From Labia minor (taxonomy: Eukaryota; Arthropoda; Insecta; Dermaptera; Spongiphoridae), in assembly GCA_963082975.1 (NCBI GenBank), contig OY720349.1, positions 48,279,962-48,343,961 on the forward strand: DNA of 64,000 nucleotides. The letters are read 5' to 3'. Every line of letters begins with the position of its first letter. Within the stretch, counting starts at the first letter, position 1. Positions 1 to 64,000 of the stretch are shown here, in pieces. The position numbers and the translations under genes are program-made. The notes under the pieces are model-generated. The model saw only the letters and a list, made by a program, of their open reading frames with translations. It had not been told where the DNA came from and did no database searches.

Positions 1-542
1 GAGTCAGGCAGAGTCGGAAAGGCTTTCAAAGGGCTCTTTCCCTTTCTCTCTTTATATACAATATATATATATATATATATATGTAGCGGCCAAGTGGGCA
101 ATACAGTAATTTGATTTATTATATAACAAGGGCCCAATTTAGTGGGAGGTGCAGGTAGGCAGCCATCTGTGGTTGGGACAATTAGAACCCACATTGTGGG
201 TGAAACGTCTCTTCCAGAGGGAAAAAAATCGAGAGATAGGCGGAGAGGGTGGGTTTTCCATTGATTGGATCGACATTTCAAAATTATGACCTTCAGCGGT
301 TAAAGCTATTTATTAAGTGATATGAGCAAAAATTTTAAAAGAATGATATCTTAATTTTTTTTTTCTAATGATTTAATAGGAAAATGTTCAATATTATAAA
401 ATATTTATATTTATATGCAAATTTATTAAATATATTTATATATATTACAAAATGTGAGAAAGAGATTAAAATAACTAACTGGGAGAATTCATATTTTTAC
501 CTCTAATTTTTTTTACATACACCCAGTGAATTTATAATATAT

Positions 543-576
<34 letters not shown>

Positions 577-2100
577 AATAAATGAAATTATTGGAACAGA
601 ATTGAATGGAACTATTCAGGTGATAATAATAGAATATTTAAATATGTAACTTCTATAGATGTGTCTATAATTTAAATTCTATTCCAATCAAACTTAATAA
701 AAAAAAAGATCATTCATTATTCATTGATTGATGTACAAGAATTGACAAATATTAAGAAAATGTATATTTTCAAAATTGTTTTTCTTTTTTCTTTTGTTAT
801 TTCACTTTATCACATTATCAATAAATGTGAATAATTTTTCTTTGATAATTTATTTTGAAATTATATTAATATTTAAGAAGAATAAGAGTAAGATATTTTT
901 CTAAAGTATTAATTGAAATCTCGATTTTGTTCAAAATCTATAGCAATCTTGCGTAAGAGTTTTATAATCTATTTATTCAATTTGAACTTAATTGGATAAA
1001 TGGTACATCACTGTAAAAGTAGAAATTCATAATTTAAGTGAAAAAATATCAAAATCACAGTCAATTTGTCTTTATTATGATTTAAATTTCTAGAATTCTT
1101 TCAGATTGAAATTTAAAAATATAATTTTTAAATTATTTATTAATTTTTACGTATAGAATGACCCTAGTTCTATTTTTAATTTTGATTGCATTTTATAATA
1201 AGATTGGAATAAAAATCATAATCATATCATTTGGAAAATATCTGAATTATTCATTCTTAAAAACATCAGCAAAATTTTAAAAAAAAGTCAAAATATTTTT
1301 ATTAATTAAGTAAATATCTAGTTTTATAAATATATTTTTTTCTATTTTTTATTTTATGATTAATTTTTTAACCAGTTTGGATGTTGCTTTTAATTAGATT
1401 TAAAAATATAATTTTGATTGCTATTTATTCATTCATTTTTTTCGGGAAGTGTAGAAAAGATGAGCTTCTTTCAAATAGAAAGATAATTATTTGGAAATCT
1501 TGTAATATGAAAAGGGTTAATGTTTAACCCTTTATTGTGTTTGAGTACTTCCCTTGAGTCTCCCACCCCATCAACCCTTTACTTATAAGCTGGTAAAACT
1601 TGTTAGTCACTGAATGGTGTACCGAGCTCGTTAGTGTTTTCTCTCTGGTGTCCCTGTCAGGTAGGATTGTCTTTCTTTACAGAGCAGGCGAAGGCCAATG
1701 CATCCCGTTTGAATCAATCTATGCCGCTATTCAAATCGCCTTCCAAGATCCAGTTAATAGAATTATAAACTAGCTCATCGTATTATTCGTTTGAATAGAG
1801 TGATTTGATTATGATTCCAGACAAAATCAATCAAGGCAAATAACAAAAGATGATACACAACAATTACAGCTAGAGATTCTGTACATATAGAAATCATTCA
1901 TATTCTCCTTCCTATCTACACAATAAATTTTAGATTCATGTATGGTTCATTGTGTACTAAGAAAATATACTGAGGTCTTTTTGTCATTAATTAAATTTCC
2001 AAAAAAAAAATAAAATATTTATTTAAATTATTATTATTATTATTACTTGCGGATAGACCTTGAGGATTTAAAGAAGCTTAGATTTAAAGAAAAATTATTA
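1..2100. other. AT-rich non-coding DNA with one higher-complexity patch
   Basis: No gene is recognised. The stretch is homopolymer-rich AT sequence with (TA)n tracts near 61-82 and 541-574. Two parts are less AT-rich: about 80-260, and about 1550-1760. The second contains two pyrimidine-rich tracts ending in CAG and a 29-codon open stretch after the second, described under findings. Neither part matches a family that I recognise. Confidence 0.6.
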
Positions 2101-2124
2101 ATTATTGAATTTTCCTAGTAGTCT

Positions 2125-2228
2125 TCAGTATGGTAGATTGTCATGCTAACCACTAAACCACTGAAGTGTATTATTTTAAAAGTTACATATAAAATCATTT
2201 CTATAAAATGAATATGTTATATATCTAA

Positions 2229-2310
<82 letters not shown>

Positions 2311-2385
2311 ATTCTAGGGTCGAACTCGAAGTCTTCAGTGTGGTAGACTGTCGTGCTAACCACTAAACCACTGAAGAGTCTATTT
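2125..2385 (-). repeat. Duplicated tRNA-derived SINE-like unit
   Basis: Two copies of a tRNA-like segment lie at about 2128-2168 and 2325-2378, both readable on the minus strand. The better copy contains a box A-like stretch (TTTAGTGGTTAGCACGAC) and, about 30 bases later, a box B-like GAGTTCGACCC. These are the two internal RNA polymerase III promoter elements. Each copy is followed on the plus strand by a similar AT-rich tail, so the unit of about 200 bp is duplicated. A (CTAT)n-(TA)n microsatellite (2223-2296) separates the copies. No intact cloverleaf can be folded by eye, so this is a SINE head or tRNA relic rather than a working tRNA gene. Confidence 0.5.
2223..2310. repeat. (CTAT)n-(TA)n compound microsatellite
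   Basis: About twelve tandem CTAT units run into a (TA)n tract. It lies between the two tRNA-like repeat copies. Confidence 0.9.
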
Positions 2386-2399
2386 ATTTAAAACTTACT

Positions 2400-3370
2400 T
2401 ATAAAAACATTTCTGTAAATATATATAAATAAATAAATATCCTATATATATATATATATAATTTACTTTTATGATTTTCTAATAAAAAAACTCGATAAAA
2501 ACTTTCATTAAATTTGATAAAATTAGTCTGGATAATGTTTATATTATCCCTATAATATATGAATAACCAAAGTGGGCTTAAGAGGGTTTTATAATTAATG
2601 AAAAGAATTATGAGTACTTATTTTTATTTTTATTTGTATAAATTGAATTATATTTTTTGAATTAAATTGTTAGTGAAGGAAGTTCTAGTACTAGATTTTT
2701 CAAAGGATATTTAAAGAATTGTTGAGAGAGCTTCATGCCCAACAAAGGCTCATTGTGCGAATGAATGTTATAGTTATTTTGCTGTCAGCTCGCCATGTCT
2801 CTGTTTAATAGATTGTATTTTTTAATCATTGGTTGAATTTCAATTTTCAATATCGTTAAGCTCAGTTCTAGAGATCAAAATTCATTTAAATATCAAATTT
2901 CTTTTCATGCCAAACTATTCAATGAACCTTTAGGAATGCTAATCCCATTCCAGACAGGGCTTCAGACGCCACCACCAGACAATGGGAATTTCCTATTCAT
3001 AGTGCGTATACTAGAGATAGATATGTCTATGTATCACTTGATACAACATGAATAAGCTAACTTAAATTCACTGGTGACATATTTTATTTTTATATACTTT
3101 GAAATTATGGATGCATTGCTAAAAGAAATATTTTTATGCATATTTAGGATATTAAAAGACAAAATATATTAGATAATATATATATATTATGTATAATTTT
3201 AATTTTGTAACCTTTGTTTCATATCAAATTATCTTAACAATTAAATTAATTGATTTTTATATAACATGAGTAATATTAATTTCAAATTCAAAATGGTTTT
3301 AAATTTGTAATTTTCGAAATATATTGTTTAATGATTCAGGCACAGGATAAATATTATTAATAATAATAAA
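2400..3370. other. AT-rich non-coding DNA
   Basis: No gene is recognised. Two GC-richer islands stand out, at about 2690-2815 and 2935-3030. They could be conserved non-coding elements, but nothing identifies a function. Confidence 0.5.
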
Positions 3371-4018
3371 AAATAAGTTGACCTGTGGCCAGGTCCGAAC
3401 CGACCGACGGTTTGAAATAAATTAATTTCCAGCTACAGAAACAATTTCAAATAATTTTAATATGCCTATTAATGTAATAAAAAACAGATAGGCATATAAC
3501 ATAAATATTTTTAATTTTATTTTATTTATAATATATAGCTGAAATAGCCGGCGTTGCCCGTGATCATAATACGGAGGCTGTGACGTCATGAAGGGCTGGG
3601 TGACGTCATATAATTTTAAATTAAGAAAAACATAATGAAGATGATTTTTCCCGAGGATAAAACCAATACATTCGTCGTGATATGTAAAAAAATCTCCTCA
3701 TGTGAAATTTGGTGTGAAAATAACCCTTCCCTTCCTATCGTCGATCGCTAATACTACCACTTCCGGTTTCCGGATTTGCACCAAAAGTTGATCAATCCAT
3801 CCCACTGATGCATTAAGTAAATATACCAAATTTCATCCAAATCCGTTGAGCCGTTCAGGCTGTACACATCTATACGGACGGACAGACGGACAGACATCAT
3901 GCTAAAAATACTTTTTTCTGTGAAGAAAATGCATGATTCGTGGAGATATGTAATAATCTCCACATGTGAAATTTGGTGTGAAAACAATACCTCCCTTAAT
4001 ATCGTCGGTCGGTAAAAA
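3371..4018 (-). mobile_element. Helentron-like non-autonomous element, family C copy 1 (full length)
   Basis: In element orientation (minus strand) it starts TTTTTACCGACCGACG and carries a CGGA/GACA microsatellite near 3880-3895. A core follows with a GAAATTTGGTAT-type motif and AACCGGAAGTG. The element ends with the inverted copy CGTCGGTCGGT and then a terminal stem-loop GACCTG-TGGC-CAGGTC. Subterminal inverted repeats, an internal microsatellite and a 3' hairpin are the known layout of DINE-1/HINE elements, which Helentron replication proteins mobilise. It carries a short block (about 3538-3578) that the copy at 53555-54200 lacks. It has no coding capacity; the open frames across it are incidental. 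Confidence 0.65.
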
Positions 4019-5745
4019 GACTAAAATAATATTTAATAATCTAAGTAATTCATTTTAGATTTAATTTCGTAGAAAAAAGGGGAGCTCAAAATACTTTTTA
4101 GTCTAAAAAACTCAACTTTAAATCTCTTTTTATTTTCTTTATTTTTTTTAAAAAATTTAAAAATATATATATTTCTTTTTCTATAAAGGAGAGGAGGCAG
4201 TTCAGATTCCATTAAGCCTACAATCCCAAACATGTCAAATCTTTAATTTCTATTCCCACAAGTATTTATATTTTTATTTTTTTAAAAATATTTTATTTTT
4301 TATTTGGTATAAATTTCAAAATGTTAAATTTCATGTGTAAATATATAATAATAATAATAAGATACAAATAAAAAAAAAAAACAAATTTGAAATGAATATA
4401 AACATATTATAACAGATTTTATATTTTTATTTATTTCATAGACTAACAAAAGTGATAAATTTGAGTGAAATAAGGGTTAAGATCATAAAATCTCTCATTT
4501 TATATAACCGTATAAATATATTGTGAAAGCATTTATTAGATCCATTTCAATTTGGCCTCCTCTTAAATCATCTACACAATATAAAAGTAATGAATCTTTT
4601 TCGTTTTTAGTGATTAAGGGTGCGTCGGAGAAAAAAAATTTCTCACACCTTGATAGAAAAAAGGGCACAAGATGTTATCACTTTACAGATTCTTTTTATC
4701 AACTTTTATATCTAAAATCTTGTTATAAATTAAGTTGACATTCTTTCTTTTCCCACTCTAATAGAATTTGGAAAAAAAAAACTATTTTCGATGGAATTTT
4801 CAATTCTTTAATAAAATATCAGAAATCTATTCGACAAGAGATGAATATTTTTATAATTGACATAAATAAACTACAATGGATCTATAAATAACGGCTTGTA
4901 AATTAAATCATCTTAAAATACAATCTTCTAACTTGAAATTAAAACGACAGCATTAAATATTCAGCAACAATTCTCGTGAGCCTATTGTATATTTCAACAG
5001 GGAATGATAAATACATGCCATAATCATCTGGCACTAATCTGGATGATATTTTATTAAACTGAAAGGCTATCATTAGGTTGCCAGCAGTGAAGTTATTTAT
5101 TTCCGCCATCAACAAGATGGAGATTATTGAAGAAAAATATTATTTTGCTCATCAAGATTAACAGAAGTCGAAAACAGGAAGGTACAATTTATTTTTATAG
5201 AAAAATAATTTATACAATTTTTTTTAATTAGATTTAAATTGAAATATTAAAAAAAAAAATTAAAAAAAAATTCTTCTCTTTGTTTATGGAAATTTTCTAA
5301 ATATTGATTAAAGATTTTATATATTAAATGAGTTGGTTGTTAAAAAAAATTAAATTTGGCTGCTGAAGGAATTAAAAAAATATATTTTCACAAAAAAATG
5401 ATTTTGTTTTATTTTTAAATTTTATTGTATTTTAGGATCCATGCTCATTTTAGCATGTATTTATTTGAAATTAATTATTTCTTAAATCTGAATTTCCTGA
5501 AGATTACCTCAATTTTCAATTCATTAAACCTAATAATATCAAAATAGATGTATATTCAAGAAGAAGAATTTCAGATATTCTATAAGAAGGATGAGATTGC
5601 CAAAAAAATAATGTAATATGATAGATGACACCTTCTAGTGATTCTTTTAAAACAATTAGAATAATTTGTAGATTCGTAAATGTTATTATATTGAACAATT
5701 TATTTATTTAAAAAAAACAATAGAATTGTATATGTATTAGAATAA
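4019..5745. other. AT-rich non-coding DNA
   Basis: No gene is recognised. A GC-richer stretch at about 4950-5175 (including CTGGCACTAATCTGG and a CCGCCATCAACAAGATGG block) might be conserved regulatory sequence. The rest is poly-A/T-rich filler. Confidence 0.5.
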
Positions 5746-5746
5746 T

Positions 5747-6364
5747 AAATCGGGAGTGTCCTCCCCTAGACTTTCCCGCATATAAATAGGTAATTAGGTT
5801 ATTATTATTATGTTTTAACAACAATAAAAATAAACAAACTAATTAATTTAAATTATAAAGTAAAATGGTTTAACACTATTATATATATTTATAATTTACA
5901 CCTAACGCTACTTGTATAGGTAAAATGTCACTTCCGGTAGTCAGATCATGATGAAATTTGGTATCTGAATTTTTTTCATATTTTTTAAATCTATATACAA
6001 AATAGGAAGCAAATATCTCGAAGCAAACTGGTACTTTACTTAAAAGGTAAACGCAACCAGTGTAGGTAAAGTACCACTTCCGGTTAACCGATTTTAACGA
6101 AATTTTGAAAGAAATCTACAAACTGTGAATAATATCGGTGTACCAAATTTCGAAGTCCTAGCTTGATTAGTTTCTGAGTAAATTTGCTCACAGACAAACA
6201 TTACATACATCCATACATCCATACATACACACACACAGACAATTCGAAAAATGGTATTTTCCGACTCAGGGAGGTCTAAAACGTCAAGTTCTATCGAAAT
6301 CTCGAAGTCGAAATTTTTGACGATTCCAATACTTCCCTTATACGAAGTATGCGGGAAAGTAAAA
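5747..6364 (-). mobile_element. Helentron-like non-autonomous element, family A copy 1 (full length)
   Basis: Read on the minus strand, it begins TTTTTACTTTCCCGCATAC. It contains a (TATG)n/(TG)n microsatellite, a core with TACCAAATTTC and GGTTAACCGGAAGTGG in one or other orientation, and the inverted subterminal repeat TATGCGGGAAAGT. It ends with the stem-loop GGGAG-GACA-CTCCC. The 13-bp subterminal repeats are ACTTTCCCGCATA and its complement. It is almost identical to the copy at 63075-63687, which suggests fairly recent spread. It has no coding capacity. Confidence 0.65.
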
Positions 6365-8040
6365 AAACATTCTTTTTAATATGTTTAGTCTTTGTATTAT
6401 AATTATTAATGGTTTATTTAAATTGAACCTAAATAAATAAACAGGATGCTAAATAAAAGTAATTCCAAATGAACACTTAAATTTTATTTATCAATTTCTT
6501 TAAATAAATTTTGAATTTTATTAATAAGAAAAATGTTTCTATAATGGTCTTTATAATTATATATATTATATATTTTATTTTTAATATAATTTTTTAATAT
6601 AATGTAATTTAATATAAATTTTTAATATAGTATATATATATATATATATTTTTTTAAAAAAATTTAATATAAAATCATAATATTTTTAATATACCTAATA
6701 TTAATCATTCAGTTTAATTGAATATTTTTTTCTTTTAGTAAAATTAATATTTAATTTATTAAATGAATGCTATGAATTATGATTGATTCACTTTACTATT
6801 TCAAATTCCAGGTGGAAAGATGTGACATCGGGTGAAGCACGCCTCCGTTCTCACGAACTATAATGAACACCCCAAGAGAGAGAGGAGAGAGAGAGAGAGA
6901 GAAAGAGAGAGTAAGCAAAACTCGCGCAATGCTATCAGTTAACAAGCAACCAACCATTGCCATTCATCTCCAGCCATCCATCCATCCCACATGAATGGTT
7001 GGTTTCATTTTCGCAGTACTGATTGTGAGTGAGTGTCTAACACACAATCCTCCCACTCTTCGTGTTCGCTCAAGTTGATTCCTTTCGAAACCAACAAATA
7101 CAATTTATAATACAAGAAATTTCGGATGATTCCTAGGATTAATCTTTGAAAGGACATTTCAGAAACATTTATCAAAACCCACTACAAATGCAGAGATTCC
7201 AGAGATTTTTTTGATAAAATAAATTTATTTTCAATGATGTGTGTTAGATTAAAAAATAATACTAATGTGTATAATATTAGATATATATATATATATAAGT
7301 CTTCCATGATTTAAATAGAAGATCTATGTAAATGACCACTCCTATCTTTCCATTATCAGATAACCCACATAACCAAAATTCATAAATCATTATTATAGAT
7401 TAATAATCATTAATATTATACTAATAAGCAATTATTTATATCAATTATACATTAATCATGAATTATTTTGTATTTACAGTGGATTTAAAAAAAAAGTTAT
7501 TTATCGAATTGAAAAGATTGGAATCAAGGAAGACATTTCTTCTCATTAATTGAAAAGAAATGGTGATAGTTCGAAATAGGAAGTATTGCTGGAATTTTAT
7601 TTCTCGACTTTTTGAGAAAGAAATCCCACTTAATCAAGGTTTAGACATTTGGAAGCTAAAATAAATCTCAAAACCAAAAACCGGATAATAATTATATATA
7701 GATATATATCGTATATATAGTAGGATTAGGGTTCTGTCAAACAATTCGATTGCTTTGATCCGCCCAATGATCCAGGTGATGTAACTCTTAAAGGATAATC
7801 AATATTGATGTTGATCTTTCTACCCACCCCACTTTCTACCTTTCTTTTACTTTTTTTATTCTTTTTTTATGATTTTTTTATTTCATCCCAAATCCTTTTA
7901 AATTAAACTTTTTTGATATTTTAGTTTTCAATTATGCTTATTTGTTTTTTTGTTTCAAAATCCCCATCCAGATCTATCTAATTCTTAGCTTTCAGAGAAC
8001 ATAGGAATATTTATTTATATAGTGTTTAAAATGTGTTGAC
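6365..8040. other. AT-rich non-coding DNA with a GA-rich, GC-richer patch
   Basis: Most is AT filler. A distinct patch at about 6800-7090 contains a splice-acceptor-like CAG (about 6811), a (GA)n run (about 6872-6910) and non-repetitive sequence with about 45-50% G+C. The patch could be a terminal exon plus UTR or a regulatory element with GAGA-type sites. Neither reading is proved. Confidence 0.5.
6872..6912. repeat. (GA)n microsatellite
   Basis: An almost uninterrupted GAGA tract that sits inside a GC-richer patch rather than in the AT filler. Confidence 0.9.
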
Positions 8041-8044
8041 TGAC

Positions 8045-8520
8045 TCTTTTTAGTTGGAGATAAGAGGGCTACGGATAATATAATAAGATTTTTAAAAATC
8101 TATTTTGTTCATTAAGGAATTTTCCTAAATATGAGGTTGTGACTTTTTGAATGAAATACAGGTTTTTGGTTAAAAAATATTTTATTTTTAAACGTAGTCT
8201 CCTTTGAGCTCTATACACTTCATCCAACGTTTCTCCAATTTTTTTATCCTTTCCAAATAAATAAGATTTGTTGTTGAGGACATCAAAATAGATTTGTTTG
8301 TGAGATAATTTCATCATTGGAGTTATATCTCTTTCCGCCGAACCATTTCTTCAGGTTTGGAAACAAAAAATAGTCACTCGGGGCTAAATCCGCAGAATAG
8401 GGTGGATGAGGAAGCAATTCGTATCTCAATTTATGGATTTTCATGGAAATTCACTTTTTTCCTTTCAAGTCACGATGTAATCTGCTATTAATGAATGCCA
8501 AACAAAAACTAAAAGACCCA
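8045..8520 (-). pseudogene. Decayed mariner-family transposase, C-terminal half
   Basis: On the minus strand, from about 8450 down to 8110, broken frames give a stretch with HPPYSADLAPSDYFLFPNLK followed by KWFGGKRYNSNDEIISQTN. This is the hallmark C-terminal catalytic block of mariner transposases (DD34D group; the last Asp lies in the SDY motif). After a frameshift come an ERW/TKCIEL-like stretch and a downstream tail (FIQKVTTSYLGKFL) typical of the 3' end of such elements. Stops and at least two frameshifts interrupt it, and the N-terminal DNA-binding half is not recognisable, so it is inactive. The open frame at 8069-8317 covers only part of it, mostly in the wrong frame. Confidence 0.75.
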
Positions 8521-8599
8521 GCTGGTTGAAATTTTGATAGAAGTTAGTTGATAGTTGCATCCTGTTGACAGAAGCAGTGGTGCCATTTCAATTAAAAGA

Positions 8600-11358
8600 C
8601 GGAAAATTCAAAAAGTCATAGACTTATTCAAGAATTTGATGATATTTAGACACATTTATTGGACATATCCTGGCATGATTCATTAAATGAATGAAATTAA
8701 AATGAAATCGATATATTTTTTATTTATAATTTAAAAGTAAACACTGATGAGATAAACTTATGAAAATTTATTGAATTTCTAAAAATGATTCAGTAGCAAA
8801 ATGAATTCTCCTAAAGAAGTAAATGAGTTTTATTTATAAAGAAAATAAATCTCAAGCGACGTCTAATATAAATATTATTCTTAAACCCTTCTCTGCCCTT
8901 CCTTTAAGAAATAATGGATCAGCAATCAACCATGATAAAACTATATTCAGTTAATGAAAATATTTATAAGTCAATCAAAAAGGAAACTTGAAACGATTGC
9001 TTTATTAGTTATTTCTATAAGAAATATTGGAAAAATGTATCATCAATAGAATTTTATTTCATTTGAAACAAAACAAAAATATAATAATAATAAAATGAAT
9101 AACATTTTATAAAATGCTATATACTAGGAATTAATAATACCTAGTACCTTGAAAATTCTTTATAAGATGGCAAACAAAATTAAAAAAAACAAAAACAAGA
9201 CATTTCCTCATTTATCTTCATGTTTAGTTTTTTTTTTTTTTTTTTTTTGACTAAAAAAGTACTCTTTTTGTTTTTAAAACTATTAAACCATTTTCCGCTT
9301 TACATTTCTGAATTAATATTATATTTTATTATTTTCCCAAACTTCACAAAAACTATCTATTCAAATAAGAAAAAAAAATGTTTTAATAAATATTTGCTTT
9401 AAAAAGTATCATTTATTTTTAATCTAATTTTTAAAATTTATTTTTGTTTTCTCTCTTTTCTAGATGCAAAAGAAAAATTCTCGTTGGTCTTTTGTTTATG
9501 AGTCTTAAATATAGTAGAAAAATCTTTTAATTTTCATAACCACATTTATTATTCAGATTATATAATGAAAAAGGTCATTAAATAGACATTAATATGAAAC
9601 AGAGAATGAGAATAAAAAAAAAAACATTTCTTTTAACGCCTGTTCAAAAATTAAATCAATTTGAAATTTAGCAACGGAAGAGAGTTGAGTTGTGAGTGAA
9701 CTTAATAAGTCTCGCCTTCCAAAAAGCCCAACAACAACATTTCTTTTTTCCATTTTTATTGTTCGTTTAATTTCAAATGGTGAGAAACATTTAAGACTCG
9801 GAGAAGGGAGAAAAAACAATAGACGGAATGACTTGCTTTAAGGAGGATCCGCTGTCATTTGTTTAACTATAGAGAAAAAAAAAACGGAGTGATCCAGTTG
9901 TGAGAAGTTAATTATGATAGTCTTTATGGAGAGAGCTGCTGCCAAGCTGCATTATCGTAATTCCGGGCATGTTACCCGGGCAAACTTCGCGTCTCATCCC
10001 ACCAACATCTTGAAAGTTGTTCCCAACAAACTTGCGAGTTGGGAAACTGGGTGAACATAGATTATTGCCTCTTTTGTTCAATAAGTGCTGAAGACGGTAT
10101 TTTATGGTCAAGAAAAGAGCAACTGGCCTCAATGCGCATGTCGTTTGTGCCAATATATGAACCCCCTTGGATTCAGTGCAAATTTGCCAACATAAAAGCA
10201 TAATAAATATCTAATAAGAATTTAAAGATAAAATCTAAAAGGGAATGAATAGTGAAGTGTGTTGAAATGGGTGGAGGAAAGAGGAAAAATCCATTAATTC
10301 AATTAAACTATTGAGATGAGTTGAAAAAATTCTTTAAAGTTTGAATTCCAATGGAAATAAAAAATATCTTTCTGAACTGAAAGTGGATTTCTCTCATTTA
10401 TACAAGTAGAAATCAATTTATTTTATCATTTTTGTTTGTTTTAAAATTATATTTATTGAAAATAGTGTTAATCTCTTAATTTTCTAAAATAAAAATTTCA
10501 GCTGTTTGTAATAGTCACTTACAGAGTAGTAGAAATTTAAATTTTTTTTTGTAAGATTCAAAAATTTTTTTTTCTTTTTTTATTATTAAAAATAACAAAT
10601 GCTAATTTCATTTTTTTTTAATTTTCTAATACGACTATAAACTTAGATTTCGGGATGAATTGGGAAAAAAGACTATGATTATAGTTTTTTAAATATTTTA
10701 TTATTTGTTTTAAAATAAATATTTTAAAAATTATTATTGTTGAAATTTTCAATGAATTCGTTTTCGAAAATGACTGAATTATGTGCGTTCATGTTTAATT
10801 TATTTAATATTCACTATTATTATACTATTTCATCAATATTTCTTTAAATTATTTTTTTATTAAAATTTGAATAATGTGATAATTCCAAATTGTTATTTTT
10901 TTACATTATCATTTTATAAAACAAAAATATAGTACAACATTCATTATTACAGAAAAATAAATTATAAATAAATTAATTACAAATTCCTTTCAAGAGAATC
11001 AATTTCAAGTTTCGAATTTGTAATACATTCAATCAGAATCAAGAAAAAAAAAAATTTAAGATAGTTCTGTTTTTTAGATTCTGTATATCAATGAATACAT
11101 CCCAAGATCCGGGAATCATGGAACAAAAGCGTTCACACTCAATGAATGGATAATTTCTACAAAGACAAGCTTGTTGGGTTAAATTGAACCGTTCCAAATA
11201 GCAAAGATTTGACTAACATAGAAAAAGCCTAATAATGTTCACGTTTATCCGTGGAATTCTCTTTGCTTTTGAATGTTACAAAAAAAAAATATAATAGATG
11301 TTTTTTTATCATTGGGAAAGGAAGAAATGGAATTAAAAGAATGATATATATATATATA
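8600..11358. other. AT-rich non-coding DNA with a GC-richer patch at 9890-10210
   Basis: Largely AT filler with poly-T and poly-A runs. The block at about 9890-10210 is clearly different: non-repetitive, near 45% G+C, with a CCGGGCATGTTACCCGGG palindrome-like segment. A 97-codon open frame on the minus strand covers it, but the product has no recognisable domain. A conserved non-coding element or an exon is possible. Confidence 0.5.
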
Positions 11359-11900
11359 TGTAGGGGATTTCGTTGTCTAGGGGTTGTTTAGCAAAAAATA
11401 TCTGTTTTGTTTAAATGGTTGCAAAAATATCGTTTTATTGAATAAAGATGAACAAGATAAAAAACAGTGTAAAAATAAATGAAAATGTAACTTCTTCGTT
11501 TCTTGAATACTTCTGGCGATGTACAAAGGACTGTAAAGTGTCGACTGTAAAACTCTTAACTGTAAACTGACTGAAATCTGACTATATACTTGAACTTAAA
11601 CTGAAACTGTACAACTAAACTCGAATCGTGTCCGTGTCCTTTTTAAAAGGAAGTCCAAACAGCTGGAACTCGGTTGCTATTGGTCGGTGGCGTGGAGTGG
11701 GAGAATGGCGGCGACGGTGATGGTAGCTCATGGTGGGGAGGCGGCGACGGCGTCTGGGGCGCTCGCTGCTTGGAGCGGCGTTGAGAGGAAGCACCAACTC
11801 CGATGATATTGTGGTTGAGAATGGCCGACCCTGAGGCAGTAAGATGTGCCAGGCTTTTGATGATTCGGACGGTGATGAGCCAAAAGGCTCCATTCCCACA
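11359..11900 (-). repeat. 3' LTR of the retrotransposon
   Basis: A 542-bp copy that starts TGTAGGGGATTTCG and ends ATTCCCACA on the plus strand. Its inner (U3) half is GC-rich and encodes the last ~94 residues of the element's ORF, so the stop codon lies inside the LTR. On the minus strand a CAATAAAAC polyadenylation-type signal lies near 11434-11440. The polypurine tract just upstream is weak (GCAGGACGACCGAA). Confidence 0.92.
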
Positions 11901-14900
11901 TTCGGTCGTCCTGCGATGTATTCGGCCTCGAATACGTTAATCTTCTTTTCCTTATCTCTCCACTTCGCCTTCGTTTTTCGATATTTATCGATTTTTTTCT
12001 TCACGTAAAATAGTCTATCTTGTGATTTGGATAAATCATTTATGCCTGTTTCTAAATTTAAATCCACATTAAAATCTTCATTTTCTTTATTTAAAACACT
12101 ATCTTCAGTTTCAACTTTACTTGCAGTTTGTGTTTTATAATTATCGTTAGAACTTTCTTCTTTAATTTCGTCTAATTTTAAAAGGACATTTGCTAAATTT
12201 AATTTTGTTTCTTTATTTCCTTCATTTGCTTGTTTTTCATAAATCACTTTTGCCAATTTTAAAACTTTCCAGGCGAATTTTAAATTAGTAACGTCATCTT
12301 CTTCACTGTCTTTCTCACCATCTTCACTTTCAGGCATTGTTTCATCAAGATAAAAAATTTTATCATTGGGATCAATCTCTACTTCACGAATTGTTTTATT
12401 TCGATCTTCTGAAGTGCTTTCATCCTTATCAACTTCCAGTGATTCATCGTCATTTACTTTATCCTCTTCATTAACTTCACTTTCGGTCTTTTTTTCATTA
12501 TCAGTCGTTAGAGATTCTTTATCTTCATTCTTTTCTTCTTTGACTTCCTGTTTTTCAGTCTCTCCTTTTTTATTAGATTCTTTCTTTTCAGTCTCTTCTT
12601 TTTTATCAGATTCTTTCTTATCAGTCCCTTCTATTTTCTCCGATTCTTTCTTTTGAGTTTTTTCTTTTTTATTAGATTCTTTCTTTTCAGTCTCTTCTTT
12701 TTTATCAGATTCTTTCTTATCAGTCTCTTCTATTTTCTCCGATTCTTTCTTTTGAGTTTTTTCTTTTTTATTAGATTCTTTCTTTTGAGTTTTTTCTTTT
12801 TTATTAGATTCTTTCTTTTCAGTCTCTTCTTTTTTCTTAGATTCTTTCTTTTCAGTCTCTTCTTTTTTATTAGATTCTTTTTTTTCAGTCTCTTCTTTTT
12901 TATCATATTCTTTCTTTTCAGTCTCTTCTTTTTTATCAGATTCTTTCTTATCAGTCTCTTCTTTTTTATTAGATTCTTTCTTTTCAGTCTCTTCTTTTTT
13001 ATCAGATTGTTTCTTATCAGTCTCTTCTATTTTCTCCGATTCTTTCTTTTCAGTTTCTTCTTCTTTTTCAATTACTTCTTTCTTTTCTGGTTCTTCTTCT
13101 TTTCCTACCTCCATCTTTTCATTTTCACTCTCTTCTTTCTTCTTCTCTTCAGAAGAGGGCTCTTTTTCTTCTTTAACTTCTGGTTTGGTTTCTTCTGCCT
13201 TTTTCACATCTTTTTCCTCTTTAGTTGTTTCTTTTTCTTTTGGTGTTTCATCTTTTTTTTCTATGGATTCATTTACTTTAGCTTCTTTCGTATCAATTTT
13301 CTCTGTTTTCTTTTTAGTTTGGGATTCTGTTATATTGTTTAAAGTGAGTTTTTCACTATCCTCTTCCTGTATCTTGTTTATGTATAGAGAAAGATTCGTC
13401 TCTGTTGAACTTTTTATCTCGGTGTTCATTATCTCTGTTTCTTCGGTTATCTTCTTTAAAGTTATTCCTTGGGGACTTAATGTTGTTTCAGCTTGTACTA
13501 GGAGATCACTACCGATGATGACTGGTTCATTTATTACTTCTGACGGGACAACATGAATTGGAACATCATAGCTGGATGAGTCAATTATGATTGGTGTCTG
13601 GAAGTATCCTAATGGTTGAATTTTAACTTTTCCTAGTCCGGTGAACACTTTTTTGGACTCTGTGAGGTCGGGATGGTTTATTTCATGCCATGCCGATTCG
13701 CTGACTAATGTTGCACAGGCTCCGGTGTCGATTAATGCTTTCATATGGTACCCGTTAAGCTGGATGTTTTTATGGTAATTTGTTTCACCATGATATGACA
13801 CAATGTTGATATTTCTGTTTATGGACTTTTTCGGGCATTGAGGTGACTTGTGCCCAAATTCGTTGCAACTGAAGCACTTAGTCCCTTTGTCTTTGAATGG
13901 ACATGTATTTGTCGAGTGTTGTGGGTCCCCACAATTGAAACATCGTGTTTTTATGACTGGCTTTGTTGATCTGATCTGGTTGGGTTTTTGTTCTTCCTGT
14001 CTTCTGGCGGGTGTAACCAATTCTTGAGGTTTTGTTTTTCTCATTCGAGCGCATATTTTAATTTTGCGCTTGAAAACCTCTAAACTAGATGCATCATGCA
14101 AGAACATTTTCTGGTTTGGATCAGGTATTCCATTTATGACGTAATCCATCAAGACCTGATCGCTTGCATTTACTTGATTTGCCAATTCTTTCATTCGTAG
14201 ATAATAAGCAAAGGCGTCTTCATTTTTCTCTATCATGGAGTTTCCGAGTTGTCTGAAAATGTCCGCTGCGTTAACTTTTTCAGAAAATTCTTTTAGCAGA
14301 ATACTTTTGAGCTTCTTCCAGGAGTTTATATTTTGTTCACTGTCCACCAAAGTTTTTGCTAAGCCTTGAATTGATCGTTTGGCAAGTATCAGCACGTGTC
14401 TGTCGTCCAAATCGTAGAGTGAAGCGGCTTCGTCGATTTCAGTGACCCATTTATTGATTGGATACTTGGTTGATCCATCGTATTTCTTAATTGTTGATTC
14501 GATGTCTTGTATTTGGACGTGTCTTCTGTAGTTGTTATGACTCGGTATAGGTTGTTCGGTTCGTGTGCTTCGAGCCGGAGAATGAACTATTTCCAGTTCT
14601 TCTTCTTCTTCTTCTTCTTCATCATCATCTTCTTCTTCATCATCATCATCATCTTCGTCCAGTGTACATAACCAAGATAGAATTTTACCTCTAATTAGTT
14701 CGTCGCTGTCTTGCTCAGGAAGATTGAGTATATTAGATGTTTGATGTAGTTGCTTACTGGATAGTTTTTCCGTTAATTCTTCATATTTTTTCTCATATTC
14801 TTCAGAACCTTCAACAAAGTTGAACCCTTCAAAGTTGAGTAGGGTTTTTCTATTGAGGCGGCATGTTGCGTCACCGGTTATTATTGTTTTTAGTCCTTTC

Positions 14901-14965
14901 AATTCATTTGGTTGGGCCTGCATTATGTTTTTTGCGATTTTTGGAAAACGAGCCAATTTCGACAT
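11615..14965 (-). CDS. Gag-protease polyprotein with DEK-like N-terminus and NASP-like C-terminal segment
   Basis: An 1116-residue uninterrupted ORF; the ATG at 14965 is the first in frame and follows a repeat-rich leader. Residues 1-100 resemble the SAP-containing core of the chromatin protein DEK, notably FEGFNFVEGSEEYEKKYEEL at 45-64 and a SAP-like helix pair at 68-100. An Asp/Glu run follows at 103-124. Residues ~145-320 look like a retrotransposon capsid. Two CCHC knuckles (CX2CX4HX4C; CFNC and CFSC) lie at ~340-378. A retropepsin-type aspartic protease has DTGA at ~410 and IIGSDLL at ~482. Residues ~637-810 are sixteen 11-residue Lys/Glu units. An acidic stretch then leads into NLKFAWKVLKLAKVIYEKQ (~888), resembling the SHNi-TPR of the histone chaperone NASP. 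The final ~94 residues come from the LTR. Pol domains are absent. DEK and NASP homologies are by eye and unproved; Gag, knuckles and protease are secure. Confidence 0.85.
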   Translation of the reverse strand: MSKLARFPKIAKNIMQAQPNELKGLKTIITGDATCRLNRKTLLNFEGFNFVEGSEEYEKKYEELTEKLSSKQLHQTSNILNLPEQDSDELIRGKILSWLCTLDEDDDDDEEEDDDEEEEEEEELEIVHSPARSTRTEQPIPSHNNYRRHVQIQDIESTIKKYDGSTKYPINKWVTEIDEAASLYDLDDRHVLILAKRSIQGLAKTLVDSEQNINSWKKLKSILLKEFSEKVNAADIFRQLGNSMIEKNEDAFAYYLRMKELANQVNASDQVLMDYVINGIPDPNQKMFLHDASSLEVFKRKIKICARMRKTKPQELVTPARRQEEQKPNQIRSTKPVIKTRCFNCGDPQHSTNTCPFKDKGTKCFSCNEFGHKSPQCPKKSINRNINIVSYHGETNYHKNIQLNGYHMKALIDTGACATLVSESAWHEINHPDLTESKKVFTGLGKVKIQPLGYFQTPIIIDSSSYDVPIHVVPSEVINEPVIIGSDLLVQAETTLSPQGITLKKITEETEIMNTEIKSSTETNLSLYINKIQEEDSEKLTLNNITESQTKKKTEKIDTKEAKVNESIEKKDETPKEKETTKEEKDVKKAEETKPEVKEEKEPSSEEKKKEESENEKMEVGKEEEPEKKEVIEKEEETEKKESEKIEETDKKQSDKKEETEKKESNKKEETDKKESDKKEETEKKEYDKKEETEKKESNKKEETEKKESKKKEETEKKESNKKEKTQKKESNKKEKTQKKESEKIEETDKKESDKKEETEKKESNKKEKTQKKESEKIEGTDKKESDKKEETEKKESNKKGETEKQEVKEEKNEDKESLTTDNEKKTESEVNEEDKVNDDESLEVDKDESTSEDRNKTIREVEIDPNDKIFYLDETMPESEDGEKDSEEDDVTNLKFAWKVLKLAKVIYEKQANEGNKETKLNLANVLLKLDEIKEESSNDNYKTQTASKVETEDSVLNKENEDFNVDLNLETGINDLSKSQDRLFYVKKKIDKYRKTKAKWRDKEKKINVFEAEYIAGRPNVGMEPFGSSPSESSKAWHILLPQGRPFSTTISSELVLPLNAAPSSERPRRRRRLPTMSYHHRRRHSPTPRHRPIATEFQLFGLPFKKDTDTIRV
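12540..13065 (-). repeat. 33-bp minisatellite coding for 11-residue Lys/Glu units
   Basis: About sixteen tandem 33-bp units encode variants of EETEKKESNKK (EETDKKESDKK, EKTQKKESEKI and others). Variants recur in blocks, which indicates expansion by duplication of multi-unit segments. All units keep the frame. The opposite strand reads as long Phe/Leu/Ser-rich open frames, an artefact of the repeat. Confidence 0.9.
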
Positions 14966-15327
14966 CTTTAATATATTTTTATTTCTTTAATCTTCACTGT
15001 ATTATATCTTGTATTTTCTTTCTTGATGATTATTCACAAAAAAAAAATCTTGAAAGTGAATAAGTTTTCAATCTTAAATCTTGAATCTTTTCCTTGACAA
15101 TTATTCACAAATATCTTGACAGTAAATAAATCTTCAATCTTGAATCTTGTATCTTTTTCGTAAGAATTATTCACAAAAATCTTGAAAGTGAATAAGACTT
15201 GAATCTTGAATCTTGTATCTTTTCTTGAAGATTATTCACATAAAATCTTGAGAGTGAATAAGTCTAGGAATCTTCTTTCGCCCGAACGATAAACGAGTTG
15301 TTTTCAATCCCGGACGAGCCTCCAATT
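14966..15327 (-). promoter_or_regulatory. Retrotransposon 5' leader with four tandem ~63-bp repeats
   Basis: Between the primer-binding site and the ATG, from about 15008 to 15270, four diverged copies of a unit of about 63 bp recur. Each has ATTATTCAC, a CTTGAAAGTGAATAA-type block and runs of AATCTTGAATCTTG. Tandem leader repeats in LTR elements can be binding-site arrays or packaging signals; the Drosophila gypsy insulator is one known case. No function can be read here. Confidence 0.7.
15307..15324 (-). other. Primer-binding site, tRNA-Pro type
   Basis: Three bases inside the 5' LTR, the minus strand reads TGGAGGCTCGTCCGGGAT. This is one mismatch from the 18-base complement of the 3' end of tRNA-Pro (TGGGGGCTCGTCCGGGAT), the primer known for murine leukaemia virus. 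It fixes the element's orientation. Confidence 0.85.
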
Positions 15328-15869
15328 TGTAGGGAATTTCGTTGTCTAGGGGTTGTTTAGCAAAAAATATCTGTTTTGTTTAAATGGTTGCAAAAATATC
15401 GTTTTATTGAATAAAGATGAACAAGATAAAAAACAGTGTAAAAATAAATGAAAATGTAACTTCTTCGTTTCTTGAATACTTCTGGCGATGTACAAAGGAC
15501 TGTAAAGTGTCGACTGTAAAACTCTTAACTGTAAACTGACTGAAATCTGACTATATACTTGAACTTAAACTGAAACTGTACAACTAAACTCGAATCGTGT
15601 CCGTGTCCTTTTTAAAAGGAAGTCCAAACAGCTGGAACTCGGTTGCTATTGGTCGGTGGCGTGGAGTGGGAGAATGGCGGCGACGGTGATGGTAGCTCAT
15701 GGTGGGGAGGCGGCGACGGCGTCTGGGGCGCTCGCTGCTTGGAGCGGCGTTGAGAGGAAGCACCAACTCCGATGATATTGTGGTTGAGAATGGCCGACCC
15801 TGAGGCAGTAAGATGTGCCAGGCTTTTGATGATTCGGACGGTGATGAGCCAAAAGGCTCCATTCCCACA
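15328..15869 (-). repeat. 5' LTR of the retrotransposon
   Basis: The second 542-bp LTR copy, TGTAGGGAATTTCG to ATTCCCACA on the plus strand. One substitution (position 8) distinguishes it from the 3' LTR. On the minus strand a TATATAG motif near 15551-15557 could serve as a TATA box, and a CAATAAAAC signal lies near 15403-15410. The 94-codon open frame here (15584-15868) only mirrors the C-terminus encoded in the 3' LTR. Confidence 0.92.
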
Positions 15870-18800
15870 TATATATTTATTTCATTTTTTTAAAAAAAAA
15901 TAATCAATAATGTAGATGGAATTATTTTATAGTAATTAAAACAAAGATTTAAGCCATAATAATAATTTCCAATTGTATTAAAATCTTTTGTTTGAGCTAT
16001 ATTATATATCAAATTATTATTTTGAGATTTATTAAACACATTAATGAATAAAATAAAAAAAAATATAATATGTATGTAGTATGTAGTACTATTAAATATA
16101 TATTTAGAATGTAAAAATAACAAAAATGTATATATTGTTATAAATTTACATAAATATTTTTATAAATATGTGTCCTCAACTTAAATATATCTGACAACAT
16201 TTTTTTAAATTAATAATAACAATGGGTCCTATTTCCTTGATACTTGCTTTTGTAAAAAAAAAATAATTTATTTAGATAATTTATTATTCTATCAAATTAT
16301 TCGAAGTAATTGCAATTATAGAAATAGATTTAGATTGTATGTGATTTAAATCCAAAATGTGTAAATTGTTTTTTTTTTCAATTGTAGGTTTGACTGACAT
16401 TCTGACATCTATTTGTTGAACTTTTTCCAATAGTTGGTGAGATTCATTCAAGCAAATATAAATTAATAGTAGGAATAAAACGCGACTGATATTTGACCAA
16501 ACAAAATTTAATTAATTTTCTTTTTAAAACATGCAAATAAATTCTGTCAAAATCAAAAAAAAGTTTTAACAGTTTTTGTTTTTTAGTTTTCTTTATATTT
16601 TGTTGTAGGAATATATATATATATTCCTACATATATATTTCTCGATAGATTTTGACTAGACGGGATGTTTTAAAAATTCCAAATGAAAACCTCACATTTT
16701 TATTTCCTTTTCATTTCAAATTTGTCTCACTTGGCTGCAAGGGGAGAAGCATGAAGAAATATCAACCCCCTAACCCCACCAGTTCTAGAATTCAATAAAA
16801 TATATCGAGACAATAGAGAGAAAAAGAAAGAAAAAGAAAAAAGTTAGTAAGTTGAAACATACAGTGAGAGAGAGAGAGAGAGAAAGAGAGAAAGAGATAT
16901 AGGGATGAAGGGGGAAAAAGAGAGATTTAGAGAACAAACTTCGGGATGAAAATATGCCTAAAGGAAGAAAGATCAACATTATCATTAATTTAAAGAAAAG
17001 TTCAGGCATTAACTTTGGAATTTCGCCAGAAAATGTTATAAAATTTTTTTTATATCATTTACAAATAGTAATTATTAAGGGTGGAAGAAGATAAATATTT
17101 TTTTCTATTAGTCCTCCCTTTAAAAAAAAATCAAAAGAACTATGGACAAAGTTTCAATGTGGTTTACCAAACAGAGATTAAACATAATCCAACGCCCCTC
17201 ACTTAGTCCATGATAATATTCATAATTTTACAAGTATAACACACCCATCTAAATTATAAATCACAAGTTTTTTTTTTTTAATGGCATAAGCTATTAACAA
17301 GTTTTTCATAACATTTAAAATATTTTCTCCTATTTCTAATAATAATAAATTTTATATGCATTATACAAATTAATAATAATTTGTACAAAAATATGTTTGT
17401 CCTATCAAAAGAGGAAATGATAGAAAATTGTATTTAACATTTGAAATGAATGAATCAAACGTTAATCTACGGATTTCTCTTTTATGATTGGGTTTCCTTC
17501 CGTTTTCAAATCGTTTTAAATCGGCCGATGTTATTCATTCAAATCGTTATCAAAAGGATAAAAAAATGTAAATAAAGGAATTATGAAGTTATAATGTTAA
17601 CAATTTATTGGATGGAAAATAATAAATGAATGATATTAAGTATTTCTTGAAATAGCTTGAAAAAATTAAATTTAAAATAATTATTTTCATTTTGTTGACA
17701 TCAATATTTGAATATACTGGAGTAATTGGATAACTCACTTAAATAAGAAATATTCTAACTTATAATTCCAAATATAAGGGACAGAATCTTCAAATAAACA
17801 TTAACCCAAAAATAAACTAAAAAAAAAAAATGTATCAATATCTATCTATTTACTTATATATACTCGTATTATAATATATGACAAATTTAAAAAATATCTA
17901 AATATTATAAAATTTGTCTATATTAAATTATTTTCTAAATGATTTATTTGGTGGACTAGTTTTGAATTTCTATTTTTAGTTTTTCTAAAATTATTTTATA
18001 TATTAGGTACTTATCATCTAAAATACACATAATAATGAAGCACTGTATAGTTAGAGGCCACTCTTAATTATAGTATTAAAAAAAATTATATAATAGATAT
18101 AAAAATAAAATTAATATTAAATTAATAATAAAAAGATTCGGTATTTATTTTTATCTAAACATTAAACAAGTGACAGTACTGTAATACTATATATAAATGT
18201 TGATACGTTAAATTTAGACAAATATATTTATAAAAAAAGCACCGACACGTGCATTTATGAGTTAAAAGGCTACGTCACCCCCTCCATCATCCCAATGACA
18301 TTCCCTTCAAAAGTTGTGAAATTTGGGGGAGAATATTTTATAATATGATATAAATGTGATTTTTCAAAATAAAAATAATCAAATAAATGAGAAACACTTT
18401 CATTTAATTTTAAATCTATTTTAATGGATATTATATGAAAAGATTATCAAATAAAATTATAAAAATTCATTAATTAATTTCTTTTTAAATGAAAAGTCAA
18501 ATTTGTATTTTTTTTAAATATAAGGAGTAGATTTAATAATAATTCTTTAACATTAATTGATTTTCTTATAAATAAGCAATCAAATATAAATTTCTATCTT
18601 CAATTTTAAATGACGGGTTGTCAATAGATTGATATTTGGGTTAAATTTTTTTTTTAGGGTTCTATAATTAATTAATTCACCAATGTTTGCTATGTTTATA
18701 TGATTATATTAATGCAATTATTTATTAGTTGATATTCATTTTGAAAATAATTTAAAAATTGTACCCTATTAAATTTGGACCTCAAATTAATTTGAATGAT

Positions 18801-18940
18801 ATTATTTTTAATGACCACCACAGTTTTATAATAGGACTAATTTTATTATTTTGAATAAATACATTAATATAATTAATTAACTTGAAATAATGTATTAATT
18901 TTTTTTTTCATTCTTTATCCTTAATAGAAACAATTTAATA
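15870..18940. other. AT-rich non-coding DNA
   Basis: No gene is recognised. It holds a (GA)n run near 16865-16897, a perfect palindromic TA block at about 16610-16632, and small GC-richer islands near 17150-17220 and 18235-18310. The open frames across it are low-complexity. Confidence 0.55.
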
Positions 18941-19066
18941 AGATTGAATGAATATTGCAAAATCAATGGAGTAGGGGAACAAGATGCGTTCATAACTGGT
19001 GGTGCATGCATGGATGAGATGTTCTGGAGGGGAAGGGTTGCAATCAACAGCCCCCTGAGTACTCAC

Positions 19067-19353
19067 GGGTGTGTGCAGCTCCATGCGACGTTAGCTCCTC
19101 ATGGCGGCCGGCAGATGAAGCATGGCCTGATCGCGATGGCTGCTGCAGAGCGCCTCCGGAACACTCCGGCCCTGGAGACATCCCCGAGACGGGACCATTA
19201 GTAAATGAAGTAAGAAAAGGTTGAAGGATCCACTTCCCGACTCCAGCCCTGCAGAGGGCGGGTCTGGGCTCCTGGAAGAACCCGACCTCCCTCATTAGGC
19301 ACACTTTGTCCGATGATGACAGCCCCAGCCCTGCTCTCGATTGGACCATAAAA
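19067..19353 (-). CDS. GC-rich candidate exon (unidentified)
   Basis: About 290 bp of high-G+C, non-repetitive sequence stands abruptly in AT-rich surroundings. On the minus strand it is preceded by a pyrimidine-rich TTTTCTCTTAATAG acceptor-like site and followed by a good donor, CCC|GTGAGTAC, at about 19066. One frame is open throughout (from ATG at 19349). The predicted peptide (Ser/Gly/Arg-rich) has no recognisable domain. The plus strand also has an 85-codon frame (18944-19201), so strand and coding status are uncertain. A 5'-UTR exon with a CpG island, or a conserved regulatory element, would look the same. Confidence 0.3.
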
Positions 19354-19359
19354 CTATTA

Positions 19360-21940
19360 AGAGAAAATATCCCGCGATTACTTCTACTTTATGATAACTA
19401 TTTGGAAATCATTGTTACGAAAGAATTAACAAATAAAAACTCAATCCCAAAGATGTCTAGACGAATTAGATTTAAACCAAAAATTGTTTGGTGATATTAG
19501 GGAAATTTGAAAAATTATTATTTTTTGAAACTATTATATTATCTTTTCACAATCACAAATGTAAATTTATCAAAAAGTGTTTACTATCTATTAATAAGAA
19601 TTAATTATAATAGGTATTATTATTTTAAATTTTTTCATAATTTATGATTTATAATTTTGTAAAAAAAAATTAAAAAATTAAATTTTGATCCTGTCATATA
19701 TTTATTATTATTTTTTCTTGACTGTTTATATGGTGTTCATATCATTTTTAGATACGGAGATCCTTAAAACGTGATATTTTGTTGAAATTTCGAATTTCAA
19801 TTTTTTGTTAAATTATTTTCACCCACTTCTATATAGATATTCATTATGTATTTCCTATTACAGTTACATATTTAAATAAATGAGCTTAAAAATTTAAAAA
19901 AAAATATTGAATGAATTTAGAGTACATTAGATAAAAAAATTTATATTTTAATGTGAACTAAAGTCCCCATATTTATTTATTTAAATATTTAACTAAACTA
20001 AATCATTTTTTTTTATCTTATTTTTATATAAATAATTTACTATTAAAATTAAAAAATAATATAAAAATATATACCATATATATATAAAATATAGAAATTG
20101 ATAATATGTTAGGACACCGTTGTATATTGTTTATTTATATGTTATCTCTGTCAAAAAAATTTTATGTGATAAATAACTTGAATTTAAGTCTTTTACAAAA
20201 GAATTGGATTATTTGCGTTGAAAGGTAACCTTTATTACAATACACGGAGTAAAAAAATAACAAAATTAAAAAAAAAATTCTTCAACTGGAAAGATGGGGA
20301 CTTCGTATTCTAAATTCGTTTTCTGAGCAAAGGGTTGATCCTAATGTAGGATTATAAATCGTAACTTTGATCTGTCATTTGAAAAAGAAAAGCAATAGCG
20401 AGAAATTCCTGGGGTTGGGGTTGTCACGGTCGTGCTCCCGTACCAGGTAAAATTTCATTCAGATGATTACAATCCACAAGGGTAGCTGCAATCCCGTGTT
20501 ACTCCATTGTATAATCCTATGCCAAATGAGGCATTAACCACTGCTGGAGCATATCAAGATCGGCCCCACATAACAAAGGCTTATTATGTTCTCCCCAATA
20601 TACAAAGCAACAAAGAAATCCAAAAAATGATAAATGTTCAAATCGTCTTATTTGCGGAAATAAACATATTAATAAAAAAAATATTCTTTAATGGTAAATT
20701 AAATGTTAATAAATGCGGTTCAAAAGAAAAGAGTCCTGCATTGGCATCTGGACGTGTGGCGGAGTTCATTAATCGGCGTATCGCCCCCTTTTCCCGTCAT
20801 GCTTTTCTTTCACTTTTCATTCGTTCAAAAAATACTAAATTAATTCCAACGTTACCATCTATTGAAAGGTATTTAATAACGGAAAATTTCTACTGAAATT
20901 ATCGAGACAAATTTAATTTATATTCTTATTGAAATTACGAGAAGCAAAATCCTTCGAGTTTTTAAAAATAATTCTAGGAATTTTTTCAAAAATGCAAAAA
21001 TGAATTTTAAAAATTAATTCTAGATACTTCAAAAACTTTCACTGATTATAATTGCTCTTTTTATAATTATCCACTCCAAACCATGTTATAAACAATTATA
21101 TATTTTGAATAATTTTATTTATGGGCCCACTCTTATAGCTCACCATTCCAAAACATAATATGTGTCATGATTTTAAAAATAATAATATTATTATATTATC
21201 TAATTAATTATTTTATTTAGAAATAAAAAAATATTATTATTAAAACATAAATTATAATTATAAAGAATTCCATATTTTATAGTATTATTTTATTGTGACA
21301 TATTTTATTTAAAAAAATCTGATTATATATAAATTATATAAATTATTATATATATAAATTATATATATTAATATATATATTAATTAATATATATATATAT
21401 ATATATAGCCAAAGGACATACCGAGCAAATAAATAGAAATATATATATAATTATTTGTAAAATTTTAAATTAAATTATTAAATTATTAATTCATTTATAA
21501 TAGAATACATTTATTGAACTTTTAATTAGCTATACATCCAAATAATATATTTTTTGAAAAAACTATGTATAATTCAAATTCATTATTCGTAACTATGATC
21601 TAGGATTCTTTGAATAGATTATATAAATTAAAATAAAGTAGAAGGGGTAAATCATTAATGAATATTATATAAATTAGCTAAAAGGTTTGGTGGTTAATTA
21701 AATGAAAATGATGAATTTTATAGAATTTATTATTCATTCACTAATACATATAAATTAATATTAATAAATTTAAAAATTTAAAATTTATAAGATACATAAA
21801 AAAATTGTTGTATTTTAGAATTCTTCAATATATTTATTTCCTGATTAATATAGATTGCTTTTTTCTTTATTCAACAAAAGGATAAATAAATATTTTTGGG
21901 AAATTAAAAAAATAATATTAAATGTTTTATAATATATAAA
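19360..21940. other. AT-rich non-coding DNA with a patch at 20400-20880
   Basis: No gene is recognised. The block at about 20395-20600 is non-repetitive and GC-richer, with a donor-like CCAG|GTAAAAT near 20442. A 129-codon plus-strand frame (20507-20896) starts there but soon becomes low-complexity. The end of the interval (21290-21420) is a TA/TTAA-rich tract. Confidence 0.5.
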
Positions 21941-22595
21941 GTTCCGGGACCCCAAGCCTCGGCTCGGTAATTAAGTTAAAAAGAAATAATTCATTATTGT
22001 GTGGGTTTGGCTGGTAATATTAATACCTGAGACACCGAGCTCTCTCTCGACCCTTTAAAAAATATTGATATACAATTCTTTAATTATTTATTACAATTAT
22101 TAAATGTTGCATCATTGCATCAATCTGATTAAAATGAATGGAACTTGGGGTCCTCAATAATACATAAATATATATTATTAGGTATGTTTCTAAGTGCATG
22201 AATATTTTTTTTTTATTGGAAGAATGATAAATATATATCGTAATTTATAATTATAAAATATTATTAAAATATTTATTTTTAATTTTATTTCGAAATTAAA
22301 TAATAAATTTTAAAATATTTTAAATAGAAAAAAATATTATATTACAATATCCTTTAAAAAAAGGCGGGAGTCAAATTTCAATATGGATGACATAGTGACG
22401 TCACATTTTTACATTTAAATTAAAAAAAAAAACTAATAAAGATGTATTTTTCCAGAGATGTGATGAATAAAACCTAATTTTTCTTTATAAATTCTATCTC
22501 TGGTGTGAATTTCAAAAAAATCGTTAGAGCGGTTTTTGAGAACAATGAAACAAACAAACAAACAATTTTTACTCGTATAAGAAGATAAGATACAA
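21941..22595 (+). mobile_element. Repeat family D, copy 1
   Basis: It starts near GTTCCGGGACCCCAAGCC and contains a conserved head: GGCTCGGTAATT, then a TTTGGCTGGTAATATTAATA block, then CACCGAGC. It ends with the motif series GATTTTTCC/GAGG-like, GGTGTGAATTTC, GTTAGAGCGGTTTTTGAG and (AAAC)n, then TATAAGAAGATAAGAT. The same head and tail occur at 57984-59660 and 61036-61500. The element type is unknown. Its internal block resembles part of family C, so a rolling-circle relation is possible, but a non-LTR 3' end is also possible. Confidence 0.5.
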
Positions 22596-22684
22596 AAAAT
22601 ATATCAAAGAGGAGAAGGATGGGAGAAAAAAACCTGCTTATCTTATGCAGTTAGAATTAATTAATTAATTAAGATCAATTGTTT

Positions 22685-22708
22685 CACACACACACACACA
22701 CACACACA
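22685..22708. repeat. (CA)n microsatellite
   Basis: About twelve uninterrupted CA units between family D copy 1 and family B copy 1. Confidence 0.95.
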
Positions 22709-22796
22709 TTTAGTCATTTTTAAACTAGAATTATATTTTAAATTGGAATTGGATGAACTTGAATCTTCTTTTATTACTTACTTTAAACATTGTTCT

Positions 22797-23427
22797 TTTT
22801 ACTATCTCGCCAGAGATAGTATTGCGATCACGAAAATTTTCGATGTTGAGATTTTGATGTTTTTATACTTTTTGAAGGTTCCTGAATCATTTTCACTAAG
22901 GTTGAGAAAAATGTCTGTGTGTGTGTGTGTGTGTGTGTGTCTGTGTGTGTGTGTGTATGTAGGCAAGATTACGCAAAAACGGTTTGAGCTAGAATGATGA
23001 AATTTGGTACATGGACATTATTCAAAATTCATAGTTTTCTATCAACTTTTGAGAAATGTAGCTCAACCGGAAGAGGGTCATTACCTACAACGTTTTGATT
23101 TTTTTTCCTCTAAAGTGACCGTAAAAATAAAGATATATGTTTGATAATTTTTCACATGATTAATAATTGTATAAAACTGCTATATATAGAATTTCAGCTT
23201 GATTGATTCGCTGAAATTACCAGAATTAATTTTTTAACACTGCAAATCTCACGCGCCAACACGTGACGTGGTGCCATCAACAAAAAGCCAAACATGCGCT
23301 GGTTTAATATTTATTATTTATTATTTATAATTTATAATTAATTAAATTTAATTTAAATATAATATATTATGTTATTTAATCCAATTCAAATTGCGAGATA
23401 GTCGAGTGGAGACACTCCAGCTAATTT
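22797..23427 (+). mobile_element. Helentron-like non-autonomous element, family B copy 1 (full length)
   Basis: It begins TTTTTACTATCTCGCC and has a (TG)n microsatellite at about 22913-22957. The core holds GATGAAATTTGGTACATGG and CTCAACCGGAAGAGGG. The inverted subterminal repeat GCGAGATAGT follows, and the element ends with the stem-loop TGGAG-ACA-CTCCA. The layout is the same as families A and C. An 84-codon open frame across the 5' part is incidental. Confidence 0.65.
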
Positions 23428-26400
23428 TAATTATTTAATTAACAAATAATAAAAAATTTAAAAAATTTAATTACTTTTCTTTAGAGTTTTTCTATATATA
23501 CTTAAAATTTTTTGTCGTTTATAATTCTGTCAATATTAAATGAATTGTGAAATTCTATTTTATAATAATAGAAATATAATAAAATAAAAAGATGATTTAA
23601 GGATAGTAAATTTTGAATCCTTTATTCTATCATTACAACTCAAAATTTTAATACATATCTTATACATTTGTCAATTGAATCTCACTTTTCAAGTTAATCA
23701 ACATGTACTTCTGAGTGACAGAATCACCGATTTATAAATAAATTACTTTTTAAAAGAGGATTAAGAAAATACAAATGGAAATCATTAATTTATTTATTTT
23801 ATTTACTTTAAGGAAAGATTGATATAAAATGTTCTTAAATATTCATATATATATATATATATATTATATATATGTATATGTGATTGTTTTTATTAAGAGT
23901 TGAATAATTAATTAATAAATTAAGTATACTAATATTTGTTTCAGTTATTATTTTAAACATTAGCCTTGTGATTTGGAATTTATTTAATTAAATTTAATTA
24001 AAAATTTGTTAAAAAATATTTTAATCATAATAATTATTTTGTCAACTAAGTAAAAATATAATTATTTAGTAGAAAATATTAGTAGATTTATTTTTTGGAG
24101 TCAGGGAGGTGGCTAGGTGCTTTCTTGGCCTAATTTCAAATATCTCTTTCAGTGAGATATTGAACTGGCTATGGGGTAAACTTAATTATAGTCTCCATAT
24201 GAATGTACTCGTGTGTCAAGGCACAAAATCAAAATCATCCAAAAATAAATAAAAAGAATATAAGAAAAAAAAATACTTCAGCCTTAATGAATTCTGAATG
24301 AATTAAAAACACATTAGATAGAAATTAGACACATCTTCCTGTTCCTTTTGGATTTCGCCCTTCTCAACGGATCATGTGTTAGATCCCGTAATTACTTAAT
24401 TCTAAAAAAAAAAACCTAACTAACAACCACCAGTAACATTAAGTAAAATTATTTTTAGTGATGTTTCTACATTGATCATTTTTTTTAATTTTTTGAAACG
24501 TTTTTTTTTTTATTTAACAATATTATAAGTGAAAAATACTTGCCAAAAGATTTTGATCGGTTTTTAAACAGAAGAAAGAAAATATACCTACCTTGTTATG
24601 TTATATATTTATAGTTCATTATAATGTAGTTATTTTTATACACGTAAAATACGAATTCAATCCAATCATTAAAAGTCTATTATGTTATTTCATTGGTATG
24701 TACAATCATTGTATAAGTATTCTATACCGGATAATCATTCAATCATTTATAAATACAAAATCATGGTGGAAAATCACGAAGGAGTGAAAATTACTATTAT
24801 TTATTTATTTGATATAAATTAAAATTTTATTTAAATAAAAATTGGCAAGTCCTTGATAGAGAAGAAATCAAACGCTCATAAATCAAATCAAGTACTTGAA
24901 ATCATCAATCTATAATAACGACTATCGCTTTTACATTACTATTCAATTTAGATTTGAATATGGTCAAACATAGAGGTTTACTATATATAGATTTTATATG
25001 AAATAAATATTTTTTTTTTGATAAATACTAAAGTTGATATACTACATAAATAGTTTTATTCTTGAATGTGTTGTGAACGTAATTTTTTCTTAAGTTATTT
25101 TTTTTTTTTTTTTTTGTAATTATTTAATTTATTGTATCTCTATTAAAATTCTCGATCCAAGTGATAGTTCTTACATAGAAAAGCCCAATTTAATGATCTC
25201 TGTATTCCCTATTTAAGCTTCTACATGAAATTAAAAAAACATTTCCTTTCATTTGATTTTAATAAATTATCAAAAAAAAATCCTTCCTAAATAAAAACAC
25301 CATATTTTTTTAAATAATGATAAAATAATTGTTTATAGTTGAAAATATCAGAAAATATATATAAAAAAAAAGAAATTTTTAATGTTTTTTATCATTTTTT
25401 TTATAATATTTAGTTATTTATTTAAAATATTAAACATTTTCAAAATTAAGACTATTATAAAAAAAAACGATTTAAATATATTCTTAATTTATATTTAAAA
25501 TTTCTAGTTAATTACGTTTTTTTTATTGGTATTAAAAATATAGATATAAATTGGAATGAAGAACTTATTAATTTATCTGGAATTGATAAAAAAGTATGAC
25601 AGGTGAAAAAATCTCGAAAGTAGAATTAATTTTTATTGATTTTAATATTAAAATGATTTACATATTCACATAAAAGATAAATTGTTTAAGTTTTAGTCAA
25701 TAAAATTCAACTTACTGATAAATAAAAAGTTGAATAATGATAATATGGATCTTTTTAATTGAATTACTAAACTTAATAACATTAAAAGGGATAAAATAAT
25801 AATTTTATCAAATACTTTAAAAGATACGAGAAATGCTCTTAAATTCATTTCATTTAGTTAAGTGAGCCAATAAAAATAAATGTTTATTTCAGTTTATTTT
25901 TTAATCTGTAGACATAATCATATCTTTAACCAAAATTAAAGTGGATCTTGATATATTTCCTTCAAAGCGATGTTAACCCGTTTAAATGGGCTTAAAGCAA
26001 CGAGTTCTGAACTTTTTGAAAAAGAAAAAAAAATCTTTTAATTGAAATCCGTTCATTGATTGATTGTTTGGTGGTTGACTTGAACGAGATTTTCTTTCCT
26101 TCCGAACTTTTCTGGACAATTAGTTTGTCGCGAACCTTTCAAGCAATATAATTTCATTTAGTTAATGTGAAAGGGAGTAAAAAATTCAAGGGAAGATCAA
26201 TATTTCATATTTTTCATGATAGATTTATATCACTTATGATGTCACAAAATGAAGATGCAAATTCAATTTTGAGAAAGTCATTTAAGGCGGTATATTTGTT
26301 GTACATAATTGGAAAAGATAAATGTTGAAATGGAAAGAAGAAACGAAGATTTTAAAGATAAAGAAGAAAAAGTAAATGAAATTTGAGAGATTTAATTCAA

Positions 26401-26638
26401 TTAATCATCAGTCGTGCAAATACATGAAAAGAAATACTTTTTAGATAAATGCAATAATCAAATATTACAAAGAAAATCTAGGAATAAAAAAGTCGATTTT
26501 AAAACAAACCTAATTAATGATAAAAATTAGAAAAAATTTAAATAATATAAAATATTCAAAATGAATGCAAAATATTTTTGTAGAATATAATTTAACTCAA
26601 AAATAAACAATTTAAAATATTCATAATATATATATATA
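23428..26638. other. AT-rich non-coding DNA
   Basis: No gene is recognised. A possible short interspersed repeat lies at about 24095-24240 (GGAGTCAGGGAGGTGGCTAG onward), but the box A/B pattern is not convincing. A moderately complex stretch is at about 25970-26160. Confidence 0.5.
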
Positions 26639-27319
26639 CAGTGGCGTACCTAGGGGGGGTGCGGTCCGCACCGGGCGGCACTTATCTTGGGGCGGCATTT
26701 TTTATATTTAGTTATAGTTGTAAAAAGCAACTTATTCATTTCATATTTATTTATTTTCTTTCTTGAATAATAAATGATTATTATGATTATTATAAGTTTA
26801 CTATTTGATTTATATAAATTATGATCAACTATATGATTTCGAATATTATTCCTCGGTGTATATAAATGCATTTTAGTGTAAATTTGGAATTCTAATTCCA
26901 AGATCAGGATAATAATTTTATTTTATTGTATTCATTAAAATTCGTTGAATTCGTAAACGCATCAATAAGATTTTGTTCGGCAAAATTATCTTCGTTCTAC
27001 AATGAGTCAATTAAGACTACAAAATCTTGCAATATTGTCAATAGAACAAGAAATTACAAATAATATAAATTTTGAGAGCATTATACACGATTTTTCTAGT
27101 ATGAAAGCTAGAAGAGTAAATATTATATAAATATGTTTACGAGTGCATACAAATATGTGTAAAAAAATTTACTCTGTGTATTAATTAATATTGATTAAAT
27201 AACTTAATAATTTATTTATGTGTATTAATTTATAAAAACCACTATTTGATTGAATTATAATAGAAAGGGCGGCAAACTGGAGATCGCTCCGGGCGGCAAA
27301 AGTTCTAGGTACGCCACTG
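26639..27319 (+). mobile_element. hAT-superfamily remnant with terminal inverted repeats
   Basis: The ends are inverted: CAGTGGCGTACCTAG at the left and CTAGGTACGCCACTG at the right. Further GGGCGGCA motifs are shared just inside. The 8-bp flanks TATATATA and TGTATATA match at 7 of 8, as expected of a hAT target duplication in TA-rich DNA. The 681-bp element is an internally deleted copy that keeps only the end of its transposase (see next entry). Confidence 0.85.
27002..27130 (+). pseudogene. hAT transposase, last 43 codons
   Basis: From ATG at 27002 to TAA at 27130, one open frame gives MSQLRLQNLAILSIEQEIT, then NINFESIIHDFSSMKARRVN. This is the conserved C-terminal tail of hAT/ZMYM-type transposases (pattern RL..LA.LSIE, then a D/NF..VI..F...KARK/RVN). 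Just upstream, LRST is in frame, and a frameshift follows near 26990. The upstream transposase is lost. It confirms the superfamily assigned from the terminal repeats. Confidence 0.75.
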
Positions 27320-28019
27320 TGTATATATGTACATGAAATAGAGGGTTTACAAGAAAAAAAAGAATGAAAAATATAATTAAAATTATAGAAATCTTTTGTT
27401 AATAGTTATTCTCTTTTTTTAAATATAAAAACAACAAAAACTAATAAGATTTTATTTGTTACCATAGCATTTCATTAAAATTTCTACTACTATCTCTCTC
27501 TCTTTCTATATATTATATAATTCTATATAAAGTTAAATTTTACTCATAAAAGGTTATCCCAAAATTTAATTATCTTAATAATAAACGATATTTATTAAAA
27601 TTGATAATCACCTAAAATTATATATATTACATTATTATTTGGTATAACCTATGGTATATTGACATTTTATTAATTAATTTCTGTCATTTAAGATCCACTT
27701 TAAAGTATTCAGATCTTACGTTATATGTGGGGATACCAAAATATTTCCAAAAATATGTAAATTTTTATATTTCATAAGTATTACAAGCAAATACAAGATA
27801 ATAAATAATAATTATAGACCAGTAATAAACTTTCAGAAAAATTTTAATTCAAACCATACACAATAACTTTAAAATATTTTTAAAAGTTTATTTTTTTTAT
27901 CATTTAATTAATTATGTTTGGTTTCTAATGATCTTTTTTCCATCCTGAGTAATTGATTTAATTATTACAAATGTAGTTAATTGTTTCTTTTCAAGCTAAA
28001 AGATCATTTATCAACATAA
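27320..28019. other. AT-rich non-coding DNA
   Basis: Nothing beyond simple AT sequence and a short CTCT run near 27490 is seen. Confidence 0.6.
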
Positions 28020-28145
28020 TAATTGGGGGAGGTTGAGGTGTTGGTTACTAATCACAAGAAGATTGAAGGTTCGAATGTTAATGAGGTCAAAGTTAATATT
28101 GGCACATTAATTTAAGCCAAGCGCTGGCTTACTCAGGCATTATCT
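28020..28145 (+). repeat. tRNA-derived SINE-like element
   Basis: The head GGTTGAGGTGTTGGTTACT resembles an RNA polymerase III box A. About 40 bases on, AAGGTTCGAATGTT is a near-consensus box B. The spacing fits a tRNA-derived SINE head. It is followed by a non-tRNA body of about 70 bp and AT-rich sequence. No cloverleaf with paired acceptor ends is seen, so it is not called a tRNA gene. Confidence 0.5.
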
Positions 28146-29833
28146 TATCATGAAATAGCAAATCATTATTATTGTTGTTAAGTTCCTTTGTTAGCACAAT
28201 CATAGATTGGAATTTGTTTAATGAAATGAAGATGAGGATTATGAAATGAGGATTAGGATTAAACAGCATTTGAATTTAATATTTTAAATAAAAAATCAAT
28301 AAATTATCCATTGAATATTAATTGTGGATCAAATTCAAAATAATTAAATAAATAAAATACTTTTAGTAAATGATGATGATAAATCATTGCTATTTTTCTC
28401 TAATCATGTAAAAATAATTTTTGTGGAAGGCTGAATATAATTACTTAGATTATTATTATTATTTAAAAAAAAATTAACCCTAAGTCATATTATTAATTTA
28501 TATTTTCAGGTTTATTCAAATTCATTTCGTTTTATGATATAGGTTTTAGAGCTGATAAAAAAAACACACACATATGTTTATTTTAATGCCAGGCGTATTT
28601 TTGAACCTATTAACATGATAAATATTTATATTATTTAAATAAGGTATGCATTATGCCTTAATCTTGACATGATACTTGGGATAAACCGCGAGTGGCAAAT
28701 AAAATTCGCAAGAGAATGAAAAAATCAAGAGGGAAAGAGAGAGAGAAAGAAAAAACCTGGCAAATACTCCCAACAAACGTCCCTAAACAAATGGTAAACA
28801 ATTTATTTCGTTGCACAAACTTTTCTACAAGTTCACGAAGCCATGTGGGTTTTTATCGAGTTAACAGCCAACGGGGGTCTGGGCGGGGGAGATTGCGACG
28901 GATTGAGGGCTGTTCGGTCAATCCCAGAGATAGGGTGGTGACCAGACAAATCGGGGATGGATCGCCGCCCCAACAAACACACTAATCAACCATCAACCAT
29001 CTTGATGCTTTTTTGCAAATAAATCTTGTCTGGTTAGAAAAAAATGGATAACAAAAAGGATAAACCTGGATGATTTAAGTTCACCAAAAAAAACAACAAC
29101 ATTTGTTTCATCAAAATTAATCAAAAGGCATTAATTATATTCAATCTGTATTTTAGGTCAATAGAATAAATAAAAACACTATATAAAGCACGGAAAAAAT
29201 GTTATAGAACTTGAGAAGGAATATACATTTCATTAAATATTTTAGAAATGATATTTTTTGAAGTTTTTTTTTTGTTTATAGGCCCGCATAATTATTTTGA
29301 TTAATTGTTTCAAACCTAGTTGGGTATCTATAAAATTACGATGGTCCAAGAATATTTTATGGAAAATACTATAAAAAAAATATGTCCATTTTATTTTTTT
29401 AATAATATTTATATTAGATATTTAAAATTTTTCTTAGGTGATGAAATTTGTAGAAAATTCTCTATAATATGTTGCATATAAAATTAACTGTATTTTTTTA
29501 TAGTTCAGGAAATATGACCATATTTCACTTTTTTAGAATTTATTTATTTGATTTATTTATGAATGAATATAAGCGAAAATGATACCAGGTCGATAACAAC
29601 CCAATAAAAGCATTAATATAAAATTTGGTTAAGATTGGTTTTACCATTTGATCAGAATTTCTTTCTTAAGTTTTCTGCCAGACACAATCAGACACACGTC
29701 AACGGGAAACCCCCTTTTTGGAATCATAATGACTTGAAACGTGGAGTGTCAAAAACCGTAAAGCCATTAGGGATTACAATAACTTTAATCTTAAAAAATT
29801 TAGAAATTTTTTCGATTGGAAATTAAAAAGTTC

Positions 29834-29864
<31 letters not shown>

Positions 29865-30110
29865 AATAAACTTTTCCCCAATTTTATTGCAAATTATTTT
29901 AGTATTTTATTCCTTAAGATTTACCTACTTACCTAACATTTTTTAAATGGAGATTCTGTTTTGTATTCCTAAATATGTATTGTTTTTAGTTTCCTAGTTA
30001 GATTCTTAACATATGTATACATATTCATAAGTTTTCAAACTGAGAACTCACATTAAATTATTTTCATAAAAAATTATCATTTGCATCGATTTGCATTAAA
30101 ACGTTGGTAA
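28146..30110. other. AT-rich non-coding DNA with a GC-richer patch at 28685-28990
   Basis: The patch is non-repetitive. It starts purine-rich (AAGAGGGAAAGAGAGAGAG) and goes on with G+C-rich sequence (GGGGGTCTGGGCGGGGGAG). It has a 97-codon plus-strand frame without recognisable domains. A second small patch is at about 29670-29770. Conserved non-coding DNA is as likely as an exon. Confidence 0.45.
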
Positions 30111-30164
30111 GAGTACGAAGAAAAAATAACGATCAAGAGAAATCTTAATATTGTTTTTAGAAAA

Positions 30165-30385
30165 GTTAAGAAGAGAGAGAAGTAAATAAAACTACCCTCT
30201 CACACCTTAGTAAAAAATTGATTACACACCTGAATAAACCAACCCAAAGAATCGTAACAAGTTAAACGAAGATAAGAGAAAAGAGTAAAAAAAGCAGAGA
30301 AGTCGAAGAAAGAGCAAATTATCCCGATCGGGTCAAAATGTCTATCAAACAAAGACAAATATCAACTAAATTAAAAAATCAAATG
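30165..30385 (+). CDS. Candidate first exon with short coding start
   Basis: A purine-rich, non-repetitive leader runs from about 30165 and leads to an ATG at 30338 in a favourable context (TCAAAATG). Sixteen codons follow (MSIKQRQISTKLKNQM), then a consensus donor, ATG|GTAAGA, at 30386. The exon ends in phase 0. A plausible exon 2 at 33723 is open in the matching frame. I do not recognise the protein. The call rests on leader composition, start context and donor; chance is not excluded. Confidence 0.3.
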
Positions 30386-31197
30386 GTAAGATTACTATAA
30401 AATCTACCTAATTTCATTTCACTTTTTATGATTTATTAAAATGTATTTTTTATTTTCTTTGTATTGTGTAATATTCCCTCTTAATTGAAATGTACATGGC
30501 GAAGTACGAAAATGTTAACAAACATGTTGAAAACGTGAAAGCGGGGATAATTTTGTAGTTGTGTTTGAATCAATTTTTTAATAAGATTTTAGATGCAATT
30601 CTTTTATAAAATGAAATAAATTGTGTGAATTGAAAAATACAAAAACATTCTGTGAAATAAATAAATATATATATTATTGAAAAATTATTGAGTTAAAGGA
30701 AAGTGCTTGTACAGACAGAAACGTAGTATGGACCTTAAATTATATAACATAACACTGTAACTCATAACTATTAAACTAATAATAATAATAGAATAAATAC
30801 TATTTATTTATATATATATATATTTGCGACTGTTTTACAGCATGTTTGGCCGTTTATCGCATCCTAATTGCCACTCCCTCCTATTCCGCCACGAATCGGC
30901 GTCAAGACACCTTCTCTTTATTGCCGATTGAATACTATTTATTAATTCGTATATATTAATATAGTTATTAAATTTAACTCTCTGAACTATTTATTTATTA
31001 TATTATAAGTTTTTATTAATTTAATAATATTTACTAGTATTAAAAATACTATAATTTTTATATTTTATGTCAACCAAGTTTGTTCATTCTGAACATGAAT
31101 GAATTGAAATGTTGAATTTTGACACATTTCATTTTCATTTTAATCTAAATTATTTTTACTATTTAATACCAACTATAGCCTATAATTTTATAAACTC
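30386..31197. other. AT-rich DNA with a conserved-looking patch at 30825-30935
   Basis: Most is AT filler, possibly intronic. The patch (GCGACTGTTTTACAGCATG ... CGGCGTCAAGACACC) is non-repetitive and GC-richer, without an identified function. Confidence 0.45.
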
Positions 31198-31429
31198 TAC
31201 TAGCAGACCCAGCAAAGCTTCGCTTTTGCATGTGTGTCTGTATACATATATACGTATGGGATAACTGAACACTTAATAATAATAATAATAATGTATTAAA
31301 TGAATATAATTGAAATTTTAGTTTTAATTGCACTTTTTTTGGATTTTCTTATTTATTTTTATTGGAATTATTACAAATAATAATAATAATAATAATAATT
31401 TATTAAATTATTATCAAGACACAGGTTGA

Positions 31430-31625
31430 TTTTTACCGAATAAAATAAAATTAAAAATATTTATGTTATATCCATATCTGTTTTTATTACATTAATAGAT
31501 ATAAATAAAATTAATGCATACATTAATAGATATAATTAAAATTATTTGAAATTGTTTCTGTAGCTGGAAATTAATTTACTTCAAACCGTCAGTCGGTTCG
31601 GACCTGGCCACAGGTCAACTTATTT
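31430..31625 (+). mobile_element. Helentron-like family C, internally deleted copy
   Basis: The first ten bases of family C (TTTTTACCGA) are joined directly to its 3' third. That part runs through the block GAAATTGTTTCTGTAGCTGG, the subterminal repeat (CGTCAGTCGGT, one change) and the stem-loop GACCTG-GCCA-CAGGTC, to CAACTTATTTT. The centre with microsatellite and core is missing. Both ends survive, so this may be a derivative that moved in its short form. Confidence 0.55.
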
Positions 31626-31989
31626 TGTTATTATAGGTATTTTCATTAAATATGTTATATCACACTCGTTAATCAATTGATAATTTAAAATTGAACAATT
31701 TCTATCTCACCCTCCACCTCCATGTTTTTTTAAAAATATATTCATTTCCATAATAAACTTAAAAAAAAAATATATTATTAAAAATTACATTTTATAAAAT
31801 CCATTTTATATAACTTTTTACTGATATTATTAATTATATTTATAAATTTTATAAATTTTTCATTAAAATCTTAAAAGAATTAAATTTAAATATTGTTTCT
31901 ATCGGTTTCGATTTAAAATCTATATAAAAACACCATTAATTATAAAAAAAAATAATATTTATGTTTTTCTTTAATTAATATAATATTTA

Positions 31990-32210
31990 TTTGTAATAAA
32001 TTGCAAGAAAAGCTTTCTGTAAAATGTTCACCTCCCGTTGAAACCGCCCGCCCCTCTCCTGTCTCCTCCGCCTGCCCCACCTGCATGCCTGCCGGCCGAT
32101 ACGCTGCTGCCTCGAACGCATTCAGTACTCATTCCCCTTGCAGTGCAAGACGCTCGCCGTCCTATTCACCGAAATCATCCCTTGAATCATTCACTAATCA
32201 AGAATTAATT
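31990..32210. other. GC-rich island, possible exon
   Basis: About 200 bp with high G+C (CCGCCCGCCCCTCTCCTG ... CTGCCGGCCGATACG) in otherwise AT-rich DNA. The plus strand is open (Ser/Pro/Ala-rich, about 65 codons before AT-rich sequence). Acceptor- and donor-like sites occur on both strands. There is no recognisable domain. It could be a coding exon for a low-complexity region, a 5'-UTR/CpG island, or a conserved element. Confidence 0.3.
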
Positions 32211-33722
32211 GAAGATTTATTTATTTTATTAATTAAAACCAAGATTTTATTAGTTAACTTTCAAAAAAAAAAAACAATATTTCAATATTTTTCATTGAAA
32301 AATTATATACGTATATATATATATATATATATATATAATTATAAATTTTTAATCAAATTCTTTGAAAAGATTTAAATTCAATTATAAGATATAATTTTCT
32401 TTAAACATATTTATTAAATATTTTTTTAAATTAAAATCATCTTTAAAATGTTAGAATTATTTTTAAATTTTCTTTAAAAAATTTGTAATAATTATTAAAT
32501 CTTTCGCTATTTATTTTTAAAATTTATATAAAAAATAAATTTAAAATATTTTATTTATTATTTCTAATCTCATTAATACATCGCTCTTCAGTGTGGAAAT
32601 CAATTTCTTCGTGTTGAATCCATGAATATAACACTGCAACATCAATCAATCAATCAGTTGGTAAAAAACAAATTTTGGATAAATTGAATTAAAAATTTCT
32701 CAAATCAGTTTTATTTAATCTCAATTTATTCCAGTGGCTTTATCACAGACTTTGTTCGATGAAAGTGCTTCGAATAATTAAAATATTTTTTTTTTAATTT
32801 GAAAATAAAATTTTTTAAATCTATTATAGATATTTAAATCGATTTATTTATTTTAACATTTGAAATATCATTGCAATTTTCAAAATTTAAATTTTATGAA
32901 TATATTAAAGAACAACATTGCTTTCAATGTTTCAATATAAAATGATATTCAATTTGTATTCATTATAATAATAAAATTAATATCATATAAAATTAAAGTG
33001 AAATAGTATAAATAAACCTTTATCATTGATTGTCATTGATTGACACAGATGATTAGAATAACATTATAAAAAAAAAATATTATACAATACTACTTTAAAG
33101 GGCATTTATCTACCTATTCATACTTAATAACATCATTAAAAAAAACAATTCTCATAAAATTTCTTAAAATAAATAAATAAAAGTAATTTAATAAATTAGA
33201 ATAGAAATATCCAAATGAAAAATGAATATTATTTTGTCAATTTATTATTATTATAATATAACCCTTTTGGAAAGTAAATTAAGGGTATTTCTATTATATG
33301 TCAATATTACACAGAAGAATGTCTTCATGAAATTAATAAGATAAATGTAATTTATATTTCCACTGTGGCATCCCATAATCTTTTTAATATTTAAGAAAGA
33401 GATTTTTAGTTTTGTGTTGTTTTGTACGAAATTTTTTTTTAATGACTATTAATTGAGTATAATAAGTATTGTAAGTATTTCTATTAAAATACACACTCAA
33501 ACACTTATGAATTTATTCATCCATTCATAAAATGGAGTGGCTCTAGGATAATTCTAGAATTTTAGATTTTAATGTAATATTACTGAAAAAATAAAATAAT
33601 ATTTTTTTAAAACTTACACCTCTTCAATCATTATAATGTTATTTATTTTATTTTTATATCTATTATATTTTTCTTTTTCTTAAATGACATAACTAATCTT
33701 ATTTAATTTCTTTTTTATCCAG

Positions 33723-33796
33723 TCGAGTGAGATGGAATATCAATACAAGTCTTCGAGTTTAATCTGCGAGTTATATCAAATTTTATTAACTTCGAG
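33723..33796 (+). CDS. Candidate internal exon
   Basis: A pyrimidine-rich tract (TTTCTTTTTTATCCAG) ends at 33722. Then 74 bp are open in the frame that continues phase 0 from the candidate exon at 30338-30385. The exon starts SSEMEYQYKSSSLICELYQI and ends at a donor, GAG|GTCAGT, at 33797, in phase 2. No family is recognised. The agreement of splice sites and frame is suggestive only. Confidence 0.3.
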
Positions 33797-33979
33797 GTCA
33801 GTATTTATTATTAATTTGATTTTTATTCAATTTATAATTATCTATTTTAAAATTTTATAATCTAATATGTTATTTTTTTTCTTCCCCATTTCATGATTCA
33901 ATCTTCGTTCCTTCTACTGGATGTTGATTCAAATTCTTGATTATCTTCTCCATCTCTGATGATGATGACCTTCATACAG

Positions 33980-33989
33980 CTCACCAAAT
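33980..33989 (+). CDS. Candidate 10-nt microexon
   Basis: The sequence TACAG|CTCACCAAAT|GTAAGT has a perfect donor. Upstream of the acceptor, about 100 bases (33875-33977) lack any AG dinucleotide and are pyrimidine-rich, with a branch-like CTGAT near 33955. Such an AG exclusion zone is typical of a real, often regulated acceptor. Ten bases take phase 2 from the exon at 33723 to phase 0. Confidence 0.25.
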
Positions 33990-34179
33990 GTAAGTAATCA
34001 TCGTTATTTATTTATTTAGCATGGCACAAATTCAAATAGGAATAAATTTTATTAATTTCAATTTCTAAATAAAATATTTCAAGTAAAATTTAACATACAT
34101 AACAGTACTTATATTTGGTTTATGATTGATGGATTTTCTTTATTTTGATAATATTAATTAGAAAATTATAGGGAAATAT

Positions 34180-34800
34180 ATTCTAGAACTTAGTGAGATT
34201 AGGGGATTTCAGATTACATCTCTCAAGAATGTGTATCATTGATAAAGGAAGCAGAGAAGAGAGAAAGGTAATTCGAATTGTGCGTTACACTGGGGGGGAG
34301 GGGGCTAATCATTGGAATATACTTATATTTTGTTGTTAGAGATTTTCAGGAGGTTGCTTCCTACTTCCATCGAAGGATGCTGGTTCTCATCCTACTAATC
34401 CATAGATTAGTTTAGAATTATTAAATAGAAAAGTGTGGGTGGATAAAGCAAGTGCCATGCCAATATTATAAGAGAAGGGTTGTATTAATTGCATGCCATG
34501 TCTGAATTGTGCCTTTTTGTATTGCTGAGAATGTATTTGAGGTGGATCGAATGAACGAGCATTCGGGAAGGTAATTCAGCACAGTTCCGAAATGGGAATA
34601 GCCTGAATAGGAACAAATTGTTGGATGCCTTTTGAGCGTAGGATAGATTCGATTAGCATGGGCGATCCACTCCTAATAGTGGAGACCATGCATCTTCTTA
34701 GGTAGGCAGGTTTTATTTCAGGTTGCCCCGAATGTGGCGGTTTCATTTCGAAATTCAAAAAATCAAATCATTCTCAGCTGATTCAAAAAGGCGTACAGAC
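34180..34800. other. GC-richer non-repetitive block
   Basis: Moderate-G+C sequence with few simple repeats (GTGCGTTACACTGGGGGG; GGGCGATCCACTCC; CAGGTTGCCCCGAATGTGG). A 60-codon minus-strand frame covers part without a domain. Interpretation as conserved non-coding DNA or exon remains open. Confidence 0.4.
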
Positions 34801-36429
34801 CAAACGCCTTATTTTTTAATATTTTTTTTTAAGGCGAACTTTGTTTTTCATTACTTTTTCCAAATTCCGTAAGGAGAGGCTTGGAAGGGCTAATTTATGG
34901 GGATAGGAGGAGGCCCTATTAAATATTCAATTGTTTTTTTATTTTATTATCAATTAAAAAAAAAATAATTGAATATCGTGATTATTTTCTTTAATTTTTT
35001 ATTTTCTTTTTGAAATATTCAATATATAATTTAATCATTTTTACATTTTAAAGATTTTACTATTTAGGTAGAATCATTTATTAATTAGAATTAAAATTGT
35101 AAAATTATTGAATTTAAAATGAAAATTCAAACACATAATATATTATATATATATAAATATTGTATTGTAATTTTATGTATATACCAACTTATAAGTAACC
35201 AATGTAACCATGGTAACCATGAATAGACTTTTACCAAAATATTACTAATTAAATTAATTTTGGATAAATTAATTTTGGATTTAACTACACTAAAACCTTC
35301 CCTTGGATGCCCACAACAATCTCTGAAAGTTTCATCGCAATCGGACGGGTAGTTTTTGAGTTTAGGCGAGACACACAGACAGACATTGCCTTTTATATAT
35401 ATAGATTTAGAAACTTGTTTATTTTAGTATAATTAGTTATTTTATATTTGTTAATTTATTAAATATTTTATTGAGCAAAATTTAAATATTATCCAAAAAC
35501 ACAAATATATAAAATACACATACTTACACATAGAAAAACTCTTGTTTTGACATTCACTTAAAAATAATCTGGGATGCTAGGAAGCATTACTACCAACGAA
35601 TATTCATATTTATCACAAAATTGCATAAAAAATTCCAATTTATGTGATTAAATTATGATTAAATTATTGTGAGAATTAGATAAATGTAAATATTTAAAAA
35701 TAGATATTTATTTAAATGAAATAAAATTATTTAATTTACAGAATGAAAATAAGAAACAATGTTTTTGATTAATCTTTTCAAGATTTATAATTACAATATA
35801 TAAAGTTAATATTAATATTAAATGTTTAAATAATAATGGAATAATAATTATAATTATAATCATACGATCGAAGATGCGCTGAAAACATGGGAAATTTTTA
35901 ACTTTGACCGCCGATTTGAACATGTTCCCAACCAAATTTTAAAAAACCAAGACCTCTTTACACTTTTTTAAGCTCTAGTCGAATCCAAATTCAAAATTTA
36001 AAAAATCGAAAATTTTTGGCGACCGACACTTAGACATAGATTTTATAAACGAACTAAAATTCGTTGAAAAGAATCGAAAACATTTAAGAATTCAAGAACA
36101 TTCTTGATGTACTTTTCTGTACAATTTCTATTGTAATTGGTGGGCGCGATGAAATTATGATTGAAAACTGGCCTGAGAATACTAAATATATAATATAAAA
36201 TTTTTTAATTAAAAAAAATATTTTCCTTACAATATATATATAAGTCATATAGAATAGATTGGGTCTCGGTAGAATGTATATAATGATTTAATAAGGCTAT
36301 ACAAAAATTTCGACTTTTAGACTTTGAATATTAACATTTATAGATTTCGTTACTATCTATCTAACTCTCTAACTCTATCTCACTCTATCTATCTAACTCT
36401 ATCTCTCTCTCTCTCTATATATATATATA
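34801..36429. other. AT-rich non-coding DNA with a weak repeat-like stretch
   Basis: AT filler, the possible repeat end at 35280-35407, and a block at about 35860-36170 (CGATCGAAGATGCGCTGAAA ... GGTGGGCGCGATGAAATTATG) that looks like part of an unidentified repeat. A (CTAT)n/(CT)n tract runs at about 36355-36415. Confidence 0.45.
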
Positions 36430-36697
36430 TCTTATATATAAAATTCTCGTGTCACAAAACTTTGAAATCATACGCCTCCGAAACGGCTTGACCGATTCTT
36501 ATGAAATTTTTTATGTATATTCAGTAGGTCTCAGGGCATGTCAGACTTCCTTTAGAAAACCGCTAATTGGTAAGGTGTGTCCAGGAAATGCTAATTAATT
36601 AAAAATAGTTTAGTTACCATACTAGCTCATAGAGGCGCTGGTGGCAAAAATTTGAAATCTTATATATACCCTTATAAGAAGCTTCCAAACAAAAGCG

Positions 36698-36768
36698 GTT
36701 CCTGGCCGAGCGAGCTAGCGCGTCTTCTTATGACTTTGCACCCTGAGTTCGAAACTTGCAAAGGCACA
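36698..36768 (+). repeat. tRNA-like (SINE head) segment inside the Helitron
   Basis: TGGCCGAGCGAGCTAGCGCG resembles box A, and GAGTTCGAAACTTG, about 35 bases on, resembles box B. Acceptor-stem pairing is poor and a T-rich tail follows. It is read as a tRNA-derived relic captured in, or inserted into, the Helitron. Confidence 0.45.
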
Positions 36769-38049
36769 TTTTTTTTTGTTTTTTTTTATTATATATTTTT
36801 TTTACAAATTTATTAATTTTTATTATTTTAATATTTTATTAAATTATTTTATTTTATTAAATTAATTTTATTAAATTAAATTTTTTTATTAAATTGTATT
36901 TTATTAAATTAAATTTTATTATTAAATTGTATTTTATTAAATTTTAATATTAAATTTTATTTTATTAAATTAATAATTATGTCAATTAATTTTTTGTGAA
37001 TAAATAAACAAATATAAAAAACTATATATAAAATTTGAATTTTCATCCATTCATTCATTTAAAATGATATTAACTTTCTCTTCCTTCTTGGAAAAACCCA
37101 TATTGCCATCCCTAGCGTCAACTATCTATGTATATATATAAAAAAGGTTTTTGTCTGCATATTGCAGCTGGATGCTCTGTGCTCAGAATTTAAAAATTAT
37201 TATAATATTTCACTTTTTATTTTAAATTCTAATATTCAAATATCAATTAAATTAAATAATTTATTCTAAAAGTTGTCATTTAAATTTATTTAATAAAATA
37301 TTTAGATCATATTTAACTTAATTCTTTATATATATTTGAATATTTCTTCTTTTCTATTTGAAAGTGAAAGCTTAAAAAAACAGAATATATTATTTTTAAA
37401 CTTTTATGAATACAAAAATATTTTCTAATCGTTAATTAAAATGACTAAATTATATTATTTTTGTTTTTGTTTCAATTATTAATTACAAATATATTTTAAG
37501 TGCAAAAATGATTTCTTGGTTAATTAAAATATGTTTTTTAGACAAATGATATAAACGAGATATTTTTTTATTAATAGGCTTCTTTTTTTATTTTTAATTT
37601 TTAATAAATTCTCTTTTTTGATATGATATTAATAAAAAATAATATTAAATTGTATATAAAATTAAAAATTAGAATATTTGAATTTTTTTAAATTTTAACA
37701 CATCTAATCAATCATATGCATAACGAATGGAAAATTTTGAAAATCAACTTAGTATTAAATTCAGAAAAAAATACTCATATATAGAATATAATAGACCATT
37801 CGAATATAATTTAAAACTATTTTTCTCCTTCTATTTTAAATTTTAAAAAAAACGGAGTGTTACGAAATTAAGATGCCTGGATAGGTAAATGGGCTGGAAT
37901 AGGAGGCAATTTATAATTTTCTTCTAATTCAGATTGAAATTAATAGTGATAAGAAAATATATTTATTAACAAAATCTTAATATACAAAATGTAGAATTTG
38001 AATATGTAGAAGGATAATAATATTTGAGAAAATTTAAATCGATGTAGAA

Positions 38050-38570
38050 ATCGGGAAACGCCTGTTATCATGCAGTAAAGAGGGTTATCTCATCAAAATT
38101 ATTATCAAAAGGAATCAAAATTAAAATATATAAACCAATTATTTTGCCTGCCTGTTGTATTATATGGGTGGGACGCATGGTCTATGACCCTGGGAGATGA
38201 GAGTAGATTCAGAGTATTCTTTCCAGCATATATTGGCCAAAGAAAGGTGAGGTCACCGGGGAATGGCGGAGACTGCATAACGAGGAATGGCATGACCTCT
38301 ATGCATCTTCAGAAATAGTTAGGGTTATAAAAGCGAAAAAGCTGCGATAGGCAGGAGACGTGGCTAGAATAGGAGAGGAAAAAGATATTGGATTGGAAAA
38401 TGGTGCGGAGACCGATTGGAAAACGTCCGCTTGGAAGACCAAGGACGCGTAGGAAGGGACGTAAGAGAGATGGGGCAAGGGCTCAAGATAGGGACACTTG
38501 GAGAAATGTGGTTGCTGCGGCCAAGTACTTTCGAGTTCCTTAGAGTCACAGAGATAGATAGATATAACAT
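38050..38570 (+). pseudogene. Non-LTR retrotransposon reverse transcriptase, C-terminal fragment
   Basis: Broken plus-strand frames give NACYHAVKRVISSKLLSKGI, IKIYKPIILP, then (frameshift) VVLYGWDAWSMTLGDESRFR. Farther on come pieces of RR..GHVAR..., RRPIGKRPLGRPRTRR, and DRDTWRNVVAAAKYFRVP before a stop. This series is the well-known C-terminal end of many invertebrate non-LTR ORF2 proteins, just past the polymerase. Stops and frameshifts are frequent. It ends GAGTCACAGAGATAGATAGATA, the same GATA-type 3' tail seen at 42913. The exact clade cannot be set from this part. Confidence 0.75.
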
Positions 38571-38785
38571 ATACAATAATATACAATAATAATATATATA
38601 ATTAAAATATATTTTAAATAAGAACACAAAAAGAAATGAATGTTTTATGTAATATACTGATTGAAACAAAATGGATGAAAACCTTTTACTACTCTTAACC
38701 AAATACTATGTACCACTCGGGGGGGTACAGGGGGCGGAGCCCCCGTCTAGGTGCGGAGAGCGCCGAAGGCGCTCGGGGCAGCTAG

Positions 38786-39430
38786 TATATATATATAAAA
38801 GTTAATATAAGTGTAGATTTCGATGATTTTTTTTAAGTAAACACATGCTTAAAAATAATATGTTAATAAATTATCCACATTTGAAATGGAATTGAAATCA
38901 ATGCAAAACATTCATGTTAAGATTGGTGGAAAAAGATATCGATGCATTAAAAAAATAATAAATGGAAAAAAGATTTTTCAATACATGGTCTTAATAGAGA
39001 AGGATAGATCATCTAGATGGCCCACTATACTCCAACTCCTTTATCCATTAATATTAGTCCTATGGATAAGTGCATAAAAGCCGCTTTGTGAACATGTCGA
39101 AAAGATGCTAAATGAATTTTTAATCTTCTCCTTTTCCTTGGATATGCTTATTTCTAAAGGGATGTGATTTTCTCAAGGAATAGAAAACATATTTCCTTAT
39201 CAGTATGGGATCTCATGTAAAATATCAGAGGGGTAGAGGGGCCAAACCAAAGGGAGCTTTTGAAGTACTTATAAGTAGACCATTTAAATTCTAAATTTTA
39301 AAATCAACTTCAAACATGGCGACATTGTTTTTTTCAAAGTAGAATACATTAATAACAATAAACATTAGTTATATACTTTGCAATTTTTATTTATAACTTT
39401 AACTAGGTATATAATTTTAAGAATATAACC
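38786..39430. other. AT-rich non-coding DNA
   Basis: No gene is recognised. Moderately complex sequence at about 38990-39260 has no identifiable feature. Confidence 0.5.
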
Positions 39431-39438
39431 TTCTAGAT

Positions 39439-40480
39439 CAGGGATGGCGAACGTTTGAAAAATTTCATGACACGCATAAAGACAAAATTATTTTTTTAAT
39501 AATTATAACTTTTTTACAATAGAAATAAATTAAAAATGAATAAATCACATTAAAATTACAATTTATGAAATTTGAAGTACTGAATATTTATTTATCTATT
39601 TTAGTAGATTAAACCGGGAAATTATACATTTTATTAAGCTGAAATATCGCTTGAATTCCCTCGCAGTATAAAAACATTCATGATAGATAGACTCAGTGTA
39701 TACCGTTTGGACTTGTAGTATACCATTGCGTGTTGTTACCGTACAAATAGCATTGTTCAGGATTTAAAATTTTTTGAAAATCTTTACTCTTCATGGCCTG
39801 GGGAACCCAAATATGACTTTTGTATTTTTCGTGTCTGTCATTTTATTTGTCTGTTTGTCTGGGAAATTGTGAAGTTATAAACTCAAAATGGATTGGGGCG
39901 ATGAAATACACCTATTAACAGAATATTCTTATATGCTCTTATTTTAATATATGCTGTAAATTTTATCAATATTTATTAAAAAAAAAAGAAAAATTAATTT
40001 TATAAAATTTATATCAAGCTTTACTTTACGCATAGGACGGTTGGAGAATAGTGCCAGAATCGCAATCTTTTTCTAGAATTTAACATAGGAAGTCAAAACA
40101 AGAAAATGTAAGTGGTTCACTGTATCAAATATAAATTTTGCTTTTTTGTCATTATCTACAACTAAAACTACAAACTAAAATCAATTAAAGAATTTCCATA
40201 CAATAAAAATAAAAAAAAAATTTTAGGAAAGATATATTTTTACCAAAAATAAATTCCAAATTTTTTAATAATCATTTTATTTTTTTTGGAATAAAATTTA
40301 ATATTTAAAATTATAACACTTTTATATAGGATAATTAATGTAAATATTCGATTATATATTCAAGCTAAAAGGGGTACAGGTGGTAGAGAAAAAAATGACA
40401 ATTTTGTGGCACGTTAGTTACTTCAAAAAGATTTTTTATAATTTTGTGGCACGGACATTGAAAAAGGTTCGCCATCCGTG
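39439..40480. mobile_element. hAT-like element with CAGGGATGGCGAAC ends
   Basis: The left end is CAGGGATGGCGAACGTTT and the right end AAAGGTTCGCCATCCGTG, which are imperfect terminal inverted repeats. The 8-bp flanks TTCTAGAT and TTCTAGAA agree at 7 of 8. CA...TG-type ends with 8-bp duplications define hAT elements. Just inside each end lie matching ATGACACG / CGTGCCACAAAA-type blocks. The 1042-bp interior shows no transposase that I can recognise, so the copy is non-autonomous. Confidence 0.8.
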
Positions 40481-40488
40481 TTCTAGAA

Positions 40489-42491
40489 CCTTCCATCTTC
40501 ATCTATTGATAATTTTTAAATTTGTTTTTATTAATTTTTATATTATTTATTTTCAAATTTCGAATTAGAAATTTAAAATTAGGTGTTAATAGCACAATAT
40601 TGATTAAATAAAATAAAGTTCATTAAACTATTTATTCAAACAATTATTATATTATACGAGTATTATCTTGATTTTAATTTTGTTTTTACAAGTCATGGAA
40701 GAAAAAAAATCAAAAATTAAAATATGTAAATATGATTAAAACAGATCTTTTGTCTAAATAAAAAAAAAAAAAATAGCAAGAACAAACGGTTAATTACAAT
40801 ATAGAACAAATCTAATTTAAATATTTAGGTAGATAATTATTCATTCATTTTATTCTTAATGTAACGAAACAAAATTCTGTCACAGTTTTCACTGGAGTGT
40901 TATATTTTATTTTATTTATTTATTTATTTTTTTTTTTTTTGTGATACTTTATAAATGTAATTAAGCTTAAAGCCACAAATTATAAGAAAAAAGAGGACTC
41001 GACAAAGGTTGCTCTATTTATTTTCTGCCGGCAAATGTTTTTATAACTACTGGCCACTTTAATTCGCAAGTCGCCCTAACAAAGATAGATTAAGTCGCCT
41101 TGAGTAGACATTCATCACCAGAGAATCCTCTCTCACTGAGAAAAAAAATAATTTTTTTCGAGGCAACTTGTCATTATGGTATTCATTAATTTGCGACTCT
41201 TCCTCTTCTTACCCCCTCCTCTCTTTTAGTCTCTAGCATCCACACTAAGTATTTAGATATTTTCTTAAGTGGTAACAAAATTCTAAATCAATTAAGTCGA
41301 CTTTAATTATGATTTATTTTTGGATTAGTTAATAAATTATTTTGAACATTAACAAAGAAGATTAATCTTTGGATTATAGGTTAATCTTTAGATATATAGA
41401 TTAGAGTCGTTGCTCGTTTGAATTTAGAAATTTCCTTTCCCTTTTGCAATTTCATTTCAAGGCATTTAATTTCTCGGGATTAAAGTACAATACAATTATA
41501 ATCCAATATATCGAATGTAAAACAAAAGTATCAAAGAACATTTGCCTTTTGAAACGAACTAACGATACGATTAGACTCCAAGCCTAACTAATAAAAATTG
41601 ATGTTGAATTTAATATCTAATAAGAAAGTAATTTAGATTAGACAAGCCACACAATTAAATTTCACCAACCATATTATCAGATATATATCAGGAGACCAAC
41701 CAGCGGTTAGTTCTTTTGTCAAATTGTAAGGATTAAGTGTTCAAGGATTAAATTAGAATAGAAGTGGAATTCAAGATTCCTAAATTAAAAGCACTCAATA
41801 CCTATATGTTGAAAAATTAATTTTTAATTATTTTTATATTGAAATAAAAAATACTGGATTAAAATTGTGAAAAATGATAAGATTAAATTTTTGAAGAATT
41901 ATCCGTTTCAATTTATTAGAAAATTGAAAGTGTAATTTTTAACTCCATTAGTTAAAAGAACTTGAAAGATGACTTAATCCTTTTCATCTATATCACATTT
42001 TTAGAATAAATTTTTGAGTTTTAAAGTAATAGAATTAAATAAATTATATATTAATTAATTTAAAGAGAATGAAACAATTTTTGTTTGGATTAAGATATAC
42101 AAATAATAACGATTAAATTGATTAAATAAAAATTTTATTAAATTAAAATAATTATTATATGTGTATAATCTAGTAAAAATATATCTTTTCGTTTAATATA
42201 ACTATTGTATAAAATCTAAGCAGTATTTAGTTACCCTAGTAATTTTTAAAACAAAATATGTAACGTGTAGAGTAATGAATAATCTAAGCATATATAAATT
42301 ATTTTATGCTCAAAAACTACAATTTATATATAATATCTGTCTATTAAATGTTTCTATATCGTAAACTTAACTAACTTTCTAAGTATCCAGCAAAATTAAA
42401 TCATATAAGCAGATCTTCTATCATGGATAAGAGCTGTCGATCTGTCCTAACTAAGATAAAGGTACGCATTTCTTTGGTCATATGTTATACA
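40489..42491. other. AT-rich DNA with a patch at 40975-41245
   Basis: The patch (GACTCGACAAAGGTTGCTC ... CTCTCACTGAG) is non-repetitive and includes several AT-rich homeodomain-like cores in a GC-richer frame. It may be regulatory. The remainder is AT filler. Confidence 0.45.
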
Positions 42492-42617
42492 CAGTCCAGT
42501 CACCATGTACTTTCCACGTACTAACCAATCCCAATATATATATATATATATAGCACAGTGAAGTTGAGCGTAAATAAAGGGTGTGTGAGGGCTTCGGAAA
42601 ACATTTCAATCGTTGGC

Positions 42618-42912
42618 TTAATGCAGAAACGAAGCGATTTATCCGACGTCCTAAAGGGCACGATCATCGGTTTTCGGGTTAAGGGTGGAAGTATTTCCGA
42701 AACGGCTGAGTTTGTGAACTGTTCGCGTGCCGCCGTGGTAAAAGTGAACCGTACATGACAAAATGGGACTGTCCAAAATCAGCGACGTGGCAAATGTGGT
42801 GCACCAGGAGTCAAGGATGGCAGAGGCGGACGACGGTTGCGGAAATGTGTGTTCGGGCAGATAGAAGGACTACCGTTGAGCAACTGACCACCAAATGAAC
42901 ATGCCAGTGAAC
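42618..42912 (+). pseudogene. Tc1-type transposase N-terminal DNA-binding domain, broken
   Basis: From about 42618: MQKRSDLSDVLKGTIIGFRV then KGGSISETAEFVNCSRAAVV KVNRT (stop). Farther on, in shifting frames, come NGTVQNQRR, GRGGRRLRKCV and RADRRTTVEQLTT. This is the paired-like helix-turn-helix region of Tc1-family transposases (a DLS...KG.I...R..G.SI.ETA...CSR..V pattern). The frame carries a stop after NRT and later frameshifts, so it is dead. The 66-codon open frame starting at 42558 includes upstream sequence not needed for the domain. Confidence 0.75.
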
Positions 42913-43192
42913 TATCTATTTCTATCTATCTCTGTGACTCTACGGAACTTGAAAGTTCTTGGCCGCAGCAACCACACCCCTCCAAGTATTCCCATTTTGA
43001 GCCACAACCTTCCAGTCCCTATCCTCTCCCATCTCTCTCACATCCTTTCCCACATTATCCACCCACCGAGTCCTTGGTCTTCCAAGTGGACGTTTCCCAC
43101 TCGGTCTCTCTACCAATATATTTTTCGTCATACTATCTTCTCCCATACTAGCCACGTGTCCTGCCCACCGTAGCATTATATAACATACCATC
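42913..43192 (-). mobile_element. 5'-truncated non-LTR retrotransposon insertion in the Tc1 relic
   Basis: A 280-bp minus-strand insertion is bounded by the direct repeat CCAGTGAAC (42904-42912 and 43193-43201), a 9-bp target duplication. On the minus strand it encodes MLRWAGHVASMGEDSMTKNI, GKRPLGRPRTRWVDNVGKDV and W..VVAAAKNFQVP, then ends in GAGTCACAGAGATAGATAG, a GATA-type 3' tail. It is the same family as 38050-38570 and is better preserved, as expected for a later copy. Severe 5' truncation is normal for target-primed reverse transcription. Confidence 0.85.
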
Positions 43193-43367
43193 CCAGTGAA
43201 CACCTTCAGGAACCTAAGTGACTCTTTTCCTGCACGTCTCGCAGCAGTCCACTCTGCGAAAGGTGGTTATTCTGGCTTTTGACAAATGGTCACATTAATG
43301 TGACTGGACTGTATATTATTACTTACACTTACTTCTTACTATCTCTCTCTTTTTTTTGTGTGTGTGT

Positions 43368-43625
43368 GTATGTGTGTGGCTTTACGGAACTCGAAAAGTC
43401 TTGGCCACAATAACGACTTGCTATTATCTTTGTCAATCAATAATAGATAAATCAATAATGAAGATATAAACTAAAAACAACTGGAGTGACTGTAAAAGGA
43501 CCATCTCGTTATATATTTATCTTTGTAGCTCTAATGAAAGTTCATGGCAGCAGCAACCACCTTTCTCCAAATATGCCCAAAATTGCCATTTGTTCTGTCG
43601 ATTACCCTACACTTTTCACTATACT
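43368..43625 (-). pseudogene. Two further non-LTR 3'-end fragments
   Basis: The segments at about 43372-43415 (CTTTACGGAACTCGAAAAG, TCTTGGCCACAATAACG) and about 43525-43612 (AAAGTTCATGGCAGCAGCAA, CCACCTTTCTCC) align by eye with the terminal part of the insertion at 42913-43192. They are shorter and more diverged. A (TG)n run precedes the first. Confidence 0.5.
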
Positions 43626-45376
43626 TAAATTTATTTTTTCTATGTTTAGAAAATAAATCAATAATTTTTAATAACAACTTTCTTCAATTATAATTTCCAA
43701 TTTAACAAAGTAGAATGTCATTTGCGGTTTATACACCAATCAGAAAACAATTATTATTTTTATATAAATTACTTTACCAAATTTCAATTTGGTTTTTGAA
43801 AAAGATTATCTTTTAATGAAATGCAATTTACTAATCCAAAGGATGATCTTCATCACGTTCAAATATTTTTGGAAGCATCCGTCCACCCACCTCCTCTCTT
43901 TTTACCCTCGCTTCTTTCTCTACTTCTTCTATATCCCCCACCCACCCCAATTCCGAATTCATTAGCGCCTTGGCGCTGACTCCATTAGGACGATGAATTT
44001 GCATTTCGAAAAGTTGTCAGTTTGTTTCCTGTTGGCGGGGCTTTTGGAAGTATGACGGAGGGAGGGAGGATTCCGCCACGTGGCCCCACGTGTGCAAAAG
44101 TTGCGACTCTTAGAAATTACTTTGCTAATCTCTTCGAACTTGAGATTTTAAGACTGCTTTAAATAATTTTCAAACATCTTTAATCATCTTTATAGACATT
44201 ATAGAAATTCTTTTAATTTTCATTATGAATCAATTTTTACTTCTTTTATTTTCCAAAATAAAATATCAAAAAAAAAAAAAAACTTCTGTATAATTTTAAT
44301 CAACCCTAAAGGGAGAGAGAGAGAGAGGTACAGATGAATTCATTGATTAACATAAATTTATGATGAAAATTGAATTCTTGAGTAGAGTTAAAGAGACTAA
44401 AATCTGAATCTCCATTGATAAAAATATTATTCATCACCAAATATAAATTAAGAAAGTTTTCCGGCCTTTTGATTCTTTCAATTCTATCTCTTTCTCTATC
44501 ACTGTCCATCCTACTTTTTATAAATGTATGATAATGACCTGTCGTAGATTTAGAATTAGTGGTGTTTCTTAGTGGTATAATTACAATCATTCGTGGTGCA
44601 TTTTATTTTCCTGAGAGTGCCTCTTTGCCCTTTAATAATTATTTAATTAAGAAGAGAAGAATTCCATTAAATATTTTAGAAATCTAATATCGTAAGAGAG
44701 TGTAATTAAGAGCATTTCTCTACAACTCTATATCATTAAGAACGATGACGATGAAAATTTATTTATTATTTTGGGAACATATGTTCTAGGACATTTACTG
44801 CAATGTTGGAACGTGGTTATTTAATACCTTTGAGTTGTTTATTAATTTCATAAATTAACATAACAGAAATACAATTGTCTACATTCATAACTTTGTAATT
44901 TATTGAGTTTTATAATAATATGTATAAACATGAATATATATATATATATAAAATATTTATTTTAATTATATTAGGAAAATTAAAGTTTATGATAAGATTA
45001 AGTAATTTCACTGCTCACATATAAATTATAAGAAATAAGAAAAGAAAAAGAAAATTGGAAAAGCCTCGAAATTTAATTAATATATATAAACAGAAGATAT
45101 TTTATGAACAATCGTATATTAAGGGTGACAATAATTTTTTTTAAAACCTTTCTGCTTCTTAAATCGTTTATACTTAAACGTTATATATATATATATATAA
45201 AAAAATCGGGAATACGAATGATAGTTATTTAAGATAAAAAACGATATATATATATATATATAGGGGAATAGCCTTTTTTTACGAACTATACTTTATTTGC
45301 TATTAAAATAAAAAGTATTTTATAGGATTACATCTACAATATGTAAAAAATGATCGAATAAAAGAAAAACAAATAA
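43626..45376. other. AT-rich DNA with a GC-richer patch at 43840-44110
   Basis: The patch contains GCGCCTTGGCGCTGACTCC and GCGGGGCTTTTGGAAG, and ends with a pair of CACGTG E-boxes. It is a candidate enhancer. The remainder is AT filler with (TA)n runs near 44935-44950, 45183-45200 and 45245-45262. Confidence 0.5.
44077..44092. promoter_or_regulatory. Two CACGTG E-boxes one helical turn apart
   Basis: CACGTG at 44077-44082 and again at 44087-44092, ten bases apart start to start, in a GC-richer patch. CACGTG is the site for bHLH factors such as Myc/Max or CLOCK/CYCLE. The paired spacing suggests cooperative binding, but occupancy is inference. Confidence 0.35.
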
Positions 45377-45988
45377 AAATTAGCTGGAGTGTCTCCACTC
45401 GACTATCTCGCAATTTGAATTGGATTAAATAACATAATATATTATATTTAAATTAAATTTAATTAATTATAAATTATAAATAATAAATATTAAACCAGCG
45501 CATGTTTGGCTTTTTGTTGATGGCACCACGTCACATGTTGGCGCGTGAGAATTGCAGTGTTAAAAAATTAATTCTGGTAATTTCAGCGAATCAATCAAGC
45601 TGAAATTCTATATATAGCAGTTTTATACAATCTTTAATCATGTGAAAAATTATCAAACATATATCTTTATTTTTACGGTCACTTTAGAGGAAAAAAAATC
45701 AAAACGTTGTAGGTAATGACCCTCTTCCGGTTGAGCTACATTTCTCAAAAGTTGATAGAAAACTACGAATTTTGAATAATGCTCATGTACCAAATTTCAT
45801 CATTCTAGCTCAAACCGTTTTTCCGTAATCTTGGTTACATACACACACACACATTCACACACACACAGACATTTTTCTCAACCTTAGTGAAAATGATTCA
45901 GGAGCCTTCAAAACGTATAAAAACATCAAAACCTCAACATTGAAAATTTTCGTGATCGCAATACTATCTCTGGCGAGATAGTAAAAAT
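45377..45988 (-). mobile_element. Helentron-like family B, copy 2 (full length)
   Basis: Inverted relative to copy 1: on the plus strand it opens AGCTGGAGTGTCTCCACTCG (the 3' stem-loop) and closes with GGCGAGATAGTAAAAA (the 5' end). It has a (CA)n tract near 45838-45866 and the same core. It ends on T-rich flanks at both sides. Confidence 0.65.
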
Positions 45989-47092
45989 TTATAAAAAAGA
46001 ATTTGTATGTTTGTGTGTGTGTTAAAATGAGCAAATTTGATAAATGTTGATGCTTAAACTATATTTGATAAGAAATTAATATAAAATTTTTTTCCTTTAT
46101 AAATTTTTAGTAGATTGAAAACTTCATCTGATCATTAAATGAGAATTAAATTTTTCTATCGTTGAAAAGTTTATTATTATTTTTGATCAAGTTTTCATTT
46201 CTTGGTGTAATCTCCTATCACGCCCCCGTTTTCACCAAATTATAACAGAGCGAGATTGGCTTTCATTTTGGGGGAGGGAGTTGACACCAAGGCACATGTA
46301 ATTGTACTTGGCTGTTGCTTGGTATTACGGACTTCCGTGCAGCCAACGCTTATAATTACATCACGCCATTAGTAAGGAAAACTTTTGCCATGTAATTAGA
46401 TCTGTGTTAGCCAATAAAGAAGAATTTCAAATAAGAGCATCCCTTGTATTGGCGATTTTCATATCGGAAAGTCAAGATTTGAATTGCCTCGAGAGAGAGT
46501 TTGAGATAATTAAAGGAAATAACCCTCATCGGTTCATTTCAAGAATAACGTGGAGTTTGTTGGAATTGAGTAGAATTATAAATTAACGAAATAATTAAAT
46601 TTAATAAATTCCAAGAAAAGTGATTGACTTAAATTAATTTGTTATCATTTAATTACTTTGCCCTTAAAACAAATATATATTTGAAATTAATAAGTATTTT
46701 TAATTATCCATATTTAAAGAGTTATTAAATATTTACTCTTGTTTTTAATTTATCAAGTGAAATAATAATATTTTTAAATTATAATAAATTAAATCTTCAA
46801 TTTATTACAAAAAATAAAATCATAAAAGAGCTGTTAATTGCCTATTTAAGAAAATAATTAAGATAATATATACTTATAATTTATATTAATAGAATAATCA
46901 ATAAAATGTTGGAACTCAAATTCCAGATTGAAATACTTTAGACCCAAACTATTTTCAAGCCGAAACTTATTGTTATCAGGCATGGTCGTGATTCTGGGAA
47001 AATGATTTAATAATATTAAACTAAAAGCCAACACTTCTACGTTTGAAATTTCTTCTTAACGATATAAATACTTAATTTAAAATCTTTACAAT
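45989..47092. other. AT-rich DNA with a candidate regulatory patch at 46195-46420
   Basis: The patch is GC-richer and non-repetitive and has several TAATTA/TAATTG-type homeodomain cores (ATGTAATTGTAC, TTATAATTACATC, CATGTAATTAG). These are embedded in unique sequence rather than AT filler. That is typical of an enhancer, but no target is known. A 60-codon frame at 46404-46586 has no recognisable domain. Confidence 0.4.
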
Positions 47093-47548
47093 AAATTAGC
47101 TGGAGTGTCTCCACTCGACTATCTCGCATTTTGAGAGTTGGATTAAATAACATAATATATTATATTTAAGTTAAATTTAATTAATTATAAATAATAAATA
47201 TTAAACCAGCGCATGTTTGGCTTTTTGTTGATGGCACCATAGCACGTGTTGGCGCGTGAGATTTGCAGTGTTAAAAAAATAATTCTGGTACTTTCAGCGA
47301 TTCAATCAAGCTGAAATTCTATATTTAGCAGTTTTATACAATTATTAATCATGTGAAAAATTATCAAACATATATCTTTATTTTTACGGTCACTTTAGAG
47401 GAAAAAAAATCAAAACGTTGTAGGTAATGACCCTCTTCCGGTTGAGCTACATTTCTCAAAAGTTGATAGAAAACTATGAATTTTGAATAATGCTCATGTA
47501 CCAAATTGCATCATTCTAGCTCAAACCGTTTTTGCGTAATCTTGGTTA

Positions 47549-47580
<32 letters not shown>

Positions 47581-47700
47581 GACATTTTTCTCAACCTTAG
47601 TGAAAATGATTCAGGAACCTTCAAAACATATAAAAACATCAAAATCTCAACATCGAAAATTTTCGTGATCGCAATACTATCTCTTACGAGATAGTAAAAA
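47093..47700 (-). mobile_element. Helentron-like family B, copy 3 (full length)
   Basis: Same structure and orientation as copy 2, about 1.1 kb away. The 3' stem-loop is at 47100-47113, the (CA)n tract at about 47548-47580, and the 5' end at 47690-47700. Copies 2 and 3 are close in sequence. They may be independent insertions or a local duplication; the DNA between them is not shared elsewhere. Confidence 0.65.
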
Positions 47701-50700
47701 TGTATAAATACCAAAAGAGAATAATAATTTTGCTAATTTTTTGATCAAGACAAGGCAAAGGTATTAATTTCAAGGAAATACATATTAATTTTTACACACT
47801 TTTTCAAAGTACTAGCCAAAATGTAGCATATTAATTGTATTTCTAAACAAGAATACTTATATTAGACACCAATATTACAAAAACTTTCATTTTCTTTATT
47901 AATTTATTGTATTTTATATTTCGATAATTTAGTTGGGGCTTTTATGACTTTTGCTTCATTGACATTCTTGTAGAATTTTAAAAGGTAATAAAATAAATAG
48001 TAGTTAAAAATAAATTAACATTTATTCAATAAATTATAAAATTTCATTTCTAACTTATACTCTGTGTTTAAATTTAGTTGCTAGATAAATTATTGAAGAA
48101 TTTAATATTTTTCTTGAAATAATATTAATATATATATATATATATATAACGTAAGTTTAAATATGATTTGTTGGTAAATTCGTTATGTCTTATTTTATTT
48201 ATTTATTTTTCTTAAAAGACAGAAAAAGTTTCTGACGAATTGATGTTAAAATGCAGAACGCATAGACCTTCCTATCAGCACATGATTCATTTTGTTTCTC
48301 TTAAAAAGGCCGAGAGAAAAAAAAAACAGACATATTATTGAAAAAGACAAAAAGGATTTTCTAAAAAACCATCATCACTCATTGTTACAAAGTGGTTGTT
48401 ATAAACAAATATCGATTTAGAAATATTTTGTAGCTTTTATAACGTTTTTTAGTATTTTCAAAAACCTAGATAATTAAATCATTAAAAATATATATAAAAA
48501 AAAAGATTCATAAAATATATTGAATATTTTATTATGAACATAAAAAAAAGAATATAAGAAATAAACAAATAATCTTTATTTTATAATAGATTTTTTGATT
48601 CATGATTATGAAAATACATTAGAATAAAAGAGATTTCAATACAGGAATATAATAATAGTATTGTAAAAAGAAAAAAAAAATACAAAGAATTTATGATTGT
48701 TTCAATGAAAAGTAATTTGTGATCTGTTGTAGTTAATACGTTACGTGTGATTGTACTATACATATCTTTTGAATTATTACAACCGAGTTGGTAAATATTA
48801 TAATCAGACACGCGATACCATGTCTTTCATTTTATTTAATAAAATTTAAATATTTGTATGCTCATATATAGTTATAAGAAATGGAGGGAATATAATACTA
48901 AAATAAACTTATATACGGTAAATTAAAAAAAAAAAAAATTTAATTATTAAAATTGTAATATATATTGAATGCAAAAATTAAAATTTTTAATATTCTGGGA
49001 ATAATTAGTTAAAAAAAACTCTATTCAATCAATTTATATTAATTATGATGGTAAAATGATTTCATAAAAATGTTTCATATATTATACTAAACTTCAATTA
49101 ATCAATATTGATAAATATATATTTATATATATCTTTATAGATATTTATATTGGAGGTTTTTAATATAATTAGTCCTAAATCGAACTATTTTTATCTACCT
49201 TCAAGTAGAAATATATAATTAAATTCATACCCTTTAGAAAAACCTATGAGTTGGAGTCTCTGAATGACTCAAGACTTTACTGCATATACAATTCTTACAG
49301 TTGTCTTTTATTTAGTCAAACTTTTAAGTAGTATATAAACTTAATATATATTTTAATAAAAATTATTATATTCAAAATAATTTCAGAAGAATTTGTTTTT
49401 AAATATGTTACTGAAGAAAATAACAGTTTATGAAATTGCTGAGTATTAAATTTGTTTATAAATATATACAAACACACACACACACACACACAAAAATATA
49501 TTTATCGTAAATCTAAATTCGCAGTTATTTCTATTTCATTTGATTAATATTTTGAACTTTTGATTATAATTTAATTTATTTGTATTTACGGGGTATTAAT
49601 GGAATATAAGTTTCAGCCAAAGGAATATTGTTCTTATTTTCAATATAGGTATATAATTTTTTTTTAGGTTTGATTCTTGAAAAAAGTACATATTAATGTT
49701 GTTGAAAAACGGGAGGTAAATTAATAAGAAAAAATGTTTAATGATTTCTCATATATTAATAACTCTAAGGATTGTGAATATTTCAAAAGATTGTTTTAGT
49801 TAATTTAATGAATATTGGTAATTAAAAAAATAATGCTCACCAACAATTCAGGGCTCAAATTCTCTCATCATAATAAGCCAATATACCTGAAACAGAAAAA
49901 AATATTTTTTTAAAATTTATATTATAAAAATAATGTTAATAAATTAAATTTAAGTGAGATAGCAATATTTTATTAATTTGGGCGTATAATAAATAAAGAT
50001 TAAACTATAAGTATAGGTATAGGCATAAGTACAAAACGAGAATGTATTTAAAACAATTTTTCAAAAAATGATGCTTATAATCTAAACATCAAAAAAAAAT
50101 AATAAGGAAATTTATCTGAATATATCTATATTTTTGTTTTCATGTTTTGGATTAAAGTTATTATTATTAATAACTGATTAATAATATTCAATGTATTTAA
50201 TGATTTATTGTCTTTGATAAAAAATTAAAATAATAAATATGAATAATTTCGTTATTTATTATAAACGAGAGAAGAAAGTAAAGAAAATAAATATTATTTC
50301 ATATAATAATAACATTGTAAAGTCAATAAACAAAGCTGAGTTAGCGAATAAATAGGGATCGTTTACAGGCTTCTATTTTATTTTATTTTTTTATATTAAA
50401 AGTCAAATCCCCATGGATTTAAGCAAACTTTTGAAACGCAAAGATACTATATATTAAGAATAAATTAGATTATTTAAAATCTCTCTCAATTCAACCTATA
50501 TTAATGACTTGATTTAAACCGTAAAGAGTAAAAAAAAATAATTAAATAAAAATATAAATAGATAAATAAATAAATCAATAAAATTCATTTAAATTATCCC
50601 ATTTATGAATTTAGAAAAATTTAAATTATACTAGACAAGAAAACGTATATTTCTACCTTAAATCCTTTTCTACCAAACGTTTTCTATATTTTTTCTAATC

Positions 50701-51035
50701 CAGTAAATTATATAAATATTTGTTAGTAGTAGGACTTTTACAGTTTTTTTTTTTAATTTTTTATTTAACAATTGATTCCAATCCATTAATGCATGTTAAA
50801 ATACTAAAAACTATTTTAAATTATTAAAATTAGAAAATATATATCATATATATATATTTAATTATTTTAATTAAATATTATAATTATAAATTAAAAATTA
50901 TATTATAATTTAGAAAAAATATTTATATAATAAAATAATATTCTTTTTAGATTTAAAAATTGGACAGACAACTCTCGTTGAAACAATGTATTATTTGTAG
51001 ATTTAATCTGACAAAAAATAATTCGTTTTTCTTTT
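47701..51035. other. AT-rich non-coding DNA
   Basis: No gene or known repeat is recognised. It includes (TA)n near 48129-48148, (CA)n at about 49470-49491 and long A/T runs. The open frame at 48581-48811 is low in complexity. Confidence 0.6.
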
Positions 51036-51324
51036 TTTAATACACTTTTTAATACACTTTACTTAACTCACACTGTCCGGTTGTCCCGCGGTTTGTCCGC
51101 GGCATTTTATAATCGATATTTCAACAACTTCCCGTCATTCAATCAACTTGAAATTTTGCATACCCGCTTGATCCTGCTAATAATACACGAATCAATTGAA
51201 AAATCCACTGAATTATTTATCTATTAATGGTAATTAATTAACTAAACTTTCATATGCGGAATATGGAATAGTTCACTATTTCAATCATAGATGGCGATAG
51301 CAGTTCTACTAAAAAGTATAAAAT
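51036..51324. other. Possible flank of the inverted-repeat element
   Basis: This stretch contains GTCCGGTTGTCCCGCGGTTT with a CCGCGG-TTTGT-CCGCGG stem-loop (about 51085-51102), and a TTGAAATTTTGCATACCCGC block of the kind common in invertebrate repeats. It may be the body of a transposon whose end is the inverted repeat that follows. Confidence 0.3.
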
Positions 51325-51584
51325 AAATTTAAGTAAAAAGAAATCTTTTTAAAAAACACACTTTACTTAAAATTGCACTAAAAAGTAAAAAATAAAATCA
51401 CTGTAAAGTGTGTGCGCTCAAATTATAATAACACCGTAAAACATTTGCACCACTATTATGTTATTATAAATTTGTTATTATAATTTGAGCGCACACACTT
51501 TACAGTGATTTTATTTTTTACTTTTTAGTGCAATTTTAAGTAAAGTGTGTGTTTTAAAAAGATTTCTTTTTTTACTTAAATTTT
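51325..51584. repeat. Long inverted repeat (hairpin) 1, arms ~107 bp
   Basis: The left arm (51325-51432) and right arm (51474-51584) are near-perfect reverse complements, with a loop of about 41 bases. Distinctive blocks include ACACACTTTACTTAAAATTG against its complement, and TGTGTGCGCTCAAATTATAA. A transcript across it would form a long duplex. It is a fold-back type element or a head-to-head duplication. Confidence 0.85.
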
Positions 51585-51848
51585 TTATAACACAACTTTC
51601 AATTTATAAAAAAATGTAACTAAAAATTAATAATAAAATTAACGTTCAGTTATTAACAACACTCGGTTTTTTATTGTACAATAGTATAGTACAAGCTTCT
51701 GATGACGTTACTGTTGAAAGATAAAGTTAAATAAAAATTTATTTTCAAAAAAAAACCGAGTGTTGTTAATAATAACTTACCTCTACCATTTTAATTTTAT
51801 TATTAATTTTCAGTTACATTTATAAATTGAAAGTTGTTATAAAAAAAT
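51585..51848. repeat. Long inverted repeat (hairpin) 2, arms ~90 bp
   Basis: It begins where hairpin 1 ends. The left arm (about 51583-51675, TTATAACACAACTTTCAATT ... AACACTCGGTTTTTT) pairs with the right arm (about 51752-51846, AAAACCGAGTGTTGTTAATA ... GAAAGTTGTTATAAAAA). The loop is about 75 bases. The arms have a few differences and one indel, so it is older or less constrained than hairpin 1. Confidence 0.8.
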
Positions 51849-53287
51849 GAAAAACGTATTATATTTAGTCAGGTTAAATCCACAAATGTTCTTTTTTTTA
51901 ATTCGAAAATAATATTTTTATTAATTTAATCATTTATTTTTAGAGATTCAAAGTGCTTTTGATGATACTATTTACTTACTTATGTTCATAAAAAATAAAC
52001 ATATATTTTTTTTTATATTTTTGTTCTATATTCGGTTATTTAAATGAAATGTGTCTGCATTGTAGTCGGGGACTGCCTATCTTTCAATCATTTTGGATGG
52101 TTTCAATCAAGTTTATTGATTTCCACTTTTCATCCGGCTTGTTCACCCCTCCTCTCTCAACCCGACCTTTCTCTGGATACATCTTAATTATTCTTAGTAG
52201 AATTATTTGTCTTTTACTTCAATTATTTACCCTTCTATTATTTTATCACGTCTTCTTCAGAATAGCTTGCAATCCCACGACATGCAAATGATCTGCCCTC
52301 CTAAACTTAGTTCTAAGTCGTATAGCATTAATTCTTCTTCTCTCTCGCGGTTTCTCTATCTCGCTCCTTTTCCTTGTTCCTTTGTTCCCCATTGTCGTAG
52401 ATCAATATTTGACCAAACTCAATAAGAAACTAAGAAAACTTTTTTTTTTTTTAAATAAATTTTATTTTGCTTTTCTTTTAATTTTAATGCTATTCCTTAA
52501 GGTTTTTCATTAAAGTAAATCTATAACTAACTATTAAACTGTATTACTAATATACATAGTACTGATATAAAATATTCTTTTAATTTACTGAATAAATTTT
52601 CAAAACACATATTGTATTTTATATTTATTTATTTAATTACAAAACAATTGTATAAAATAAATTAAAAACATCTCTTCTGTCTAAATGAGCTTTATTTATC
52701 GGTATTTATATAATAATATATTTTAAGAAAAATAATTTTATCTCAAAATTCTTATACGGAGCTAAAAAAATGAATCGAAGTTTTCTTGTAGTTAATAACA
52801 TATATTCGATAAAATATGTGTTTATTGTAATAATAAAAGAAAAAAACTATAAAAGTATGCTAGTTTTTAGGTGATTATTATCAACAAAAATATTCCCAAA
52901 TTGGTTAGTGAAAAGTTTTATTAATTTAAATGAAAACTTTTTTTTTAATTTACAGATGTTTCTTTTCTATTTTGAAATTCTTTAAATAAATATAATTCTT
53001 TGTTTGAAAATTCCCAAATAAATTATTCGTGAGATCGGGATCGGTTTTAAAAATTAAACTTTCTTCTTATTATCTATGAGGGGTGACTTAATTATTGGTT
53101 AGTGGCGTGCTGACTGTTGAAAACAAATTTTTTTGAATACTAATTATTAAATTTGGTGGATTGTAGACTATACTTTAGTAAAATAATAGCTTTAAAAAAA
53201 AAATCTGTCGAGAAACTTTTTAAAGAGGGTTTAGAATATTGGACTAGCATGCAGATTATAAATCTCTATCTTTATTTTTCTACTAAT
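51849..53287. other. AT-rich DNA with a patch at 52040-52430
   Basis: The patch is pyrimidine-rich and non-repetitive (GTAGTCGGGGACTGCC ... CCTTTGTTCCCCATTGTCG). It has two overlapping plus-strand frames but no domain. It could be the reverse of a purine-rich UTR or a conserved element. The rest is AT filler. Confidence 0.4.
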
Positions 53288-53330
53288 TCAGGGTTTCCCA
53301 ACCTATTTTCTACGTCGACCCCTTTTATAA
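53288..53330 (+). mobile_element. Lone hAT-type terminus
   Basis: CAGGGTTTCCCAACCTATTT followed by TCTACGTCGACCCC matches the usual left end of a common hAT group. No matching right end (a GGTTGGGAAACCCTG-type sequence) was found downstream, so it is a broken copy. Confidence 0.45.
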
Positions 53331-53554
53331 ACTTTCTTTTCGTTTAATAGACCTCTATTTTTTGATAATAAAGTTTAACATAGAATTATAAGGATTTAAT
53401 AGAGTATATTTTTAAAAATTTTACAACTTACAACAAAATAAACATTTTTATTACATTAGTAGTAGTATTAGAAGTTAAATTATTTAACAAAACTTACAAT
53501 TTAATATTTTATAAATTAATAATCTCATAAATGGTTAATAGATATTCCTAACTG

Positions 53555-54200
53555 AAATAAGTTGACCTGTGGCCAGGTCCGAACCGACCGACGGTTTGAA
53601 ATAAATTAATTTCCAGCTACAGAAACAATTTTAAATAATTTTCATATATCTATTAATGTAATAAAAAACAGATATGGATACATAAATAATAAATATAAAC
53701 ATTTTTAATTTTATTTTATTTATAATATATATGCAAGACCAGGCTGTGACGTCATGAATGGCTGGATGACGTCATATAATTTTAAATCAAGAAAAAACTA
53801 ATAAATATGATTTTTCTCGAGGATAAAACCAATACAAAGTGCATGATTCGTGGTGATATATAAAAAAATCTCCTTTGGTGTGAAAATAACCCTTTCCTTC
53901 CTATCGTCGATCGCTAATACTACCACTTCCGGTTTCCGGAATTGCACCAAAAGTTGATCAATTCATCCCACTGATGCATTAAGTAAATATACCAAATTTC
54001 ATCAAAATCCGTTGAGCCGTTCAGGCTGTACACATCTATACGGACGGACGGACAGACGGACAGACGGACGGACATACATCATGCTAAAAATACTTTTTTC
54101 TGTTAAGAAAATGCATGATTCGTGGAGATATGTAAAAATCTCCACATGTGAAATTTGGTGTGAAAACAATACCTCCCTTACTATCGTCGGTCGGTAAAAA
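53555..54200 (-). mobile_element. Helentron-like family C, copy 3 (full length)
   Basis: The same ends as copy 1: AAGTTGACCTGTGGCCAGGT (stem-loop) with CCGACCGACGG at the left, and ATCGTCGGTCGGTAAAAA at the right. The (CGGA)n/(CAGA)n microsatellite is longer (about 54040-54076). Compared with copy 1, the block near the CRE-like TGACGTCA sites is shorter. Confidence 0.65.
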
Positions 54201-55105
54201 TTAATGTGACGTAATGGAAAATGTCTTAAAAAATATTTTAAAACATGGAATATTATATAATTAAATAAATATTATCAAATATATATAAATATAACTTTAA
54301 TAAATACTACTTCTATGGTGACTAGCAGGATCCGTTGGAAATTGTTTGTATTAACTTTTTATTTAGTAAACAAATCTTTTACTTTTTTATAGTTAATGAA
54401 AGATGAAATTTCGCCATCTACCTCCATTAGCTTCTTAAGATTCTGCCTACCCCATTCAGGTAGAGCCCTTGGAAATCCCTATACTAATTCTTATATCCAG
54501 ATCGAATTAACACGCGCCACTCCATCCATTCTAGACTCATTCTTATTTCCTTTTTTCAATTAACTTCGATCTCTATAAAGGTTCTTTATTGTTCTTAAAA
54601 ATTAATTTTGATTTATAAAAGATATTAATTTAAATTTATCCATTAATTTATTATAAAAAAATGGAATTATGAAAGTTTAAAAAAAGCATTATTTTTATTA
54701 AGTTTTATTTTTTAATTTAAAATGACATACATCAACTTTCATTTGTAGCGAATTCTTTTTGTAAACATAATGCAATTTGATAAATGTACAATAAATTATT
54801 TATTCATTTATTAAATAGAAATTTATATTTATAATTAGATAACTCTTTTTATCAAATAAGTATAAAGAAAAATTTCATTTTATGTTAACAAGAAAAAATA
54901 TGTCATTATTATTATAGTTATTACAAAAAATTGTTTACATAGTATCAAAATAAATTCTGAGAATCAGAGTTGAACAACACACAATATACTTTCTATATCT
55001 CTAGTATATTTCTATGTCTCCCTCTCTCTCTCTCTCTATAATTCTGTCAAACGATAGCTCAATAATAAATACAAACACGCATGACTTGATGTGTCTGCAA
55101 GTATA
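54201..55105. other. AT-rich non-coding DNA
   Basis: A GC-richer strip at about 54400-54545 (CGCCATCTACCTCCATTAGC ... CACGCGCCACTCCATCC) is the only non-AT feature. A (TC)n tract lies at about 55018-55037. Confidence 0.45.
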
Positions 55106-55205
55106 TTTACATGAGTCGCGTGCCGCGGGGCCGTGCTGGCGTGTGCCGCCAGAAAGGCGCCCGTGACGCCTCCCCGGCCCCTTCAACGACGTCATTTACA
55201 TCGAT
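55106..55205. other. Short CpG-rich island
   Basis: About 90 bp of very high G+C with many CpGs (GTCGCGTGCCGCGGGGCCGT ... CCCCGGCCCC) ends in CGACGTCA. The minus-strand frame across it is Arg/Gly-rich without a domain. It could be a promoter-proximal CpG island or part of an exon. Confidence 0.35.
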
Positions 55206-56937
55206 AATTTCTGATTTTAGACATTCAGACTCAAAACAGATGGAGACCGCTTTTAAATTTAATTTGTTTCACTAATATGTATATATAGTAAAAATAAATA
55301 CTTACCTAAATACAAAATTATAAGACTATATTAAGAATTAAAAACAAATTTTTTTTACATGTAGAACATGAAATAAATATTCATTTATATCGTTCAATAA
55401 ATGTATTATTATTATATTAATTTTTTTTTTGTTAATTGATTTAATTTTATTTATTTATTTGTTTTCTAAGCTTATTTTATATTTGTTTTTAATTAAATTT
55501 TTTTTTTTAATAATTAGTTTAAATAGATTTCATTTGAAAAATATCAATTTTTATATGAGAATGTTTAGATTAGATGTTTCATATACTTTCTTTAATGATT
55601 ATAGTACACCTAAAATGGATAACATAACATCATACTTAAAAAATTAGAATTTGGATTCTATATAAATATTTCATGCGTTTATTAAAATGTAATTTTTCCA
55701 AGTTGAATTTTAAATCAGATGTTAAGTAAAAATTCATGTTCAAAATTGTAACATACCATTCACATAAATACTATATCTTATAATTTAATTTAAAATTCTT
55801 TCAAAAAAAAAAATTAATTGTAAATTCAAAAGGAAAATAGAATAAGTATCATTTGACATATTTAATGACTTGTTATAAGTCTCTCTTTAAAATATAGAAT
55901 AGTTTAAAAAAAGAACAATAAATGAACTGAGTTGTAGGTTTTCTTAAATTCATTATAATATTATACAAATACTGTAGATGGAAGAATTTATCTAACAGTA
56001 AGGCATTACTGAACTCGAAGTTCTTGGCCAAGATAATCACAATAAAGTTGACCCTATCTTAAGCCAAATTCAACTATTATTTATCCTCTTTTAATTCACT
56101 CTCACCTATCTTGAAATAATCTGTCCGTTGTAATTTGGTCTATCCACTTTTGTTGTTTCCAAATTCTGTCACATCAATCGAATTGATTTAATAGAAAAAC
56201 AATAATTAACTCTTTAAATGAATTATTTTTGATTATTAAGATTCATTATAATTTGCATATTATAACAAATAAGAAGAAATAGAAAATATAATTATATTTT
56301 CAACAGGGTAAAGTTGGGTTGCCTATAGAATAGGGGCACGAAATCAAATAGAAATACACTTAAAGAACCATCATTTTTTTTTCTTTAGTTCTTGACTAAT
56401 TTTTAAAAATGCATTTTATTCTTAGTATAAAAAGAAGTGAAGGGGATCAGAATGACTTCTAGGAGGTCAAATAAAAAATAAAATTGTATTGTATGTTTCA
56501 GCTAATAACATTGATAATGTGCTTCTGTCAAATCCTGAACAAGTTTTCCATTGATTGGTAATAAAACACGAGAGAAGATTAATTAAAATGTATTGACCCT
56601 TGTATATGTGTATACGTCAATATAGATGTTGGTGTGTGATGGAACTGACGAACAGGTTTTACCCGGGAGGGTACATCATTAGCAATAGCGAAATGGGGGA
56701 TATCACAACTTTAACTTAGCCTTTCTCCGTTTTTATAATTTTCTAATTGACATGATTTATATCATTACATCGAGTGAATTATTAAGAATTCCAATCAGAA
56801 TAGAACTCGATTGGAATCAAGATTTTTTGTGAGAGGATAAGATTAGTACATCGGTAGAATAGTTAATTTCTTAATTGGATGGATGTTAAATTGAGAGTAG
56901 TGAATAATATTAGATACATTAGTCTTATGAATAATAA

Positions 56938-56973
<36 letters not shown>

Positions 56974-57983
56974 ATAAAATAGCTTTAGTCAATATTTTAA
57001 GATTTTTTTTTTTATAAATTTTAATAAAATAAAAATTAAATGCTATTTATTTGTACGATTTTTTTTTTATCTTAACAAATATCATCAATTAGCTAGAGTT
57101 CAAAATAATAATAATAAAAAAATATAAAATTTATTATTTTAGGCAAAAAAAAAAAATATTGAAACACTTCTTTCAATAACTATGAAGTAATTTATAATCC
57201 ACTATAATGTAATTATAAATACTACATTGAAAAGTATCTTTATAATTGATTAATATCAATAAATCAAAAGAGAAAATTAAGAGAGAAAGTAATTTAGTTT
57301 TTTTTTTAAGGCTTAAGAGAGTTTTATTTTTTTGTCCCCATTTCAAGCGCATCTTAATCTGTCAGCAATTATTCCGTTTGTTCCTTTTTGTCTAATCTCC
57401 ATCCATTTAACATAAAAAAAATATACCTTTGATTTATTTTATACACGAATGCTTTTTTTTTAAAAAACTATTGATTGACTTTTGAAACTATTTCTTTTTT
57501 TTAAACCTAACTAGTGAGAAAGTTTTATTTTTGAATATTTTCAAAAGTTTTCAAATCAGAAGAGCGAACGCAGATTTTCGTTCATTATAATTAAATCTGT
57601 TTGATCTTTGAGATTGTTTTTTTTTCTACTCTTTTTCACTTCTCTTATATTTTTAAAACATGTGTTTTTTCTACAAGAATGAACAAGACTGAATAAATTA
57701 TATGATTTCTTACTTCATTTAATGAAAAATAATGTTTTTTATTTATTAAATAAAACAATTTTAAAAATATTTTGTAGAGACAAGATATAATAAAGAATAA
57801 ATGCAAATTTAAAAAGAGAGACCAATTTCATTTCTTAATTAAATTAATTTTTAGACCAAATTTTAATATATTCTATCAAATTCAAGTTCAAGGAAAAATA
57901 AACATTTTTATACTAACTAAATTGTGCAAAGTTCATAGACAATTTTTTTATATAATTTATAAATATATATTATTATTATTAAT
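55206..57983. other. AT-rich DNA with small islands
   Basis: It contains a diverged non-LTR 3' fragment (about 56000-56165), a GC-richer strip at about 56600-56720 (GACGAACAGGTTTTACCCGG), and (TA)n at about 56940-56968. Otherwise it is AT filler without recognisable genes. Confidence 0.5.
56000..56165 (-). pseudogene. Diverged non-LTR 3'-end fragment
   Basis: ATTACTGAACTCGAAGTTCT, TGGCCAAGATAATCAC and later TCTGTCCGTTGTAATTTGG, TCTATCCAC follow the order of the 3' end of the element at 42913-43192. It is heavily mutated. Confidence 0.4.
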
Positions 57984-58356
57984 AGTATCTGGTTTACCGA
58001 GCCATTAAAAAAAATTATTCCTTATTATCGGGTTAAGCTAGTAATATTAATACCTGATTCACCGAGCCGCCGCTTGGTACTTTAAAAAACATATTCCTTA
58101 TGAACTATGAATATTTAAGATTAGGATTATTTAATTTTAAATAAATAAACGGCAAAATAAATGATACAATTTAAAAGAACATAAATTTAAAAAATAAAAT
58201 AGTCATAAAACATACAGCCCTTAAACGTACGTATTAATACACTGAAAACTGACCAACGTTCCAGGCGCCATTTTTTTATTATTAAAATTCCTATTTTAAA
58301 TTAAGAAAAAACTACCAAAGATGATTTTCTCGAGGCTGAACCCTATACACATCGAT

Positions 58357-59365
58357 TTTTACTTTCCCGCATACTTCGTATAAGGGAAGTATTGGAATCG
58401 TCAAAAATTTCGACTTCGAGATTTCGATAGATCTTGACGTTTTAGACCTCCCTGAGTCGGAAAATACCATTTTTCGAATTATGTCTGTGTGTATGTATGG
58501 ATGTATGGATGTATGTAATGTTTGTCTGTGAGCAAATTTACTCAGAAACTAATCAAGCTAGGACTTCGAAATTTTGGTACACCGATATTATTCATAGTTT
58601 GTAGATTTCTATCAAAATTTAGTCAAAATCGGTTAACCGGAAGTGGTACTTTACCTACACTGGTTGCGTTTACCTTTCAAGTAAAGTACCAGTTTGCTTC
58701 GAGATATTTGCTTCCTATTTTGTATATAGATTTAAAAATATGAAAAAAATTCAGATACCAAATTTCATCATGATCTGACTACCGGAAGTGACATTTTACC
58801 TATACAAGTAGCGTTTCTTTTTTACCGACCGACGATAGTAAGGTATGCACACCATTTCCCCTATGGATATTTTTAGATACATATCTCCACGAATCATGCA
58901 TTTTCTTAACAAAAAAAAGTATTTTTAGCATGATGTCTGTCCGTCCGTCTGTCCGTCCGTCCGTATAGATGTGTACAGCCTGAACGGCTCAACGGATTTT
59001 GATGAAATTTGGTATATTTACTTAATACATCAGTAGAATGAATTGATCAACTTTTGGTGCAAATCCGGAAACCGAAAGTGCTAGTATTGCCGATCGAAGA
59101 GAGGAAGTGAAGGGTTATTTTCATATCAAATTTCACGTGAGGACATATCTCCACGTGTTATGCACTTTGTATTGGTTTTATCCTCGAGAAAAATCATCTT
59201 CATTAGTTTTTTCTTAATTTAAAATTATATGACGTCACCCAGCACTTCATGACGTCACAGCCAGCCCTTATATATTATAAATAAAATAAAATTAAAAATA
59301 TTTATATTATATCCATATCTGTTTTTTTTACATTTAAAATATCAGTTAACCGGAAGTAGCACTTT

Positions 59366-59400
<35 letters not shown>

Positions 59401-59543
59401 GTTACCAAATATCAAATTTGACACCAATAAACTAATACGAACTGGCTCTTTATCAATACCAAGTTTACACATTCTAAATATTCATTCACAACTCTTTATA
59501 CCTATTTATATGCGGGGAAGTCTAGGGGAGGACACTCCCGCTT
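58357..59543 (+). mobile_element. Helentron-like family A, copy 2, interrupted by family C
   Basis: The A 5' end (TTTTTACTTTCCCGCATAC) and the first ~450 bp, including the (TG)/(ATGG) microsatellite, are intact up to AAGTAGCG at about 58813. Family C follows. After it come AGTTAACCGGAAGTAGCACT at about 59344, a (TA)n tract, and the A 3' end: ATATGCGGGGAAGTCTAGGG, then the stem-loop GGGAG-GACA-CTCCC ending near 59540. The piece after C restarts earlier in A than where the first piece stopped, and is more diverged. The composite may therefore join two A copies. Confidence 0.6.
58817..59331 (+). mobile_element. Helentron-like family C, copy 2, 3'-truncated
   Basis: It starts TTTTTTACCGACCGACGATA and contains the (CCGT)n microsatellite (about 58937-58968), the core and TGACGTCA. 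It stops at CATATCTGTTTTTTTTAC, before the expected subterminal repeat and stem-loop. It lies inside family A copy 2. Confidence 0.6.
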
Positions 59544-59660
59544 TTTTTTCATAACATTATCTGTGAATTTCAAAAAAATCCTTCGAGCCGTTCAATATTT
59601 CAAAAATACAAATATATATATATATATAATTTTTGCTAGTATAATAAGATAAGATATAAA

Positions 59661-61035
59661 GATATTCTTTACAATTTGATATTTCAAATTATTATAAATG
59701 TACTACATTTTTATTTAATTTTATTACAAAATTAAAAATTAAATACATTTTTTGTCATAATACATAAAATAAATAAATAAATATAAATTTAGTGAGATAA
59801 AAAATACATGTTAATATTGTAAATATTATTAGTAAAAAAGGCACAGTGATTGAAGATATGTATATAATCCGTAAAGAATGTAACACTTCGGGTGGATGGT
59901 TTCTTTTAGATTCAAGAATAAAAGTGAAACATTTTAATTACATTTTCGGAATGTAAATCGTGTCTTTATTGATATTCGTATAGGGGCTATAAACTTAAAC
60001 GTGATTTAAAATAATCATCCCTGTCCCTGTCATTTTCTCGAAAATCGTAAATTCGTCTTGGACGTATTAATAGTAGCAGCCACATGTTTTTATTGCTAAA
60101 TCGGTGCATTTGAAACAGGCTTTAGTTCATTAATATCTTTGGCCATGTGTGTTGCCTCGTCACTTGTAGCTTCCTCTCATCCCTTGACTTTCTATATCCA
60201 GGGCGAGCGTTCAGAATGTAGATTGATAGTCTACGGTTCCGATTCACTATCACGGGAATAATCAGGGAACATTCCCAGACGATTCCCGGCAAATTTGTCA
60301 CTCGCTTTAATCCTGAAGAGGCGCGGGGTGCTACCAATGAGCCAAAACTTGAGCTCAGGCCAAAATCCTAACGCCATACGACATTCGTTCGTCCGCTATA
60401 ACGATGACATCTTTATTTTATGCATCCACTGCCTATTAATGTAATATTTTTAATATGCCAAGAGGTAATCGAGCAAAGAATAACGCCATTCATTCAAAAT
60501 CATAATCGCTATTATTGGGATTGTTATTTATAACTTGGAGAAATAAGTGAACAGAAAAGGTTGAAAGTTTAACGTAATTCAACCATTACTAATTGGTATA
60601 GAAAAATGCAATAAATTAGCGAATGAACAAAAAAAATATTGAAACAAGAGAAAAAATCTACTATTTTTTAACTAGGAATTCAAGAATGCTTTGGTATCTA
60701 ATTGGAAACGCCCTAGGAAAGACAAGAGGGTGTCGCCTCTTGCAATTAAGCATCCAATCTAATAAAAATAACACCAACTGGAAATCTATGTCCTTAAAGT
60801 TTAATTACAAAAAAAAAATTCATAATAAAATAACTAGAAATCTTCAAAGGTACTTAACCATCTCCTTAGCAACATTCATTGAATTTTTATTTTAAATAAT
60901 TTTAATTGATTTTTCAAAAATGAATATAAAATAAATGAATAGATTAAATTGAATGACAATTGATCAAATTTAAAAGATAAGTTTTTCTTTTTATTAATAA
61001 ATTTTCTAATTATATTTGCTTCTTTTATAATATGG
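59661..61035. other. AT-rich DNA with a long GC-richer block at 59875-60480
   Basis: The block is about 600 bp of mostly unique, moderate-G+C sequence (CACTTCGGGTGGATGG ... CGAAAATCGTAAATTCGTC ... AAGAGGCGCGGGGTGCTACC). A 71-codon minus-strand frame shows no domain. It is one of the longest non-repetitive islands in the window and a candidate conserved element or non-coding exon. Confidence 0.45.
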
Positions 61036-61500
61036 TAAATAGTTCATTGAGCCGCCGCTCGGTCATTAAAAAAAATTATTCCTTATTATCGGGTTTGGCT
61101 GATAATATTAATACCTGGTTCATCGAGCCGCCGTTCTAGTAATTTAAAAGAACATAAATTTAAAAAAAAAATTGTCATAAAACATACAGCCCTTAATGCA
61201 CTAAAAGACTGAAAAGTATCGCCGGTGGATATAACATAATATATACTTCGTAATTTTATTTTATTTATGTTTATAACATTTTGTATTAAAGGAAGCGCTG
61301 TCTGAAGTAGTTGCTGGCATCATTTAAATTTACTATATTAAATTAAGAAAAAATTCATAAAGATGATTTTTCCTGAGGCTGAAACCAATATAAATTGATT
61401 TTACTTTATAAAAATTATCTTTGGTGTGAATTTAAAAATAATCCTTCGAGCGGTTTAATATTTCAAAAATACAAATATAATAAGATAAGGTAAGATTTAA
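61036..61500 (+). mobile_element. Repeat family D, copy 3 (uninterrupted)
   Basis: The head TTCATTGAGCCGCCGCTCGG is followed by a TAATATTAATACCTGGTTCA block and CGAGCCGCCG. It then continues through GATTTTTCCTGAGGCTGAAA, GGTGTGAATTT and CCTTCGAGCGG to AATATAATAAGATAAGG. The head motif can form a stem (ACCGAGC-CGCC-GCTCGGT in the best copy). The copy serves as the reference for the split copy 2. Confidence 0.5.
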
Positions 61501-61601
61501 TTTATGGATAGTATTACTATAAAAGAAGGCCTCATAGGGTGAGAGGCAACATCTCATGGACCAGGGTCTGGCAAGAAAATTTCTCTAGTTGTGGTCTATG
61601 A

Positions 61602-61795
61602 CAGTGCTCCGCAACCGGTGTGACGCGGCACACTGGTTTGCCTTAAAGGAGATACAGGTGTGCCGCCGCGATCAAATGAAACTTAGAAATCCGCATATAA
61701 TATAATTATAAATCAAAAAAATATAAATTTCTTATATTCATGTATCTCCTTTAAGGCAAACCAGTGTGCCGCGTCACACCGGTTGCGGAGCACTG
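61602..61795. mobile_element. Young hAT MITE, 194 bp, perfect 8-bp target duplication
   Basis: CAGTGCTCCGCAACCGGTGT begins inverted repeats of about 53 bp that match almost perfectly, joined by an AT-rich centre of about 85 bp. The flanks GTCTATGA (61594-61601) and GTCTATGA (61796-61803) are identical. Long matching arms and an undamaged duplication indicate a recent insertion. It has no coding capacity; the transposase must come from a hAT relative elsewhere. Confidence 0.92.
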
Positions 61796-61803
61796 GTCTA
61801 TGA

Positions 61804-62800
61804 GACGAAGTCAACCCAGCCTCCGGGACCAAAATTGGGAAGACACTTGATAAAAAGTAGCACCTCCGATGAAAAAAATCAAGATAAAGCTTGATAGGAC
61901 CCGTTCTACTGATTATAGGACACCTAATTAATATAACCGACTTAATAGGCGCTGTTCTTGAGTAGGATGTACAGAAGTCAGAGGTTAGTACAAAAGGAAA
62001 TAAGTAAAAATGATTTACTTTTCGCACAATTCTACACCTTCTGACATCTAACAATTGTAACAATTCTTTTTGTTCACGTTGTGCACATCAATTGTACTCA
62101 TGTCATTTTACTCACATTTATATAAACATATAATATAGATAAATATATAATAAATAGACTTGTTGCTGTTAAAAATAAAAATTGAAAAAAATAACTTGTG
62201 TCCTTTTGCCCTGACAATATATATTGATGAAAAAATAATATATATACACAAAAATAAAAATAAAAATAAGACTTCCAGAAAATAATATATGTCCATTTAG
62301 AAAATATGGATTCATTCACTTTTTATTATTTTCATGTTTATTTTATAAATCTTCTTTTTTTTATAAATAAATACATATATATAAATTATATATATATTAA
62401 ATTATTTGTGTGAAGAATTTCATATATATGTTTTAAGAAAATGAGTGGGAGGCGAGAAGAAAACTTTCAAAGATAATAATACATAGTCAGAGAGGCGTTT
62501 GAGTTCGTGATCAACAGTCATTTATTGAACTTTTGCTGGCTGATTGCCTTTTGGTGTTATCTCTGACGAATTACTAGACTAGGGGAATTTTAATTTGGAA
62601 AACTTCTCTTCTTTACAAAATTAGCCATCTAATTTTGCTTTTATCTTAACAAAAACCAAGCGATATTATTTTCATAGTCTATAATGAATGAATCAAAGGG
62701 TTATTCGTAATATACGCAATTCAATTTATTAACATGGATTAAACTCATATCAAATGAATACCTGTTTACTGAGGTGGTTTCTTTTTGTTTGTTTGTTTGT
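61804..62800. other. Mixed unique and AT-rich DNA
   Basis: The part next to the MITE (61500-61593 and 61804-62060) is GC-richer and was contiguous before the insertion. A minus-strand frame (61803-62063) crosses it without a recognisable domain. Farther on, AT filler dominates, with a small non-repetitive strip at about 62455-62600. Confidence 0.45.
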
Positions 62801-62916
62801 TTTTCTCAACCTTAGTGAAAATGATTCAGGAACCTTCAAAACGTATAAAAACAACAAAATCTCAACATCGAAAATTTTCGTGATCGCAATACTATCTCTG
62901 GCGATATAGTAAAAAT
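62801..62916 (-). mobile_element. Helentron-like family B, 5'-end fragment
   Basis: TTTTCTCAACCTTAGTGAAA to CTCTGGCGATATAGTAAAAA is the 5' ~115 bp of family B, up to the microsatellite, which is here replaced by (TTTG)n. The rest is absent. Confidence 0.6.
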
Positions 62917-63074
62917 TAGTAAGTTTGATAAGTTAAAAAAAATACTTACATACTAATGATTTAAATATCATCTTAAAAAAATGCAGCTATTAAGGCAAAT
63001 TATATAAAATTCAATTAAGATGCGATACTCAAGTGGCCAGACTAAATAACTTACTCACCAACAACATAAACTAA

Positions 63075-63687
63075 AAATCGGGAGTGTCCTCCCCTAGACT
63101 TTCCCGCATATAAATAGGTTATTATTATTATGTTTTAACAACAATAAAAATAAACAAACTAATTAATTTAAATTATAAAGTAAAATGGTTTAACACTATT
63201 ATATATATTTATAATTTACACCTAACGCTACTTGTATAGGTAAAATGTCACTTCCGGTAGTCAGATCATGATGAAATTTGGTATCTCAATTTTTTTTCAT
63301 ATTTTTAAATCTATATACAAAATATGAAGCAAATATCTCGAAGCAAACTGGTACTTTACTTGAAAGGTAAACGCAACCAGTGTAGGTAAAGTACCACTTC
63401 CGGTTAACCGATTTTGACGAAATTTTGTTAGAAATCTACAAACTATGAATAATATCGGTGTACCAAATTTCGAAGTCCTAGCTTGATTAGTTTCTGAGTA
63501 AATTTGCTCACAGACAAACATTACATACATCCATACATCCATCCATACACACACACAGACATAATTCGAAAAATGGTATTTTCCGACTCAGGGAGGTCTA
63601 AAACGTCAAGATCTATCGAAATCTCGAAGTCGAAATTTTTGACGATTCCAATACTTCCCTTATACGAAGTATGCGGGAAAGTAAAAA
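63075..63687 (-). mobile_element. Helentron-like family A, copy 3 (full length)
   Basis: Nearly identical to the copy at 5747-6364, including the leading CGGGAGTGTCCTCCCCTAG stem-loop and the closing ATGCGGGAAAGTAAAAA. It lacks a short AATTAGG duplication present in copy 1. The 85-codon minus-strand frame here and the 73-codon plus-strand frame in copy 2 (58522-58743) share a translation only because the DNA is a repeat. Confidence 0.65.
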
Positions 63688-64000
63688 ATGTTTTGTAGTT
63701 ATCTAATTGCAGACTAATGGATGGTTAATACCTATATTCAAGTGAAAATTAAAACGTTTAAATAAATAAATATTGGATATAAATTCATATAATCACAGTT
63801 TTAATTCTTTTTGGTATTTTTAAGAATAATTGGTTTAAACACTTTTCAAAATGCAGAAGGAGACAGGGAGTCTGGCTGAATGCATGTTAGTTTGGATATT
63901 GACACGAAATGATATATATATATATATTGTTGATTTCATAAAAAAACACAAGATAAAGTAAATTCTCAGTATTAAGTTTTAATAAAAAAAACTACAATTA
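63688..64000. other. AT-rich end of window
   Basis: Nothing recognisable apart from a short (TA)n tract near 63912-63928. Confidence 0.6.

What the first reader, a model, noticed from the sequence alone, without database searches (positions are those of the whole stretch)
14600..14965. A retrotransposon Gag with a DEK-like chromatin-binding N-terminus
Residues 1-100 of the 1116-residue ORF do not look like Gag. They match by eye the conserved core of DEK: an L..L...I hydrophobic lead, F.GF.F..GS..Y.KK (seen as FEGFNFVEGSEEYEKKYEEL) and a SAP-like helix pair (KQLHQTSNILNLPEQDSDEL, IRGKILSWL). An acidic run follows, as in many DEK proteins. DEK binds chromatin and acts as a histone chaperone. 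Host-gene capture by an LTR element is known for retroviruses, but a DEK module on Gag is not one that I know. It could target the element's particles or cDNA to chromatin.
Basis: partly seen in the sequence, partly recalled or inferred. Interest (0 to 1): 0.88.

Follow-up and report, generated by a model that had tools for sequence, protein, structure and literature searches.

The report
Retrotransposon carrying DEK and NASP pieces
A young jumping element in an animal genome makes a capsid protein that begins with the domain of the chromatin protein DEK and ends with a piece taken from the host's histone-chaperone gene NASP; many shorter copies in the same genome keep just these two parts.

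Summary
ORF residues 4-99 match human DEK's SAP domain (PDB 2jx3, E=4.4e-4 alone; E=5.9e-14 with a profile of eight relatives without the window). It is not a private capture: DEK-like N-termini sit on Gag of full Gag-Pol relatives, of two named ant proteins, and of several element families in this genome. Close relatives conserve the domain about as well as capsid, but DEK's DNA-contact residues are largely lost: 1-5 of 9 stay basic in 18 element domains, 7 of 9 in the host's own DEK. Descent is well supported; DEK-style nucleosome binding is not.

The larger find lies outside the given coordinates. The element is a young LTR element (LTRs differ at 1 of 542 sites) without pol. After the protease its ORF enters a 389-residue segment captured from the host NASP gene (87% nucleotide identity over 289 codons). 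The commonest close relatives (56 of 80 rows by frame length) are short; the 28 distinct short copies tested by motif are DEK-NASP fusions without Gag zinc knuckles, and four read in full lack capsid and protease too.

The parts
15328..15869 (-). 5' LTR (TGTGGG...CTACA), 542 bp
   Evidence: Direct repeat with 11359-11900; 1 of 542 sites differs
15307..15324 (-). primer-binding site TGGAGGCTCGTCCGGGAT, 3 nt after the 5' LTR; resembles the tRNA-Pro site of murine leukaemia virus (that label is recalled, not from a call)
   Evidence: 30 of 30 loci L001-L030 have a site of this kind at the same place
11615..14965 (-). single ORF of 1116 aa: DEK domain, acidic run, capsid, two zinc knuckles, protease, NASP segment, C-terminal segment, LTR-encoded tail; no RT or integrase found
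14660..14965 (-). DEK-type SAP domain, ORF residues 1-102
14594..14659 (-). acidic run, ORF residues 103-124
14006..14518 (-). Gag capsid region, ORF residues about 150-320
   Evidence: tblastn of the 13 relatives; homologs
13829..13942 (-). two CCHC zinc knuckles, ORF residues about 342-379
   Evidence: Read directly from the sequence; second knuckle is a Pfam zf-CCHC match at E=0.016, below cut-off
13478..13768 (-). retropepsin-type protease, ORF residues 400-496 (LIDTGA)
   Evidence: PF13975 E=3.4e-7, PF00077 E=2.2e-6
12140..13306 (-). segment captured from the host NASP gene, ORF residues 554-942 (host NASP residues 204-508): K/E-rich region expanded as 33-bp repeats, then part of a TPR unit
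   Evidence: Host gene at L089; 289 aligned codons, 87.2% nt and 78.5% aa identity; human NASP in the PDB at E=9.9e-6 with the window's own letters
11903..12139 (-). C-terminal segment of unknown origin, ORF residues 943-1021; parts recur in other elements of this genome
11618..11902 (-). 95-residue tail of the ORF encoded by the start of the 3' LTR
11359..11900 (-). 3' LTR, 542 bp
11355..11358 (.). possible target-site duplication TATA; the other copy would be 15870-15873; weak, lies in AT repeats
   Evidence: Flanks read

Best explanation
SHOWN: the first 102 residues are by sequence a DEK-type SAP domain, which forms the N-terminal domain of Gag in a lineage of Ty3/gypsy LTR elements. The window copy is a young, pol-less member whose protease is followed by a segment of the host histone-chaperone gene NASP. 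Among 80 near rows in the same genome are 6 frames of 1398-1399 aa, 14 of 704-1123 aa (the window's class) and 56 of 457-619 aa; the 28 short copies examined join the DEK domain to NASP without the Gag zinc knuckles. The loci examined of all three kinds share LTR sequence and primer-binding site. INFERRED: the pol-less kinds are copied in trans by the long-frame relatives. Short copies arose by deletion between GAA-rich runs of the acidic tract and the NASP repeat. The DEK domain works as a folded N-terminal docking domain of Gag, in the place of a matrix domain; I put about 45% on docking to chromatin or a nuclear factor (25% by DEK's own DNA-binding mode) and about 35% on particle assembly or RNA/protein contacts. 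The NASP piece keeps the acidic region and part of a TPR unit, not the whole histone-binding TPR fold, so it may add loose histone binding or merely ride along.
For: DEK homology. Lineage: 4 of 9 Gag relatives have it, and the 4 new hits all do (the fifth hit is the query itself). Own genome: 150 scored matches of 260 candidates, with several distinct Gag families read. Constraint: in close pairs the domain is about as conserved as capsid and far more than the linker (domain/capsid/linker 78/80/34% for P0004-P0010, 77/83/45% for P0012-P0013). NASP capture. Short copies: 33 loci, 28 distinct copies; best local LTR-LTR alignment within a copy (100-493 bp) identical in 27 of 28. Joint in GAA runs in the two copies looked at; shared primer site in 30 of 30 loci.
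Against: DEK's DNA-contact residues are largely lost in element domains. DEK's histone-binding region (residues 52-68) lies before the aligned part, and the C-terminal DEK domain is not found in the ORF. In distant pairs the domain is less conserved than capsid (window against relatives 25-32% against 32-40%). The NASP tail since capture shows 20 nonsynonymous and 4 synonymous differences over 95 codons (ratio about 1.1), so no protein-level constraint is seen there. No structure model was obtained. Trans-mobilisation is not tested; the loci held of the 1398-aa frames reach only the start of RT. Frame length is a proxy for element kind outside the loci read, and 2 of the 14 middle frames (704 aa) have their NASP part in a separate frame.
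Confidence: 0.8

Rival explanations
1. The DEK domain tethers particles or cDNA to nucleosomes through DEK's own DNA-binding mode.
For: Homology over the whole part of DEK that binds dyad and linker DNA. The K124 position is Arg in 18 of 18 element domains, K125 basic in 12 of 18, R107 basic (Lys) in 11 of 18; four of nine positions are basic in the window. Gag-borne chromatin tethers are known in foamy virus and MLV p12 (PMC9040877, passages seen).
Against: R116 is basic in 3 of 18 element domains, R153 in 0, K158 in 4, R168 in 0; charge reversal of R107/R116 or of R153/K158/R168 drastically weakened DEK's nucleosome binding, while K124/K125 mattered less (PMC12263440 section 10). Net charge is near zero.
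Confidence: 0.25
2. The domain is only a generic SAP domain; the DEK label is over-precise, since sister elements carry plain SAP.
For: P0003 and P0006 carry Pfam SAP above cut-off, P0008 below it. The three SAP kinds are not one clade in the RT tree (AU p=0.009), so the N-terminal domain has changed more than once.
Against: The match covers the whole 100-residue DEK domain, including the region before the SAP box. No other SAP protein is significant (best E 0.12 or worse for non-DEK chains), while the plain-SAP piece of P0003 finds SAP proteins and not DEK. SAP-type N-termini score near shuffles against DEK (8, 104 and 34 of 2000 shuffles as high).
Confidence: 0.07
3. The NASP-like part is convergent low-complexity K/E repeat and not a capture.
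For: Most of it is K/E-rich 33-bp repeat; BLAST without masking also gives low-complexity matches of about 20% from unrelated frames (L035, L038).
Against: Non-repetitive parts match: 48 codons at the 5' end with 3 differences, 95 codons at the 3' end with 24 differences; overall 87.2% nt identity over 289 codons; NASP in the PDB at E about 1e-5 from the window's own letters.
Confidence: 0.01
4. The NASP piece is a neutral passenger, spreading only because the short elements are easily copied.
For: Nonsynonymous to synonymous ratio about 1 in the tail; truncated TPR.
Against: The frame stays open over 389 codons, many one step from a stop: if all 111 differences arose on the element branch the chance of no stop would be about 0.0002, 0.015 if half, 0.12 if a quarter. 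The estimate is crude.
Confidence: 0.45

Closest known systems
DEK (human DEK SAP domain, PDB 2jx3, 8kcy, 9l1x)
   Same: Same ~100-residue domain by sequence, including the region before the SAP box
   Different: No match to DEK's C-terminal domain; nothing aligned to its histone-binding region; most DNA-contact positions not basic; fused to Gag
Ty3/gypsy Gag-Pol relatives with N-terminal SAP (P0003 from Nesidiocoris tenuis, P0006, P0008)
   Same: Same order: small domain, acidic linker, capsid, knuckles, protease
   Different: Plain SAP in place of the DEK-type domain; full pol
NASP (host gene at L089; PDB 7v6p)
   Same: Host residues 204-508 present at 87% nt identity over the aligned codons
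   Different: Fragment; ends inside the SHNi-TPR unit (host residues 494-530); repeats expanded; in frame with Gag-PR or with the DEK domain
Host-gene-carrying LTR elements, such as maize Bs1 and captured genes in plants (recalled; search listing only)
   Same: Host coding sequence inside an LTR element
   Different: Here the captured gene is a histone chaperone, joined to a DEK-type domain that the lineage already had
TR-GAG elements of plants (recalled; search listing only)
   Same: Non-autonomous LTR element that keeps Gag coding
   Different: Adds NASP; shorter relatives drop Gag and keep DEK-NASP
Foamy virus Gag chromatin-binding site, MLV p12 (PMC9040877, passages seen)
   Same: Gag-borne chromatin contact, if the DEK domain binds chromatin
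   Different: The foamy virus site is a peptide on the nucleosome acidic patch, not a SAP-type domain

Membership tests
DEK SAP domain | Sequence match over the whole domain, pre-SAP region and SAP box | tested here: met
DEK SAP domain | Fold as in 2jx3 | not tested
DEK SAP domain | Basic DNA-contact residues | tested here: not met
   1-5 of 9 basic in 18 element domains (4 in the window); 9 in human, 7 in host DEK
DEK protein (whole) | C-terminal DEK_C domain (PF08766) | tested here: not met
   Not found in the ORF; present in the host gene L052
Ty3/gypsy LTR element | LTRs with TG..CA, primer-binding site | tested here: met
Ty3/gypsy LTR element | Gag and protease related to Ty3/gypsy Gag-Pol | tested here: met
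   Pfam of relatives
Autonomous LTR element | RT, RNase H, integrase | tested here: not met
   No Pfam pol domain in the ORF and no tblastn match of relatives' pol in the window
NASP | SHNi-TPR and full TPR fold | tested here: not met
   Segment stops at host residue 508 while SHNi-TPR is 494-530; Pfam finds none in the element piece

The most novel reading that the evidence does not exclude
Short LTR elements encode a working two-part chromatin protein, a DEK-type domain joined to the acidic part of NASP. It acts at the elements' own chromatin or cDNA, for example by loading or stripping histones to escape silencing or choose insertion sites, and has driven their spread: a selfish histone chaperone built from two chromatin proteins.
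Probability: 0.15. Interest if true: 0.93.

Novelty: new variant of a known kind. Interest (0 to 1): 0.8.

Why it matters
A chromatin-protein domain as a standing N-terminal part of Gag in an element lineage did not turn up in the papers I could search (listings only). It makes the role of the matrix-position domain of these Gags testable. The NASP capture is recent enough that donor, captor and short derivative are all in one genome, so the steps from host gene, to element gene, to a short element without Gag can be read directly.

Tried and rejected
Homolog search with residues 1-102 of a 400-aa window piece found nothing (71 candidates, none at E<=1); words from a relative (P0004) were needed. 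Two scans of viral contigs found no relative; phage records none for the Gag-PR stretch. Trees of Gag core and RT disagree on whether the DEK or the SAP kind is older: in the Gag tree SAP kinds nest among DEK kinds, weakly; in the RT tree, which cannot hold the window, DEK kinds are one side of a branch at 58/36. Left open. Positive selection on the first 50 codons of the DEK domain (11 nonsynonymous to 2 synonymous between L004 and L014; 14 to 1 between L024 and L050) was considered; L004 and L014 are identical in the other compared parts, which points to exchange of 5' ends, so I do not claim selection. The best DEK_C match, L051, was followed first and dropped: it runs in frame into phosphatase-like sequence (by eye, recalled), and no SAP exon was seen in the 29 kb fetched around it.

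Dropped before counts: P0013 from the NC-PR column and cut short in the Gag tree, as it leaves Gag there; one row at 88% identity with a stop inside (C5:8005966) and the rows under 84% identity from the frame-length count. Rows of that count and were typed by hand.

Not done: structure prediction and fold search (job queued, unfinished); a count of NASP genes by PF10516 (not completed).
Full report
What was claimed and what is there. The ORF is on the minus strand, 11615-14965, 1116 aa. Pfam sees the protease (residues 400-496) and a weak zinc knuckle, and no family in the first 100 residues of the whole ORF. Against PDB chains the first 122 residues find human DEK first, E=4.4e-4, aligned from residue 4 to 99. 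With a profile of five N-termini the E-value is 4e-14 and the best non-DEK chain 0.12; with eight relatives and the window left out, 5.9e-14 against 0.5. Shuffles never reach the observed score (0 of 2000). The reading by eye was right.

Relatives. A search with Gag-PR (residues 130-510) gave nine proteins at E<=0.01 among 2027 candidates. Four (P0001, P0002, P0004, P0005) begin with the DEK-like domain; P0003 (Nesidiocoris tenuis) and P0006 have a Pfam SAP domain above cut-off and P0008 one below it; P0007 and P0009 have neither. A search with the domain of P0004 gave itself and four more, all DEK-like: P0010, P0011, P0012 (Solenopsis invicta, LOC105204179) and P0013 (Linepithema humile). Nine of the thirteen carry RT, RNase H and integrase (P0010 by its precomputed domains); P0004, P0011 and P0012 are shorter frames that reach RT, and P0013 has no pol. 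A net acidic linker follows the domain in the nine DEK kinds and in the three SAP kinds. In close pairs the domain is about as conserved as capsid while the linker is not (78, 80, 34% and 77, 83, 45%); in distant pairs it is less conserved than capsid (window against relatives 25-32% against 32-40%). So the domain is a kept part of Gag in this lineage.

Own genome. The window lies in a 604-Mb assembly of unnamed species; an insect is likely from the named relatives, by inference. The window's DEK domain has 150 scored matches of 260 candidates at E<=1. The 80 rows at 84% identity or more typed divide by frame length into 6 of 1398-1399 aa, 14 of 704-1123 aa, 56 of 457-619 aa and 4 shorter; one more row at 88% has a stop inside and was left out. 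Further families at 35-50% identity show the order DEK domain, acidic linker, capsid where the fetched stretch holds an intact frame; L031-L033 are broken or cut short. The host has its own DEK gene: L052 holds a SAP exon (40% identity to human DEK over 89 positions, E=7e-22), an acidic open stretch and DEK_C. In a tree of 20 domains human and host DEK group at 99/99 apart from the 18 element domains; the tool warns that one long branch, P0005, may be misplaced. This argues for an old acquisition and against a recent one from this host's DEK; the number of acquisitions is not settled.

Does it bind chromatin like DEK? In the DEK-nucleosome structures SAP domains sit on the dyad and touch both linkers through R107, K111, R116, K144, K124, K125, R153, K158 and R168, and residues 52-68 hold the histone acidic patch (PMC12263440, abstract and sections 9 and 10 read). 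The element domain begins near DEK residue 85, so the aligned part lacks the acidic-patch region. At the nine positions human DEK has 9 basic residues, the host DEK 7, the 18 element domains 1 to 5. By position, of 18: R107 11, K111 7, R116 3, K124 18, K125 12, K144 5, R153 0, K158 4, R168 0. Thus one linker contact and part of the dyad contact persist, and the second linker contact is largely gone. Net charge is +10 (human), +6 (host, a piece without the first helix) and -5 to +5. Descent with most of the DNA-binding surface lost is the best reading; another surface could still bind DNA, RNA or a chromatin protein.

The element. LTRs of 542 bp (15328-15869, 11359-11900) differ at one site; a second difference in the longer alignment lies beyond the CA end. 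A primer-binding site starts 3 nt inside. Relatives' pol matches nothing in the window. The ORF runs into the 3' LTR for its last 95 residues.

The NASP segment. Residues after the protease are rich in K and E with a 33-bp repeat, but the end of that region matches NASP: with the window's own letters, 7w5m (named a TPR-like protein; a plant NASP by recall) at E=6.8e-6 and human NASP at 9.9e-6, and human NASP at 3.2e-5 with the piece of short copies. A genome search with the window's piece found 105 matches, one of them, at 71%, in a 707-codon open frame. That frame holds a NASP of 701 aa: SHNi-TPR at E=2.3e-15 and human NASP at 1.5e-47. Window residues 554-942 (12140-13306) correspond to host residues 204-508, with 289 aligned codons, 87.2% nucleotide and 78.5% amino-acid identity, and repeats expanded in the element. 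Over 95 non-repetitive codons there are 20 nonsynonymous and 4 synonymous differences; over 48 codons at the 5' end 2 and 1. The capture is thus older than the insertion (1 LTR difference) but recent beside the DEK acquisition. A second DEK-Gag family, L045, carries NASP sequence from about host residue 117 on (low complexity included); whether this is one capture exchanged between families or two is open.

Short elements. Eight loci and 25 read by motif as DEK+NASP without the zinc-knuckle motif of Gag; these 33 loci are 28 distinct copies. The best local LTR-LTR alignment within a copy, 100-493 bp because loci are cut, is identical in 27 of the 28; the exception is the copy of L025/L082 at 98.3-99.7%. 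Four frames read in full pass from the DEK domain through a short acidic run straight into the NASP repeat, without capsid or protease, and in the two looked at as codons the joint lies in GAA/AAA runs, as expected from a jump of reverse transcriptase between purine-rich repeats (inference). In one search, 57 of the 74 strongest rows have frames of 450-620 aa, 14 of 880-1130, and 3 shorter. The primer site is present in 30 of 30 loci L001-L030, which include all three kinds.

How it works, most likely. Long-frame relatives supply the enzymes and particles; the window kind may add DEK-Gag-PR-NASP protein; the short kind is copied in trans. The DEK domain is a docking domain in the place of matrix. 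Of these steps only the anatomy, the shared ends and the recent copying are shown. Whether DEK-NASP protein does anything is unknown; an open frame over a stop-prone stretch argues mildly for use, the substitution ratio near 1 against it.

Novelty. Searches for SAP domain or DEK together with Gag, retrotransposon or transposon terms listed nothing relevant, nor did NASP with LTR retrotransposon; only listings were seen, and most subscription journals are missing from the library. Gene capture by LTR elements and non-autonomous Gag-bearing elements are known kinds (listings). I rate this a new variant of a known kind, with unusual cargo.

Noticed in passing
P0013 (Linepithema humile protein): A public gene model joins a DEK-Gag N-terminus to a fatty acyl-CoA reductase-type domain (Male sterility protein, PF07993 E=1.3e-63); either a model artefact or exon capture.
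   Followed up: no
L001-L030, about locus position 1130: Two forms of primer-binding site among close relatives: TGGAGGCTCAGTCCG[TA]GAT in 22 of 30 loci, and a tRNA-Pro-like form (label recalled) or variant of it in the other 8, including the window copy.
   Followed up: partly
ORF codons 1-50 of L004, L014, L024, L050: The start of the DEK domain differs strongly between copies that are identical or nearly so further on, suggesting exchange of 5' ends or fast change.
   Followed up: partly
L045, L046: A different DEK-Gag family; L045 also carries NASP-derived sequence after its protease.
   Followed up: partly
window 11618-11902: The element's ORF continues through the start of its own 3' LTR, so the LTR adds 95 residues; several short copies share this tail.
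   Followed up: no
G000:C5:65615601-65623205: Four short copies in a row, spaced 2121 bp apart, as if by unequal exchange between LTRs.
   Followed up: no
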